From NCBI RefSeq assembly GCF_001425825.1, contig NZ_LMDM01000015.1, positions 62,001-126,000 of the forward strand: 64,000 bases of DNA, given 5' to 3'. Source of the stretch: Rhizobacter sp. Root1238 (lineage in GTDB: Bacteria > Pseudomonadota > Gammaproteobacteria > Burkholderiales > Burkholderiaceae_C). Position 1 is the stretch's first letter. The number at the start of each line of letters is the position of its first letter. A program made the position numbers and the translations under genes. Below the pieces are notes generated by a model, which searched no databases, was not told where the DNA came from, and saw only the letters and a program-made list of their open reading frames with translations. Shown here piece by piece: positions 1 to 64,000 of the stretch.

Positions 1-791
1 CCAGGGAGCCAGTCCATCGGCGGCGTGTGGCTCGGGATCTCGAAGCGCGCATCGTAGTACGGCCCGGTGAAGTACAGCCCGTCCGGGGAGAAGGTCGGCG
101 CCGCGGCGCTGCGCGAGCGCGAGGCCAGCACCTCGGCCATCCAGCCCGGCGCACGCTGCCCGGCGCCGACCGCCACCAGGCAGCCCATGATGTTGCGCAC
201 CATGTGGTGCAGGAAGGCGTTGCCGTCGAAATCGAAACGCCAGTACGCGCCGAAGCGCCGGATGCGGACCTCGCGCAGCGTCTTCACCGGCGTCGGCGAC
301 TGGCATTCGGCGGCGCGGAAGGCGCTGAAATCATGCTCGCCGATCAGCACCGCGGCGGCCTCGCGCATTGCATCGCCGTCGAGCGGGCGGAACACCCAGC
401 CGGCCGCGCCGGCGCCGATCGCCGCGCGCACGCGCGACTCGAGCAGCAGGTAGGCGTAGCGGCGGCCGTGCGCGCTGTTGCGGGCATGGAAGTCATCGGG
501 CACCGGCCGGCACCACTGCACCGCGATGTCGGACGGCAGGAAGCGGTTGGTGCCGCGCATCCACGATTCGGTCTCGCGCGGCACCGGTGCGTGCAGGTGC
601 ACCACCTGGTTCAGCGCATGCACGCCGGCATCGGTGCGACCGGCGCACATCGTGCGAACGGGCGTGGCCGCGAATTGCGACAACGCCCGTTCGAGATGGT
701 CCTGGATCGTCTGCCCACCCGGCTGGCTCTGCCAGCCGCGGTAGGCCTGGCCCTGGTAGCTGATACCGAGGGCCAGCTTCGGCTCGTTCAC
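1..791 (-). CDS. truA: tRNA pseudouridine(38-40) synthase TruA (3' end cut by window edge)
   Basis: This gene isomerises uridines 38-40 in the anticodon arm of many tRNAs to pseudouridine in the cytoplasm. Translating the minus strand from a GTG at 791-789 gives MNEPKLALGISYQGQAYRGW, typical of the TruA N-terminus. The catalytic motif R-T-D-A-G follows, with the nucleophile Asp at about residue 54, and then the later family segment FLHHMVRNIMG. About 263 codons are present, so only the last few residues of a normal 260-270 residue protein are missing. The GTG overlaps the fimV stop codon (GTGA), implying translational coupling. The order asd-fimV-truA is common in Burkholderiales. Identification is by motif and context and is firm. 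Confidence 0.95.
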   Translation of the reverse strand, partial: MNEPKLALGISYQGQAYRGWQSQPGGQTIQDHLERALSQFAATPVRTMCAGRTDAGVHALNQVVHLHAPVPRETESWMRGTNRFLPSDIAVQWCRPVPDDFHARNSAHGRRYAYLLLESRVRAAIGAGAAGWVFRPLDGDAMREAAAVLIGEHDFSAFRAAECQSPTPVKTLREVRIRRFGAYWRFDFDGNAFLHHMVRNIMGCLVAVGAGQRAPGWMAEVLASRSRSAAAPTFSPDGLYFTGPYYDARFEIPSHTPPMDWLP

Positions 792-3466
792 CCCAGGTCG
801 CTGAGCATGGCCTGGGCGCGCGTCTTGGTCGCGCCGCTCGCCTTGGCGATCACTTCCTGCAGCAGATCGCGGGCACCTTCCATGTCGCCGATCTGGCGGA
901 ATTCCTCAGCCAGTTCGAGCTTGCGCGCGATCGGGTCGGAGCCGTCGTCCGGGGCGTCGCCCAGGTCGATGTCACCGAACTCGTTCTTCGAGGCCGGTGC
1001 GGCAGCTGCGGCACGCGAAGCGGCCGGCGCGGGGATCGTCGAATCGCCAAGATCCAGCGAGATGCTGGACAGGTCGAAATCCATCGGCGCGCTGGCGGGC
1101 GCGCTGCGCGCCGGGGCCGGCGCGGCGCGCGGCGGCGGGGGCGGCGGATCCAGCGGCAGGTCGAAGCTCATGTCGTCCAGCGCGTGGCCGACCTCGCCGG
1201 TCGGCAGCGGCTGGGTCTCTTCCGGCAGGTGCGGCGCCGACACGGCCGAGCCGCTCGGCAGCGCCAGGTCGAGGTCGAGGTCCATGCCGCCGCCGGTGGT
1301 GTCGAACCCACTGCCGTGCGAACCGCTGGCACCGAATTCCGAAGGCGACGGCAGCACCGATTGCGGCATCGTGCTGGCGCCCAGCACCTCGGCCGACGGC
1401 CGTGCCTGGCCCTGGCCGGTGGATGGCGCGCCACCCGGGCGGTACATCGGGTTTTCCGGATCGATCTGCTGGCCGATCTCCTGGGCCTTGGCCCAGTCCT
1501 CGCCCTCGCCGCCGGTCAGGCCGAACAGCTGCGTCGCGAGCAGTTCGAAGCCCTTGGTGTCGCGGCGCTTCGCATAGACCTCGAGCAGCTTGGTGCGGAT
1601 CGCCAGGCGCTCGGGGCTCGCGCGCATGGCCTCCTTCAGGATCTCTTCGGCTTGCAAGTCGCGGCCATAGGCCAGGTAGACATCGGCCTCGGCCACTGGA
1701 TCCACGTCGCCGATGGCATCGAGCTGGCTCAGCGAGTAGCTCATCGACGACGAAGCTCCGCCGGCGTCACGCGTGTCGATGCGTTGTCCGCCGCTGGCCC
1801 CGAAGAAAGAATCCGGCTGCAGACGACTTTCCAGGAAAGAGGTCTCACCGCTGTCGCGCTTCGCGCGCTTGCTGAAGCGCCAGGCCGCGAAACCGCCGAG
1901 CAGCAGCACGGCGATGCCGCCGAGCAGCGCCGGCAGGTTGTCATCGAACAGCGACGACAGGAAGCTGGGTTCGGGCGCCGGGGCAGGCGCCGGAGCCGGC
2001 GCGGGCTTCGGCGGCGCGACGGCGACGACCGGTGCGCTGGCCGCTTCGGGCGCCGATGCGGCCGCGACCGGCGCGGCTTCGGCAGGGGCCGAGGCCGGCG
2101 TCTCGATCACCGGCGCGGGTGCCGGTGCCGCTGCAGGCGCCTGGATCGGTGCCGGCGGGGGAGCCGGAACCGGTGCGGGCACCGGCGCAGGCGCGGGAAC
2201 CGGCGCGGGCGCTGGGGCCGGCGGGGGCGGCGGCGGCGTGACCGGCGGCTTCACCGGCACGTTCACCGCAGCCGGCGCGGGCGCTTGCGCCGGCGACCCG
2301 GCCTTGGCGCCGGCCGAGGCCTGGCCGAGCTTCTTCAGCTCTTCGACGTTCTTCGAGAGTTCGGCGACGCGCGACGAGTTTTCCTTCGCCTCGCGTTCCT
2401 TCGCGACCTTCGCTTCCGGGGTCGACGCGGTGCCCTTGCTCAGCGTCAGCTTGTCGGGCGTCGGGGCGGCGGCCTTCTTGCGGTCGTCGACCTCGGCCTG
2501 CACGGTGCCGCTGGTCTGGCGCGACGCGCCTTCGACCTTCGACGGTGCCACGCCGCTCGCCAGGCGCTGGCGGTAGGCGCCGAAGTCGGCGCTCTGCGCC
2601 TGGATCAGCTGGCGCGCTTCGGTCGGCGTGATGGCCTTCGCGGTCTCGGCGGACGGCACGGCCAGCACGGCACCGGCCTTCAGCCGGTTCATGTTGTTGT
2701 TCAGGAACGCGTCCGGGTTGCCCTGGTACAGCGACGCCAGCATCTGGTCGAGCGAGACGCCCTGGCGCCTGGTGTTGCCGGCAATGCGCGACAGCGTGTC
2801 GCCCTGCTTGACCTTGTACTCGTCGGCGCCCGAGCCGGTTTCGGCTCCGGTGTCGGCGGACGGTGCAGCGGCGACGCGCGGCGTATTGCGTGCCGGTGCC
2901 GGCGGTGCATCGGCGGTGACCGCCGGGCGCGGCGCCGGTGCCGGACGGGTCGAGCGCGGTGCGGAAGCAGGCGCGGCCGCCGACGGCGCGTCAGTGGCCG
3001 ACGACAGCGCCGGCGACGTGGCCGGCGGTGCGGCGGCCAGCGTGCGCGTCGACGGCGGGTCGAACAGCATCGTGTATTCGCGGACCAGGCGGCCGGTCGA
3101 CCAGGTGATCTCGAGGATCACGTCGACGAAGGGCTCCTGCACCGCGCGATCGCTGGTGACCTTCAGGAAGGCCCGACCGTCGGGGCGGCGCTGCAGCACG
3201 ACCTGCGTGGCCGGCAGCACCTGGTTGTAGTCGACACCGGCGGCGCGGTACGACTCCGGCGGCGCGATGCGCACGTTCAGGTTCGAGGCTTCTTCGGGCG
3301 TCAGGCTGGTGACGTCGATTTCCGCGCGCAGGGTTTCACCAAGCGCCGACTGGACCGCCAAGCGGCCGAGGCCGAGCGCCCAGGCGTTGGTGGCAGACAG
3401 GCACATGGCAGCGATGGCCACGCCGGTCAGTGCAAAGCGGCGAGCGAACAGCGAATTTCTTTTCAA
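788..3466 (-). CDS. fimV: FimV/HubP-family polar peptidoglycan-binding protein
   Basis: FimV-type proteins sit in the inner membrane at the cell pole and support type IV pilus assembly and twitching or polar organisation. The product starts with a signal peptide ending near AWA, followed by the family N-terminal motif LGLGRLAVQSALGETLRAEI. A LysM peptidoglycan-binding domain (YKVKQGDTLSRIAG) lies around residue 215, then a long Pro/Ala-rich linker around 430-500 and one membrane helix around 508-530. An acidic cytoplasmic part carries TPR-like segments (DVYLAYGRDLQAEEILKEAM near 595) and the conserved C-terminal FimV helix pair near 845-870. I chose the TTG at 3466 because GGGAGA lies just upstream and it gives a clean signal peptide. 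An in-frame TTG at 3541 would add 25 residues. The length of about 892 aa is normal for FimV. Confidence 0.9.
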   Translation of the reverse strand: MKRNSLFARRFALTGVAIAAMCLSATNAWALGLGRLAVQSALGETLRAEIDVTSLTPEEASNLNVRIAPPESYRAAGVDYNQVLPATQVVLQRRPDGRAFLKVTSDRAVQEPFVDVILEITWSTGRLVREYTMLFDPPSTRTLAAAPPATSPALSSATDAPSAAAPASAPRSTRPAPAPRPAVTADAPPAPARNTPRVAAAPSADTGAETGSGADEYKVKQGDTLSRIAGNTRRQGVSLDQMLASLYQGNPDAFLNNNMNRLKAGAVLAVPSAETAKAITPTEARQLIQAQSADFGAYRQRLASGVAPSKVEGASRQTSGTVQAEVDDRKKAAAPTPDKLTLSKGTASTPEAKVAKEREAKENSSRVAELSKNVEELKKLGQASAGAKAGSPAQAPAPAAVNVPVKPPVTPPPPPPAPAPAPVPAPAPVPAPVPAPPPAPIQAPAAAPAPAPVIETPASAPAEAAPVAAASAPEAASAPVVAVAPPKPAPAPAPAPAPEPSFLSSLFDDNLPALLGGIAVLLLGGFAAWRFSKRAKRDSGETSFLESRLQPDSFFGASGGQRIDTRDAGGASSSMSYSLSQLDAIGDVDPVAEADVYLAYGRDLQAEEILKEAMRASPERLAIRTKLLEVYAKRRDTKGFELLATQLFGLTGGEGEDWAKAQEIGQQIDPENPMYRPGGAPSTGQGQARPSAEVLGASTMPQSVLPSPSEFGASGSHGSGFDTTGGGMDLDLDLALPSGSAVSAPHLPEETQPLPTGEVGHALDDMSFDLPLDPPPPPPRAAPAPARSAPASAPMDFDLSSISLDLGDSTIPAPAASRAAAAAPASKNEFGDIDLGDAPDDGSDPIARKLELAEEFRQIGDMEGARDLLQEVIAKASGATKTRAQAMLSDLG

Positions 3467-3626
3467 GGCGTCTCCCAAGTGGAGGTGGCGGGCAGTGTGC
3501 AAAGGCCCCCGTCGATTGGCACAGTTCTTATGATTTTTCAAACGGAACCAGCACGCACCCCAGGCGCAGTAGAAAACACAATAACATCAACTAGATACGA
3601 AGACAAGCTCATGCAATGGCTGACAT

Positions 3627-3695
3627 TCCCGCCGGAGGCGGGATTCGGGCCATCCCGGGAGTGTCCTGTTGCAGTGAGGCAACGCAACCGGACAC
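3627..3695. repeat. Two inverted repeats in the asd-fimV gap
   Basis: The 190-bp gap between asd and fimV holds two potential hairpins. One has a 7-bp stem (TCCCGCC/GGCGGGA, loop GGA) at 3627-3643. The other is an 11-bp imperfect stem (GTGTCC-t-GTTGC paired with GCAAC-c-GGACAC) at 3661-3695. Neither is followed by a T-run on the minus strand, so a classical intrinsic terminator is not shown. They may act as an asd 3' end or a processing site. Confidence 0.45.
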
Positions 3696-3732
3696 CCCGT
3701 CTTCATTGGTAACTTCTTGTCAATGCCGCTCG

Positions 3733-4866
3733 TCAGTGCCCGAGCAGGATCCTCAGCATGCGGCGCAGCGGTTCGGCCGCACCCCACAGCAACTGGTCGC
3801 CGATGGTGAAGGCGCCGAGGTACTCCGGCCCCATGGCCATCTTGCGCAGACGCCCGACCGGAATCGTCATCGTGCCGGTCACCGACACCGGCGTCAGGTC
3901 CGCAAGCGTCGCCTCGCGCGTGTTCGGCACGACCTTGACCCAGGCGTTGTCGTTGGCGATCAACGCTTCGATGTCGGCCATTGGCACGTCTTTCTTGAGC
4001 TTGAACGTCAGCGCCTGGCTGTGGCAGCGCATCGCGCCGATGCGCACGCAGAAGCCGTCGACCGGCACGGGCGGCGTGCCGAAGCCCGCGCCCTGGCCGA
4101 GGATCTTGTTGGTCTCGGCCTCGCCCTTCCACTCTTCCTTGCTCATGCCGTTGCCCAGGTCCTTGTCGATCCAGGGAATCAGGCTGCCGGCCAGCGGGGC
4201 ACCGAAGTTGGCGGTCTCGGCGCCGGAGAGTGAGCGCTGCTTCGCGGCGACCTTGCGGTCGATCTCGAGGATGGCGCTCTTCGGATCGTCGAGCAGCGAG
4301 CGCACCTCGGCGTTCAGCGTGCCGAACTGCGTCAGCAGCTCGCGCATGTGCTGCGCGCCGCCGCCCGAGGCCGCCTGGTAGGTCTGCGTGCTCATCCACT
4401 CGACCAGGCCGGCCTTGTAGAGCGCGCCGACGCCCATCAGCATGCAGCTGACGGTGCAGTTGCCGCCGATCCAGTCGCGCCCGCCGGCGGCCAGCGCGTT
4501 CTTGATGACCGGCATGTTGACCGGGTCGAGCACGATGACCGCGTTGTCCTTCATGCGCAGCGACGACGCCGCATCGATCCAGTGGCCGTTCCAGCCGGTG
4601 TTGCGCAGCTTCGGGTAGACCTCGTTCGTGTAGTCGCCACCCTGGCAGGTGATGACGATCTCGCAGCGCTTCAGCGCCTCGATGTCGTTCGCATCCTGCA
4701 GCGTGGTCTCGTTCTTCGCGTAGGCGGGCGCCTTGCCGCCGGCGTTGCTGGTGCTGAAGAACACCGGCTCGATCAGTTCGAAGTCGTTTTCCTGCGCCAT
4801 GCGGTCGATCAGCACCGACCCCACCATGCCGCGCCAGCCCACCAGGCCGACCAATCTCGTAGCCAT
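3733..4866 (-). CDS. asd: Aspartate-semialdehyde dehydrogenase
   Basis: Asd reduces L-aspartyl-4-phosphate to aspartate 4-semialdehyde with NADPH, the branch point for lysine/diaminopimelate, methionine and threonine. The N-terminus shows the NADP-binding loop [11 protein letters not shown]. The active-site cysteine lies in [12 protein letters not shown] at about residue 137, matching Cys135 of the E. coli enzyme. The length of 377 aa fits the gammaproteobacterial-type Asd (about 367-370 aa). It lies 52 bp downstream of leuB in the same direction, so it probably belongs to the leuCDB-asd transcription unit, as in other Burkholderiales. I see no defects. Confidence 0.97.
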
Positions 4867-4918
4867 CTTGATTCCTGTCGTTGAATTCGTGTCGTGAAAG
4901 AGAGAAGAAGCGAACGGA

Positions 4919-5998
4919 TCAGCCGTTCGCTTTCAGGTGGGCGACAACAGCGTCGCCCATCTCCTTCGTGCCCACCTTCGTGGTGCCTTCACTGTGGATG
5001 TCGGCGGTGCGCAGGCCCTTCGCCAGCACCGCCTTGACGGCCGCCTCGATGCGCTGCGCCGCCGCTTCCTGGTTCAGGCTGAAGCGCAGCATCATCGCGG
5101 CCGACAGGATCGTGGCCAGCGGGTTCGCGATGCCCTTGCCGGCGATGTCGGGCGCCGAGCCGTGGCTCGGCTCGTACAGCCCCTGGTTCTTCGCGTTCAG
5201 CGAGGCCGACGGCAGCATCCCGATCGAGCCGGTCAGCATCGCGGCCTCGTCGCTGAGGATGTCGCCGAACATGTTGCCGGTGACGATCACGTCGAGCCGC
5301 TTCGGATCCTTCACCAGCTGCATCGCGGCGTTGTCGACGTACATGTGCTCCAGCGCCACGTCGGGGTACTGCGCATGCACCTCGGTGACGACGTCGCGCC
5401 AGAACTGGAAGGTCTCCAGCACGTTGGCCTTGTCGACGCTCAGCAGCTTCTTGCGGCGCTTGCGCGCGGCCTGGAACGCGACGTGCGCGATGCGCTCGAT
5501 CTCGGGGCGCGAGTAGCGCATCGTGTCGAAGGCCTCGTCGGCGCCGGCGAACGCGCCATCGGGCGACGCGCGGCGACCGCGCGGCTGGCCGAAGTAGATG
5601 TCGCCGGTCAGCTCGCGGATGATCAGCAGGTCGAGGCCGGCCACGATCTCGGGCTTCAGCGTCGACGCATGCGTCAGCTCTTCGTAGCAGATCGCCGGAC
5701 GGAAGTTGGCGAACAGCTCCAGGTTCTTGCGCAGGCCGAGGATGGCCTGCTCCGGCCGCAGGTGGCGTTCGAGCTTGTCGTATTTCCAGTCGCCGACGGC
5801 GCCGAACAGCACGGCATCGGCCGACTTGGCCAGCGCGAGCGTGGCTTCGGGCAGCGGGTGGCCATGGGCCGCATAGGCCGCACCGCCGACCTCGGCGCTC
5901 TCGGTCTCGAAGCGCAGGTCGAGGCAGCCGAGCACCTTGACGGCCTCGGCCATGATCTCCACCCCGATGCCGTCACCCGGCAGGATCGCAATCTTCAC
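4919..5998 (-). CDS. leuB: 3-isopropylmalate dehydrogenase
   Basis: LeuB oxidises and decarboxylates (2R,3S)-3-isopropylmalate to 2-oxoisocaproate with NAD+, the third leucine-specific step. The protein begins [15 protein letters not shown], the family N-terminus. It contains the substrate/metal-site segment [11 protein letters not shown] and the C-terminal NAD-binding stretch [20 protein letters not shown], and its 359 aa is the standard length. The start lies only 18 bp after the leuD stop codon, so leuC, leuD and leuB are co-transcribed. The gene order leuC-leuD-leuB-asd supports the call. Confidence 0.98.
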
Positions 5999-6016
5999 GA
6001 ATCATTCCTTCTTGGA

Positions 6017-6661
6017 TCAGACGCGCTGGGCCAGCCAGGGCTTCTGCAACAGACGCTCTGCTTCGAACGCGCGGATCTTGTCGGCATGGCGCAGCGTGAG
6101 GCCGATGTCGTCAAAGCCGTTGAGCAGGCAGAATTTTCGGAAGGGCTGGACATCGAACGGGATCGCCTCGCCGTCCGGCCGTTCCACGACCTGGCGTTCC
6201 AGGTCGATCGTCAGCTTGTAGCCGACAAACGCGTTCACCTCGTCGAACAGGCGGCTCACCTCGTGCTCGGGCAGCACGATCGGCAGCAGGCCGTTCTTGA
6301 AGCAGTTGTTGAAGAAGATGTCGGCATAGCTCGGCGCGATGATGGCGCGGAAGCCGTACTGGTCGAGCGCCCACGGCGCATGCTCGCGCGACGAGCCGCA
6401 GCCGAAGTTCTTGCGCGTCACCAGCACCGAAGCGCCCTGGTAGCGCGGCTGGTTCAGCACGAAATCGGGGTTGCGCTTGCGGCTGGCCGGGTCCTGCCCC
6501 GGCTCGCCGTGGTCCAGGTAACGCCATTCGTCGAACAGGTTGGGGCCGAAGCCCGACTTCTTGATCGACTTCAGGAACTGCTTCGGGATGATCGCGTCGG
6601 TGTCGACGTTCTCGCGGTCGAGCGGAGCGACCAGCCCGGTGTGGATGCGAAAGGCTTGCAT
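6017..6661 (-). CDS. leuD: 3-isopropylmalate dehydratase small subunit
   Basis: LeuD is the swivel-domain subunit that pairs with LeuC to isomerise 2-isopropylmalate to 3-isopropylmalate. The start [20 protein letters not shown] is typical, as are the motif [14 protein letters not shown] and the loop [15 protein letters not shown]. The ATG at 6661 is preceded by a strong AAGGAGA ribosome-binding site and lies 14 bp after the leuC stop. The product is 214 aa, a normal LeuD length. A much longer open frame extends upstream in this phase, but it only shadows leuC and lacks family similarity. Confidence 0.97.
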
Positions 6662-6675
6662 GGTCCGGGTCTCCT

Positions 6676-8085
6676 TCAGGACAGCCGACGCACGTCGACG
6701 AAATGGCCCTGCATCGCTGCAGCCGCCGCCATCGCCGGGCTGACCAGGTGGGTGCGCCCACCGGCGCCCTGGCGGCCCTCGAAGTTGCGGTTCGACGTGG
6801 ACGCACAGCGCTCGCCCGGCTCGAGCCGGTCGGCGTTCATCGCGAGGCACATCGAGCAGCCCGGCTCGCGCCATTCGAAGCCGGCGCCGCGGAACACCAC
6901 GTCGAGTCCTTCGCGTTCGGCCTGTTCCTTCACGAGGCCCGAACCCGGCACCACCAGCGCCAGCTTGACATTCGACGCCAGCTTGCCGCCGATGCGGCGC
7001 ACGACGGCGGCCGCTTCGCGCAGGTCTTCGATGCGCGAGTTGGTGCACGAGCCGATGAACACCTTGTCGATCAGGATGTCGGCGATCGGCTTGTTCGGCT
7101 CCAGCGCCATGTACTGCAGCGCGCGCTCCATCGCACCGCGCTTGCCGCTGTCCTTCTCGCGGTCCGGGTCCGGCACGCGGTCGTCGATGGCCAGCACCAT
7201 CTCGGGCGAGGTGCCCCAGGTGACCTGCGGGCGGATGGTCGACGCGTCGAGCTCGACGACGGCATCGAAGTGCGCGCCCGGGTCGGTGTGCAGCGTGCGC
7301 CAGTAGGTGACCGCATGGTCCCATTCGACGCCGGCCGGCGTGAACGGGCGGCCCTTCACGTAGGCGATGGTGGTGTCGTCGACGCCGACCAGGCCGGCGC
7401 GCGCGCCGGCTTCGATCGCCATGTTGCACACCGTCATGCGGCCTTCCATGCTCAGTGCACGGATCGCGCTGCCGGCGAACTCGATGGTGTAGCCGGTGCC
7501 GCCGGCGGTGCCGATCTTGCCGATGATGGCCAGCACGATGTCTTTCGCGCTGCAGCCGCGCGACAGCACGCCGTCGACCTTCACCAGCATGTTCTTCGCC
7601 TTGCGCGCCAGCAGCGTCTGCGTGGCCAGCACGTGCTCGACCTCGCTGGTGCCGATGCCGTGCGCCAGCGCACCGAAGGCGCCGTGCGTGGAGGTGTGCG
7701 AATCGCCGCAGACCACCGTCATGCCCGGCAGCGTGGCGCCTTGCTCCGGGCCGATCACGTGGACGATGCCCTGGCGCTTGTCGTTCATCTTGAACTGCGT
7801 GATGCCGACGCGGTCGCAGTTGGCGTCCAGCGTGTCGACCTGCAGCTTCGAGATCGGGTCGGCGATGCCGTGCGAGCGGTCGGTGGTCGGCACGTTGTGG
7901 TCGCTGACCGCCAGGTTGGCCGACAGGCGCCACACCTTGCGGTGCGCCAGGTCCAGGCCCTCGAATGCCTGCGGGCTGGTGACTTCATGCACCAGGTGGC
8001 GGTCGATGTAGAGGACGGCGGTGCCATCGTCTTCGGTGTGGACGACGTGTTCGTCCCAGATCTTGTCGTAGAGCGTTCGTGCCAT
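6676..8085 (-). CDS. leuC: 3-isopropylmalate dehydratase large subunit
   Basis: LeuC is the [4Fe-4S]-bearing catalytic subunit of isopropylmalate isomerase and belongs to the aconitase family. The three cluster ligands are visible: [10 protein letters not shown] with Cys347, and the CSMC pair Cys410/Cys413, close to the E. coli positions. The N-terminus is [16 protein letters not shown] and the length is 469 aa, both typical. This is the first gene of the leuCDB-asd run. About 120 bp separate it from gltA, and that gap contains the gltA terminator, so a separate leu promoter must lie between 8086 and about 8140. I could not identify it convincingly. Confidence 0.98.
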
Positions 8086-8141
8086 GGGGCGCTTCCGGTG
8101 GAAAACTCTGGCGAATTGCGGATTTTAGGCGCTGAACAATG

Positions 8142-8169
8142 AAAAACCCCGGCGCCAGGCCGGGGTTTT
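8142..8169 (-). terminator. Intrinsic terminator of the sdh-gltA operon
   Basis: A perfect 11-bp stem (AAAACCCCGGC/GCCGGGGTTTT) with a 5-nt loop lies about 35 bp past the gltA stop. Read on the minus strand it ends in a T-run, giving a textbook rho-independent terminator. The stem ends in A/T runs on both sides, so it could work in both directions. Confidence 0.92.
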
Positions 8170-8204
8170 CGCAGGGGTGAGTTCAGGCTGCTTGCCGGCG
8201 GGGC

Positions 8205-9518
8205 TCAGTTTCGCTGCGCAATGGGTTTCACATTGCGCTGCGTGGCACCGTGGAATAGCTGGCGCGGACGGCCGATCTTGTACTCCGGGTCACCGATCAT
8301 CTCGTTCAGCTGGGCGATCCAGCCGACGGTGCGCGCCAGCGCGAACACGGCCGTGAACAGGCTGACCGGGATGCCGATCGCGCGCTGCACGATGCCCGAG
8401 TAGAAGTCGACGTTCGGGTACAGCTTGCGGGCGACGAAGTACTCGTCTTCCAGCGCGATCTTCTCGAGTTCCATCGCGAGCTTGAACAGCGGGTCGTTCT
8501 GCAGGCCCAGCGCGTTCAGCACCTCGTGGCAGGTCTCGCGCATCAGCTTGGCGCGCGGGTCGTAGTTCTTGTAGACGCGGTGACCGAAGCCCATCAGCTT
8601 GATGCCGGAGTTCTTGTCCTTGACCTGCTTGATGAACTCGCCGATCTTCTCGACGCCACCCATCTTCTGCACGTCTTCCAGCATGTTCAGCGCCGCCTCG
8701 TTGGCACCGCCGTGCGCCGGGCCCCACAGGCAGGCCACGCCGGCCGCGATGGCCGCGAACGGGTTGGTGCCCGACGAGCCGCACAGGCGCACCGTCGACG
8801 TCGACGCGTTCTGCTCGTGGTCGGCATGCAGGATGAAGATGCGGTCCATCGCGCGCACCAGCACCTCGTTCGGCTCGTAGTCCTCGCACGGCGTCGCGAA
8901 CATCATGCGCATGAAGTTGCCCGAGTACGACAGGTCGTTCTTCGGGTAGATGTACGGCTGGCCGATGCCGTACTTGTAGGCCATCGCCACCAGCGTCGGC
9001 ATCTTCGCGATCAGGCGGATCGCCGAGATCTCGCGGTGCTTCGGGTTGTTGATGTCGGTGCTGTCGTGATAGAAGGCCGACAGCCCGCCGACCAGGCCGG
9101 TCAGCACCGCCATCGGGTGCGCGTCGCGGCGGAAGCCGCGCAGGAAGAACTGCATCTGCTCGTTGACCATCGTGTGGTTGGTCACCAGCTTGACGAAATC
9201 GGTCTTCTCGGTCTCGTTCGGCAGTTCGCCGTTCAGCAGCAGGTAGCAGGTCTCGAGGTAGTCGCAGTTGGTCGCGAGCTGCTCGATCGGGTAGCCGCGG
9301 TACAGCAGCTCGCCCTTGTCGCCGTCGATGTAGGTGATGCTCGACTGGCAGGCGGCGGTCGACAGGAAGCCCGGGTCGTAGGTGAACTTGCCGGTCTGCG
9401 CGTACAGCTTGCGGATGTCGATCACGTCCGGACCGATCGTGCCCTTGTAGACCGGCAGGTCCATCGCAGGGCTGCCATCGGAGAACGACAGGGTGGCTTT
9501 CACGTCGGACGGGGTCAT
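8205..9518 (-). CDS. gltA: Citrate synthase (type II)
   Basis: GltA condenses acetyl-CoA with oxaloacetate to citrate, the entry step of the TCA cycle. The 437-aa product has the [14 protein letters not shown] segment, the [13 protein letters not shown] motif with an active-site histidine, and [14 protein letters not shown]. It is the long hexameric type II form that is allosterically controlled by NADH in Gram-negative bacteria. It is the last gene of the sdhCDAB-sdhE-gltA run, 44 bp after sdhE, and is followed by a strong terminator. The expression of citrate synthase and succinate dehydrogenase is therefore probably linked. Confidence 0.98.
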
Positions 9519-9562
9519 GAGCGTTCCTTCAGAGGTAGTAAGACTTTATACGCACGCGCCAT

Positions 9563-9832
9563 CTAGTGCCGGGCGCGCATCAGCTGAAGCACTTCCAGCA
9601 CATCGGCCCGGTGCAGGTCACCATCGGGTTCCTTGCGGGCGAGCAACAGGTCGAGCAGATCGTTGTCGGACAGGTCCATCAGCAGCGCGAGGCCTTCTGC
9701 CTGCCGGACCGTCAGCGCGGACTCATGACGCGCGAAGAACCGCTCGACGAACAGGTCGTTCTCGAGCAGGCCGCGCCGGCAACGCCAGCGCAGCTTGCTG
9801 AGGGCACGTTCATCGAGCAGCGTGTCGGTCAT
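9563..9832 (-). CDS. sdhE: FAD assembly factor SdhE
   Basis: SdhE (YgfY/Sdh5 family) helps attach FAD covalently to the SdhA flavoprotein. The 89-residue protein carries the family hallmark R-G-x-x-E (RRGLLEND, Arg19-Gly20-Glu23) and the downstream all-helical segment LMDLSDNDLLDLLLARKEP. It sits 7 bp after sdhB and before gltA, the usual location in betaproteobacteria, which ties it to maturation of the complex encoded just upstream. Confidence 0.95.
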   Translation of the reverse strand: MTDTLLDERALSKLRWRCRRGLLENDLFVERFFARHESALTVRQAEGLALLMDLSDNDLLDLLLARKEPDGDLHRADVLEVLQLMRARH

Positions 9833-9839
9833 GTGGAGT

Positions 9840-10544
9840 TCAGACGGCTCTGCGAACCATCAGTTCCTTGATCTTGCCGATCGCCTTGGTGGGGTTCAAA
9901 CCCTTCGGGCAGACGTCGACGCAATTCATGATGGTGTGGCAGCGGAACAGGCGGTACGGGTCCTCGAGGTTGTCGAGGCGGCCGGCGGTGTCCTGGTCGC
10001 GGCTGTCGGCAATGAAGCGGTAGGCCTGCAGCAAGCCGGCGGGGCCGACGAACTTGTCGGGGTTCCACCAGAAGCTCGGGCAACTGGTCGAGCAGCTGGC
10101 GCACAGGATGCACTCGTACAGGCCGTTCAGTTCCTCGCGCTCTTCCGGCGACTGCAGGCGCTCCTTCTCGGGCGGCGGCATGTCGTTGACGAGGTAGGGC
10201 TTGATCGAGTTGTACTGCGTGAAGAACTGCGTCATGTCGACGATCAGGTCGCGCACCACCGGCAGGCCGGGCAGCGGCTTCAGCACGACGACATCGGGCA
10301 GCGTGCGCATGTTGGTCAGGCACGCGAGGCCGTTCTTGCCGTTGATGTTCATCGCATCCGAACCGCAGACGCCTTCGCGGCACGAGCGGCGGAAGCTGAT
10401 GGTCGGGTCGACCGCCTTCAGCTTCATCAGCGCATCGAGCAGCATGCGCTCGCTGCCGTCGAGCTCGACCTCGATCGTCTGCATGCGCGGCTTGGTGTCG
10501 GTGTCGGGGTCGTACCGATAGATCTGGAAAACACGCTTGGTCAT
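9840..10544 (-). CDS. sdhB: Succinate dehydrogenase iron-sulfur subunit
   Basis: SdhB passes electrons from the SdhA flavin to ubiquinone through three Fe-S clusters on the cytoplasmic face of the inner membrane. All cysteine sets are visible: the [2Fe-2S] group SCREGVCGSDAMNINGKNGL followed by C, then CILCASCSTSCP, and then CHTIMNCVDVCPKGL for the [4Fe-4S] and [3Fe-4S] clusters. The 234-aa length is standard. It follows sdhA by 31 bp and precedes sdhE by 7 bp. Confidence 0.98.
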   Translation of the reverse strand: MTKRVFQIYRYDPDTDTKPRMQTIEVELDGSERMLLDALMKLKAVDPTISFRRSCREGVCGSDAMNINGKNGLACLTNMRTLPDVVVLKPLPGLPVVRDLIVDMTQFFTQYNSIKPYLVNDMPPPEKERLQSPEEREELNGLYECILCASCSTSCPSFWWNPDKFVGPAGLLQAYRFIADSRDQDTAGRLDNLEDPYRLFRCHTIMNCVDVCPKGLNPTKAIGKIKELMVRRAV

Positions 10545-10575
10545 GAAATGCTTTCGACGTTCTTGTGGCGATGGC

Positions 10576-12375
10576 TCAGAACGAGCGGACCTTCGGCGGG
10601 ATCGATTCGGCCGTCAGCGGAGTCAGCTTGACCGGCTTGTAGTCGAGGCGGTTGCCTTCGCTGTACCACAGCGAGTGCTTCATCCAGACCTTGTCGTTGC
10701 GGCCGTTCGGGAATTCGGGCGAGTCGGCGTAGTCGTTGACGGTGTGGGCGCCGCGGCTTTCGTGGCGGGCTGCGGCCGAGATCATCGTGGCCAGTGCGGC
10801 TTCGATCAGGTTCTCGACCTCCAGCGCCTCGATGCGCGCGGTGTTGAACACCTTGGACTTGTCGGCCAGGTGGATGTTCTTCACGCGCTCGGCGATCGCC
10901 TTGACCTGCTCGACGCCTTCGTCCATCGTGGCCTGCGTGCGGAACACGCCGGCATGCTTCTGCATCGAGTTGCGCAGGTCGTTGGCCACGTCCTGCGCGT
11001 ACTCGCCACCGCTGCTGGCCTCGTACTTGTTCAGGCGGGCCAGCGTGCGCTCGGCGGCATCGGCCGGCAGCGCCTTGTGCGCCTTGGTCTTCAGCGCCGA
11101 GTCGACGATGTGGTTGCCGGCCGCGCGGCCGAACACCAGCAGGTCGAGCAGCGAGTTCGTGCCCAGGCGGTTCGCGCCGTGCACGCTGACGCAGGAGCAT
11201 TCGCCGACCGCGTACAGCCCGTTGACCACCGCGTTCGGGTCGCCGTCCTTCGGCACGACCACCTGGCCGTGGATGTTGGTCGGGATGCCGCCCATCTGGT
11301 AGTGGATGGTCGGCACGACCGGGATCGGCTCCTTCGTGATGTCGACGTTCGCGAAGTTGTGGCCGATCTCCAGCACGCTGGGCAGGCGCTTCATGATCGT
11401 CTCGGAGCCGAGGTGGGTCATGTCGAGCACGACGTAGTCCTTGTTCGGACCGCAGCCGCGCCCTTCCTTGATCTCCTGGTCCATGCAGCGCGAGACGAAA
11501 TCGCGCGGCGCCAGGTCTTTCAGCGTCGGCGCATAGCGCTCCATGAAGCGCTCGCCATCGCTGTTGCGCAGGATCGCGCCTTCGCCGCGGCAACCTTCGG
11601 TCAGCAGCACGCCGGCCCCGGCCACGCCGGTCGGGTGGAACTGCCAGAACTCCATGTCTTCCAGCGGGATGCCGGCACGCGCCGCCATGCCCAGGCCGTC
11701 GCCGGTGTTGATGAAGGCGTTGGTCGATGCCGCGAAGATGCGCCCTGCCCCGCCGGTGGCCAGCAGCACGGTCTTGGCTTCGAGGATGTGCAGCTCGCCG
11801 GTTTCCATCTCGAGCGCAGTGACGCCGACCACGTCGCCCTCGGCGTCGCGGATCAGGTCGAGCGCCATCCACTCGACGAAGAAGTGCGTGCGCGCCTTGA
11901 CGTTCTGCTGGTACAGCGTGTGCAGCATCGCGTGGCCGGTGCGGTCGGCAGCGGCGCAGGCGCGCTGCACCGGCTTCTCGCCGTAGTTGGCGGTGTGGCC
12001 GCCGAACGGGCGCTGGTAGATGGTGCCGTCGGGGTTGCGGTCGAACGGCATCCCGAAGTGTTCGAGCTCGTAGACCACCTTCGGCGCTTCGCGGCACATG
12101 AACTCGATCGCGTCCTGGTCGCCGAGCCAGTCGGAGCCCTTCACCGTGTCGAAGAAGTGGTAGTGCCAGTTGTCTTCGGACATGTTGCCGAGCGACGCGC
12201 CGATGCCGCCTTGCGCGGCCACCGTGTGCGAACGGGTCGGGAACACCTTGGACAGCACGGCGACGTTCAGGCCGGCGCGGGCCAGTTGCAGCGAGGCGCG
12301 CATGCCCGAGCCGCCGGCGCCGACGATGACGACGTCGAACTTGCGCCTGGAGATCGAAGAAGAAGAGAAGCTCAC
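10576..12375 (-). CDS. sdhA: Succinate dehydrogenase flavoprotein subunit
   Basis: SdhA oxidises succinate to fumarate at a covalently bound FAD. Visible motifs are the dinucleotide fold VVIVGAGGSGMRASLQLARAG, the histidyl-FAD region SHTVAAQGGIGASLGN, the active-site HPTG and the C-terminal HGANRLGTNSLLDLLVFG. I placed the start at the GTG at 12375, directly after the sdhD stop (TGA-C-GTG) with GGAGA seven bases upstream. This gives 599 aa, the normal size. An upstream in-frame codon would only add residues encoded by the sdhD 3' end. Confidence 0.97.
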   Translation of the reverse strand: MSFSSSSISRRKFDVVIVGAGGSGMRASLQLARAGLNVAVLSKVFPTRSHTVAAQGGIGASLGNMSEDNWHYHFFDTVKGSDWLGDQDAIEFMCREAPKVVYELEHFGMPFDRNPDGTIYQRPFGGHTANYGEKPVQRACAAADRTGHAMLHTLYQQNVKARTHFFVEWMALDLIRDAEGDVVGVTALEMETGELHILEAKTVLLATGGAGRIFAASTNAFINTGDGLGMAARAGIPLEDMEFWQFHPTGVAGAGVLLTEGCRGEGAILRNSDGERFMERYAPTLKDLAPRDFVSRCMDQEIKEGRGCGPNKDYVVLDMTHLGSETIMKRLPSVLEIGHNFANVDITKEPIPVVPTIHYQMGGIPTNIHGQVVVPKDGDPNAVVNGLYAVGECSCVSVHGANRLGTNSLLDLLVFGRAAGNHIVDSALKTKAHKALPADAAERTLARLNKYEASSGGEYAQDVANDLRNSMQKHAGVFRTQATMDEGVEQVKAIAERVKNIHLADKSKVFNTARIEALEVENLIEAALATMISAAARHESRGAHTVNDYADSPEFPNGRNDKVWMKHSLWYSEGNRLDYKPVKLTPLTAESIPPKVRSF

Positions 12376-12376
12376 G

Positions 12377-12739
12377 TCACAGTCTCCAGAGCACTTGAAT
12401 CGCCCAGCCGGCACAGCCGACCAGCCACACCAGCGTGAACACCTGCAGCGCCAGCTTGACGCCGACCGGCTTCACGTAGTCCATCAGCACGTCGCGCACG
12501 CCGACCCACACGTGGTACGCGAGCGAGACGATCACGACGAAGGTCAGCACCTTCATCCATTGGCGCGAGAAGATGTTCGCCCATTTGTCGTAGCCCATCG
12601 GGCCCGGCAGCAGCACCTGCACGATCAGCGCGACCGTGAACAGCGCCATCACCAGCGCGGTGGCGCGCTGGGCCATCCAGTCGCGCAGTCCGTAGTGCGC
12701 GCCGACGACCAGGCGCTTGGAACCATAGTTCGTTGTCAT
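12377..12739 (-). CDS. sdhD: Succinate dehydrogenase membrane anchor subunit
   Basis: SdhD forms the quinone- and haem-binding membrane anchor with SdhC. The 120-aa product has three hydrophobic helices. It starts MTTNYGSKRLVVGAHYGLRDWMAQR, close to betaproteobacterial SdhD, and contains SLAYHVWVGVRDVLMDYV, which carries the haem-ligand and quinone-site region. It lies 10 bp after sdhC and one base before sdhA. The call rests on both motifs and context. Confidence 0.95.
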   Translation of the reverse strand: MTTNYGSKRLVVGAHYGLRDWMAQRATALVMALFTVALIVQVLLPGPMGYDKWANIFSRQWMKVLTFVVIVSLAYHVWVGVRDVLMDYVKPVGVKLALQVFTLVWLVGCAGWAIQVLWRL

Positions 12740-12749
12740 GGGGTGCGCC

Positions 12750-13178
12750 TCAGAAGAACAGCTTGTAGCCGAGGACCAGCGTCAGCAACACGCTCAGCAC
12801 CAGCGTGACCAGCGCCGACTGGCGGCCGAATTCCTTGCTGACCGAGTGGGTCGCGTCCATCCACAGGTGGCGCACGCCGGCGATGAAGTGATGCAGGTAG
12901 GCCCAGATCAGCGCGAGCGTCGCGAGCTTGACGAACCAGGCCGGCACGAAGCCGAAGCCACCCATGAAGACGCCGGTGAACTGCGAGTACGAGACCTCGG
13001 AGGTCAGGCTCGTGTCGAACATCCAGACGATGAACGGGAGCAGCACGAACATCAGCAGGCCGCTGACGCGATGCAGGATCGACACCCAGCCTGCGAGGGG
13101 CAGCCGGTAGTGGGTGGCGTCGATCAGACGCATCGTTCCTGGCCTCCGTGAGGAGATTGGCTTGGAAATCTCTGTCAT
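12750..13178 (-). CDS. sdhC: Succinate dehydrogenase cytochrome b556 subunit
   Basis: SdhC is the cytochrome b subunit of complex II. It has three transmembrane helices, the quinone-site segment SILHRVSG and the haem-ligating segment LHHFIAGVRHLWMD. The ATG at 13178 (MTEISKP) has AAGG just upstream. A GTG two codons earlier is also possible. The product is 142 aa. It is the first gene of the sdhCDAB-sdhE-gltA operon. A 108-bp gap separates it from the GntR gene and should hold the operon promoter if the regulator is not co-transcribed. Confidence 0.95.
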   Translation of the reverse strand: MTEISKPISSRRPGTMRLIDATHYRLPLAGWVSILHRVSGLLMFVLLPFIVWMFDTSLTSEVSYSQFTGVFMGGFGFVPAWFVKLATLALIWAYLHHFIAGVRHLWMDATHSVSKEFGRQSALVTLVLSVLLTLVLGYKLFF

Positions 13179-13292
13179 ACCCACCTTGTTTGCATGTTGT
13201 GTGCGAGACGAAACCGAAAGATTTTATTGCAATGCAGCACGTTCGCGTGCGGTGCGAAGAAGCAACCGCGGGCGAATGATGCGCCTTCGCGG

Positions 13293-14084
13293 CTAGCTGA
13301 GTTCGTTCCTGTAGTAATGCGAGCGCGTGTTGTAGAGGCCGCGCCGCAGCTCGACCGGCTTGTCGCCATAGGTGCGCGACAGCCGCTCCACGCTGAGCAG
13401 CGGCTCGCCGACCGGCACGCCCAGCAGTTCGGCCGCGCCGGCGTCGGCCGCCACCGCCCGCAATTGTTCTTCGGCGCGGATCATGCGCACGCCGAATTCG
13501 GTTTCGAACAGGCCGTACAGCGGCCCGCGGTAGCCGGTGAGGCGCTCGGCCGTCAGCCCCTTGAACAGCGAGGCCGGCAGCCAGATGTCGTCCAGCACCA
13601 CCGGCACGCGCTTGAACTGCAGCAGCCGGCGGATCTGGATCGCCGCGTCGCCGGACTTCAGTTCGAGCGCGCGGGAAATCTCGGCACCCGGCCGCTGGCG
13701 GCGGCAATCGATGACATGGCGTGTCGCGCCGCCGATCTCGCCGTCGTCCGGCATCAACCGCAGGAAGCGGTACTGGATCTTCTCTTCGGCATGCGTCGCG
13801 ACGAAGGTGCCCTTGCCCTGGCGGCGCACCAGCAGGTTCTCGTCGGCCATCGCATCGATCGCCTTGCGCACCGTGCCCTGGCTGACCTTGTAGCGCGCGG
13901 CCAGCTCCATCTCGCTCGGGATCGCCTCGCCCGGCTTCCATTCGCCGCTCTGCAGGCTGCGCGTGATCAGCCCCTTGATCTGCTGGTACAGCGGGCTGAA
14001 GGCCGGCCCGCCGGCGTCGGCAGGCGGCGCTTCGCCGGCAGCGGCAAGCGCGGCGACAGCGGAGGAAGGGGTCGAGGTGGCCAT
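13293..14084 (-). CDS. GntR family (HutC/UTRA-type) transcriptional regulator
   Basis: This is a repressor-type regulator with an N-terminal winged helix-turn-helix (SPLYQQIKGLITRSLQSGEW to RRQGKGTFVATH, residues about 30-95) and a C-terminal UTRA ligand-binding domain of the HutC subfamily. At 263 aa it is of normal length. It lies upstream of sdhC on the same strand and diverges from mdh, and an 18-bp perfect palindrome sits 53-70 bp upstream of its start. From context it probably responds to a TCA-cycle intermediate and controls mdh, itself and perhaps the sdh operon. The ligand cannot be read from sequence. Confidence 0.9.
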   Translation of the reverse strand: MATSTPSSAVAALAAAGEAPPADAGGPAFSPLYQQIKGLITRSLQSGEWKPGEAIPSEMELAARYKVSQGTVRKAIDAMADENLLVRRQGKGTFVATHAEEKIQYRFLRLMPDDGEIGGATRHVIDCRRQRPGAEISRALELKSGDAAIQIRRLLQFKRVPVVLDDIWLPASLFKGLTAERLTGYRGPLYGLFETEFGVRMIRAEEQLRAVAADAGAAELLGVPVGEPLLSVERLSRTYGDKPVELRRGLYNTRSHYYRNELS

Positions 14085-14136
14085 GAGACCGCGATTGCAG
14101 CACAGCTCGGCCCTTGCCGTCCATGACTGCTGGAAG

Positions 14137-14154
14137 ATGTCTTATATAAGACAT
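14137..14154. promoter_or_regulatory. Palindromic operator candidate (GntR/mdh)
   Basis: ATGTCTTATATAAGACAT is a perfect 18-bp palindrome in the divergent GntR-mdh intergenic region. It lies just upstream of the mdh -35 box and within promoter range of the GntR gene. Its length, AT-rich centre and position suit a homodimeric GntR-family repressor. Binding by this regulator is inferred. Confidence 0.7.
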
Positions 14155-14161
14155 AAGATCC

Positions 14162-14191
14162 TTGACAGAGGGCAGGGTCGCCACCTAGACT
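14162..14191 (+). promoter_or_regulatory. Sigma70-like promoter of mdh
   Basis: A consensus -35 box TTGACA (14162-14167) is followed after 18 bp by TAGACT (14186-14191), a 4/6 match to the -10 consensus. The transcript would have a leader of about 80 nt. The palindromic operator candidate ends 7 bp upstream of the -35 box. Confidence 0.65.
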
Positions 14192-14279
14192 CCCCTACAC
14201 TTCGGGCTCGCACAGCAGGCTGCACCAAGCCTCTTCTTGCAGCGCTGTCATCGACCACTGAACCCTGCGGAGACTCCCC

Positions 14280-15266
14280 ATGAGCAAGAAACCCGTTCGC
14301 GTTGCCGTCACCGGTGCCGCTGGCCAGATCGGCTACGCCCTGCTGTTCCGTATCGCCTCCGGCGAGATGCTGGGCAAGGACCAGCCGGTGATCCTGCAGC
14401 TGCTCGAGATCCCCGACGAGAAGGCCCAGAAGGCGCTGAAGGGCGTGATGATGGAACTCGACGATTGCGCGTTCCCGCTGCTGGCCGGCATGGAAGCGCA
14501 CGGCGATGCCAACACCGCCTTCAAGGACACCGATTACGCGCTGCTGGTCGGTGCCCGCCCGCGCGGTCCCGGCATGGAGCGCAAGGACCTGCTGGCCGCC
14601 AACGCGCAGATCTTCACCGCGCAGGGCAAGGCGCTGAACGCCGTCGCGTCGCGCAACGTCAAGGTGCTGGTGGTCGGCAACCCGGCCAACACCAACGCCT
14701 ACATCGCGATGAAGAGCGCCCCCGACCTGCCGCGCAAGAACTTCACCGCGATGCTGCGCCTGGACCACAACCGCGCCGCGTCGCAGATCGCCGCGAAGAC
14801 CGGCAAGCCGGTGTCGAGCATCGAGAAGCTGGCCGTGTGGGGCAACCACTCGCCGACGATGTACGCCGACTACCGCTTTGCCACCATCGACGGCAAGTCG
14901 GTCAAGGAGCTGATCAACGACGACGTGTGGAACAAGGACACGTTCCTGCCGACCGTCGGCAAGCGCGGCGCCGCGATCATCGAGGCGCGTGGCCTCAGCT
15001 CGGCGGCATCGGCCGCCAACGCCGCGATCGACCACATGCGCGACTGGGCGCTGGGCAGCAACGGCAAGTGGGTCACGATGGGCATCGCGTCCGACGGCCA
15101 GTACGGCATCCCGAAGGACACGATGTTCGGCTTCCCGGTCACCACCGCCGGCGGCGAATACAAGCTGGTCGAAGGCCTGCCGATCGACGCGTTCTCGCAA
15201 GAGCGCATCAACCTGACGCTGAAAGAACTGCAAGAAGAGCAGGAAGGCGTCAAGCACCTGCTGTAA
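14280..15266 (+). CDS. mdh: Malate dehydrogenase
   Basis: Mdh interconverts malate and oxaloacetate with NAD+. The 328-aa protein is of the cytosolic/two-domain type found in many betaproteobacteria, starting [20 protein letters not shown] with the nucleotide-binding glycine motif. The substrate-binding arginines lie in [17 protein letters not shown], and the catalytic histidine in [12 protein letters not shown] at about residue 190. A GGAG ribosome-binding site precedes the ATG. The gene ends at a strong terminator. It opens the plus-strand mdh-tam-citE-like-acnB stretch and faces a GntR regulator gene. Confidence 0.98.
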
Positions 15267-15287
15267 GCACGGCTGCGGGCCCGAGAG

Positions 15288-15315
15288 AAGGCCGGACTGC
15301 ATCCGGCCTTTTTTT
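15288..15315 (+). terminator. Intrinsic terminator after mdh
   Basis: A 9-bp stem (AAGGCCGGA/TCCGGCCTT, loop CTGCA) begins 22 bp after the mdh stop and runs straight into seven T residues. The tam ATG lies only 25 bp further on, so tam is either expressed by readthrough or from a promoter overlapping this site. Confidence 0.92.
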
Positions 15316-15340
15316 CGGCTCGACCTCCACGGAGCACACG

Positions 15341-16117
15341 ATGAGCGACTGGAATCCCGACCTCTACAAGCAGTTCGAAGACGAGCGCACGCGCCCGGCG
15401 CGCGATCTGCTGGCGCAGGTGGGTTCCATCCCGGCCGGCCCGGTGTTCGACCTCGGATGCGGACCGGGCAATTCGACCGAGCTGCTGGTGGGCCGCTTCC
15501 CCGGCGCGCAGGTCATCGGCACGGATACCTCCGAAGCGATGCTCGCCAGTGCCCGCGAACGCCTGCCGGGCTGCGTGTTCGAGCAGAGCGACATCTCGGC
15601 GTGGCGGCCCGCGTCGCCCGCCGCGCTGGTCTACGCGAACGCCTCGTTGCAATGGGTGCCCGACCACGCGAGGCTGCTGCCGCGGCTGTTCGCCGAACTG
15701 GCACCCGGTGGCACGCTCGCGATCCAGATGCCCGACAACCGGGACGAGCCGACGCACCGATTGATGCGGGAGACCGCCGCGCTCGCGCCGTGGGCCGAAC
15801 CGATCGGCAACGCCGATGCCAAGCGCACGCCGATGCTCGGCGTCGGCGGCTACTACGACCTGCTCGCGCCGCTGGCCGCGCGGGTTCAGGTGTGGCGCAC
15901 CGCGTACCAGCACCCGATGGCCGACGCCGCCGCGATCGTCGAATGGGTGCGCGCCACCGGGCTGAAGCCGTTCATCGATCCGTTGCCGCCGGCGCTGCGC
16001 GCCTCGTTCCTCGAGGCGTACACCCGCCGCATCGCCGAGGCCTACCCGGCGCATGCCGACGGCCGGCTGCTGCTGGCGTTCCCGCGGCTGTTCATCGTGG
16101 CGCAGAAGGCGGCGTGA
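15341..16117 (+). CDS. tam: Trans-aconitate 2-methyltransferase
   Basis: Tam uses S-adenosylmethionine to methylate trans-aconitate, a spontaneous isomer of cis-aconitate that inhibits aconitase. The 258-aa protein starts [20 protein letters not shown] and has the class I methyltransferase motif [13 protein letters not shown] (residues about 37-49). It also carries [12 protein letters not shown] and IQMPDN, all closely like E. coli Tam. The ATG at 15341 has GGAG upstream. The stop overlaps the next start (TGATG). Its place among mdh, acnB and a CitE-like gene fits a housekeeping role for aconitase chemistry. Confidence 0.92.
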
Positions 16118-17112
16118 TGGCGATCCATCCGCGCGACATCCTGTTCGGCGCCGGCGACATGCTGCCCGCGCTGCCCGTCTGCGACCACTACGCCGGCGTC
16201 GAAGCGCGCATGCACAAGAGCCTGGCACTGCAGGCCGAGCTCGGGCCGGTGTTCGACATCACGCTCGATTGCGAAGACGGCGCGCCGGTCGGCGGCGAGG
16301 CCGAGCATGCGCAGATGGTCGCGTCGTTCGTGATGTCGCCGGCCAACCGCCACGGCCGCGTCGGCGCCCGCGTGCATGCACCCGATGACGCGGCCTTCGA
16401 CGGCGACGTCGACACGCTGGTGAAGCTGGCCGGCACCCGGCTGGCCTACCTGATGGTGCCGAAGGTCGAGAGCCTCGCGCAGCTGCAGGCCGCGGTCTCG
16501 TCGATCGACGCCGCGTGCGAGCGCCATGGCCTGGAACGCCAGATCCCGGTCCACGCGCTGATCGAGACGCACGGCGCGCTGCGCGAGGTCGATGCGATCG
16601 CCGCGCACCCGCGCATCGAGTCGCTGTCGTTCGGGCTGATGGATTTCGTCTCGGCGCACCGCGGCGCGATCGGCCACCAGGCGATGAGCGCCACCGGCCA
16701 GTTCGAGCACCCGCTGGTGCTGCGCGCGAAGCTGGCGATCTCGGCCGCCTGCCACGGCCACGGCAAGGTGCCGTCGCACTGCGTGGTGACCGAGTTCCGC
16801 AAGCTCGACCTGCTGCAGGCGGCGGCGTCGAAGGCCGCGCGCCAGCTCGGCTACCTGCGCATGTGGAGCATCCACCCCGACCAGGTCCGCACCATCGTCG
16901 ATGCGTTCGCGCCGACTGCCGCCGAAACCGACCTCGCGACCGAGATCCTGATGGCGGCCCAGGCGGCGCAGTGGGCGCCGACCAGCCACCGCGACACGCT
17001 GCACGACCGTGCCAGCTACCGCTATTACTGGCACGTGCTGGAGCGCGCCGCCCGCACCGGGCAGCCGTTGCCCATCGAGGTGCGGCAGGCCTTCTTCGCG
17101 GAGGGGCCGTGA
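16117..17112 (+). CDS. HpcH/HpaI aldolase / CitE-like lyase family protein
   Basis: The product (331 aa, starting [17 protein letters not shown]) belongs to the HpcH/HpaI aldolase-citrate lyase beta family, TIM-barrel enzymes that cleave or form C-C bonds of acyl-CoA or 2-keto acids. Recognisable are the metal-site [11 protein letters not shown], the strand MVPKVES, the segment ALIETHGAL and the C-terminal [11 protein letters not shown]. Its start overlaps the tam stop (TGATG), so the two are translationally coupled. The real substrate is uncertain. Malyl-CoA, citramalyl-CoA or a citrate-derived compound are possible, and the TCA context favours a C4-C6 acid. Confidence 0.85.
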
Positions 17113-17244
17113 TGTATTCCACGACCTCGCGCGGCAAGTGCGCAACAAGCCATCAAATTGTTTCAAAGACGCGGGTTGGCCGGCGATGTGTGCCACCACC
17201 CACCTCCACAATCGCTCCTTCTCACAACCTGTTGGAGCGACACG

Positions 17245-17718
17245 ATGTCCCGCAACCTGATTCTTGCTCTGGCCTTCGGCCTGACCTCGGCCGCTGCCAT
17301 GGCCGCCGATCCCGCCACGCCGGCCAAGCCGGCCGCGAAGCCCGCTGCCACCGCGGCGAAGAAGGCCCCGCCCAAGAAGGTGGAAGCCACGCTGCCGGCC
17401 GCCGACCAGGCCCAGCTCGATGCCGCCGAGCGCACGCTGTACGGCCCGTACGAATGCGAGTTCGATCAGAAGATCGACGTCTCGATCAACCCGAAATTCC
17501 CCGGTTACGTCGACGTGGCCTTCGGCAAGAAGCTGTTCACGATGAAGCCGGTGTCGTCGTCGACGGGTGCGCTGCGCCTGGAAGACGTCAAGGGCGTCGC
17601 GCTGCTGCTGCAGATCGCCAACAAGTCGATGCTGATGGACACCAAGGTTGGCCAACGCCTGGTCGACGGCTGCGTCCACGAGAAACAACGGGCTGCCGCT
17701 GCGGCCGCCGGCAAGTAA
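17245..17718 (+). CDS. Small exported protein, MliC-like
   Basis: I chose the ATG at 17245 because it is followed by a signal peptide (MSRNLILALAFGLTSAAAMA, cleavage after AMA) and preceded by GGAG. The 157-aa precursor has an Ala/Pro/Lys-rich linker and then a compact domain with YECEF, MKPVSSSTGALRLED and RLVDGC. This pattern of paired cysteines around a V-S-x-S-T-G-A core resembles MliC/PliC-type lysozyme inhibitors. The match is from memory of the family pattern and is tentative. It lies between the CitE-like gene and acnB, and is followed by a hairpin terminator. Confidence 0.6.
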   Translation: MSRNLILALAFGLTSAAAMAADPATPAKPAAKPAATAAKKAPPKKVEATLPAADQAQLDAAERTLYGPYECEFDQKIDVSINPKFPGYVDVAFGKKLFTMKPVSSSTGALRLEDVKGVALLLQIANKSMLMDTKVGQRLVDGCVHEKQRAAAAAAGK

Positions 17719-17725
17719 TCGCCGA

Positions 17726-17787
17726 CGGTCTCCGGAGACCGATGCCTGCGCCCTGCCCCGCCCAGCGGGTGCAGGGCTTTTCCTTTT
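17726..17787 (+). terminator. Palindrome and terminator after the MliC-like gene
   Basis: A perfect 16-bp palindrome (CGGTCTCCGGAGACCG, 17726-17741) is followed by a 7-bp stem GCCCTGC/GCAGGGC (17750-17777) that runs into TTTTCCTTTT. The second hairpin is the probable intrinsic terminator. acnB begins 30 bp later. Confidence 0.75.
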
Positions 17788-17816
17788 CCTGAACGTCATT
17801 GCCCCCGGAGAACCGC

Positions 17817-20396
17817 ATGCTTCAAGCCTATCGCCAACATGTTGCCGAACGCGCCGCCCTCGGCATCCCGCCGCTGCCGCTGTCGGCCGCGCAGACCGCC
17901 GAACTGATCGAGCTGCTGAAGGTGCCGCCGGCCGGTGAAGGCGCGAACCTGGTCTACCTGTTGACCCACCGCGTGCCCGCGGGTGTGGACGATGCGGCCA
18001 AGGTGAAGGCCTCGTACCTCGCCGCCGTTGCGCATGGCACCGAACCCAATTCCCTGATTTCCCGCGAGCTGGCGACCGAGCTTCTGGGCACGATGCTCGG
18101 CGGCTACAACATCAGCCCGCTGATCGACCTGCTGGACGACGCCGCGGTAGGCGCCGTCGCCGCCAAGGGCCTGAAGGGCACCTTGCTGATGTTCGACCAG
18201 TTCCACGACGTGAAGGCCAAGGCCGACAAGGGCAACGACCACGCCCGTGCGGTGCTGCAGAGCTGGGCCGATGCCGAATGGTTCACGTCGCGCCCCGAGG
18301 TGCCGGCGTCGATCACCGTCAGCATCTTCAAGGTCGGTGGCGAGACCAACACCGACGACCTGTCGCCGGCGCCCGACGCCTGGAGCCGCCCCGACATCCC
18401 GCTGCATGCACTGGCGATGCTGAAGAACGCGCGCCCCGGCATCACGCCGGAAGAAGACGGCAAGCGCGGCCCGATCAAGTTCATCGAGGATCTGCGCGCC
18501 AAGGGCCACCTGGTGGCCTATGCCGGCGATGTCGTCGGCACCGGCTCCAGCCGCAAGTCGGCCACCAACTCGGTGCTGTGGTTCACCGGCGAAGACATTC
18601 CGTACGTGCCGAACAAGCGTTTCGGCGGCGTGTGCCTGGGCAACAAGATCGCGCCGATCTTCTACAACACGATGGAAGACGCCGGTGCGCTGCCAATCGA
18701 GCTCGACGTCAGCCAGATGGCGATGGGCGACGTGGTCGAGCTGCGCCCGTATGAAGGCAAGGCGCTGAAGAACGGCCAGGTGATCGCCGAGTTCAAGGTC
18801 AAGAGCGAGGTGCTGTTCGACGAGGTGCGCGCCGGTGGCCGCATTCCGCTGATCGTCGGTCGCGGCCTGACCGCGAAGGCGCGCGAGGCGCTGGGCCTGG
18901 CGCCGTCGACGCTGTTCCGCCTGCCGCAGAGCCCGGTCGACACCAAGAAGGGTTACTCGCTGGCGCAGAAGATGGTCGGTAAGGCCTGCGGCCTGCCGGT
19001 CGTCAACGGCCAGCAGCAGGGCGTGCGCCCTGGCACGTACTGCGAGCCGCGCATGACCAGCGTAGGGTCGCAGGACACCACGGGCCCGATGACGCGCGAC
19101 GAGCTGAAGGACCTGGCCTGCCTGGGCTTCAGCGCCGACCTGGTGATGCAGAGCTTCTGCCACACCGCGGCCTACCCGAAGCCGGTCGACGTGAAGATGC
19201 ACCACGAGCTGCCGGAGTTCATCAGCACGCGTGGCGGCATCTCGCTGCGCCCGGGTGACGGCGTGATCCACAGCTGGCTGAACCGTTTCCTGCTGCCCGA
19301 CACCGTCGGCACCGGCGGCGACAGCCACACCCGCTTCCCGATCGGCATCAGCTTCCCGGCAGGTTCCGGCCTGGTGGCGTTCGCGGCCGCCACCGGCGTG
19401 ATGCCGCTGGACATGCCGGAGAGCGTGCTGGTGCGCTTCAAGGGCACGATGCAGCCGGGGGTCACGCTGCGCGACCTGGTCAACGCGATCCCGCTGTATG
19501 CGATCAAGCAAGGCCTGCTGACGGTCGACAAGAAGGGCAAGAAGAACATCTTCTCGGGCCGCATCCTCGAGATCGAAGGGCTGCCCGAGCTGAAGGTGGA
19601 GCAGGCGTTCGAGCTGAGCGACGCGTCGGCCGAGCGTTCGGCGGCCGGCTGCACGGTGCACCTGAACAAGGAACCGATCATCGAGTACATCAACAGCAAC
19701 ATCACGCTGATGAAGTGGATGATCGCGCAGGGGTATGCCGATGCGCGCACGCTGGAGCGCCGCATTGCCGCGCAGGAAGCCTGGCTTGCGAACCCGCAGC
19801 TGCTGAAGGGCGACGCCGATGCCGACTATGCGGCGGTGATCGAGATCGACCTGGCCGACGTGCACGAGCCGATCGTCGCGTGCCCGAACGACCCGGACGA
19901 CGTGAAGACGCTGGCCGAGGTGTCGGGCGCGAAGATCGACGAGGTGTTCATCGGGTCGTGCATGACGAACATCGGCCACTTCCGGGCCGCCAGCAAGCTG
20001 CTCGAGGGCAAGCGCGACATCCCGGTGAAGCTGTGGGTGGCACCGCCGACCAAGATGGACGCGCACCAGCTGACCGAGGAAGGCCACTATGGCGTGCTCG
20101 GCACGGCCGGTGCCCGCATGGAGATGCCGGGCTGCAGCCTGTGCATGGGCAACCAGGCGCAGGTGAAGGAAGGCGCGACGGTGTTCTCGACCAGCACGCG
20201 CAACTTCCCGAACCGGCTGGGCAAGAACAGCAACGTCTACCTCGGCTCGGCCGAGCTGGCGTCGATCTGCTCGAAGCTCGGGCGCATTCCGACGAAGGAC
20301 GAGTACATGGCTGACATGGGGGTGCTGACGGCGGCCTCGGACAAGGTCTACCAGTACCTGAACTTCGACCGGATCAAGGAGTATTCCGAGGCTTGA
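17817..20396 (+). CDS. acnB: Aconitate hydratase B
   Basis: AcnB isomerises citrate to isocitrate through cis-aconitate and in other bacteria also acts as an iron-responsive mRNA-binding protein. The 859-aa product begins [20 protein letters not shown]. It has the HEAT-like N-domain, then the swivel domain ([16 protein letters not shown] onward), then the catalytic domains. The [4Fe-4S] ligands are Cys715 in [11 protein letters not shown] and Cys773/Cys776 in CSLCMGN, close to E. coli 710/769/772. I selected the ATG at 17817 for the canonical N-terminus and upstream GGAG; six extra codons upstream are open. Its 3' side carries one of the nested palindromic elements. Confidence 0.98.
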
Positions 20397-20424
20397 GTTT
20401 CGTCTGCTCGCTCACGTGCGCTGC

Positions 20425-20772
20425 AAAGGCGCGGGTGGGGAGGCTGTGGCGCGCCGTCAGGTGCGGTCTTCGCCCCTGGCGGGGCGAAGACTGCCCTGCG
20501 CTGACTGGCTTCATGGCCCGTCGCCGAAACTCCCTCCGCTCACTTCGTTCGCTGTGGTCAAACAGTCGGCGACAGTCAGTCCACGAAGCGCGCTGCGCGC
20601 GCGGGCCATGAATCCAGCCAGCTCCGGCGCCCCCTCCTTATTGGCGCGCCACAGCCTCCCCACCCGCGCCTTTCGCAGTCCACGAAGCGCGCTGCGCGCG
20701 CGGGCCATGAATCCAGCCAGCTCCGGCGCCCCCTCCTTATTGGCGCGCCACAGCCTCCCCACCCGCGCCTTT
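20425..20772 (+). repeat. Nested palindromic 3' element, copy 1 (downstream of acnB)
   Basis: This copy starts 28 bp after the acnB stop. In order it has an outer arm at 20425-20455 (31 bp, perfectly complementary to 20643-20673) and a hairpin at 20466-20491 (11-bp stem, loop TGGC). A middle arm at 20500-20519 pairs with 20603-20622 (18 of 20), and an 8-bp inner arm GTCGCCGA at 20520-20527 pairs with 20566-20573. The inner arms enclose a 38-nt core (20528-20565) starting AACTCCCTCCGCTCACTTCG. A conserved GC-rich linker with AGTCAGTCCACGAAGCGCGC follows the core. The 3' part is tandemly duplicated: 20577-20673 repeats at 20676-20772 (97 bp). I know no named family for it. Confidence 0.9.
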
Positions 20773-20789
20773 GCGAACAACGCTCGCTG

Positions 20790-20873
20790 TGTTGGGGGGA
20801 AAAGACTGAAGTGACCGACAAGCATGCAGGCGTCTGCGCGCTTGTCGGTCACTTCAGTCTTTTCCCCCCAACA
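20790..20873. repeat. 34-bp perfect inverted repeat between the acnB and sbcB elements
   Basis: The arms 20790-20823 and 20840-20873 are perfectly complementary over 34 bp, with a 16-nt loop that contains a further GCAG/CTGC stem. They include a G6/C6 run next to AAAAGACTGAAGTGACCGAC. There is no T-run after the right arm. It sits midway between two oppositely oriented nested elements and between convergent genes, so a bidirectional transcription barrier is one possible role. Confidence 0.85.
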
Positions 20874-20897
20874 AGAGCGGGTGGTGCTTAGCGGCGT

Positions 20898-21132
20898 GGC
20901 GGGTGAGGGGCTGGGCTTGGGGCGATTTCTGAGGCGACGGAGAAGATCGGCTTTGGGGATGGCGCGCGCCAGCGCGCTTCGTAGACTGACTCATCGGCAC
21001 TGTTTGACCACAACGAACGAAGTGAGTGGAGGGAGTTTGCCGATGCATCCCCAAAGCCGATCTTCGCAGTGGAGTCGGCCCGCCAGGGCCGACCGCCTCG
21101 GCATGAGCCCCAAGCCCAGCCCCTCACCCGCC
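20898..21132 (-). repeat. Nested palindromic 3' element, copy 2 (downstream of sbcB)
   Basis: This copy is oriented with sbcB and begins 22 bp after its stop. The outer arms 20898-20923 and 21107-21132 are perfectly complementary (26 bp). The middle arms 20942-20961 and 21046-21065 are perfect (20 bp), as are the inner 8-bp arms CATCGGCA/TGCCGATG (20992-20999, 21038-21045). The extra hairpin at 21074-21093 has loop GCCA, the complement of the copy-1 loop. The 38-nt core (21000-21037) differs from copy 1 at only two sites although all arm sequences differ. Confidence 0.9.
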
Positions 21133-21154
21133 GCGACGCGACGCGACGAAGAGA

Positions 21155-22603
21155 TCAGTCCCGATCCGGTGCAATCTCGGTGGCGTAGTCGACCAGCGCA
21201 CCAAGAATGTCCTGCGCCCGTTCATCCTCCGCCAGCGCTTCGGACTCCTGCAGCCCATCGATCCGGTCGAAGAACGCCTGCAGCGTCAGTGCCCCCCCTG
21301 CCCCGTCGTGCAGCTTGTGCACCCGGTGCTCCAGCCACTGCGCCTGCTCGGCCTCGCTGAGCGTCTGCGGGAAGTTGCGCGCCCGATAACGGAACAGGAT
21401 CTCCGCCAGCCGCGGGTCGGCGAATGCCGGCCGCTTGTCGGCCAGCTGCTGCGGCGACAGGCCGCGCAGCCGCTGCAGCGCCTTGCGGTCTTCATTGCCG
21501 ACGAAGCCGCCGTACAGGTCTTCGTCCACGTCCGGCTTCGTGCCCGGCGCCGGCCGCTCGAACACCGCCGGCCACATGCCGGCCAGCAAATGCCCCTGCT
21601 TCGCGGCAAGCTCCGCGTGCGCCATCGCCAGCGGCACGTCGACACCCCACTTCGCCGCCACCGCATCGCTCAGCGTCTTCAGATTGCCGATCACCATCGG
21701 CGACTTGTTGATGTGGATCGTCTTGATCGGCAGCCGCGCCACGCCCTCCGGCAGGTCATCCGCCTTGCTGAACATGCGCAGCCGGATCGTCTCGACGTCC
21801 AGCGTGAACAGCTCCGACGGATCGCTCGCCAGGTCCCACACGATCAATTCGTTCTTGTTGCTCGGGTGCGGCGCCAGCGGCCACACCAGCGCCATGCAGC
21901 CGCGCTCGACGCCGTACATGCCCGAGATGTGCAGGAACGGCCGGCCCACGCCCATCTCCTGGATCACCTCGTCCTTGCGGCGCAGCTTCAGTGCGAAATC
22001 CCACAGCCGCGGCTGGCGTGACTTGATCAGCTTCGCCAGCGCGATGGTCGCCCGCACGTCCGACAAGGCATCGTGCGCCGCTTCGTGCGCCAGCCCGTTC
22101 GCGGCCGTCAGATGCTCCAGCTTGAACGACGGCCGGCCGTCGTCATGCGTCGGCCAGGTGATGCCCTCCGGCCGCAACGCCCAGGTCAGCCGCACCACGT
22201 CGAGCAGATCCCAGCGCCCGCACTGGTTCTGCCACTCGCGCGCGTACGGGTCGATCAGGTTGCGCCAGAACAGGTGGCGCGTGACCTCGTCGTCGAAGCG
22301 GATCGTGTTGTAGCCGACACCGATGGTGCCCGGCTGCGCCAGCTGCGCCTCGATCGCGTCGGCGAACGCATGCTCGGGCACGCCGCGCTCCAGGCAGGTC
22401 TGCGGAAGGATGCCGGTCAGCAGGCACGACTCCGGGTCGGGCAGGTAGTCGGGCGCCGGCTGGCAATACACCATCAGCTCGCCACCGGGCAGCTCGTTCA
22501 GGTCGGCATCGGTGCGGATGCCGGCGAACTGCGCCGGCCGGTCATGGCGCGGCACGCGGCCGAAGGTTTCGTAGTCATGCCAGTAGAACGTGAAATCGGT
22601 CAT
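21155..22603 (-). CDS. sbcB: Exodeoxyribonuclease I
   Basis: ExoI degrades single-stranded DNA 3' to 5' and acts in recombination and mismatch repair. The N-terminus MTDFTFYWHDYETFGRVP contains the DEDD catalytic Asp10 and Glu12, and the later HDALSDVRATIALAKLIK supplies the ExoIII motif His/Asp. An SH3-like and helical C-terminal part follows. From the ATG at 22603 the protein is 482 aa (E. coli 475 aa). An in-frame start three codons upstream is less typical. It is convergent with acnB across about 760 bp of repeats and divergent from the giant octad gene. Confidence 0.93.
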   Translation of the reverse strand: MTDFTFYWHDYETFGRVPRHDRPAQFAGIRTDADLNELPGGELMVYCQPAPDYLPDPESCLLTGILPQTCLERGVPEHAFADAIEAQLAQPGTIGVGYNTIRFDDEVTRHLFWRNLIDPYAREWQNQCGRWDLLDVVRLTWALRPEGITWPTHDDGRPSFKLEHLTAANGLAHEAAHDALSDVRATIALAKLIKSRQPRLWDFALKLRRKDEVIQEMGVGRPFLHISGMYGVERGCMALVWPLAPHPSNKNELIVWDLASDPSELFTLDVETIRLRMFSKADDLPEGVARLPIKTIHINKSPMVIGNLKTLSDAVAAKWGVDVPLAMAHAELAAKQGHLLAGMWPAVFERPAPGTKPDVDEDLYGGFVGNEDRKALQRLRGLSPQQLADKRPAFADPRLAEILFRYRARNFPQTLSEAEQAQWLEHRVHKLHDGAGGALTLQAFFDRIDGLQESEALAEDERAQDILGALVDYATEIAPDRD

Positions 22604-22801
22604 GGCGCGCAATCTACCAGCACCGGCCGAAGCAGACCCAAACCAGACGGATTGCGCAAACAGCGCCGTATCCGCGCCTCATTTGCACCTTAAGGGCAAG
22701 ACACATGTATCCGATATTCCCGTTTGACTGGGTCCGGTTTGGATCAGGTGCACGCACCGCCGCCGACCCCGCAAACGAATTCCACACAAAGGACGCCCTT
22801 C

Positions 22802-25800
22802 ATGGCCAGCATCATTCAGTTCCTGACGACCGCTCAGATCGCCGGCTTGTCCACGAAGTCCATCGCCGGGCTGACGACCGAGGACTGGGCAGCGTTCAAC
22901 ACCGCGCAGTTCCAGGCACTGACGACGACGCAAGTCGCCGCGATCCCGTCGACCAACGTCTCCGCGATCGGCACCGCCGAACTCGCCGTGATGGAAACGC
23001 AGGACCTGCGGGCACTGACGTCGACCACGCTGCGCGCGCTGAACTCCGACCAGCTCGGCGCCTTCAGCTCCGACCAGTTCGCCGCGCTGACGACCGCCCA
23101 GGTCGCGTCGCTGACGACCATGCAGATCTCGCAGCTCGGCACCGACGACCTGAACGCGCTGACGACCAACCAGTTCGCCGCGCTGACCACCGCACAGGCC
23201 GCCGCGCTGACCTCGGACCAGATCCCGACGCTCGAATCGTCGGACCTGCGCTCGCTGAGCTCGGCCGCGATCCGCAACCTGTCGACCGCCCAGATCGATG
23301 CGCTGACCTCCGACCAGATGGGCCAGCTGACCACCTCGCAGGTGGCCGCGATGACGACCGCCCAGCTGGCCAACCTGGTCACCGACGACCTGAACGCGAT
23401 GAACACCGCGCAGTTCGCCGCGCTGTCCACCGCGCAAGTCGTCGCGCTGACGCCGACGCAGGTCGCCGGCCTGCAGTCCGATGACCTGCGCGCACTGAGC
23501 ACCGCCCAGTACGCCGCGATGACCACCGCCCAGGTCGCCGCGCTGACCACCGACCAGTTGCCCAACCTCGAATCGAGCGACCTGCGTGCCATCAGCACTG
23601 CCGCGCTGCGCCAGCTGAACTCCGACCAGCTCGGTTCGCTGACCAGCGACCAGTTCGCCGCACTCACCACCGGCCAGGTCGCGGCCCTGACGACGACCCA
23701 GCTGTCGACGCTCGGCACCGATGACCTGAACGCGCTGACAACCACGCAATTCGCCGCGCTGTCGACCGCCCAGGCCGCGTCGCTGACGACCGACCAGATT
23801 CCGACCCTCGAGACCAACGACCTGCGCGCGCTGAGCACCGCCGCGCTGAAGGGCTGGACCACCGCGCAGATCGATGCACTGACCTCCGACCAGATGGGCG
23901 CGCTGACGACCGCCCAGGTCGCCGGCCTGACCACCGCGCAACTGGCCAACCTGACCACCGACGACCTGAACGCGCTGAACACCGCGCAGTTCGCCGCACT
24001 GTCCACCGCGCAAGTCGTGGCCCTGACCCCGACGCAGATCGCCGGCCTGCAGACCGATGACCTGCGCGCACTGAGCACCGCCCAGTTCGCCGCGCTGACC
24101 ACCGCGCAAGTCGGCGCGCTGACCAGCGACCAGATTCCGCACCTCGAATCGGCCGACCTGCGTGCGATCAGCACCGCGGGCATCCGCGGCCTGAACAGCG
24201 ACCAGTTCGGCGCACTGACCTCGGACCAGGTCGCCTCGCTGACGACCGGCCAGGTCTCGGCGCTGACGACCGGCCAGCTGTCGTCGCTGACCTCCGATTC
24301 GCTGAACGCACTGAGCACCACGCAGTTCGGCGTGCTGTCGACGGCACAAGCCGCCGCGCTGACATCCGACCAGATCCCGCACCTGGAGTCGTCCGACCTG
24401 CGTGCGCTGAGCACCGCCGCGATCCGCAACTGGAGCACCGCGCAGATCGACGCGCTGACCTCCGACCAGATGGGCCAGCTGACGACCGCGCAGGTCGCCG
24501 GCCTGACGACCGCCCAGCTGAGCAACCTGGTCACCGACGACCTGAACGCACTGTCGACGAACCAGTTCGCCGCACTGTCCACCGCGCAAGTCGCCGCACT
24601 GACGCCGACGCAGATCGCCGGCCTGCAGTCCGATGACCTGCGTGCATTGAGCACCGCCCAGTTCGCTGCGCTGACGACCGCCCAGGTCGCCGCACTGACC
24701 ACCGACCAGCTGCCCAACCTCGAATCGAGCGACCTGCGTGCCATCAGCACCGCCGCGCTGCGCCAGCTGAACTCCGACCAGCTCGGCTCGCTGACCAGCG
24801 ACCAGATGGCCGCGCTGACCACCGGCCAGGTCGCCGCGCTGACGACGACCCAGCTGTCCACCCTCGGCACCGACGACCTGAACGCGCTGACGACCACGCA
24901 GTTCGCGACGCTGTCGACCGCGCAAGCCGCTTCGCTGACCACCGACCAGATCCCGACGCTCGAATCGGCCGACCTGCGCGCGCTGAGCACCGCCGCGCTG
25001 CGCAACTGGACCACCGCGCAGATCGACGCGCTGAGCTCCGACCAGATGGGCCAGCTGACGACCTCGCAGGTCGCCGCACTGACCACGTCCCAACTGGCCA
25101 ACCTGGGCACCGACGACCTGAACGCGATGAACACCGCGCAGTTCGTCGCGCTGTCGACCGCCCAGGTCGCCGCGCTGACCCCGACGCAGATCGCCGGCCT
25201 GCAATCCGATGACCTGCGCGCGCTGACCACCGGCCAGTACGCCGCACTGACCACCGCCCAGGTCGCCGCGCTGACCAGCGACCAGATGCCCAACATCGAG
25301 TCCTCGGACCTGCGTGCGATCAGCACCGCCGGCATCCGTGGCCTCAACAGCGACCAGTTCGCCGCGCTGACCTCCGACCAGATCGCGTCGCTGACGACCA
25401 CGCAGGTGGCCGCGCTGACGACCACGCAGATCGCGTCGCTGGCTTCGGACGACCTGAACGCACTGAGCACCGCGCAATTCACCGCGATGTCGAGCGCGCA
25501 GACCGCCGCGCTGACCACCGACCAGATCCCGCACCTGGAGTCGTCGGACCTGCGCACGCTGAGCACCGCTGCACTGCGCAGCTGGAGCACCGCGCAGATC
25601 GACGCGCTGACGTCCGACCAGATGGGCCAGCTGACGACCGCGCAAGTGGCCGGCCTGACGACCACCCAGCTGACGAACCTGACGACCGACGACCTGAACG
25701 CGATGAACACCGCGCAGTTCGCCGCGCTGTCCACCGCCCAGGTCGCGTCGCTGACCACCGCCCAGATCGCCGGCCTGCAGTCCGATGACCTGCGCGCACT

Positions 25801-28800
25801 GAGCACCGCGCAATACGCCGCGATGAACTCGGCCCAGGCCGGTGCGCTGACGACCGACCAGATCCCGAACCTCGAATCGGCCGACCTGCGCGCGCTCAGC
25901 ACCGCCGCGATCCGCGCGCTGAACACCGACCAGATCAATGCGCTGACCTCCGACCAGATGGCCCAGCTGACGACCGCCCAGGTCGCCGCGCTGACCTCGA
26001 CGCCGCAGGTCGACGGCCTGAACACCAACAACCTGAACGCGCTGACGACCGCGCAGTTCGCCGCGATGACGACCGCCCAGGCCGCCGCCATCACGACGAC
26101 GCAGATGTCGAACCTGGAGACGCAGGACCTGCGTGCGCTGAGCACCGCCGCGATCCGCGCGCTGAACAGCGACCAGCTGGCCGCGCTGAACTCCGACCAC
26201 ATGGGCGCGCTGAGCACGGCCCAGGTGGCCTCGCTGACGACGACCCAGGTCGCCAATCTGACGACCGAAGACCTGAATGCGCTGAACACCGCCGACTTCG
26301 CCGCGCTGTCGACCGCCCAGGTCGCCGCGCTGAAGGTGGCCCAGGTCGCCGGCCTCGAAACCGACGACCTGCGTGCGATGACGACGGCGCAGTTCGCCGC
26401 GCTGTCGACTGCCCAGGTCGGCGCGCTGACCAGCGACCAGATCCCGCACCTCGAATCGGCTGACCTGCGTGCGATCAGCACCGCCGGCATCCGCGGCCTG
26501 AACAGCGACCAGTTCGCTGCGCTGACCTCGGACCAGGTGGCATCGCTGACGACCGCGCAAGTCGCCGCGTTGACGACCACGCAGCTCGCCTCGCTGAGCT
26601 CCGACTCGCTGAACGCACTGAGCACCGCCCAGTTCGCGATCCTGTCGACGGCCCAGGCCGCCGCGCTGACGTCCGACCAGATCCCGCACCTGGAATCGTC
26701 CGACCTGCGTGCGCTGAGCACCGCCGCGATCCGCAACTGGAGCACCGCGCAGATCGACGCGCTGACCTCTGACCAGATGGGCCAGCTGACGACCGCCCAG
26801 GTCGCCGGCCTGACGACTGCCCAGCTGAGCAACCTGGTCACCGACGACCTGAACGCGCTGTCGACGAACCAGTTCGCCGCACTGTCCACCGCGCAAGTCG
26901 CCGCACTGACGCCGACGCAGATCGCCGGCCTGCAGTCCGATGACCTGCGCGCGCTGAGCACCGCCCAGTTCGCTGCGCTGACGACCGCCCAGGTCGCCGC
27001 GCTGACGACCGACCAGCTGCCCAACCTCGAATCGGCCGACCTGCGTGCGATCAGCACGACGGCACTGCGCCAGCTGAACTCCGACCAGCTCGGTTCGCTG
27101 ACCAGCGACCAGTTCGCCGCACTCACCACCGGCCAGGTCGCCGCACTGACGACGACCCAGCTGTCGACGCTCGGCACCGATGACCTGAACGCGCTGACGA
27201 CCAACCAGTTCGCCGTGCTGTCGACCGCGCAGGCCGCCGCGCTGACGACCGACCAGATCCCGCACCTGGAATCGGCCGACCTGCGTTCGCTGAGCACCGC
27301 CGCGCTGCGCAACTGGACCACCGCGCAGATCGACGCGCTGACCAGCGACCAGATGGGCCAGCTGACGACCGCCCAGGTCGCCGGCCTGACGACCGCCCAG
27401 CTGAGCAATCTGGTCACCGACGACCTGAACGCGATGAACACCGCGCAGTTCGTCGCGTTGAGCACCGCACAGGTCGCCGGCCTGACCGCGACGCAGATCG
27501 CCGGCCTGCAGTCCGATGACCTGCGTGCGCTGACGACGGCCCAGTACGCCGCGCTGAACACCGCGCAAGTGGCCGCGCTGACCACCGACCAGATTCCGAA
27601 CCTGGAATCGGCCGACCTGCGCGCCATCAGCACCGCCGCGCTGCGCCAGCTGAACTCCGACCAGCTCGGTGCGTTGACCAGCGACCAGTTCGCTGCGCTG
27701 ACGACCGCCCAGGTCGCCGCGCTGACGCCGGCGCAGCTGGCCGGCCTCGGCTCCGACGACCTGAACGCGCTGACGACCAACCAGTTCGCGATCCTGTCGA
27801 CCGCCCAGGCCGCCGCGCTGACGACCGACCAGATCCCGCACCTGGAATCGGCCGACCTGCGCGCGCTGAGCACCGCCGCGATCCGCAACTGGACCACGGC
27901 CCAGATCGACGCGCTGACCTCCGACCAGATGGGCCAGCTGACGACCACCCAGGTCGCCGGCCTGACGACCGCCCAGCTGAGCAACCTGGTCACCGACGAC
28001 CTGAACGCGATGAACACCGCGCAGTTCGCTGCGCTGTCGACCGCGCAAGTCGCGTCGCTCACGCCTACCCAGATCGCCGGGCTGCAATCCGATGACCTGC
28101 GTGCGCTGACCACCGCCCAGTACGCCGCGATGAACTCGGCCCAGGTCGGTGCACTGACGACCGACCAGATCCCGAACCTCGAATCGGCCGACCTGCGTGC
28201 CATCAGCACCACCGCGATCCGCGCGCTGAACAGCGACCAGCTGGCTGCCCTCGACTCGAGCCAGATCGGCGCGCTGACGACCGGCCAGGTCGCCGCGCTG
28301 ACGACCACGCAGCTGTCGACGCTGAACAGCGACGACCTGCGCGCACTGACGACGCAGCAGTACGCCGCGCTGTCGACCACGCAAGTCGCGTCGCTGACCA
28401 CCGACCAGATCCCGGTGCTCGAATCGACCGACCTGCGCACGCTGAGCACCGCCGCGCTGCGTTCGTGGAACACCGACCAGCTGAACGCGCTGACGTCCGA
28501 CCAGATGGGCCAGCTGACGACCGCGCAAGTGGCCGGCCTGACGACGACCCAGCTGAGCAACCTGACGACCGACGACCTGAACGCGCTGAACACCGCCGAC
28601 TTCGCCGCGCTGACGACCGCCCAGGTCGCTTCGCTGAAGGTCAGCCAGATCGCCGGTCTGGAGACCGATGACCTGCGCGCGATGACGACGGCGCACTACG
28701 CCGCGCTGTCGACCGCGCAAGTCGGTGCCCTCACCAGCGACCAGATCCCGCACCTGGAATCGGCTGACCTGCGTGCCATCAGCACCGCCGGCATCCGCGG

Positions 28801-31800
28801 CCTGAACAGCGACCAGTTCGCTGCGCTGACCTCGGACCAGGTGGCTTCGCTGACGACCGCGCAAGTCGCCGCGCTGACGACCACCCAGCTGTCGTCGCTG
28901 AGTTCCGACTCGCTGAACGCGCTGAGCACCGCCCAGTTCGCGATCCTGTCGACCGCGCAAGTCGCTTCGCTGACCACCGACCAGATTCCGACGCTGGAAT
29001 CGGCCGACCTGCGGGCCCTGAGCACCGCCGCGCTGCGTTCGTGGAACACCGACCAGTTGAACGCGCTGACGTCCGACCAGATGGGCCAGCTGACGACCGC
29101 CCAGGTGGCCGGCCTGACGACGACCCAGCTGTCGAACCTGACCAGCACCGACCTGAACGCACTGAACACCGCCGACTTCGCCGCGCTGTCGACCGCCCAG
29201 GTCGCTTCGCTGACGGTCGGCCAGGTGGCTGGCCTGGAGACCGACGACCTGCGTGCCATGACCACGGCGCAGTACGCCGCGCTCAGCACCGCGCAAGTCG
29301 GCGCGCTGACCAGTGACCAGATCCCGCACCTGGAGTCGGCTGACCTGCGTGCCATCAGCACCGCCGGCATCCGTGGCCTGAACAGCGACCAGTTCGCTGC
29401 GCTGACCTCGGATCAAGTGGCCTCGCTGACGACCGCGCAAGTGGCCGCGCTGACGACGACCCAGCTGTCGTCGCTGACCTCCGACTCGCTGAACGCGCTG
29501 AGCACCGCCCAGTTCGCGATCCTGTCGACCGCCCAGGCCGCGTCGCTGACCTCCGACCAGATCCCGCACCTGGAATCGTCGGACCTGCGCGCGCTGAGCA
29601 CCGCCGCGATCCGCAACTGGAGCACCGCGCAGGTCGATGCACTGACCAGCGACCAGATGGGCCAGCTGACGACCGCGCAAGTGGCCGCCCTGACCACGGC
29701 TCAACTGAGCAACCTGGTCACCGACGACCTGAACGCGCTGAACACGGCTGACTTCGCCGCGCTGTCGACCGCCCAGGTCGCTTCGCTGACGGCCACGCAG
29801 ATCGCCGGCCTGCAGTCGGACGACCTGCGGGCGATGACCACGGCGCACTTCGCCGCGCTGTCGACCACGCAAGTCGCCGCGCTGACGACCGACCAGCTGC
29901 CGAACCTCGAATCGGCCGACCTGCGTGCGATCAGCACCACCGCGCTGCGCCAGCTCGATTCCGCGCAGCTCGGTTCGCTGACCAGCGACCAGTTCGCCGC
30001 GCTGACGACCGCGCAAGTGGCCGCGCTGACGACGACCCAGCTGTCGCAACTCGGCACCGACGACCTGAACGCGCTGACGACGACGCAATTCGCGACGCTG
30101 TCGACTGCCCAGGCCGCCGCGCTGACCACCGACCAGATCCCGACGCTCGAATCGGCCGACCTGCGTGCGCTGAGCACCGCCGCGATCCGCAACTGGACCA
30201 CGGCGCAGATCGATGCACTGACCTCTGACCAGATGGGCCAGCTGACGACCGCGCAAGTGGCCGCCCTGACCACCTCGCAGCTGTCGAACCTGACCAGCAC
30301 CGACCTGAACGCGCTGAACACCGCCGACTTCGCCGCGCTGTCGACCGCCCAGGTCGCTTCGCTGACGGTCGGCCAGGTGGCTGGCCTGGAGACCGACGAC
30401 CTGCGGGCGATGACCACGGCGCACTACGCCGCGCTCAGCACCGCGCAAGTCGGCGCGCTGACCAGCGACCAGATCCCGCACCTGGAATCGGCCGACCTGC
30501 GCGCCATCAGCACCGCCGGCATCCGCGGCCTGAACAGCGACCAGTTCGCTGCGCTGACCTCGGACCAGGTCGCGTCGCTGACGACCGCGCAAGTGGGCGC
30601 ACTGACGACGACCCAGTTGTCGTCGCTGAGCTCCGACTCGCTGAACGCGCTGAGCACCGCCCAGTTCGCGATCCTGTCGACTGCGCAAGTCGCTTCGCTG
30701 ACCTCCGACCAGATCCCGCACCTGGAATCGTCGGACCTGCGTGCACTGAGCACCTCGGCCATCGCCAACATGAGCACCGCGCAGATCGACGCGCTGAGCT
30801 CCGACCAGATGGGCCAGTTGACGGTGGCCCAGGTCGCCGCGATGACCACGGCGCAACTGAGCAACCTGGTCACCGACGACCTGAACGCCTTCGGCACCGC
30901 GCAGTTCGCGGCGATGTCGACGGCCCAGGTGGCCTCGCTGACGGTCACCCAGATCGCCGGCCTCGCGTCGGACGACCTGCGTGCGCTGACGACGGCCCAG
31001 TACGCGGCACTGACCACGGCCCAGGCGCATGCGCTGACGACCGACCAGATGCCGAACCTGGAGTCGTCCGACCTGCGCGCGCTGAGCACCAACGCGATCC
31101 GTGCGCTCGACTCCGACCAGCTGGCGGCGCTGACGTCCGACCAGATGGCGGCACTGACCACCGGCCAGGTGGCGGCGCTGACGGCCAGCCAGGTCGGCAC
31201 GCTGACCACCGACGACCTGAACGCGCTGACCACCAGCCAGTTCGCGGTCTTCTCGACGGCGCAGGTGCAGACCTTGACGAGCGACCAGATGGCCGCCCTG
31301 CAGACCGACGACTTGCGTGCGCTGAGCACCGCGGCGCTGCGTTCGCTGAGCACCGCCCAGCTGGACGCGATGGGCTCCGACCAGTTCGCCGCGCTGACGA
31401 CGGCGCAGGTCGCTTCGCTGACCACCACGCAGATCTCCAGCCTGTCGAGTGACGACCTGAATGCGCTGACCGGCACGCAGTTCGCTGCGCTGACCACCGC
31501 GCAGTCGGCGTCGCTGACCGCGTCGCAGATTGGCACGATGGCAACCGACGACCTGCAAGCCCTGACGACGGCGCACTATGCGTCGCTGTCGGCGACCCAG
31601 GTGCTCGGCATCACCACCGACCAGATCTCGGTGATCGAGACGCAGGACCTGCGCGCGCTGACCTCGACCTCGCTGCGCGCCCTGACCGATGCGCAGCTGG
31701 GCGAACTGACAACCACCCAGCTGTCTTCGCTGGGCGGCCAGGTCAGCAACCTGACGACGTCGCAGATCTCGCACCTGGCGACCGACGACCTGAACGCGTT

Positions 31801-32878
31801 CAACGCCTCGCAGTTCCTGGTGATGAACACGGCGCAGATCCAGTCGCTGACGGTCACGCAGATCGGCAACCTGGAGACCGCGGACATCCATGCGCTGAGC
31901 ACGGCCGCGATCCAGTCGCTGACGACCGACCAGGTGATGGCCATCACGACCGACACCTTCCAGGCGCTGAGCGCGGCGCAGATCGCCGCGTTCACCACCG
32001 CCCAGGTGCATTCGCTGACGACCGACCAGATCGTCGCGCTGACGACCACGCAGACGATGGCGCTGGAGACCCAGGACATCGCAGCGATGACGATGACGCA
32101 GATCTCGGCCTTCGAAGGCCAGGACATCGCGGTGATGTCGTCGCCGCAGCTGGATGCCTTCATGGCGGCCTCGCCGATCGTGCTGGACCTGAACGGCGAC
32201 GGCGTCTCCACCGTCTCGGCGGCGCACGGCGTCAACTTCGACCTGAACGCCACCGGCCATGCCAACAAGGTGGGCTGGGCGTCTTCGACCGACGGCATCC
32301 TGGTGATGGACCGCAACGGCGACGGCAGGATCAACGACGGCACCGAGCTGTTCGGCGTCGCCACCGTGAAGGCCGACGGCACCCGCGCCGGCAACGGTTA
32401 CGAGGCCATGAAGATCGAGGACACGAACCACGACGGCAAGCTGACCGCCGCGGACGTGAACTTCGACAAGCTGAAGGTGTGGGTCGATGCCAACCAGGAC
32501 GGCATCTCCGAGGCGGGCGAGCTGAAGGGCCTTGCCGACTTCGGGATCGTCTCGCTCGACCTGCATGCCGCGAGCGGCACGACGGTGCAGAACGGCAACC
32601 TGCTGGGCCTGGTGTCGAGCTACACGACGACCGACGGCGCGAAGCACGACATGGCGGACGTCTGGTTCGGCAAGGCGCCGACGACCGATGCGGCAGCAGC
32701 CAAGGAACTGCCGGTGCAACTGGCCGACGTGCTGGCGGCACCGACCAGCGACGTGCTGGCGGGCAGCAGCGCACCGACGGTGGCGGCGACGCAACCGACG
32801 GCGCACGCCGCGGTGCACGTCGACCACAAGCTGCTGGCCGACGAAGAGCACCTGAAGAACATCGGCCCGCTGATCTGA
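22802..32878 (+). CDS. Giant octapeptide-repeat protein, predicted type I secreted
   Basis: This 3358-residue protein starts at the ATG at 22802, which has AAGGA eight bases upstream. It has no signal peptide. Residues about 8-3115 are roughly 390 consecutive octapeptides of consensus L-T/S-T/S-x-Q/D-V/I/L/F-x-x (for example LTTAQVAA). Every four to six octads one reads xDDLNA or ESSDLRA. From residue 3125 (PIVLDLNGDGV) a conserved C-terminal module begins. It has three EF-hand-like loops at about 3170 (DRNGDGRIND), 3207 (DTNHDGKLTAAD) and 3229 (DANQDGISEAGE), as known from RTX and other type I secreted proteins. The last residues are GPLI. Composition is dominated by Thr, Ala, Leu, Gln, Ser and Asp. 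Likely a surface or matrix adhesin; function is not established. Confidence 0.85.
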   Translation: MASIIQFLTTAQIAGLSTKSIAGLTTEDWAAFNTAQFQALTTTQVAAIPSTNVSAIGTAELAVMETQDLRALTSTTLRALNSDQLGAFSSDQFAALTTAQVASLTTMQISQLGTDDLNALTTNQFAALTTAQAAALTSDQIPTLESSDLRSLSSAAIRNLSTAQIDALTSDQMGQLTTSQVAAMTTAQLANLVTDDLNAMNTAQFAALSTAQVVALTPTQVAGLQSDDLRALSTAQYAAMTTAQVAALTTDQLPNLESSDLRAISTAALRQLNSDQLGSLTSDQFAALTTGQVAALTTTQLSTLGTDDLNALTTTQFAALSTAQAASLTTDQIPTLETNDLRALSTAALKGWTTAQIDALTSDQMGALTTAQVAGLTTAQLANLTTDDLNALNTAQFAALSTAQVVALTPTQIAGLQTDDLRALSTAQFAALTTAQVGALTSDQIPHLESADLRAISTAGIRGLNSDQFGALTSDQVASLTTGQVSALTTGQLSSLTSDSLNALSTTQFGVLSTAQAAALTSDQIPHLESSDLRALSTAAIRNWSTAQIDALTSDQMGQLTTAQVAGLTTAQLSNLVTDDLNALSTNQFAALSTAQVAALTPTQIAGLQSDDLRALSTAQFAALTTAQVAALTTDQLPNLESSDLRAISTAALRQLNSDQLGSLTSDQMAALTTGQVAALTTTQLSTLGTDDLNALTTTQFATLSTAQAASLTTDQIPTLESADLRALSTAALRNWTTAQIDALSSDQMGQLTTSQVAALTTSQLANLGTDDLNAMNTAQFVALSTAQVAALTPTQIAGLQSDDLRALTTGQYAALTTAQVAALTSDQMPNIESSDLRAISTAGIRGLNSDQFAALTSDQIASLTTTQVAALTTTQIASLASDDLNALSTAQFTAMSSAQTAALTTDQIPHLESSDLRTLSTAALRSWSTAQIDALTSDQMGQLTTAQVAGLTTTQLTNLTTDDLNAMNTAQFAALSTAQVASLTTAQIAGLQSDDLRALSTAQYAAMNSAQAGALTTDQIPNLESADLRALSTAAIRALNTDQINALTSDQMAQLTTAQVAALTSTPQVDGLNTNNLNALTTAQFAAMTTAQAAAITTTQMSNLETQDLRALSTAAIRALNSDQLAALNSDHMGALSTAQVASLTTTQVANLTTEDLNALNTADFAALSTAQVAALKVAQVAGLETDDLRAMTTAQFAALSTAQVGALTSDQIPHLESADLRAISTAGIRGLNSDQFAALTSDQVASLTTAQVAALTTTQLASLSSDSLNALSTAQFAILSTAQAAALTSDQIPHLESSDLRALSTAAIRNWSTAQIDALTSDQMGQLTTAQVAGLTTAQLSNLVTDDLNALSTNQFAALSTAQVAALTPTQIAGLQSDDLRALSTAQFAALTTAQVAALTTDQLPNLESADLRAISTTALRQLNSDQLGSLTSDQFAALTTGQVAALTTTQLSTLGTDDLNALTTNQFAVLSTAQAAALTTDQIPHLESADLRSLSTAALRNWTTAQIDALTSDQMGQLTTAQVAGLTTAQLSNLVTDDLNAMNTAQFVALSTAQVAGLTATQIAGLQSDDLRALTTAQYAALNTAQVAALTTDQIPNLESADLRAISTAALRQLNSDQLGALTSDQFAALTTAQVAALTPAQLAGLGSDDLNALTTNQFAILSTAQAAALTTDQIPHLESADLRALSTAAIRNWTTAQIDALTSDQMGQLTTTQVAGLTTAQLSNLVTDDLNAMNTAQFAALSTAQVASLTPTQIAGLQSDDLRALTTAQYAAMNSAQVGALTTDQIPNLESADLRAISTTAIRALNSDQLAALDSSQIGALTTGQVAALTTTQLSTLNSDDLRALTTQQYAALSTTQVASLTTDQIPVLESTDLRTLSTAALRSWNTDQLNALTSDQMGQLTTAQVAGLTTTQLSNLTTDDLNALNTADFAALTTAQVASLKVSQIAGLETDDLRAMTTAHYAALSTAQVGALTSDQIPHLESADLRAISTAGIRGLNSDQFAALTSDQVASLTTAQVAALTTTQLSSLSSDSLNALSTAQFAILSTAQVASLTTDQIPTLESADLRALSTAALRSWNTDQLNALTSDQMGQLTTAQVAGLTTTQLSNLTSTDLNALNTADFAALSTAQVASLTVGQVAGLETDDLRAMTTAQYAALSTAQVGALTSDQIPHLESADLRAISTAGIRGLNSDQFAALTSDQVASLTTAQVAALTTTQLSSLTSDSLNALSTAQFAILSTAQAASLTSDQIPHLESSDLRALSTAAIRNWSTAQVDALTSDQMGQLTTAQVAALTTAQLSNLVTDDLNALNTADFAALSTAQVASLTATQIAGLQSDDLRAMTTAHFAALSTTQVAALTTDQLPNLESADLRAISTTALRQLDSAQLGSLTSDQFAALTTAQVAALTTTQLSQLGTDDLNALTTTQFATLSTAQAAALTTDQIPTLESADLRALSTAAIRNWTTAQIDALTSDQMGQLTTAQVAALTTSQLSNLTSTDLNALNTADFAALSTAQVASLTVGQVAGLETDDLRAMTTAHYAALSTAQVGALTSDQIPHLESADLRAISTAGIRGLNSDQFAALTSDQVASLTTAQVGALTTTQLSSLSSDSLNALSTAQFAILSTAQVASLTSDQIPHLESSDLRALSTSAIANMSTAQIDALSSDQMGQLTVAQVAAMTTAQLSNLVTDDLNAFGTAQFAAMSTAQVASLTVTQIAGLASDDLRALTTAQYAALTTAQAHALTTDQMPNLESSDLRALSTNAIRALDSDQLAALTSDQMAALTTGQVAALTASQVGTLTTDDLNALTTSQFAVFSTAQVQTLTSDQMAALQTDDLRALSTAALRSLSTAQLDAMGSDQFAALTTAQVASLTTTQISSLSSDDLNALTGTQFAALTTAQSASLTASQIGTMATDDLQALTTAHYASLSATQVLGITTDQISVIETQDLRALTSTSLRALTDAQLGELTTTQLSSLGGQVSNLTTSQISHLATDDLNAFNASQFLVMNTAQIQSLTVTQIGNLETADIHALSTAAIQSLTTDQVMAITTDTFQALSAAQIAAFTTAQVHSLTTDQIVALTTTQTMALETQDIAAMTMTQISAFEGQDIAVMSSPQLDAFMAASPIVLDLNGDGVSTVSAAHGVNFDLNATGHANKVGWASSTDGILVMDRNGDGRINDGTELFGVATVKADGTRAGNGYEAMKIEDTNHDGKLTAADVNFDKLKVWVDANQDGISEAGELKGLADFGIVSLDLHAASGTTVQNGNLLGLVSSYTTTDGAKHDMADVWFGKAPTTDAAAAKELPVQLADVLAAPTSDVLAGSSAPTVAATQPTAHAAVHVDHKLLADEEHLKNIGPLI
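22817..32165 (+). repeat. 576-bp in-register super-repeat array
   Basis: The octads are organised in a 24-octad (192-residue, 576-bp) super-repeat. The codon after the AAIRN-type motif recurs exactly every 576 bp at 23279, 23855, 24431, 25007 and 25583. After one 3-bp insertion (an extra residue in STPQVDG) it recurs at 26738, 27314, 27890, 28466, 29042, 29618, 30194, 30770 and 31346. A one-codon loss (7-mer LGGQVSN) then breaks the register near 31.7 kb. DNA identity between neighbouring units is visibly very high in the middle and drops toward both ends. Confidence 0.95.
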
Positions 32879-32893
32879 TCACGGCCACCGATG

Positions 32894-32927
32894 GCGCGGC
32901 ACGCACTCCCTGAGGTGCGTGCCGCGC
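32894..32927 (+). promoter_or_regulatory. Strong hairpin between the two octad-repeat genes
   Basis: A perfect 13-bp stem (GCGCGGCACGCAC/GTGCGTGCCGCGC, 8-nt loop) lies 15 bp after the stop of the giant gene and 31 bp before the next start. It lacks a T-run, so it looks more like an attenuating or mRNA-protecting hairpin than a full terminator. Confidence 0.7.
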
Positions 32928-32958
32928 TCTCACGCCCGTCACCCGCACCCCTGCCCGC

Positions 32959-35775
32959 ATGAAATTCGGCTTCGTCAAGTGGTTGGTGAGCAAGCTGCTG
33001 CCTTCGGCCTGGCGGGACCTGTTCTCGTCCGACGGCAGCACGGCGGGCTCGGCCACGCCGACGCCGCCGGTCAGCACCTCCAACACCACCGGGCTCACCG
33101 ACGCCCAGGTGCAGGCGCTGACGACGCAGCAGATCGCCGGCATGACGACCAGCGAGCTGAACGCGCTGACGACCGCGCAGTTCGCGATGCTGACGCCGGT
33201 GCAGGCCGGCGCGATCACCCCGCAGCAGGCCACGAACCTGGAGACGGCCGACCTGCGCGCGCTGACCACCGCGGCGATCCGCGGCTGGAGCAGTGCGCAG
33301 CTGGCCGCGCTGACGACGCAGGAGATCAGCCTGCTGACCACCGCGCAGGTGGCGGCGCTGTCGCCGGCGCCGATCGCCGCATTGGCGACCGCGGCGCTGA
33401 ACGCGATGACGACCGCCGAGTTCGCGGTGCTGAACAGCGCGCAGGTGGCAGCGCTGACCACGCAGCAGATCTCGCACCTGGAGACCGCCGACCTGCGGGC
33501 ATTGACGACGGCCGCGCTGCGCGGGTTCTCGGCTGCGCAGCTCGACGCCTTGACCACCGCGCAGATCGCGGTGCTGAGCACGGCCCAGGTCGGCGCGCTG
33601 ACGACGGACCAGATCGGCGGGCTGCTGCCGGCCCAGATCGGCGCGCTGACCACGGCCCAGGTCGCGGTGCTGTCGCCGGCGCAGGTGGCGGTGCTCGGCA
33701 CCGATGACCTGCAGCAGATGTCGACACAGCAGTTCGCCGCCCTCACGTCGGCGCAGGCTGCGGCGCTGAGCGCGGCACAGCTGGCCGCGCTGCCGACGGT
33801 CGACTGGGCCGCGCTGACGACCGCCGCGATCCGCAGCATCGACCCGGCGGCGCTGGCCGCGGTGACGACCGACGAAATCGCCGCGCTGACCACCGCGCAG
33901 GCCGCGGTGCTGAACGCGGCGCAGATCGCGGCGCTGTCGACCGACCAGATCGCGGCGCTGGAGACGGCCGACCTGCGGGCGCTGAGCTCGGCCGCGTTCC
34001 GTGCGCTGAGCGCGTCGCAGATCGACGCGCTGACGCCCGCGCAGCTCGCGGTGCTGACCACCGCGCAGATCGCATCGCTGACGCCGGCACAGGTGGCTTC
34101 GTTCAACAGCGACGACCTGCAGGCGCTCGGCACCGCGCAGTTCGCCGCGCTGTCGTCGGCGCAGGTCGCGGCGCTGTCGCCGACCCAGGTGGCGAGCCTC
34201 GAAACGGCCGACTGGGCGGCGCTGAACACCGCGGCGATCAAGGCGCTGAGTGCCGCTTCGGTCGCCGCGTTGACGACCGCCGAGATCGCCGCAATGACGA
34301 CGGCCCAGGCGGCGGCGCTGACCGCCACGCAGGCCGCCGTGCTGACGACGGAGCAGATGCAGGCGCTGGAAACCGCCGACCTGCGCGCGCTGAGCTCGGC
34401 CGCGTTCCGCGCGCTGACGCCGGCGCAGGTGGAAGCGCTCGGCTCGGACCAGTTCGCCGCACTGACGACCGCGCAGATCGCGTCGCTGACCGGCCCGCAG
34501 GTTGCGGCGCTGCCGACCGACTACCTGAACGCGCTGACGACCACGCAGTTCGCGGCGTTGTCGACCGCGCAGGCCGCGGCGCTGACACCGACCCAGGTGG
34601 CGGCGCTGGAGACGGCCGACGTGGCGGCGCTGAGCAGCGGTGCGGTGCGGGCGCTTGGTGCCGCGGCCGTTGCCGCGTTGACGACCGACGAGATCGTCGC
34701 GATGAGCACCGCGCAGTTCGCCGCGCTGACCAGCGTGCAGGCAGCCGTGCTGGACGCCACGCAAGTGGCGGCGATGGAGACACAGGACCTGCGTGCGCTC
34801 GGCACGGCAGCATTCCATGCGCTCGGCAGCGACCAGCTCGGGGTCTTGAGCACCCATCAGTTCGCCGCGTTGACGACGGCGCAGATCGTGGCGCTGGGCA
34901 CCGACCAGATCGCCGGATTGAGCACCGACCACATCGCCGCGCTGACGACCGCGCAGACGGTGGCGCTGGAGACGGCCGACATCGCTGCCATGTCGCTGCA
35001 GCAGGTGGCCGCGATCACGCCGGAAGACCTCGGCGTGATGACGGGCGCGCAGATCTCGGCGCTGCTGTCGGTGACGCCGATCGTGCTCGACCTCGCCGGC
35101 ACCGGCATTCACACGACGGCGGCGGCTCAGGGCGTGAGCTTCGACCTCGCGGCAACCGGCAGCGCGGCGCGCACCGGGTGGATCGCGGAAGGCTCCGCGC
35201 TGCTGGCGCTGGACCGCAACCACGATGGTGCGGTCAACGACGGCAGCGAGCTGTTCGGCATCGGCACGCGGCTGGCGGACGGCACGCGGGCCGCGAACGG
35301 TTATGCCGCGCTGGCGCCGCTGGACGGCAACCACGACGGGTTGATCAGCGCCGCCGACGCGCAGTTCAAGGACCTGCGCGTGTGGGTGGATGCGAACCAC
35401 GACGGCAAGACGGATGCGGGCGAGCTGAAATCGCTGGCGGACGTGGGCGTGGTGTCGCTGGACCTGCACGCGATCGCCGGGACTGCGGTCGACCACGGCA
35501 ACCTGCTGGGCCTGGTGTCGAACGTGACGATGAGCGATGGCTCGCAGCACCAGATGGCGGATGTGTGGTTTGCGAAGGAGAAGAGTGCGGCGCCTGCGGT
35601 GCAGTTGAGCGAACTGCTAGCGGCGCCTGCGGCCGAGGTGCTGGTGCACGAGGCCGCACAGCCGGCGACCGCCGTTGCCTCCGCGGCATCTGCCCATCCG
35701 TCCAGCCCGGCTCTCAATGCCGAGTTGCATCGACTCCTGGCCGAAGGAGCCCGGGACAACGGCCCCTTGATCTGA
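32959..35775 (+). CDS. Octapeptide-repeat protein 2, predicted type I secreted
   Basis: This is a 938-residue paralogue of the preceding giant protein. The N-terminus MKFGFVKWLVSKLLPSAWRD is a basic amphipathic stretch that the first protein lacks, followed by a Thr/Pro-rich linker. Residues about 45-705 are some 80 octads (LTTAQIAA type) that are more diverged and more Ala-rich than in protein 1 and show no clean 192-residue period. From residue 707 (PIVLDLAGTGI) the same C-terminal module follows, with EF-hand-like loops at about 752, 789 and 811, at exactly the same spacing (37 and 22 residues) as in protein 1. It also ends in GPLI. The ribosome-binding site is weak, and expression may depend on the gene upstream, 80 bp away. 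Confidence 0.83.
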   Translation: MKFGFVKWLVSKLLPSAWRDLFSSDGSTAGSATPTPPVSTSNTTGLTDAQVQALTTQQIAGMTTSELNALTTAQFAMLTPVQAGAITPQQATNLETADLRALTTAAIRGWSSAQLAALTTQEISLLTTAQVAALSPAPIAALATAALNAMTTAEFAVLNSAQVAALTTQQISHLETADLRALTTAALRGFSAAQLDALTTAQIAVLSTAQVGALTTDQIGGLLPAQIGALTTAQVAVLSPAQVAVLGTDDLQQMSTQQFAALTSAQAAALSAAQLAALPTVDWAALTTAAIRSIDPAALAAVTTDEIAALTTAQAAVLNAAQIAALSTDQIAALETADLRALSSAAFRALSASQIDALTPAQLAVLTTAQIASLTPAQVASFNSDDLQALGTAQFAALSSAQVAALSPTQVASLETADWAALNTAAIKALSAASVAALTTAEIAAMTTAQAAALTATQAAVLTTEQMQALETADLRALSSAAFRALTPAQVEALGSDQFAALTTAQIASLTGPQVAALPTDYLNALTTTQFAALSTAQAAALTPTQVAALETADVAALSSGAVRALGAAAVAALTTDEIVAMSTAQFAALTSVQAAVLDATQVAAMETQDLRALGTAAFHALGSDQLGVLSTHQFAALTTAQIVALGTDQIAGLSTDHIAALTTAQTVALETADIAAMSLQQVAAITPEDLGVMTGAQISALLSVTPIVLDLAGTGIHTTAAAQGVSFDLAATGSAARTGWIAEGSALLALDRNHDGAVNDGSELFGIGTRLADGTRAANGYAALAPLDGNHDGLISAADAQFKDLRVWVDANHDGKTDAGELKSLADVGVVSLDLHAIAGTAVDHGNLLGLVSNVTMSDGSQHQMADVWFAKEKSAAPAVQLSELLAAPAAEVLVHEAAQPATAVASAASAHPSSPALNAELHRLLAEGARDNGPLI

Positions 35776-35833
35776 AACAGGTGAGTCGCCGTCACGTGGG
35801 TGGACGGTGAGCGATCTTCCTGGACACCTGTTT
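35775..35833 (+). repeat. Inverted repeat at the end of octad gene 2
   Basis: AAACAGGTG (35775-35783) and CACCTGTTT (35825-35833) are perfectly complementary 9-bp arms around the stop-codon region of the second octad gene. This may be a 3' stem with a large interior loop. No T-run follows. Confidence 0.45.
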
Positions 35834-35892
35834 GCGGAACCCGGCTGGCGGCGGCGCCACTCATTGCGCATCTGCGTTCTTCGAGTTGTGTC

Positions 35893-37203
35893 ATGCGGCC
35901 AATCAGCCTCTCCACCGGATCATCCTCCACCCGTTCGAAGGATGGGTCCGCCCCCATCAAGGTGTCTGCGGCCTCCGGCGTGTCGGACACCCGGACCTTG
36001 GCGAAACAGCACCCGGCATTGCAGGAAGTGATCGGAGACGATCCAGCATGCCGCGACAGGATTGCCGACCCGGGGTGGACCGAGCCGGTCTTCAGCCAGC
36101 TCACATCAAATGAAGTCGTTTTGCGGGACCGATTGATCGCCTTTCTGGAACAGCATGATCTGGACGACGATGGTCACGCAGTGAATCGAGTTGCAGACAT
36201 CAAAATAACGGCTCTCGATGGAATCCTGTCTTTCAAACGCCTGAACGCACCGACGAGCGACGATCCTGCCGCCAGGGATTTTGATTTCCACTCGAACCCG
36301 ACTGAAGAAAAAAACCTGCTCGATTTCACCCGTATGATCTTGCAGAAATCAGGCCAGCTCGAGTACATGGCCACCAATATTGAGCATCTCGCCAACGCCG
36401 ATTGGCAGGTTGTTCTGACGCTCGAATACGTTACCAAACGATCGTCCAGCCTGACCTTTCTCCACAAGGACGGCCCATCAGATGGAAAGTATGTATTTTC
36501 CAATCTGGTCTATCTGAATTCGCTGGAAACGCTCAGTTTTGAATACATTCCTGACGAATCATTCGACGTCGGTGCAACGGCACTTCCCTTCACGCTGAAA
36601 GATGAGCTGCGCGAGCGGCAGGCAAAAACGCCTTCGGACTATTTGAAGTGCCAGCGAATTTCACCTGACGCGGTCGTGAGCTGGTGCGACTCGCTGCTGG
36701 TGCATTCAACGCCACTTCGACGCAGTCGCAAAGTCGATGGACAGGTCGTGAAGGAGAAATATCTGAGCGAACTCGCCAAAAGCCATGGCCCAAGCGGCGC
36801 GAAGTACCTCTTCAACGCCGCGCACGAAAAAATGAAGGTAAATCCTTCCACAATTGAGGCCAATTCTCAAACTGAAAAGATGGGCAGGATTGCCGTCCTT
36901 CTGGCATCGGCCGAACAATTTTATCCTGACGAGTTGCAAGCCGCAGGGGTATCGGATTCAATCATTGAATCGATGTTCGAGAACCCTATCGACGCATACT
37001 ATGCGAGTGAGTACACCCAATACAATTCCGATCTCACATCCGGCGAATTGGTGACGATACCGAGGCACAAGGCTGGGCGGTTGAAGAGAGAATTGAGCGA
37101 AGGACTTCTGGCCGATGAGGTTTCGAAGCGATATACCTCGGTACGCCCTTCGTTCATGAACTTGGTCGTGCAAATACTTCCCGCCGATTCGACTCAGCTG
37201 TAG
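35893..37203 (+). CDS. Unknown protein, possible Fe(II)/2-oxoglutarate oxygenase fold
   Basis: I do not recognise this family with certainty. I used the ATG at 35893 (MRPISLSTGSSSTRSKDGSA), giving 436 aa; an in-frame start 31 codons upstream exists. The N-terminal 45 residues are Ser-rich and probably disordered. In the middle, H191-K-D193-G and a distal H271-S-T-P-L-R276 are spaced as the HxD...H facial triad plus arginine of double-stranded beta-helix oxygenases. The interval contains beta-strand-like text (YVFSNLVYLNSLETLSFEYI). By eye the gene is clearly AT-richer than its neighbours, with A/T third positions, suggesting transfer. It sits alone between the octad genes and a chemoreceptor. 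Confidence 0.7.
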   Translation: MRPISLSTGSSSTRSKDGSAPIKVSAASGVSDTRTLAKQHPALQEVIGDDPACRDRIADPGWTEPVFSQLTSNEVVLRDRLIAFLEQHDLDDDGHAVNRVADIKITALDGILSFKRLNAPTSDDPAARDFDFHSNPTEEKNLLDFTRMILQKSGQLEYMATNIEHLANADWQVVLTLEYVTKRSSSLTFLHKDGPSDGKYVFSNLVYLNSLETLSFEYIPDESFDVGATALPFTLKDELRERQAKTPSDYLKCQRISPDAVVSWCDSLLVHSTPLRRSRKVDGQVVKEKYLSELAKSHGPSGAKYLFNAAHEKMKVNPSTIEANSQTEKMGRIAVLLASAEQFYPDELQAAGVSDSIIESMFENPIDAYYASEYTQYNSDLTSGELVTIPRHKAGRLKRELSEGLLADEVSKRYTSVRPSFMNLVVQILPADSTQL

Positions 37204-37383
37204 CGGCTGTGCAAGAGCCCGCAGTACTTTGCCTCGGCGTCAGTCATGTGCACGAAAATGGCGCATGGCCTCACTGCCGGAGGTCGAGGCGGGCAGCCGC
37301 ACAACGCGCCCGCGGATTTAATCTCCCGGCCATCGGACCGCAGGTCTATGCTTGGCGCGCCCCAGCAGCACGGAGTCCGCGCC

Positions 37384-38919
37384 ATGAAGCTGAATCTGAA
37401 ACTGCCCCTGGCCTTTGGATTCACGCTCGCCTTGCTGTTGATCGCCGCGCTGTTCGGCATTCGCCAGCTCGACCGCTCCCTCACCGCCTATGACACTGTC
37501 GTGCAGACCCATGCGGCGCACGAGCGCGCTGCGGCCGCGCTGGAAAACAGCTTCAAGACCCAGGTCCAGGAGTGGAAGAACACGCTGCTGCGCGGCAAGG
37601 ACCCACAACAGCTCGAGCGCTACTGGGGCGCGTTCCAGAAGGAAGACCGGTCGGTGGCCGACGGCGCCGCCCGCCTGCGCGAGGCGCTGCCCGACGGCGA
37701 GAGCCGCGCGCTGGTCGAGAAGTTCGCGCAGGCGCATGCACGCATGGGCGAAGGCTACCGGCAGGGGTACGCCGCCTTCACCGCGGCCGGCTTCGACCCG
37801 GCGGCCGGCGACAACGGCGTGAAGGGCATGGACCGCGAGCCGGTGAAGCTGCTCGGCGAGGCGGCGCAGCGCATCGCGGCCGAGAGCGCGCAGATCGCGG
37901 CGCAGGCCTCGGCCGACGGACGACACGCGATCCGGCTGAGCCTGGTGGTGATGTTCGGCGTGACGCTGCTGGGCATCGTCGTCGGCATCGGCGTGAGCCG
38001 CACCATCGTGAAGCCGCTCGACCAGGCGGTGCAGGTGGCGCAGGCGGTGGCCTCCGGTGACCTGACGGTGGCGGTGCAGGCGCGCACCCGCGACGAAACC
38101 GGCCTGCTGCTGCAGGCGCTGGCCGAGATGCAGGCGCGGCTGACCGCGCTGGTGCGCGGCGTGCGGGCCAATGCCGAGGGCGTGGCGACCGCCAGTGCCG
38201 AGATCGCGCAAGGCAACAACGACCTGAGCCTGCGCACCGAGCAGCAGGCGGCGGCGCTGGAGGAGACGGCGGCGTCGATGGACGAACTGGGCGCTGCTGT
38301 GCGGCAGAACGCCGACAACGCGGTGCAGGCGAACCAGCTGGCGAATGGTGCGAGCTCGGTGGCGATGAAGGGCGGCGAGGTGGTGTCGAACGTCGTGCAG
38401 ACGATGCGGGGCATCCACGACAGCTCGAACCAGATCGCCGCGATCATCGACACCATCGACGGCATCGCATTCCAGACCAACATCCTCGCGCTGAATGCCG
38501 CGGTGGAGGCCGCCCGCGCCGGCGAGCAGGGGCGCGGCTTCGCGGTGGTGGCCGGCGAGGTGCGTGCGCTGGCGCAGCGCAGCGCGGCGGCGGCCAAGGA
38601 GATCTCGGCGCTGATCGGCGCGAGCGTCGACCGCGTGGCGCAAGGCAGCGCGCTGGTCGACCAGGCGGGCACGACGATGAACGAGGTCGTCGACGCGATC
38701 CGCCGCGTGACGGTGCTGATGGGCGAGATCAGCACCGCCACCGGCGAGCAGAGCACCGGCGTCGCCCAGGTGGGCAGCGCGATCACGCAGATGGACCAGG
38801 CGACGCAGCAGAACGCGGCGCTGGTCGAGGAAAGTGCCGCGGCGGCGGAGAGCCTGAAGCTGCAGGCACAACGGCTGGTGGATGCGGTGGCGGTGTTTCG
38901 GTTGCCGGGGGTGGTTTGA
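37384..38919 (+). CDS. Methyl-accepting chemotaxis protein
   Basis: This is a membrane chemoreceptor of 511 aa. The start MKLNLKLPLAFGFTLALLL gives a first membrane helix (about 7-28). A periplasmic four-helix-type sensor region follows (about 30-185), then a second membrane helix around 195-215, a HAMP domain (SRTIVKPLDQAVQVAQAVAS) and the cytoplasmic signalling domain. Its hairpin tip IDGIAFQTNILALNAAVEAA is the CheA/CheW-binding region. The signal ligand is unknown. I chose the ATG at 37384 over an upstream in-frame ATG because the upstream 46 codons encode no membrane or conserved segment. It has no chemotaxis neighbours here. Confidence 0.95.
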   Translation: MKLNLKLPLAFGFTLALLLIAALFGIRQLDRSLTAYDTVVQTHAAHERAAAALENSFKTQVQEWKNTLLRGKDPQQLERYWGAFQKEDRSVADGAARLREALPDGESRALVEKFAQAHARMGEGYRQGYAAFTAAGFDPAAGDNGVKGMDREPVKLLGEAAQRIAAESAQIAAQASADGRHAIRLSLVVMFGVTLLGIVVGIGVSRTIVKPLDQAVQVAQAVASGDLTVAVQARTRDETGLLLQALAEMQARLTALVRGVRANAEGVATASAEIAQGNNDLSLRTEQQAAALEETAASMDELGAAVRQNADNAVQANQLANGASSVAMKGGEVVSNVVQTMRGIHDSSNQIAAIIDTIDGIAFQTNILALNAAVEAARAGEQGRGFAVVAGEVRALAQRSAAAAKEISALIGASVDRVAQGSALVDQAGTTMNEVVDAIRRVTVLMGEISTATGEQSTGVAQVGSAITQMDQATQQNAALVEESAAAAESLKLQAQRLVDAVAVFRLPGVV

Positions 38920-39236
38920 CCCTGACCAGCCAAGCGAGGCGCGTACACCGGGAGGGAACAAGCGGCGTGATCCGCCAGCGAGCGATGGCCTGCGCATGCC
39001 AACGCCGTCTCATGCTGAGTGGCGCACGACGTCAGCCACCGTGTGGCTTCAGCGGCTTCGCCATTCACTCATTCACTTCACAGGAACGCAACCATGGACA
39101 ATTCCATAGCGGCTCGGCGACTCCAGCGCCTTCAAACGTGGGTTCGTCCCGAAGCCGTTCCACGGGAGTTGGCTGGCGGCACGCGCAATCGCTCTCCAGT
39201 CCGCGTCCAGAGCGTGGATCGCTGCTCGCATGGGGG
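38920..39236. other. Gap between chemoreceptor and methyltransferase, no supported gene
   Basis: This stretch of about 320 bp lies between two convergent genes. A short plus-strand frame at 39092 (MDNSIAARRLQRLQTW) has an AGGAA upstream, but it runs into the 3' end of the opposite gene and shows nothing recognisable. I see no clear terminator, RNA gene or repeat here. Confidence 0.5.
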
Positions 39237-40190
39237 TCAATACATATCCGCCAACCGCAACGTATGCGCATTGCGCGAGTCATCCACCGCCCGCACCACA
39301 TGCCGCTCGTCGGCAATGGTCTGGAACAGGTCGATGCCCTTGGTCGCCTTGCCGCCTGAATCCTGGTCGCCGCGGTACGAGATGGTCGAACGAGGTTGCC
39401 CGTTCATCATCTCGCCGTTGCACAGCGACAGGAATTCCCAGGACGCCATCCGCGCGCCGGCCGCCCACGCGTCGCCGTCCTGGATGTCGCCGTCGTCCAC
39501 CGCGCGGCACATCACCGACATGTAGCCGCTGTCGACCCCCGGCGCGAAGTTGGCCGGGTTCACGTCGGAGTGCGGGCAGTAGTAGCAGTCGATCGGCACC
39601 ATCTTGAAGAGCCGGATCAGCGATTCAAGCATCGGCACCGAGTGGTACCAGAAGGTGTTGGTCTCGCGCTGCAGGTTGCCGCGGTGGTTGTATTCCAGCG
39701 TGTGCCCCTCGCGGCGCATCACGTTGGTCGACACGATCATCAGCCCGTTCTTCTTCAGCAGCGGCCGGATCCCGGCCAGCACGTGCATCGGCGAGAACAC
39801 GTGGTACAGCACGCCCGACAGGTTGATGAAGTCGAAGCCGCCCTCGTCCTTCAGCTTCACGCTCAGGTCGTACAGCAGGCCGATCTGCTTGAAATCGAAG
39901 TTGACGCCGTAGATCGTCTTGATCGCGTTCATCTTCTTCTCGCAGTGCGGCAGCGCGTCGGTGGCCAGCACGCGCTTCGCGCCCTGGCGCGTCATCAGCG
40001 TCGGGATCAGGCCCTCCATGCTGCCGATGTCCAAGCAATCCATGCCCTGCAGGTTCGCGTTGCGCAACAGCATGCGCGGCATCATCGGCACGCGCGGCAT
40101 GTGCGTGCCCTTGGTGATCAGCCCCGGCGCCAGCTCGACGTTGTAGTACCACCAGTCGTTGGCCACCGATGCGATGAGTTCGTCGTGCAT
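39237..40190 (-). CDS. Class I SAM-dependent methyltransferase
   Basis: The 317-aa product has a Rossmann methyltransferase core with motif I as LDIGSMEGLIPTLM (about residue 53), an acidic loop ATDALPHC and the later FDFINLSGVLYHVFSPMHV, typical of SAM-dependent methyltransferases in surface-sugar clusters. It is the last gene of the minus-strand operon that starts with the tolC-like gene, 31 bp after the acyltransferase. A role in methylating a sugar or a glycan-linked substrate is inferred from context. The exact substrate is unknown. Confidence 0.8.
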   Translation of the reverse strand: MHDELIASVANDWWYYNVELAPGLITKGTHMPRVPMMPRMLLRNANLQGMDCLDIGSMEGLIPTLMTRQGAKRVLATDALPHCEKKMNAIKTIYGVNFDFKQIGLLYDLSVKLKDEGGFDFINLSGVLYHVFSPMHVLAGIRPLLKKNGLMIVSTNVMRREGHTLEYNHRGNLQRETNTFWYHSVPMLESLIRLFKMVPIDCYYCPHSDVNPANFAPGVDSGYMSVMCRAVDDGDIQDGDAWAAGARMASWEFLSLCNGEMMNGQPRSTISYRGDQDSGGKATKGIDLFQTIADERHVVRAVDDSRNAHTLRLADMY

Positions 40191-40221
40191 GTTCTCGTCT
40201 CCTGGTTGTTGACGTGCTGGT

Positions 40222-40869
40222 TCAAACGATGTTCTGCACCTGCCCGACGATCACCGCCGGATTGCCGGCGATCACCGACAGCGGCGGCGCATCGAACTTC
40301 GGCGGCACCACCGTGCCGGCCGCGATCACGCTGCCGCGCCCGATGCGGCAGCCCTTCAGCAGCGTCACGCGGCTGCCGATGAAGACCTCGTCCTCGATCA
40401 CCACCGGTCGCGGCTGCTGGTCCGGCAGGTGCCGCTGGCCGAGCGCGAGCTGGTGCGCGTTGGAGTCCATCACCTGGAACTCCGAGCCGATCAGGCAACG
40501 CCGGCCGATGTGGATGGCCGCGCCTTCGGACACGATCACCGCGCGGTTGTTGATGGTCGTGCCGTCGCCGATCTCGATCAGCGATTGCGGCGTGCGCGCC
40601 TCGACGTAGCTGCAGGCATAGCTGCCCGGCGAACGCGGCACGCCGAACACCACCGTCGGCGCGAGCCGGATGCGGCCGCTGCCCTTGAAGACGGTCGGCG
40701 TCAGCAGGTTGACGACGCGCGCTGCGCCCTCCGGCGCAGCCGTCACCTCGACGCTCGCCTTGTCGGACACATGGAAGAAGTAGTGCACCAGCAGCGCCCG
40801 CACCCAGGTCTCGAGTTCGAACGGGTTGCTGTTCGAAATCCAGGCCTTGTAGCGATCGAGCTTCAGCAT
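40222..40869 (-). CDS. Hexapeptide-repeat (left-handed beta-helix) acyltransferase
   Basis: The 215-aa protein shows the imperfect hexad pattern of LbH acyltransferases (IEIGDGTTINNRAVIVSEGA, IHIGRRCLIGS, VVIEDEVFIGSRVTLLKGCR, IGRGSVIAAGTVV). It ends in the usual AGNPAVIVGQV. Such enzymes O- or N-acetylate sugars using acetyl-CoA. It follows the glycosyltransferase by 13 bp. The acceptor is probably a sugar made or used in this operon. This is inference from neighbours. Confidence 0.85.
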   Translation of the reverse strand: MLKLDRYKAWISNSNPFELETWVRALLVHYFFHVSDKASVEVTAAPEGAARVVNLLTPTVFKGSGRIRLAPTVVFGVPRSPGSYACSYVEARTPQSLIEIGDGTTINNRAVIVSEGAAIHIGRRCLIGSEFQVMDSNAHQLALGQRHLPDQQPRPVVIEDEVFIGSRVTLLKGCRIGRGSVIAAGTVVPPKFDAPPLSVIAGNPAVIVGQVQNIV

Positions 40870-40882
40870 GATCGCGGCGTGC

Positions 40883-41839
40883 TCAGAAGCCGTGTGTCGC
40901 GAGGAAGTCGTTCCAGGCCGCGATGAAGCGCTCCTCGGCGCCGGCCGTGCCCGCCGCCAGCTCGGGCAGCAGCGCGCAGAACGGCTGCATGTCGGGCTGG
41001 CTGCCGTAGCGCACGTTGAGCGCCGGCTGGATGATGCGGCAGCACTGCTGCAGCAGCTCGTCGCTCAGCCGGCCGATGCGGTGCCCGCCGACGGCCAGCG
41101 CGACGAAGCCCAGGTGCGCGCCTTTCATGAACGGGCTGTTGACGTTCGACGAGTTCTGCCCCGCGCTGATGCGGAAGTAGCCCAGGTGGTCCTGGATGTG
41201 GCACAGCGGGCGGCGGATGCTCGCCGCGACGAAGGCGCCCAGGTCCCACAGCCCGGCGTACGACACGTCGCCGAGCGCCGGCTTCAGCAGCAGGTCGGCA
41301 CAGTCGGCGCGAAAGATCGCGTTCGAGAATTCGCCGAAGTAGTTCTTGCACTCGGCGACCGTGCTCATGAACATCACGTCGTCGTTCAACGCGATCATGC
41401 GGCTGGCGTTGTTGGCGATCGCCGCCGGCACCGGCTGCCCCGTCATCGGGTGGCCCAGCTCGTTGGCCACCCAGCGCCGGCTCACCGAGCACGAGAAGTT
41501 CGCCGATGCATGCGCCACCAGGTGGCGCTCGTAGAACTCGGGGTACATCACGTCGTCGTCGAGCATCACGTGCAGCAGCTCCGAGCGGCCGTCCCACAGC
41601 CGCACCAGCTGCTTCAGGTTCTCGTAGGCGCCGTTGCGCGGTCCCTCGTGGAACTCGATGTCCAGACCCGCCAGCAGCGGCTTGTAAGGCTCCGAGAAGA
41701 AGACCTCGCGGAATTCGCCATGCGGGCTGTCGTCGGAAATGATGACCTTCTGCGACGGCCGCGTCTGGTAGCGCAGCGAGTTCAGCAGGTCGAGGATGTA
41801 GCGGGTCTTGTAGGCGGGGATCAGTGTCGTGATGTTCAT
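40883..41839 (-). CDS. Family 2-type glycosyltransferase
   Basis: The ATG at 41839 gives 318 aa starting MNITTLIPAYKTRYILDLLN, the N-terminal strand of GT-A glycosyltransferases. The metal/nucleotide motif appears as MLDDDVMYPEFYERHL, with an earlier ISDDSPHGEF. No membrane helices are evident, so it acts in the cytoplasm or at the membrane surface. The start lies 5 bp from the stop of the aminotransferase gene. It probably transfers the 3-amino-3,6-dideoxyhexose made by the neighbouring genes, though donor and acceptor are not proven. Confidence 0.82.
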   Translation of the reverse strand: MNITTLIPAYKTRYILDLLNSLRYQTRPSQKVIISDDSPHGEFREVFFSEPYKPLLAGLDIEFHEGPRNGAYENLKQLVRLWDGRSELLHVMLDDDVMYPEFYERHLVAHASANFSCSVSRRWVANELGHPMTGQPVPAAIANNASRMIALNDDVMFMSTVAECKNYFGEFSNAIFRADCADLLLKPALGDVSYAGLWDLGAFVAASIRRPLCHIQDHLGYFRISAGQNSSNVNSPFMKGAHLGFVALAVGGHRIGRLSDELLQQCCRIIQPALNVRYGSQPDMQPFCALLPELAAGTAGAEERFIAAWNDFLATHGF

Positions 41840-41844
41840 CGCGT

Positions 41845-42951
41845 TCAGCCCAATGCCTTCACCGCGTCGCGCACCGCGTGGATCACCTGCTCGGTCTGCT
41901 CGACGCTCTGGGTCGGCCCGATCGGCAGGCTCAGCACCTGCGCGTGCATGGCCTCGGAGATCGGCAGCGCACCGCGCGCGATGCCGAGCGACGCATACGC
42001 CGGCTGCAGGTGCGGCGCGACCGGGTAGTGGATGACCGTGCCGACGCTGGCATCGGCCAGCCGTTTCGCAAGCGCATCGCGCTGCCGGTGCCGCACGACG
42101 AACAGGTGCCAGGCCGGCTCGGCCCAGGCCGGCACCACCGGCAGCACCAGGTCGAGCCCGGCCAGGCCTTGCAGGTAGCGCTGCGCGATGGCCGCACGGT
42201 GCCGGTTGTCGGCGTCGAGCTTCGGCAGCTTCACGCGCAGCAGCGCGGCCTGCAGCTCGTCGAGCCGCGAGTTGTAGCCGATCACCTCGTTGTGGTACTT
42301 CACCTTCGAGCCGTAGTTGCGCAGCTCGCGCAGGCGGGCTGCCACGCCTTCGTCGTGCGTCGTCACGGCACCGCCGTCGCCGAGCGCGCCGAGGTTCTTG
42401 CCGGGGTAGAAGCTCCAGGCCACCGCGTCGCCATGCGCGCCCAGGCGTTCGCCCTTGTAGCGCGCGGCATGGGCCTGCGCGCCGTCTTCGATGACCCGCA
42501 GCCGGTGGCGGCGCGCGATCTCGAGGATCGGCGTCATGTCGGCCGGCTGGCCGTACAGGTGCACCGGCATGACGGCCTTGGTGCGCGGCGTGATGGCGGC
42601 CTCGAGGCGCGCCGGGTCGATGTTGTGCGTGCGTTCGTCGGGCTCCACCGGCACCGGCGTCGCACCGACGTGCGTGACGGCCAGCCAGGTCGCGATGTAG
42701 GTGTTCGACGGCACGATCACCTCGTCGCCCGCGCCGATGTCGAACGCGCGCAGCGCGAGGCTCAGCGCATCGAGCCCGTTGGCCACGCCGACGCAGTGCG
42801 CCGCGCCGCAATAGGCCGCGTACTCCTGCTCGAAGCGCTTCAGCTCGTCGCCCATGATGTACCAGCCCGAATCGAGCACGCGCTCGAAGGCGGCCACCAG
42901 CTCGGCACGCTGCTGCAGCTGGACGGACTTCAGGTCGAGGAAGGGAACCAT
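41845..42951 (-). CDS. DegT/DnrJ/EryC1 aminotransferase, FdtB/QdtB-like
   Basis: This PLP enzyme is of the sugar aminotransferase family, 368 aa, starting [20 protein letters not shown]. The PLP lysine is in [17 protein letters not shown], and the segment [15 protein letters not shown] carries the cofactor-binding Asp. The closest functional models are FdtB and QdtB, which aminate dTDP-3-keto-6-deoxyhexoses to 3-amino sugars. The adjacent FdtD-like fusion supports this. The substrate-supplying rmlA and rmlB genes are not in the window and must lie elsewhere. Confidence 0.88.
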
Positions 42952-43035
42952 CTCAGTGCCCGCCCGGCCGCCCGAAGGGCACTGAGCGCCCCCTCGGGGG
43001 GCAGCGAACGAAGAGAGCTTGGGGGTTGTCCATTG
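42952..43035 (-). repeat. Short GC-rich repeat/hairpin cluster after the GNAT gene
   Basis: The 84-bp gap carries a 10-bp perfect inverted repeat CTCAGTGCCC/GGGCACTGAG (42952-42961, 42977-42986). Beside it is a 6-bp hairpin GCCCCC/GGGGGC (42988-43002), flanked by CAGCGAACGAAG and a CCCCCAAGCT-type end. The C6/G6 hairpin beside a CTTCGTTCGCTG word is a pattern I associate with common intergenic repeats of Burkholderiales. It shares that word with the core of the nested elements. Confidence 0.6.
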
Positions 43036-43608
43036 TCAGATGCTCACCTTGAGAGGGTCGGGCAGGAAACGGGCATAGCGCTTCATCGCCTCACGGATCG
43101 CCGCGTTCGCCAGCGTGTACTCGATCTCGACGTCGTCCTGCGAGACCCGCTGGGCGCCGAAGCGCTCGTGGAAGGCGCAGACGCGCTCATTCGCGAGGTT
43201 GACCTGAAAGTGCGCATTCGTAAAGCCCAGGGTATCGAGGGCATACGCGTAGACCATCAGCGCCGACTCGATGGCCGCCGATGACGGTGCCGCGTCCGAC
43301 AGGATCCAGCTGCCCCAGCAGAAGCTGCTCTGGCCGTCGACCGTGCGGCCGTCGTAGAGGCGCACGGTGCCGAGCTTGTCGCCGGCCAGGTTCTCGATGA
43401 CGAAGTAAGCCTCGCCGTCGCGCTGCGCATAGGCGGCCAGCCAGGCCTGCTGGTCGGCCAGCGCGCCCGAGGTGCGCGACAGGTGGCGCGACTTGCTCTC
43501 GTCGGTGCGCAGCCCGAGGATGAACTCGGCATCGGCCAGCGCGGCGTCGCGGAATGCGAGGGTCTTGCCTTGAAGGCGCCCCGCCTTGGCCAGCCGCGGC
43601 GCGGTCAT
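43036..43608 (-). CDS. GNAT family N-acetyltransferase
   Basis: The ATG at 43608 gives a 190-aa protein with a GNAT fold: LAFRDAALADAEFILGLRTD at the start, YFVIENLAGDKLGTVRLYDG for strands 3-4, and FTNAHFQVNLANERVCAFHERFGAQ for the acetyl-CoA and C-terminal region. Its start overlaps the stop of the upstream fusion gene (ATGA), so the two are coupled. It may acetylate the amino sugar or a second amino group. Since the upstream fusion already has an acetyltransferase domain, a different acceptor is likely. Confidence 0.83.
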   Translation of the reverse strand: MTAPRLAKAGRLQGKTLAFRDAALADAEFILGLRTDESKSRHLSRTSGALADQQAWLAAYAQRDGEAYFVIENLAGDKLGTVRLYDGRTVDGQSSFCWGSWILSDAAPSSAAIESALMVYAYALDTLGFTNAHFQVNLANERVCAFHERFGAQRVSQDDVEIEYTLANAAIREAMKRYARFLPDPLKVSI

Positions 43609-44444
43609 GCCTGGGCAACCAGGTCGGTGAACACGCCGTAGTCGCGGATGTAGTCCGCGGCGTCGTAGTAGTCGGAGGCGAACACCATCAGCATCGCGTC
43701 CGGCGAGTACTTGTACTGCACGCCCCAGGTCATCGGCGGCAGGTACAGGCCGCGCTGCGGCGAGTCGAGCACCACCTCGACGCGGCGCTTGCCGTCGTCG
43801 GCCACCACCGCGCAGCTGCCCTTCAGGCAGATCAGGAACTGGTGGCAGCGGTGGTGGGCATGCTCGCCGCGGATCTCGCGGCTGGGCACGCCGAACACCA
43901 TGAAATAACGCAGCGGCTTGAACGGCACATGGCGGTCGAACTCGCCGACCGTCAGGTCGCCGCGCAGGTCGTGGATCACCGGGAAATGGTGCACCGTGAC
44001 ACCGTGCACCGGCGTGGTCTCGATCTTGAAGCCGTTGGCGGCGCTCGGCACATGCACCGCGCTCGCCGGGCCCTTGTCGGTATCGACATAGCCGACGATC
44101 GCGGCCGGGTTGCCTTCGACGATGGCACCGGGCGGCACCGAACGCGTGACGACCGAGCCGGGGCGCACGACCGCCTTGGCGGCGATCGTCAGGCCGCCGT
44201 AGACCGTCGAATTGGCACCGATCCACGCCTGGCGGCGCACGGTGGTGCCGACCGGCTCGTGGCCTTCGGCCTCGACGAACACCACGTTGGCGCCGATCTG
44301 GCAGCCGGCCTCGATGACCACGCCGCGGCAGATGTGCGCGCCGCTCTTGACGACGCAGTCGCCGTGCACGTGCGCCTCGGGGTCGATGAAGGCCTGCGGG
44401 TGCAGCGCGTGCGGGGCCAGCAGGCTGGTGTCGTTGGTTCCCAT
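43605..44444 (-). CDS. FdtD/WxcM-like fusion: LbH N-acetyltransferase plus cupin sugar 3,4-ketoisomerase
   Basis: Residues about 10-140 are a left-handed beta-helix acetyltransferase (HGDCVVKSGAHICRGVVIEA, IGANSTVYGGLTIAAKAVVR, VEGNPAAIVGYVD). Residues about 145-275 form a WxcM/FdtA-like cupin (IHDLRGDLTVGEFDRHVPFK, REIRGEHAHHRCHQFLICLK, LYLPPMTWGVQYKYSPDAML). Fusions of this order are known as FdtD, which isomerises dTDP-4-keto-6-deoxyglucose and N-acetylates the 3-amino product. The ATG at 44444 gives 279 aa. With the FdtB-like gene this points to a dTDP-3-acetamido-3,6-dideoxyhexose. The product stereochemistry (Fuc3NAc or Qui3NAc) cannot be told from sequence. Confidence 0.85.
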   Translation of the reverse strand: MGTNDTSLLAPHALHPQAFIDPEAHVHGDCVVKSGAHICRGVVIEAGCQIGANVVFVEAEGHEPVGTTVRRQAWIGANSTVYGGLTIAAKAVVRPGSVVTRSVPPGAIVEGNPAAIVGYVDTDKGPASAVHVPSAANGFKIETTPVHGVTVHHFPVIHDLRGDLTVGEFDRHVPFKPLRYFMVFGVPSREIRGEHAHHRCHQFLICLKGSCAVVADDGKRRVEVVLDSPQRGLYLPPMTWGVQYKYSPDAMLMVFASDYYDAADYIRDYGVFTDLVAQA

Positions 44445-44484
44445 GGTGTCGGTGTCTTTCCGTAGTGGCCGGATCAGAGGAAGT

Positions 44485-45828
44485 TCATTGCAGCCAGGCG
44501 CCGATGCCCAGCCCCAGCGAGCGCAGCAGCGCATTCGCCTGCTCGCCGTCGTACAGCGCGTTGACGTAGGCGACGCGCAGGCCGTAGTGGTCGCCCTCGG
44601 CGGCCATCACGTCGAACAGCGAACGCCGGCCGAGCTGCTGCCACTGCTGCAGCGTGAAGTTGCGCACCCGGTCGCTGTCGCGCAGCACGCTGATGACACG
44701 CTGCGCGCGGTCGAAGGCGGAGGTCGCCTGCTCGTGCACCTCGCTCATGCGGAAGCGCCGGCCTTCCAGCGCATCGGCACGCTGCAGCTTCGCGGCCTCG
44801 GCCCGCTTGCGCGCGGCGGCGCTGGAGTAGTCGTTGCTGGCGTTGTAGAGCGGGATGTTGAAGCTGACGCCGGCCGACCAGTTGGTGCCGTCGCCGGCGC
44901 CCTTGGCCTTGCTGCCGCCCACCGTCCAGTTGACCTGCGGCTTCTGGCCGGCCACCACCGCGCGGGCGTAGCTGTCGGCCGCCTCGGCCTGCTGGTCGAG
45001 CTGGGCGATCTCGGCGGCGCGGTCGGCCTGGGCCAGCAGTTCGTCGAGCTTGGGCACGTCGAGCAGCACCGACGACAGGCCTTCGGTCGGCGGCAGGCCG
45101 TCGCCGACGAAGCGGCGCAGCTTGACCTCGATCTGGCGCACCATCGACAGCGTCTGCACCTGCTGCAGGTCGGCCTGCTGCTGGTTCTTCTGCGCCTGCA
45201 CCAGCTCGCTGGTGCGGCCCTTGTCGGCGCGCACGATGGTTTCCAGCGCCTCGACCAGGCAGCTCATCTTGCGCGAGTACTGCTGGTAGACCTGCGCCTG
45301 CATGCGGTAGCGGCTGCGGTCGAGCGCGAGCGAGACGGTCTGCAGCGCGACCTGCTCCTGCGCGCTGAGCTGGCCCTGGCGCGCGGCCTCGGCCAGGTGG
45401 CTGCGCCAGTCGGTCAGCTGGGTGATGCGCCCGCCGTCGAACAGCGGCGCGCTGATGCTGAGGCCCAGGCGGGCCTGGTTGCCGCTGAGGGATTCGGTGT
45501 TGGGGGCCGAGCTGCCGACGCGGCCCAGCGTGCCGGTCAGGCCGGCCTGCGGGCGGCTCGACATGCGGGTTTCGTCGACATCGGCCGCGGCCGCTTCGGC
45601 CAGCAGTTTCGCCGCGCCGATCGACTGGCTGCGCCGCACCGCTTCCTGGACCATCGACTGCAGCGACACGCGCGGCCCGCCGGCATCGCCCGCGAGCGGC
45701 CTACCGCCGTAGCTGACGCTGGACTCCACGCCTTCGTCGTCGATGCAGCGGGCGACCGCAGGCAGCGCGACGGCGGTGGCCACCAGCACGCCGGCAAGGC
45801 GCAGGGTGTAGGACGGACGGACGGTCAT
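44485..45828 (-). CDS. TolC-family outer membrane channel of type I secretion
   Basis: The ATG at 45828 (MTVRPSYTLRLAGVLVATAVALPAVA) gives a signal peptide and 447 aa. The mature protein has two TolC-type repeats of long coiled-coil helices with the beta-barrel strands LGLSISAPLFDGGRITQL and WSAGVSFNIPLYNASNDYSS. It forms the outer membrane/periplasmic tunnel of a type I system. It diverges from the RTX gene (188 bp between starts) and is the first gene of the operon that continues into the sugar genes, 40 bp upstream of the FdtD-like gene. Only one such channel is present, so it may serve both exporters. Confidence 0.9.
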   Translation of the reverse strand: MTVRPSYTLRLAGVLVATAVALPAVARCIDDEGVESSVSYGGRPLAGDAGGPRVSLQSMVQEAVRRSQSIGAAKLLAEAAAADVDETRMSSRPQAGLTGTLGRVGSSAPNTESLSGNQARLGLSISAPLFDGGRITQLTDWRSHLAEAARQGQLSAQEQVALQTVSLALDRSRYRMQAQVYQQYSRKMSCLVEALETIVRADKGRTSELVQAQKNQQQADLQQVQTLSMVRQIEVKLRRFVGDGLPPTEGLSSVLLDVPKLDELLAQADRAAEIAQLDQQAEAADSYARAVVAGQKPQVNWTVGGSKAKGAGDGTNWSAGVSFNIPLYNASNDYSSAAARKRAEAAKLQRADALEGRRFRMSEVHEQATSAFDRAQRVISVLRDSDRVRNFTLQQWQQLGRRSLFDVMAAEGDHYGLRVAYVNALYDGEQANALLRSLGLGIGAWLQ

Positions 45829-46016
45829 GACACGGGACTCCAGGAACGACCGCAGCTGCGGCACCCTGGAAGTACACCGCGGCCGCCCTGTGAGCGATGT
45901 CCGGAAAATGCCCGGCTTTTGCGGCCAGTTCCGCCCAGCCGTCGCTTTGGACCCTAGACGTGCCAAAGAACGGCCTCCTAAGCTGCGCGACCGATTCAGC
46001 CCCCCAGGACGCGCGA

Positions 46017-49000
46017 ATGAGCACCCAGAGCACCGTTGGCGATGCAGGCGACAACACCCTGACCGGCAGCACGAAAAGCGAAGAGTTCACGGGCGGCAAG
46101 GGCAGCGACACCGTCATCTACGCCGCGGGCGGTGGGCAGGACACGCTGCTGGCGACCTACGACACCACCGCCGGCAAGGTCGACACGCTGCAGCTGAACG
46201 GCATCGCGCCCGAGAACCTGCAGTTCAGCCGCGACGGGAACGACCTGGTGATCGGTTTCAGGACCAGCAGCACCGACCGCGTCACGGTCAAGTACTTCTT
46301 CCTCGGCGACGACCCGGGCAGCGCCTTCAACCCGATGCAGCGGATCACCTTCGTGGATCCGGACGGCGAGCCCGCCAACCCGGCCATCGTGCCCTTCTCG
46401 TTCGCGAAGATCATCCAGGTGCTGGCCACCGGTGGTGCCGGCGACGACGATCTGCGCGGGACGGCCCTCGCCGACACGCTGATCGGCGGCGCCGGCAACG
46501 ACACCCTCACCGGCGGCAAGGGCAACGACCAGTACCAGTTCAACCCCGGCGATGGCCAGGACGTGATCGCGTCCACCTCGGATTCCGACGCCACGCGCGT
46601 CGACACGCTGCGCCTTGGCACCGGTTTGTCGCCGGACCGACTGAGCTTCTCGAGCACCGGCAGCGGCGGCACCTCGCTGCTGATCCGATTCGCCGATTCG
46701 ACCGACCAGATCACCGTCGAGAACTTCCTCAGCGGCGACAAGACCGCCAACAACTACAGCCCGCTGCAGCGCATCACCTTCGCGGACGACGCCACGCAAC
46801 TGAAGGCCGCGGACATCCTCGCGGCGCTGTACGGCGGCACCGCCGGCGCGGACAACCAGCATGGGACCGGCGGCAACGATTCGATCACCGGCCTGGCCGG
46901 CAACGACGTGATCGATGCACGCGCCGGCAACGACACCTTGGTCGGCGGTGCCGGCGACGACACGCTGAACGGCGGCACCGGCAACGACGACTACCGCTAC
47001 ACCCGCGGCGACGGCAACGACTTGATCAAGCTGCAGAACGACACCAGTTCGGGCAAGCTCAACACGCTGCACTTCAGCGCAGGCATCGTCGCCGCCGATG
47101 TCACGCTGACCCGGTCGGGCAGCTCGCTCCTCATCGGCATCACCGGCCAGGGCACGATTCCCGCCAGCACCATCGCCGTCGAGAACTTCTGTTTCACCGC
47201 CGGTTCCGACAGCAGCTTCAACCCGCTGCAGCAGATCGTCTTCGATGGCGTACAAGCCTCCGATGGCAATGCGCTCCGCTGGAATCTGACGACGATGCAG
47301 GCCGGCTTCGCGTCCGATACCGGCTCGAGCAACTCCAGCAACCAGCCGGCCACCGGTCCCGACCTGCTCACCGGCACCGTCGGTGCCGACACCCTCGTCG
47401 GCGGCACCGGCAACGACACCCTCGACGCCGGCATGGGCAACGACACCTGTGTCTTCAACCCCGGCGATGGCCACGACACGATCCTCGCCACCCAGGACAC
47501 CACGACCGGCAGGGTCGACACGCTGCAGCTGAACGGCATCGTCTCGACCAACCTCACGCTGACCCGCAGCGACGGCGACCTGGTGATCGGCTTCAAGGAC
47601 AAGTCCGGCGACAGCATCACGGTGAAGCGGTTCTTCCTGAACGACGACCCGTACAACGCCTGCAACCCGCTGCAGCAGATCACCTTCAAGAGCGCCGACG
47701 GGACCACCGCGCAGAGCCCGGTCGGCTCGCTCGGCATCGCCCAGATCCTCACCGCGATGGCCACCGGTACCGCCGGCAACGACCGGCTGCGCGGTACGGC
47801 CGGCAACGACACCCTCATCGGCCACGCCGGCGACGACACGCTGATCGGCGGCAATGGCGACGACGTGATCGAGTTCACCGTCGGCGACGGCAAGGACCTG
47901 GTCGCCGCGCTGACGCAGGATGCGCGGCCCAACAGGAACGACACGCTGCTGATCCACGGCACGTCCGGCAAAACGGCGATCACCGCCGACATGCTGACGC
48001 TCGGCACGTCAGGTACCTCGCTCGTGATCCAGGTCGGCAGTGCCGACGACCGGATCACCGTCGAGAACTTCTTCTTCCAGGACGACCCGCACAACGGCTA
48101 CAACCCGCTGCAGGCGATCGTCTTCGACGACACGACCCGACTCGACGTCACGACGATCCTCGCGAAGCTCCATGGCGGCACCGCTGCGAACGACGCTTTG
48201 CGCGGCACCAGCGGCGGCGACACCATCACCGGACTGGCAGGCAACGACACCATCGACGGCCGTGGCGGCGACGATCGGATCGACGGCGGTGCCGGCAACG
48301 ACCTGATCGATGGCGGCAAGGGCAACGACACGATCTGGTTCGGCGTCGGCGACGGCCAGGACACGCTGCAGGCGGCGTATGACAGCACCAGCGGCAGGAC
48401 CGACACGCTGATGCTGAAGTCCGACATCGTCGAGGCCGACCTGACGCTGACCCGCTCCGGCGCGGACCTGATCATCTCGGTCCACAAGGAGGGCGCCACG
48501 ACCACCGACACGATCACCGTCAAGAATTTCTCGTTCGCGCCCGGCAGCGACACCTCCTACAACCCGCTGCAGGCCATCACGTTCGCGGGTGTCAAGACCG
48601 CCCAGAAAGATGCACAAGGCGATTTCATCGATCTCGGCTGGAAGCTCTCGGACATCCAGGGCAAGGTCGGCGGATCCGGCAGCGGCGGCCCACGCACCGG
48701 CAGCGACGAAGCCGACACGATCAAGGGCACCGACGGCAACGACCTGATCACCGGCAACGGTGGCAACGACACCATCGATGGCGGCAAGGGCAACGACACC
48801 TATGTGTTCAACACCGGCGATGGTTCGGACGTGCTCTCGGTCAGCCGGGACACGACGATCGGCCGCAACGACACGCTCCAGCTGTCAGACATCACCAGCC
48901 TGCAGGCCACGTTCACCCGCAGCGGCAGCGACCTGATCATCGGCATGCCCGTCGACCCCGACACGAAAGTCCACTCCGACCAGATCACGGTCAAGGGCTT

Positions 49001-51443
49001 CTACCTGCTCAACGATCCTTCCAACAGCTACAACCCGCTGCAATCGATCGAGTTCTCCGACGACACGAAAGACCGGGCCTGGATCATCGCTCAGGCCAAC
49101 ATCGGCACCAGCGGGAACGACAGGCTGGTCGGCACCGTCGGCGCCGACAGGCTCGAAGGCGGCAAGGGCGACGACACGCTCATCGGCGGGCAAGGCAACG
49201 ACACCTACACGTTCAACGTCGGCGACGGGCGGGACACGATCACCAGCACGACATCGGACTCGACGCTCAATCGCAAGGACACCTTGAACCTCGTCGGCAC
49301 GAACTTGTCGAAGGCCAACCTCGTGCTCGAAACCTCGGGCTCCTCGCTGATCATCGGCCTCGCCGGCAACATCACCGACCAGATCACGGTGACGAACTTC
49401 CTGGCGAGCGACACCGCCTCCAACAAGTCCAACCCGCTGCAGGCGATCACGTTCAACGGCAGCAACGAACTCGATCTCGACGGCATCCTCGACAAGCTGT
49501 ACGAAGGCACGACCGGTGCCGACAGCCTGCGGGGTACCGTCGACGCCGACAGCATCACCGGCGGCGCCGGCGACGACACGCTGGACGGACGCGCCGGCAA
49601 CGACACCTTGTATGGCGGCACCGGAAACGACACGATCACCGGCGGCAGCGGCAACAACGTCTACGCGTTCCACGCCGGAGACGGCCAGGACCTGCTGAAA
49701 AGCTACACCGACACCTCGCGCGCGAAGGACAGCACGCTGAAGATCTTTGGCTACGGCACCGACGACATCGTGGTGACGAAACTGAAGACGACACTGGTCC
49801 TCAGCTTCAACGCCAAGAACGCGACCAACACCGACAAGATCACGGTGAGCAACTTCGATTTCACCGGCGGTGGCAACGACTACAACCCGTTGCAGAACAT
49901 CTACTTCGCGAGCTCGGACACGACCTGGACCGGCACCGCCGGGATCGTCAAGCACATCACCGGCATCACCGTGTCAGGCAACGACCAGGACAACGGCTTG
50001 AGCGGCAACTTGGGCGATGACACGCTGACAGGGGGTGCCGGTGACGACACGCTGTACGGCCTGGCCGGCGACGACCAGCTGACCGGCGGCCTCGGCGACG
50101 ACGTCATCGACGGCGGCGACGGCAACGACACCTACTGCTTCGACCACGGCGATGGCAACGACACGCTGGTCGGGACCCCCGACTCGTCAAGCGATCTGGA
50201 TACGCTGGCCTTCGGAACCGGCCTCGACCTCAGCGACCTGGCGCTGACCCGGGTGGGAACGTCGCTGGTGACCTACACCGACAAGAAGACCAGCGACAAC
50301 ACCGACCAGATCACGGTCGAGGACTTCAGCTTCAGCAGCGGCGACGACACCACCTCGAATCCGCTGCAGGCCATCACCTCGAGCAGTGGCAACTGGGATC
50401 TCGCCGCCATCCGCGGCAAGGTCGCCGGGCTGGCGCGCACGGGCGACAGCGGCGCCAACACGCTGCGCGGCGCCGACCTGAAGGACACCCTCGACGGGGG
50501 AGCCGGCGACGACGCGCTGTTCGGCTATGGCGGCGACGACGACCTGACCGGCGGCGCGGGCAATGACTGGGTGAACGGTGGCGACGGCGACGACACCTAC
50601 CACTTCAACTCGGGCGACGGCAGCGACACGCTGTCCGGAAGCGCCGACTCGAACACGGCCGTGAACAACACGCTGGCCTTGAACGGCAGCGGTTCCAACG
50701 TCGCGATGCTGACCCGGATCGGAACGTCGCTGGTGATCTACATGAACACCTCCGCCGACGACACCGACCAGATCACCGTGGAGGACTTCAGTTTCAGCGC
50801 TGGCGATGGCAATACCTCGAACCCGCTGCAGGCCATCGACTGGAGCGGCACCTCCAACGACTGGAACCTCGAACGCATCCGCACGGAGGTTTCCGGTCTG
50901 CGTCGCGGCGGCAACGAACTGGCGAACACGGTGCGAGGCGGGGACCTGAATGACACGCTGGCCGGCGAAGATGGCAACGACACCTTGGTCGGGTATGCCG
51001 GCAATGATGATCTGACGGGCGGAAAGGGCGACGACTCGGTGAACGGTGGCGAAGGCAACGACACCTACCACTTCGCGCCTGGGGAAGGCAACGACACGAT
51101 CGTCGACAGCGGCGGCGACGACACCTTGTCCATGGCGGCGTCCAACGCCCTCGTGTATTTCAAGCAGGACGGTGACGACCTGGACATCTACACCTACAGT
51201 TCGGGCACGTCCACCTCCGCAGCGGACGTCGTCCGCGTCGATGATTGGTTCCTGAGCACCGACCACCAGATCGAAAGCATTGTCACCACCGTCAATGGAA
51301 CTCATACCTTGAGTTCCACCGACGTGGCGTCCCTGGTGACCGCGATGGCGGATTTCGACCTGCCGGCCACCGGGGCCGGATTGAGCGCGACCGACGGCTG
51401 GAACGACGTCTTGACGGCCATCGGCAAGTACTGGAAAAGCTAG
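46017..51443 (+). CDS. Large RTX (calcium-binding nonapeptide repeat) protein
   Basis: The ATG at 46017 (MSTQSTVGDAGDNTLTGSTK) gives 1808 aa with no signal peptide. The chain is built of eleven recognisable modules of about 150 residues. Each has RTX nonapeptides (GGxGNDTL type) followed by a segment ending ITVxNF...NPLQxITF, the pattern of the haemolysin-type calcium-binding-related domain. A twelfth, degenerate copy precedes the C-terminus (WNDVLTAIGKYWKS), where a type I secretion signal is expected. No enzymatic domain is evident, so this is probably a structural matrix or adhesion protein. It is followed 9 bp later by its ABC exporter. Confidence 0.92.
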   Translation: MSTQSTVGDAGDNTLTGSTKSEEFTGGKGSDTVIYAAGGGQDTLLATYDTTAGKVDTLQLNGIAPENLQFSRDGNDLVIGFRTSSTDRVTVKYFFLGDDPGSAFNPMQRITFVDPDGEPANPAIVPFSFAKIIQVLATGGAGDDDLRGTALADTLIGGAGNDTLTGGKGNDQYQFNPGDGQDVIASTSDSDATRVDTLRLGTGLSPDRLSFSSTGSGGTSLLIRFADSTDQITVENFLSGDKTANNYSPLQRITFADDATQLKAADILAALYGGTAGADNQHGTGGNDSITGLAGNDVIDARAGNDTLVGGAGDDTLNGGTGNDDYRYTRGDGNDLIKLQNDTSSGKLNTLHFSAGIVAADVTLTRSGSSLLIGITGQGTIPASTIAVENFCFTAGSDSSFNPLQQIVFDGVQASDGNALRWNLTTMQAGFASDTGSSNSSNQPATGPDLLTGTVGADTLVGGTGNDTLDAGMGNDTCVFNPGDGHDTILATQDTTTGRVDTLQLNGIVSTNLTLTRSDGDLVIGFKDKSGDSITVKRFFLNDDPYNACNPLQQITFKSADGTTAQSPVGSLGIAQILTAMATGTAGNDRLRGTAGNDTLIGHAGDDTLIGGNGDDVIEFTVGDGKDLVAALTQDARPNRNDTLLIHGTSGKTAITADMLTLGTSGTSLVIQVGSADDRITVENFFFQDDPHNGYNPLQAIVFDDTTRLDVTTILAKLHGGTAANDALRGTSGGDTITGLAGNDTIDGRGGDDRIDGGAGNDLIDGGKGNDTIWFGVGDGQDTLQAAYDSTSGRTDTLMLKSDIVEADLTLTRSGADLIISVHKEGATTTDTITVKNFSFAPGSDTSYNPLQAITFAGVKTAQKDAQGDFIDLGWKLSDIQGKVGGSGSGGPRTGSDEADTIKGTDGNDLITGNGGNDTIDGGKGNDTYVFNTGDGSDVLSVSRDTTIGRNDTLQLSDITSLQATFTRSGSDLIIGMPVDPDTKVHSDQITVKGFYLLNDPSNSYNPLQSIEFSDDTKDRAWIIAQANIGTSGNDRLVGTVGADRLEGGKGDDTLIGGQGNDTYTFNVGDGRDTITSTTSDSTLNRKDTLNLVGTNLSKANLVLETSGSSLIIGLAGNITDQITVTNFLASDTASNKSNPLQAITFNGSNELDLDGILDKLYEGTTGADSLRGTVDADSITGGAGDDTLDGRAGNDTLYGGTGNDTITGGSGNNVYAFHAGDGQDLLKSYTDTSRAKDSTLKIFGYGTDDIVVTKLKTTLVLSFNAKNATNTDKITVSNFDFTGGGNDYNPLQNIYFASSDTTWTGTAGIVKHITGITVSGNDQDNGLSGNLGDDTLTGGAGDDTLYGLAGDDQLTGGLGDDVIDGGDGNDTYCFDHGDGNDTLVGTPDSSSDLDTLAFGTGLDLSDLALTRVGTSLVTYTDKKTSDNTDQITVEDFSFSSGDDTTSNPLQAITSSSGNWDLAAIRGKVAGLARTGDSGANTLRGADLKDTLDGGAGDDALFGYGGDDDLTGGAGNDWVNGGDGDDTYHFNSGDGSDTLSGSADSNTAVNNTLALNGSGSNVAMLTRIGTSLVIYMNTSADDTDQITVEDFSFSAGDGNTSNPLQAIDWSGTSNDWNLERIRTEVSGLRRGGNELANTVRGGDLNDTLAGEDGNDTLVGYAGNDDLTGGKGDDSVNGGEGNDTYHFAPGEGNDTIVDSGGDDTLSMAASNALVYFKQDGDDLDIYTYSSGTSTSAADVVRVDDWFLSTDHQIESIVTTVNGTHTLSSTDVASLVTAMADFDLPATGAGLSATDGWNDVLTAIGKYWKS

Positions 51444-51452
51444 GCGCGTTGC

Positions 51453-53627
51453 ATGACGGACGACACCGCAACGGGCCGCCTGCCCGCCCCCGCGCGACTG
51501 CCCGACAGCGGCCTCGCCTGCCTGCTGATGATGGCCCGCCTGCATGGCGTGGCCGCCGACGGCGAGCAGCTTGCGCATGAGTTCGGCGACAGCAGCCGCT
51601 GCTTCGGTACCGCCGACATCCTGCAGGCCGCGGCGCGGCTGCAGCTGCAGGCGAAGGCCGTCCAGACGACGGCCGAGCGGCTGGCCACCACGGCGCTGCC
51701 GGCCGTCGCCTGTGCGCGCCCGGCAACAGCCACCGCCGACGCCACCTCGCCGCACTACTTCCTCATCGCGAAGGTCGATGGCGACAGGGTGCTGATCCAC
51801 GACCCGGCGGTCGGCCGGCCGGAGCTGCTGAGCCACGACGAGCTGCGCGCGCGCTGGTCCGGCGAGCTGATCCTGTTCGCATCGCGCGTCTCGGCCGGTC
51901 GCGAATGGGGCAAGTTCGACTTCACCTGGTTCATCCCATCGGTCGTGCGCCATCGCCGGCTGCTCGCCCAGGTGCTGCTGGTCAGCCTCGCGCTGCAGCT
52001 GTTCGCGCTGGTCACGCCGCTGTTCTTCCAGGTGGTGATGGACAAGGTGCTGGTGCACCGCGGCTTCACGACACTCGACGTGATCGCGATCGGCCTGGGC
52101 ACCGTGATGGTATTCGAGGTCGTGCTGACGGCCTTGCGCACCTACGTTTTCTCGCACACCACCAGCCGCATCGACGTCGAGCTCGGCGCGCGGCTGTTCC
52201 GCCACCTGCTGGCGCTGCCGCTCGCGTACTTCCAGGCGCGGCGCGTCGGCGATTCGGTGGCGCGCGTGCGCGAGCTCGAGAACATCCGCAGCTTCCTGAC
52301 CGGCAACGCGATCACCGTCGTGCTCGACCTGCTGTTCTCGGTCGTCTTCATCGCGGTGATGCTGTGCTACAGCGGGTGGCTGACGCTGATCGTGCTGGCT
52401 TCGCTGCCGTGCTACCTGCTGCTGTCGCTGGCGCTCACGCCGCTGTTGCGCGCGCGCCTGGCCGAGAAGTTCAACCGCGGCGCCGAGAACCAGGCCTTCC
52501 TGGTCGAGACGGTGAACGGCATCGACACCGTCAAGTCGATGGCGGTCGAGCCGCAGTGGACACGCCGCTGGGACCAGCAGCTCGCCGCCTACGTGTCGGC
52601 CAGCTTCCGCACCACGACGATCGCGAGCCTCGCGCAGGGCGGCGTCTCGCTGGTGTCGAAGGCGGTGACGCTCGCGACGCTGTACTTCGGCGCGCGGCTG
52701 GTCATCGACGGCAGCCTGTCGGTCGGCCAGCTCGTCGTCTTCAACATGCTCGCCGGCCAGGTCGCGCAGCCGGTGATGCGCCTGGCCCAGCTGTGGACCG
52801 ATTTCCAGCAGACCGGCGTGTCGATGCAGCGCCTGGGCGACATCCTCGACACCCACACCGAAAGCGGCGGCGCGCGCGGCAGCCTGCCGCGGCTGGCCGG
52901 CCGCATCACCTTCGACGACGTGCAGTTCCGCTACCGGCCCGACCGCGCGCCGGTGATCGAGAACCTGTCGATCGACATCGCGGCCGGCGAGGTGATCGGC
53001 ATCGTCGGCCGCTCCGGCTCGGGCAAGAGCACGCTCGCGAAGCTGCTGCAGCGGCTGTACGTGGTCGAGCGCGGGCGGGTGCTGATCGACGGCATCGACC
53101 TGTCGACCATCGAATCGAGCTCGCTGCGCCGCCAGATCGGCGTGGTGCTGCAGGACAACATGCTGTTCAACCGCAGCATCCGCGAGAACATCGCGCTGGC
53201 CGATGCCGGCGCGCCGCTCGACGCGGTGATCCAGGCGGCGACGCTCGCCGGCGCGCACGAGTTCATCACCGCGCTGCCCGAAGGCTACGACACGCTGGTC
53301 GGCGAGCACGGCTCGACGCTGTCGGGCGGGCAGCGCCAGCGGCTGGCGATCGCGCGCGCGCTGATGGGCAACCCGCGCATCCTGGTGTTCGACGAAGCGA
53401 CCAGCGCGCTGGACGTCGAATCGGAACGCATCGTGCACGACAACATGAAGGCGATCTGCCGCGGCCGCACCGTGATCATCATTGCGCACCGCTTGTCGGC
53501 GGTGCGCGATGCCCACCGCATCGTCGTGATGGACGAAGGCCGCATCGTCGAAGCCGGCCCGCACGCCGAGCTGCTGCAGCGCGAGGCCGGGCACTACGCA
53601 CGGCTGCACCGGCTGCAGCGGGGATGA
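51453..53627 (+). CDS. Type I secretion ABC transporter, HlyB-like
   Basis: The 724-aa inner-membrane exporter has an N-terminal C39-like domain (about 10-140), six membrane helices (about 165-440) and an ATPase domain with Walker A GRSGSGKST (519-527), signature LSGGQRQR, Walker B ILVFDEATSALD and H-loop IAHR. In the C39-like domain the catalytic cysteine position reads DSGLAC, so Ser replaces Cys. It is therefore a non-proteolytic docking domain (CLD), as in haemolysin exporters, and not a double-glycine peptidase. It is coupled to the RTX gene upstream and the HlyD-like gene downstream. Confidence 0.94.
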   Translation: MTDDTATGRLPAPARLPDSGLACLLMMARLHGVAADGEQLAHEFGDSSRCFGTADILQAAARLQLQAKAVQTTAERLATTALPAVACARPATATADATSPHYFLIAKVDGDRVLIHDPAVGRPELLSHDELRARWSGELILFASRVSAGREWGKFDFTWFIPSVVRHRRLLAQVLLVSLALQLFALVTPLFFQVVMDKVLVHRGFTTLDVIAIGLGTVMVFEVVLTALRTYVFSHTTSRIDVELGARLFRHLLALPLAYFQARRVGDSVARVRELENIRSFLTGNAITVVLDLLFSVVFIAVMLCYSGWLTLIVLASLPCYLLLSLALTPLLRARLAEKFNRGAENQAFLVETVNGIDTVKSMAVEPQWTRRWDQQLAAYVSASFRTTTIASLAQGGVSLVSKAVTLATLYFGARLVIDGSLSVGQLVVFNMLAGQVAQPVMRLAQLWTDFQQTGVSMQRLGDILDTHTESGGARGSLPRLAGRITFDDVQFRYRPDRAPVIENLSIDIAAGEVIGIVGRSGSGKSTLAKLLQRLYVVERGRVLIDGIDLSTIESSSLRRQIGVVLQDNMLFNRSIRENIALADAGAPLDAVIQAATLAGAHEFITALPEGYDTLVGEHGSTLSGGQRQRLAIARALMGNPRILVFDEATSALDVESERIVHDNMKAICRGRTVIIIAHRLSAVRDAHRIVVMDEGRIVEAGPHAELLQREAGHYARLHRLQRG

Positions 53628-53649
53628 GAGGGACAAGGGTCTCCAGACC

Positions 53650-55077
53650 ATGAAGACGCCCTTCAGCCTGCTCGCATTCGGTGACCTGCTGCGCCGCTAC
53701 GGCCGCGCGCTGCGGCTCGCCTGGGGCGCCCGGGCCGAGCTGGCGCCGCCGCGCCGGCTGCCGCACGAGCTGCAGTTCCTGCCCGCCGCACAGTCGCTGC
53801 AGGAAACCCCGCTGTCGCCGGCGCCGCATGTCGCGATCGGCCTGCTGCTCGGCTTTGCGCTGCTGGCGGTGACCTGGGCCTGCTTCGGCCGGCTCGACAT
53901 CGTCGCGGTCGCGTCCGGCAAGGTGGTGCCGGCCGAAGGCAGCAAGCTGGTGCAGTCGCTCGAGCCCGGCACGGTGCGTGCGATCCGCGTGACCGAAGGC
54001 CAGGCGGTGCGTGCCGGCGACCTGCTCATCGAGCTGGACCTGACGGCCACGCAGGCCGACCTCGACCGCACCGAAGGCGACCTGGCGGCCGCGCGCCTGC
54101 AGGTGGCGCGCGGGCAGGCGCTGCTCGACGCGCTGGCCGGCGGGCGCGACGCGCCGCTGCCGCGACCGCCGTCGGTCGGCGACGGCGCCTTCGACGAAGC
54201 CCGCCGCATGCTGGCCGGCCAGGTCGGCGAGCACCGCGCGCGGCTGGCCCGGCTCGACGCCGAGATGGCGCAGCGCGAGGCGAGTCGCCGCTCGACGCTC
54301 GAATCGGTGCACAAGCTGGAGCAGACGGTGCCGCTGGCGCGCCAGCGCGCGGCCGACCTGAAGGACCTGGTCGACAGGAACTTCGTCTCGCGGCACGGCT
54401 ATCTCGACCGCGAGCAGGCGCGCATCGAGCAGGAAGCCGACCTGGCCGCGTTGACCAGCCGCGTGGCCGAGGTCGATGCCAGCCTGCTGCAATCGCGCCG
54501 GCAGCGCGAGCAGCTGGTGGCCGAGGCGCAGCGCGGCGCCCTCGACGCCATCACCGCGGCGCAGCAGAAGGTGGCGGCACTGGAGCAGGAGCTGCGCAAG
54601 GCGGCGTCGCGGCGCGATGCGCAGCGGCTGCTCGCGCCGGTCGACGGCACTGTGCAGCAGCTGGCGGTGCACACGGTCGGTGGGGTCGTGACGGCGGCGC
54701 AGCCGCTGATGCTGGTGGTGCCGCGCGACATGCCGCTGGAAGTCGAGGCGCTGATCGAGAACCGCGACGTCGGCTTCATTGCGCCGGGCCAGCCGGCCGA
54801 GGTGAAGGTGGAGACGTTTCCGTACACGCGCTACGGCGTGCTGCATGCGCGCGTCGCGTCGGTGTCGAGCGATGCGATCAACGACGACAAGCGCGGGTTG
54901 GTCTATTCGACGCGGGTGCGGCTCGACAGGGGCACGATCGTCGTCGACGGTCGCACGGTACCGTTGAGCGCCGGGATGGCGGTGACGGCCGAGGTGAAGA
55001 TCGGCACGCGGCGCGTGATCGACTTCCTGCTGTCGCCTTTGATCGAACACGCGCTCGAGAGCATGCGGGAACGTTGA
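53650..55077 (+). CDS. Type I secretion periplasmic adaptor, HlyD-like (set 1)
   Basis: The 475-aa adaptor has a cytoplasmic N-terminus, one membrane helix (about 60-82), a lipoyl-like half motif (GKVVPAEGSKLVQSLEPG), a long coiled-coil hairpin (about 130-310), then the second lipoyl half (RLLAPVDGTVQQLAVHTVGG) and beta-barrel domain. It links the HlyB-like ATPase to the TolC-type channel. It is the last gene of the RTX-exporter-adaptor operon, 22 bp after the exporter. Its last codons and stop region match those of the other adaptor gene nearby (CGGGAACGTTGATCGTTCG), and a nested palindromic element starts 21 bp after the stop. Confidence 0.93.
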   Translation: MKTPFSLLAFGDLLRRYGRALRLAWGARAELAPPRRLPHELQFLPAAQSLQETPLSPAPHVAIGLLLGFALLAVTWACFGRLDIVAVASGKVVPAEGSKLVQSLEPGTVRAIRVTEGQAVRAGDLLIELDLTATQADLDRTEGDLAAARLQVARGQALLDALAGGRDAPLPRPPSVGDGAFDEARRMLAGQVGEHRARLARLDAEMAQREASRRSTLESVHKLEQTVPLARQRAADLKDLVDRNFVSRHGYLDREQARIEQEADLAALTSRVAEVDASLLQSRRQREQLVAEAQRGALDAITAAQQKVAALEQELRKAASRRDAQRLLAPVDGTVQQLAVHTVGGVVTAAQPLMLVVPRDMPLEVEALIENRDVGFIAPGQPAEVKVETFPYTRYGVLHARVASVSSDAINDDKRGLVYSTRVRLDRGTIVVDGRTVPLSAGMAVTAEVKIGTRRVIDFLLSPLIEHALESMRER

Positions 55078-55098
55078 TCGTTCGTCTGTGCCGTTGGG

Positions 55099-55436
55099 AA
55101 GGCGCGGGTGGGGAGGCTGCGGCGCGCCGTCGGGGGCGGTCTTCGGCCCCTGGGGGCCGAAGACTTCCCTCCGCTGACTGGCTTCATGGCCCGTCGCCGA
55201 AACTCCCTCCACTCACTTCGTTCGTTGTGGTCAAACAGTCGGCGACAGTCAGTCCACGAACCGCTGACTGGCTTCATGGCCCGTCGCCGAAACTCCCTCC
55301 ACTCACTTCGTTCGTTGTGGTCAAACAGTCGGCGACAGTCAGTCCACGAAGCGTGCTGGCGCACGCGGGCCATGAAGCCAGCCAGCTCCGGCGCCCCCTC
55401 CTTATTGGCGCTCCACAGCCTCCCCACCCGCGCCTT
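55099..55436 (+). repeat. Nested palindromic 3' element, copy 3 (downstream of set 1 adaptor)
   Basis: The outer arms 55099-55128 and 55407-55436 pair over 28 of 30 bp. The hairpin at 55139-55164 has an 11-bp stem (GTCTTCGGCCC/GGGCCGAAGAC). The middle arms 55173-55192 and 55367-55386 pair at 19 of 20. The 38-nt core with its 8-bp arms GTCGCCGA/TCGGCGAC occurs twice (cores 55201-55238 and 55291-55328), because a 90-bp unit is exactly repeated in tandem (55171-55260, 55261-55350). Orientation and order are as in copy 1, and the arms are near-identical to copy 1. Confidence 0.9.
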
Positions 55437-55461
55437 CGACACCACCGTCTCACTAGGAAGG

Positions 55462-55562
55462 TGACAAGCGAACAAGTGGGTGTTGATTCCCGGGTTGGCA
55501 CCCGGGCTACGTGGCTGTCGATGGTCCGAGGGCTTTCTCAACCTTCACTTGTTCGCTTGTCA
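55462..55562. repeat. 17-bp inverted repeat between the two adaptor elements
   Basis: TGACAAGCGAACAAGTG (55462-55478) is exactly complementary to 55546-55562. It encloses 67 bp with a CCCGGG-ttggca-CCCGGG motif. It sits midway between copies 3 and 4 of the nested element, like the 34-bp inverted repeat between acnB and sbcB. Confidence 0.8.
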
Positions 55563-55587
55563 TCCCCAAAGGAGCAGGGCGGTGCGC

Positions 55588-55836
55588 AAAGGCGCGTGGG
55601 GGGAGGCCGTGGAGCGCCAATCAGGGCGGGTCGCCGGAGCTGGCTGGTTTGATGGCCCCGCGCGCAGCGCGTTCGTGAACTGACTGTCGTCGACTGTTTG
55701 ACCACAGCGAACGAAGTGAGCGGAGGGAGTTTCGACGACGGGCCATCGAACCAGCCAGCGGAGGGAAGTCATCGGCCCCGCCAGGGGTCGATGACCGACC
55801 CGTCCGGCGCGCCACGGCCTCCCCCCACGCGCCTTT
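55588..55836 (-). repeat. Nested palindromic 3' element, copy 4 (downstream of set 2 adaptor)
   Basis: This copy is oriented with the minus-strand adaptor gene and begins 19 bp after its stop. The outer arms 55588-55618 and 55806-55836 match at 30 of 31. The middle arms 55639-55658 and 55740-55759 match at 19 of 20. The inner arms GTCGTCGA/TCGACGAC (55686-55693, 55732-55739) are perfect. The core is 55694-55731, and a hairpin at 55768-55795 again has loop GCCA. The inner and hairpin stems have sequences not seen in the other copies, yet remain complementary. Confidence 0.9.
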
Positions 55837-55855
55837 CGAACGCACAGGCGAACGA

Positions 55856-57082
55856 TCAACGTTCCCGAAACGCCTCTTTCGACTTCAGCATCGGCCGCAA
55901 CAAGAAGCTCAGCACCGAGCGTTCCCCGGTGCGCACCTCCACCGACCCGGTCATCCCCGGCAGCACCGTCAGCGGCTTGCCGCGCTCGCGCAGCGTCGAG
56001 CGGTCGGTGCGCAGCATCACGCGATAGTAGGTCTGGTCCGGCGCGGCGGCCTTCTCGGTGTCGCCGAGCGCGTCCGGGCTGATGTATTCGATCTTGCCCT
56101 TCAGCCCGCCGTAGGTCGTGTAGTCGTAGGCCGCGAGCTTGACCTCGGCCGTCTGCCCGACCCGCAGGAAGCCGATCTCCGACGGCTTCACGCGCGCCTC
56201 GATCAGCACGCGCGACGTGATCGGCACGATCTCCATCATCGCGGCGCCCGGGCTGACGACACCCCCCACCGTGACCGAGCGGATGTTCTTCACCAGCCCG
56301 CGCACCGGCGACTTCAGCACCGTGCGGCGCAGCACGTCCTGCCGGCCGGCGAGCTGCTCTTCGATCTGCGCCAGGTCGGTCTGCACCCGCACGAGCTCGG
56401 TGCTCGCATCCTGCCGGAAACGGTTCACGCGCTCCTGCGACTGCAGGTGCAGGTCGTTCACCTGGCGGCGCAAACGCATCACCTCGACTTCGGACATCAG
56501 CCCCTTGGCCGACATCGCCTCCGAGACACCCAGCTCCTTCATCACCAGCTCGATGCTGCGGCTGTTCGAACGCACCGCTTCATCGAGCGCCCGCTTGCGG
56601 GCGTTGTACGCATCGGTCTCCGATTCGACGACGCTCGACAGCGCCGACACGTCGGACGGGAATTGCAGCGCGCGGCCGTTCGCCTCGGCCGTCAGCCGCG
56701 CCACGGTGCCGCGCAGCGCGGCCCGCTTGACCTGGGCTTCGTTCTGTTGCGATTCGAAGCGCGTCGGGTCGAGCTGCGCCAGCTCCTGCCCCTCCTGCAC
56801 CTGCATGCCCTCGCGCACGAACAGCTCGCGCAGGATGCCACCTTCGAGGCTCGCGATCACCTGCTCCTTGCCGTCGGGCACCACCCGGCCGTCGGCACGC
56901 GTGATCTCGTCGACGCGCGCGGTCGACGCCCAGGCGATCGCGACGATCACCGCAACGGCCATCAGGTACAGCGTCCAGGTCGCGCGCGACATGTCGTCCA
57001 TCACCTGCGCGGCGCGGACCTCGCTCAGAAATTTGGCGTCGCCGGACTTCAGCTCGGCTTGTTGCTTCTTCTTGCCGAACAT
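55856..57082 (-). CDS. Type I secretion periplasmic adaptor, LapC/HlyD-like (set 2)
   Basis: The 408-aa adaptor starts MFGKKKQQAELKSGDAKFLS, with one membrane helix (about 36-56), then GRVVPDGKEQVIASLEGGIL as the first lipoyl half, a coiled-coil region (about 105-250) and KSPVRGLVKNIRSVTVGGVV as the second half. Overall it follows the LapC/HlyD family. It is 3 bp downstream of the LapB-like exporter and belongs to the GT41-LapB-LapC operon. The C-terminal residues RER and stop context match the set 1 adaptor. Confidence 0.92.
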   Translation of the reverse strand: MFGKKKQQAELKSGDAKFLSEVRAAQVMDDMSRATWTLYLMAVAVIVAIAWASTARVDEITRADGRVVPDGKEQVIASLEGGILRELFVREGMQVQEGQELAQLDPTRFESQQNEAQVKRAALRGTVARLTAEANGRALQFPSDVSALSSVVESETDAYNARKRALDEAVRSNSRSIELVMKELGVSEAMSAKGLMSEVEVMRLRRQVNDLHLQSQERVNRFRQDASTELVRVQTDLAQIEEQLAGRQDVLRRTVLKSPVRGLVKNIRSVTVGGVVSPGAAMMEIVPITSRVLIEARVKPSEIGFLRVGQTAEVKLAAYDYTTYGGLKGKIEYISPDALGDTEKAAAPDQTYYRVMLRTDRSTLRERGKPLTVLPGMTGSVEVRTGERSVLSFLLRPMLKSKEAFRER

Positions 57083-57084
57083 GG

Positions 57085-59346
57085 TCAGACCGCCGCCTCG
57101 CGTTGAACGGGCTGAGCGGCCGGGTGCAGGTGCAGGTTGCTCGGCCCGTTGCCCTCCGGCGTCGCAGTGGCAGCCGGCTTCGCACCCGACAGCGCGGCCA
57201 GCACCTGCGCCTTCGGACCGTCGAGCACGATCTTGCCGCCGTCGACCACGATCACCCGCTGCGCGAGCTCCAGCACCGCCGGGCGGTGCGTCACCATGAT
57301 CAGCGTGCGCTTGCCCGCCGCTTCATTCAGCTGGCGCAGGAACATCACCTCCGACTGCGCATCCATCGAACTGGTCGGCTCGTCCATCAGCAGGATCTGC
57401 GGCTGCGTCGCCAGGCAGCGCGCCAGCGCGACCAGCTGCCGCTGCCCGCCCGACAGCAGCCCGCCCATCTCGCCGACCGACAGCTCCCAGCCCTGCGGGT
57501 GCGATGCGACCACGCGGTCGAGCCCGGTCACGCGGGCCACCTCGGCCAGCCGCGCCGGGTCGACCGTCGCGCGGCCGAGCATCACGTTCTCGCGCAGCGT
57601 GCCGTTGAACAGCCGCGGCTCCTGCGACACGAAGCCGACCTTCGCGCGGAAGTCGGCCGGATCGATCTGCCGCAGGTCGATGCCGTCGACCTCGACCATG
57701 CCTTCCGTCGGCTGGTACAGCCCGGCCAGCAGGCGCAGGATCGTCGACTTGCCGCTGCCGATGCGCCCGAGGATCACGACCCGCTCGCCCGGCTCGAATT
57801 TCAGGTTGATGCCCTTCAGCACCTTCGGCGCCACGCCGTCGCCGCCGGTCGCCGGGTATGCGAAGTTCAGCTCGTGCAGGCCGAGCTTGCCGGTGATGCG
57901 GTGGTTGGCGATGTAGCTCTTGCCGTTCTCGCGCTCCACCGGCAGCGCCATCATCTGGTCGAGCGCGGCCATCGCCGCACGCGCGCCCTGGTAGCGCGTC
58001 GCGAGGCTGACCACGCTGCCGAGCGGCGCGATCGCGCGGCCGGCGAACATCACCGCGCCGATCAGCGCGCCGCCGGTCACCGCACCCTCCTTGATCAGGT
58101 ACACGCCCCACACCAGCATCACCAGCGTGATGGCCTGCTGCGCGGCGGCCGAGATGTTGTTGGTCAGGCCCGACAGCGCCCGCGCGCGCAGCGACGATTC
58201 GGCCGCGGCCGCGGTGGCGTCTTCATAGCGGCGCAGGAACTGGCCTTGCGCGCCGGCCGCCTTCAGGTCTTCCAGGCCTTCGACCGCCTCGACGAGCACG
58301 CCCTGCAGGTCGGCATGGAAATGCATGTTGGCCGCCATCGAGCGGCGCAGCGCGCCCTGGATCGCCCAGGCCATGCCGAGAATCAGCGGGATCGCCAGCA
58401 CGATCACCCAGCCGAGCGGCCCGCCGACGATGAACACCATCGCGACGAACAGCGCGATGAACGGCAGGTCGCTGACGGCCGACAGCGTCGCGCCGGCGAA
58501 GAAATCGCGCACCAGCTCGATCTGCGCCAGGTGGTGGGCGTACGAGCCGGCCGAGGCCGGACGGTGTTCCATGCGCACGCCCAGCGTCTGGCGGAACAGC
58601 AGCGAGCCGATGATCAGGTCGGCCTTCTTGCCGGCCGCATCGATCAGGTGGGTGCGCAGCTGGCGCGCGACCAGGTCGAACACCAGCGCGAGCGCCGCGC
58701 CGGTGGCCAGCGCCCACAGCGTGACGAAGGCCTGGTGCGGGATCACCTTGTCGTAGACCACCGAGGTCACGATGCCGGTCACCATCATCAGCACGTTGCT
58801 GAGCATCGCGGCCAGCAGCGCCGAGCGGTAGTACGGGAGGAAGCGGCGCATCGTGCCCCACAGCCAGTGGCTGTTCGGGTCGCGCAGCGCCTCGTTGTGC
58901 TCGGCATTCGGCGCCTGCACCTTGGGCGACGCGACGAACGCGATGCCGGTGTATTCGCCCGCCAGCTCGGCCTCGCTCGCCTTGCAGGTGTGCGATTCCG
59001 GCCCCGGCATCACCACCTCGTAGGCGTCGGCCGACAAGCGCTTGACGACGATGCAGGCGTCGCCGTTGCGCAGCAGCAGCACGGCCGGCAGCAGCAGCGA
59101 ATGGATGTCGGCGATCTTGCGCTGCACCAGCCCGGCGTTGAAGCCGGCCTCGCGCATTGCACGCACCGCCTGGTCGGGCCCGAGCGCGCCGGCCAGCGGC
59201 ATGCCGGCCAGCAGCGACGCGGCCGAGCGCTCGCGGCCGTGGTGGCGGGTCAGCCAGACGATGGACTGCAGCAAGGCATCGTCCGGCGGCGCGGCGGCAG
59301 CAGCAGCGGCGGCTCCGGGTTCGATGAAGGGCTCGTGTCGGTCCAT
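57085..59346 (-). CDS. Type I secretion ABC transporter, LapB-like
   Basis: The 753-aa exporter has an Ala-rich leader and an N-terminal C39-like domain without a catalytic Cys motif (SIVWLTRHHGRERSAASLLA). The membrane domain follows (about 170-450), then an ATPase with Walker A GRIGSGKST (527-535), signature LLSGGQRQL and Walker B ILLMDEPTSSMD. The PTSSMD form and long C-terminal tail are typical of the LapB/adhesin exporter branch. Exporters of this branch move large repeat adhesins, so the octad-repeat proteins or the RTX protein are candidate cargo. It lies 31 bp after the GT41 gene. Confidence 0.92.
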   Translation of the reverse strand: MDRHEPFIEPGAAAAAAAAPPDDALLQSIVWLTRHHGRERSAASLLAGMPLAGALGPDQAVRAMREAGFNAGLVQRKIADIHSLLLPAVLLLRNGDACIVVKRLSADAYEVVMPGPESHTCKASEAELAGEYTGIAFVASPKVQAPNAEHNEALRDPNSHWLWGTMRRFLPYYRSALLAAMLSNVLMMVTGIVTSVVYDKVIPHQAFVTLWALATGAALALVFDLVARQLRTHLIDAAGKKADLIIGSLLFRQTLGVRMEHRPASAGSYAHHLAQIELVRDFFAGATLSAVSDLPFIALFVAMVFIVGGPLGWVIVLAIPLILGMAWAIQGALRRSMAANMHFHADLQGVLVEAVEGLEDLKAAGAQGQFLRRYEDATAAAAESSLRARALSGLTNNISAAAQQAITLVMLVWGVYLIKEGAVTGGALIGAVMFAGRAIAPLGSVVSLATRYQGARAAMAALDQMMALPVERENGKSYIANHRITGKLGLHELNFAYPATGGDGVAPKVLKGINLKFEPGERVVILGRIGSGKSTILRLLAGLYQPTEGMVEVDGIDLRQIDPADFRAKVGFVSQEPRLFNGTLRENVMLGRATVDPARLAEVARVTGLDRVVASHPQGWELSVGEMGGLLSGGQRQLVALARCLATQPQILLMDEPTSSMDAQSEVMFLRQLNEAAGKRTLIMVTHRPAVLELAQRVIVVDGGKIVLDGPKAQVLAALSGAKPAATATPEGNGPSNLHLHPAAQPVQREAAV

Positions 59347-59377
59347 GGGTCAGGTGGGGCGCGCGGGTCCGGCTCGT

Positions 59378-61225
59378 TCAGCCGCGGTGCTGCAGCGCGA
59401 GCCGCTCGAACTCGGCCTCGATGTCGCGCACCAGGCCCGGCACGTCGAACAGCTTCGATTGCCGGCCGTGCTCGGCCAGGTAGCGCTTGTACGACGCGAT
59501 GCGCGCCGGGTTGTGGCCCAGCTGCACGCCCAGCCGCTCGTAGTCGTCGATCGAGTTCGTGATCAGGTCGGGCAGGCCGACCGCCGTCAGCAGGCTGCCG
59601 GCCATGCGCGCGATGTAGGTGCGGCCGGCGCAGGTGAGGATCGGCAGGCCCATCCACAGCGCATCGCTCGCGGTCGTGCCGGCGTTGTACGGGAAGGTGT
59701 CGAGGAACAGGTCGGCCAGCGGGAAGCGCGCCAGGTAGTCGGCCGGCATCACCCGCGGCGCGAAGACCAGCCGCTCGCGCGCAATGCCGAACGCATCGGC
59801 CTGGCGCAGCATGTTCTCCTGCGCCCATTCGTTGTCGGCCAGCAGCCACAGCACGCTGCGCGGCACCTGCTGCAGCATGCGCATCCAGCTCGCGAACACC
59901 GGCTCGGTGAACTTGTGGTTGTTGTTGAACGAGCAGAACACGAAGGCGTCTTCGGGCAGCCCGTACTGGGCGCGCGTCGGCACCGCGCCGCTTTCGCGCT
60001 GGCGGTCGCTGACCTGGTAGCAGTGCGGCACGTACAGCGGCTTCTCGGTCATGTACGGCAGCAGCTCGGGCGGCATCACGAAGCGGTCGGCCAGGATCCA
60101 GTCGACGCCCGGCAGCCCCGAGGTGGCCGGCAGGCCGAGGTAGCTGACCTGCACCGGCGCCGGGCGGTGGCCGAGGATGGCCGGCCGCGCGCCGTTGGTG
60201 ATGCCCTGCAGGTCGACCAGCACGTCGATGCCGTGCTGCGCGATCAGTTGCGCCGCGGTCGCGTCGTCGACGCCGGCCAGCGGCACGAAGACGTCCATCG
60301 ACTTGCGCAGCCGCGCGCGCAGAGGCGTGCCGTCCTCGCGCGACCAGCAGAAACCGTGCACCTCGAAGCGGCTGCGGTCGTGCAGCTCCAGCAGTTCGGC
60401 GGTCAGCAGGCCGACCGCGTGCATGCACAGGTCGCCCGACAGGTAGCCGACCTTGATGCGGCCGGTGCGCGGCGGGCGGCCGGCGTGGGCCGGCACGGCC
60501 GGCGGCTTCGGCACGCGGGTGTGCACGAAGCGCTGCGCGGCCATCAGCTGCACGGCCGGGTCATCGCTCAGCCCCAGCGTCGCCAGCGGCGAAGTGCCGA
60601 CCATCAGCTGGTTCGGCGTGACCTCGCCGACCGCCTGGTAGACCGGCCATTCGCATTGCTTCTGGCGGATGTGCACATAGTGCTGCAGCACGTCGGACTG
60701 GTCGGCCTTCAGTTCGAGGCTGAGCACCAGCGCGGCTTCGGATTCGGCAAAGCGGCGCTGCATTTCGAGCAATCGCGCCAGGTTGTTCAGCGCATGCAGC
60801 CGGATCTCTTTCAGGCCCTGCGGGTTCGATGCGGTGATGTCGACGACGGTGCGCCATTCGGCCAGCGCCTCTTCCGGGCGGCCCAGGTGCTCCAGCTGGT
60901 GGCCCAGGTTCAGGCGCGCCTGCGGGAAATCGGCATGGAAGACCAGCGCCCGGCGGTAGGCCTGCTCGGCCTCGGCATGGCGGTTCATCAGCCCGAGCAC
61001 GGTGCCCCAGTTGAAGCACGCGACGTGGCGCCACGGCGATTCGGTGTGGGAGATCCAGTTTTCGTACAGCTGGGCCGACGCCTCGGCCAGCCCGCGCTGC
61101 GCGAGGCTCTGGGCGCGGTCGAGCAGCTCGTTGAGCTGCATCCCGCCGGAACGGGCATGCGCGATTTCGCGCTCCACCTCGGCGGGGGTCGCGGCGGCGG
61201 TGGGCGAAGCGGGGCGGGTGTCCAT
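59378..61225 (-). CDS. GT41 / SPINDLY-type protein O-glycosyltransferase with TPRs
   Basis: The ATG at 61225 (MDTRPASPTAAATPAEVERE) gives 615 aa; 48 more upstream codons are open but unlike the family. Residues about 20-190 form TPR helices (ALVFHADFPQARLNLGHQLE is one unit). Residues about 260-610 form the two-lobed catalytic region of bacterial O-GlcNAc-transferase homologues: KVGYLSGDLCMHAVGLLTAE, VSYLGLPATSGLPGVDWILA, PYMTEKPLYVPHCYQ and the sugar-nucleotide motif YNAGTTASDALWMGLPILTC. Relatives glycosylate Ser/Thr or Asn in proteins, or act on other acceptors. Being the first gene of an operon with a LapBC-like exporter suggests modification of the exported protein before secretion. Confidence 0.85.
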   Translation of the reverse strand: MDTRPASPTAAATPAEVEREIAHARSGGMQLNELLDRAQSLAQRGLAEASAQLYENWISHTESPWRHVACFNWGTVLGLMNRHAEAEQAYRRALVFHADFPQARLNLGHQLEHLGRPEEALAEWRTVVDITASNPQGLKEIRLHALNNLARLLEMQRRFAESEAALVLSLELKADQSDVLQHYVHIRQKQCEWPVYQAVGEVTPNQLMVGTSPLATLGLSDDPAVQLMAAQRFVHTRVPKPPAVPAHAGRPPRTGRIKVGYLSGDLCMHAVGLLTAELLELHDRSRFEVHGFCWSREDGTPLRARLRKSMDVFVPLAGVDDATAAQLIAQHGIDVLVDLQGITNGARPAILGHRPAPVQVSYLGLPATSGLPGVDWILADRFVMPPELLPYMTEKPLYVPHCYQVSDRQRESGAVPTRAQYGLPEDAFVFCSFNNNHKFTEPVFASWMRMLQQVPRSVLWLLADNEWAQENMLRQADAFGIARERLVFAPRVMPADYLARFPLADLFLDTFPYNAGTTASDALWMGLPILTCAGRTYIARMAGSLLTAVGLPDLITNSIDDYERLGVQLGHNPARIASYKRYLAEHGRQSKLFDVPGLVRDIEAEFERLALQHRG

Positions 61226-61477
61226 GCGTGGGGCGTCCGTGGGGCCGGAGGATATCGGTTCGCCCCATTGTGGGCAGGACCGCCTCCCGCCGGTCAGGGC
61301 AATAAGCGCAGGAATACCGCTCACTTCACACAGTGCCTCTGCCCGCCGGCCGGGCGCCGGTTTTCCCACCGGGGCCAGCGCATGGGGTTTTCGTGAGCCG
61401 TGTCACGGATCTTGCAGCGCCCGGGGGCACAATCGTTCGACACGCCCTTTGCGATGACCCCCCACGGAGAGCTGCCC

Positions 61478-64000
<2,523 letters not shown>

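Follow-up and report, generated by a model that had tools for sequence, protein, structure and literature searches.

Two intergenic regions of the Rhizobacter sp. Root1238 genome carry nested palindromes whose arms change from copy to copy yet remain complementary around an almost constant core, raising the question of what kind of repeat holds its shape while its stems vary, and whether it belongs to a named family. The window analysed here is a stretch of 64,000 nucleotides (C15:62001-126000) from a 6.5-Mb draft genome.

Two composites of paired elements

The window contains two intergenic composites of ~700 bp each, at 20425-21132 and 55099-55836, and each consists of two ~235-250-nt elements arranged head-to-head with a central hairpin between them. 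The initial annotation had described four copies sharing one nested-arm layout, and this layout was recovered at all four places. The elements are real, but as units the four copies resolve into two composites, and we take the doublet with two distinct ends, rather than the single copy, as the natural unit. Elements fall into two subfamilies, A and B, with the same layout and different stems: the composite at 20.4-21.1 kb is A + B, and the one at 55.1-55.8 kb is A + A. The core occurs five times in the window, versus a mean of 0.00 in 100 shuffles. Folding gives an outer helix P1 (~31-34 bp), a hairpin P2, P3 (~20 bp), P4 (8 bp) and a hairpin P5, with P4 capped by the ~38-nt core as a loop.

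Features of the window, in order of position:
17799..20396, plus: acnB, left neighbour of composite 1 (TIGR00117, 1472.8 bits)
20425..20673, minus: element A of composite 1, 249 nt, from arm analysis (covariance-model match 20496-20625, 149.7 bits)
20425-20455/20643-20673: P1 of this element, by eye
20463-20494: P2 hairpin, by eye
20500-20519/20603-20622: P3, by eye
20520-20527/20566-20573: P4, by eye
20527..20566, plus as first written: core of this element (the complement being the putative folding strand)
20574-20586: linker, by eye
20588-20602: P5, by eye
20676..20772, no strand assigned: exact second copy of 20577-20673 (97 nt), a probable assembly duplication
20790..20873: central hairpin C1 of composite 1 (40-nt arms, 4-nt loop)
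20898..21132, plus: element B of composite 1, ~235 nt, with its core on the minus strand (covariance-model match 20939-21069, minus, 149.1 bits)
20999..21038, minus: core of this element
21155..22612, minus: exodeoxyribonuclease I (sbcB), encoded convergently on the right of composite 1 (search coordinates 21158-22615)
53650..55077, plus: HlyD-family protein, left neighbour of composite 2
55099..55436, minus: element A of composite 2, which contains an exact 90-nt duplication that lengthens it (covariance-model match 55261-55389, 141.1 bits)
55171-55260 = 55261-55350: this 90-nt duplication, probably from assembly
55462..55562: central hairpin C2 of composite 2
55588..55836, plus: second A-type element of composite 2, with its core at 55693-55732 on the minus strand (covariance-model match 55636-55763, minus, 143.3 bits)
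55856..57082, minus: HlyD-family protein, encoded convergently on the right of composite 2

The C1 and C2 hairpins are themselves repeat families that recur, by eye, in the centres of other composites, and C2 contains a short hairpin that we take to be REP-like. The convergent HlyD gene ends form a 26-nt inverted repeat (96%) that frames composite 2 (55066-55091 / 55842-55867). Elsewhere in the window, a region of very long open reading frame at ~22.7-35.8 kb is rich in internal repeats, which show up as densely overlapping BLAST matches to relatives.

The extents originally given for copies 1 and 3 were too long, as they took in the exact, artefact-like duplications of 97 nt and 90 nt. Exact short-range duplications occur in 15/52 loci of this genome (one of them, L139, of another kind), 9/17 duplications carry N at the joint, and other assemblies show them in 0/8 and 0/57 loci (0/65 outside this draft). 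These duplications are probably scaffolding or assembly artefacts of the draft. Those of ~67-103 nt lie inside elements, in both window composites and at 12 other loci among L108-L159. Elements are also often found at contig ends of draft assemblies.

Clean A units measure 247-252 nt and end in AAAGGCG..CGCCTTT, and B units measure ~235 nt with the outer arm GGCGGGTG; the linker AGTCAGTYCACGA is conserved in Rhizobacter. In some head-to-head pairs from other genera (L243, L252, L256, L264, L306) the same two outer-arm types appear, by eye, to be present; three other loci have another outer sequence (L240, L244, L254), and L266 looks B-like on both sides. One natural chimera (L091, 4250-4379) joins an A-type left half to a B-type right half so that its stems cannot pair; the orthologous site in Rhizobacter sp. 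OV335 (L101) holds a normal composite.

Fold, strand and pairing

Covariation was counted in 102 distinct inner modules, after 9/111 truncated, chimeric or tandem modules had been dropped. P4 is Watson-Crick in 815/816 cells, which bears out the initial claim that arms vary and stay complementary, and P3 in 1906/2040. The core had been described as variable at two sites; these exist, but they are themselves a covarying pair (A-T 59, G-C 43, 0 exceptions), and a second core pair likewise covaries without exception (A-T/G-C 93/9). In 49 of these modules one fold accounts for 96.3% of stem cells, 30/38 pairs have compensatory double changes, and the covariation score is 0.63, versus 0.198 for shuffles (0/500 reach the observed score) and at most 0.141 for slid structures. 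A set of 53 rows from other genomes, four of them opposite-strand shadows, is 91.7% paired with double changes in 35/38 pairs and a score of 0.583 versus 0.134, a result that leans towards the model since the rows were aligned to it. When 32 foreign copies were aligned with MAFFT and folded with RNAalifold, P3, P4, the core pairs and P5 came back, with compensatory change in 26/35 pairs; this set is nearly, not fully, disjoint from the 49 modules, as one row (L240, a Pelomonas-type module) is in both and two rows come from a genome of the home genus (G001). Compensatory base changes, a criterion for structured RNA, are thus present in the home genus and in foreign copies. The initial annotation had left a choice between selection on structure and a copying process that rewrites both arms; the covariation agrees with that proposal. 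Of the two, we prefer selection on structure to arm rewriting alone, given that the stems differ across genera where the core, the linker and often a GNA triloop are conserved.

The strand that folds is probably complementary to the one first written ('AAACTCCC...'), as judged from sequence comparison and modelled stabilities, and would be minus for element A and plus for element B of composite 1. On the written strand, A.C cells outnumber G.T cells in Rhizobacter P3 (79:8), in P1 of A (9 to 4) and in one foreign set counted without the base of P3 (20:6); the other foreign set gives 10:2 in P4, yet 18:18 in P3. Such cells are inherited together, and hence are not independent events. Across three sets of modules the complement is the more stable strand by DNA parameters in 48/49, 44/49 and 35/53; RNA parameters rank it higher in 46/49, 40/49 and 37/53. 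Since RNA parameters prefer the same strand, single-stranded DNA and RNA are not told apart here.

In many foreign copies the complement of the core reads approximately GTYTGA(RCGNAGYGA)x3GTT (consensus by eye). Its central loop is called as C(GNA)G in 49/49, 31/48 and 36/51 copies of three sets, the triloop not being called in about one third of foreign copies. GNA mini-hairpins are described as extraordinarily stable in DNA, with d(GCGAAGC), which has the same C(GNA)G loop as the element core, melting at 78 C; there they are a structural motif and not a repeat family (PMC4686876). We lean towards single-stranded DNA because GNA mini-hairpins are so stable in DNA.

The orientation of the pairs was uniform. 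All 73 opposite-orientation pairs counted by eye run plus then minus on the written strand, that is, head-to-head. They comprise 20 pairs in this genome, 4 in Rhizobacter sp. SG703, at least 10 in OV335 (two with spacings of 1.4 and 2.7 kb) and 39/39 elsewhere (20 of 29 loci in one set, 19 places in the other), six of the 39 (L298-L302, L306) having been chosen because they were already known to have this order. No pairs running minus then plus within 3 kb were present among the matches listed. Single elements (9/29 loci) and same-strand neighbours (L277, L303) also occur. The 35 Rhizobacter composites, counted after removal of four repeated places and with L158 moved to A/B by eye, are 28 A/B, 7 A/A and 0 B/B, versus 16.8, 12.6 and 5.6 expected; the permutation value of 6/100000 for this A/B excess is too optimistic, as some composites are orthologous and were treated as independent.

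Distribution, gain and loss, and cargo

A core scan of a contig collection, in which this genome itself is possibly not represented, found 57 stretches, from OV335, SG703, one Pelomonas and one Burkholderiales MAG. With up to three mismatches, the core pattern had 80 matches in this genome, 17 in SG703 and 55 in OV335; the remaining 37 genomes of the same search had none. Scoring 150 candidates in each genome at E <= 0.001, the covariance model counted 85 in this genome and 58, 18, 17, 15, 9, 8, 8, 8, 0 and 0 in the other ten genomes of the genus. The genome search suggested at the outset therefore yielded many copies with paired arms; they extend well beyond the four first seen, and their arms do not mismatch as by chance.

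Beyond the genus, model R1 (E <= 0.01) matched 80/200 genomes and 58/141 genera of the GTDB family, where no more than 17 candidates were scored in each genome. It matched 10/300 genomes across the order, five of them in two other families (11 candidates scored), and 2/369 across the class, this genome and another member of the home family (9 candidates scored, strict filters), so that this thin class-wide sample had no carrier outside the home family. Rfam gave no match at gathering score in the window or in 20 of 29 foreign loci; a relaxed threshold applied to 781 bases brought up 21 matches, of which 19 were to microRNA-precursor families and none reached gathering.

Individual sites differ between species. 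In this genome the L119 site is occupied by a B-C-A composite of ~730 bp that includes a probable assembly duplication of 90 nt. By eye, the same site holds 66 bp in SG703, including a palindrome that is presumably a GTAG-type REP; 94 bp with another palindrome in G001; 117 bp in OV335, where a similar palindrome is accompanied by a remnant of an A end (~20 nt); and ~660-690 bp of other sequence in G010 and G006. Different palindromic repeats thus lie there in other species (L341, L342, L344), as if it were a shared landing site. The L133 site carries a composite in OV335, a fused P1 remnant in SG703, and no element in the stretch read from G010 and G006. After acnB, the stretch read from four relatives (G010, G006, G001, G009) holds no element and, by eye, an ordinary terminator-like hairpin. 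Remnants include P1 only, P1 + P2 only, a lost B and a swapped A/B half, and since several degenerate sites are deletion remnants, some of the presence/absence polymorphism reflects loss; both gain and loss of elements are likely. The sites compared included no clean empty site or exact insertion junction, and no target-site duplication was seen by eye in the listed A flanks.

Some pairs enclose unrelated genes. In L221 (799-2768), ParA-like and SIR2-like (ThsA-related) genes lie between a B and an A element and possibly form a defence cassette. By eye, two elements in L094 (6120-6910) enclose small ORFs together with the C-terminal tail of an rhs-like gene. Other cargo includes a helix-turn-helix/MqsA-like gene (below cut-off), a LysR-like gene (by eye) and unnamed ORFs. 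A common gene in widely spaced pairs did not emerge from comparing nine cargo stretches, which share only 13-31-residue matches within two locus pairs. A phage or plasmid origin was rejected, with 0 phage matches and no plasmid match but one partial match to a Comamonas plasmid. No mobilising gene was found.

Known repeats and possible explanations

The closest likeness is to REPINs, or REP doublets, which are described as extragenic, multi-copy, inverted doublets of palindromes, non-autonomous and spread within a genome (PMC3116915). The element is also an extragenic, multi-copy, inverted doublet of palindromes, all 73 opposite-orientation pairs being head-to-head, but it has two distinct ends, and each half is a ~240-nt multi-helix unit, not the 20-40 bp given for REPs in PMC3733652, in which a term search for six names found none. 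Neither a 20-40 bp palindrome with a GTAG or CGTC end tag nor, by eye, a GTAG tag at A or B outer ends was found. The Y1 transposase domain PF01797 (E <= 0.001) was undetected in 26/80 element carriers, including the single-contig G117, and in 9/30 genomes with at least 10 element matches, and its presence is not significantly associated with the element across the same 200 genomes (Fisher p 0.14, odds ratio 0.60). A RAYT as mobiliser thus does not seem to be required. The only Y1-type transposase found in this genome (G000:C47:245589-245882, L236), which has dgt-like and gltB-like neighbours (named by eye), matches the RAYT model NF047646 weakly, at 26.2 versus a cut-off of 80 bits. The element works like a REPIN yet fails two of the three REP tests made.

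BIME, ERIC and NEMIS are palindromic repeats often located at gene ends, and the fold, the A/B ends and the strand preference of the element differ from theirs. Integron attC sites are variable in sequence, conserved in structure and used as one folded strand; by description, the element resembles them in keeping structure while sequence varies. Among the matches listed on bacterial repeats, MITEs and structured RNAs, mostly from outside subscription journals, the only near family was BRE, and with a similar journal scope no paper on Burkholderiales repeat families was found, nor anything relevant on Rhizobacter palindromic repeats among the matches listed. Within the literature searched, the element is a real, widespread and apparently unnamed family. 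The initial statement that it has no named family holds at Rfam gathering score and is otherwise not fully settled, since BRE was set apart by its published description, not by sequence.

We tentatively favour, at close to an even chance, large mobile doublets that are non-coding and REPIN-like and form a new family, and whose ends would be recognised as folded single-stranded DNA by an enzyme acting in trans. This reading starts from the observed fold, compensatory conservation, head-to-head geometry, Rhizobacter A/B excess and sampled range, and would add mobility, a REPIN-like nature, the single-stranded state and the enzyme. Each copy would be one end of a doublet (A, short centre or cargo, B). 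Once single-stranded, the complement of the written strand would fold into a fixed multi-helix shape capped by the core hairpin, in many genera built from RCGNAGYGA-like units, and a protein supplied in trans would recognise the folded ends by shape. Such shape recognition is proposed because the stems change only in compensated steps and the core and linker are held. A RAYT-type transposase would be a natural candidate enzyme, although seemingly not required. A bolder version, which we think rather unlikely, is a new transposable class with two different ends read purely as folded single-stranded DNA, through GNA mini-hairpins and sheared G.A pairs, by a so-far-unknown strand-specific enzyme and able to carry genes (the SIR2/ParA defence-like pair, an antitoxin-like gene, the rhs-like tail).

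The same covariation and wobble asymmetry would suit structured non-coding RNAs equally, transcribed outward from the pair centre or within untranslated regions and multiplied by duplication, and RNA folding likewise prefers the complement strand. This explanation is unlikely in our view: wobble is nearly nil in Rhizobacter P4 (1/816 cells), no Rfam family matches at gathering score, neither window composite contains a promoter-like site in a sigma-70-type scan (nor a terminator-like site), and read-out from convergent neighbouring genes would produce the strand that does not fold. The gene context instead draws attention to a BIME-like DNA element used by the host at gene ends, as a bidirectional transcription barrier or a gyrase or nucleoid-protein site. 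Among 31 composites with both flanks called, 15 are convergent, 15 tandem and 1 divergent, a count that rests on a home-made codon-usage gene caller; by eye, the terminator-like hairpin that follows acnB in four relatives is absent where the element sits; and in a home-made scan of 60-140 kb per genome, terminator-like sites number 1.15-1.83 per 10 kb in three element-rich genomes versus 2.2-2.6 in three others of the genus. However, G001, with 18 matches, has a density of 2.5, neither window composite has a terminator-like site, copy number is patchy within one genus (0 to 85), and the strand preference is left unexplained, so we regard a host role of this kind as distinctly unlikely.

Two further explanations carry little weight. 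That the element is, or contains, BRE, the Beta-proteobacterial repeat element of Hot et al. 2011, is very unlikely. BRE is described as a repeat of 75-91 bp with suspected mobility, multi-copy and for the most part intergenic, known from Bordetella, several Comamonadaceae and Azoarcus (PMC3110155), and the element is similar in belonging to the same order and in being mostly intergenic, G+C-rich and species-variable. BRE repeats are, however, often in tandem with no or few bases between them in that account, whereas the element unit is 235-250 nt in inverted pairs; no two same-strand model matches lay within 300 nt in 29 + 36 sources, and no tandem arrays of 75-91 bp appeared among model-fold copies and exact duplications. 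Passive copying, in which template switching in functionless quasi-palindromes matches the arms, would account for arms that are nearly perfect, and the chimera, the P1-only remnants and the deletions show that the palindromes are rewritten; but arm copying alone would not keep the core and linker conserved across genera, and the geometry and A/B pairing are non-random, which leaves this explanation already disfavoured and highly improbable.

If the favoured reading of REPIN-like doublets recognised as folded single strands is right, dozens of Burkholderiales genera would have in common a structured repeat, apparently unnamed, that evolves as the shape of a single strand dictates. Its hundreds of natural variants would allow study of how bacteria use or tolerate folded single-stranded DNA, and the repeat would let GNA mini-hairpins be tested in vivo and point the way to a so-far-unknown mobilising enzyme.
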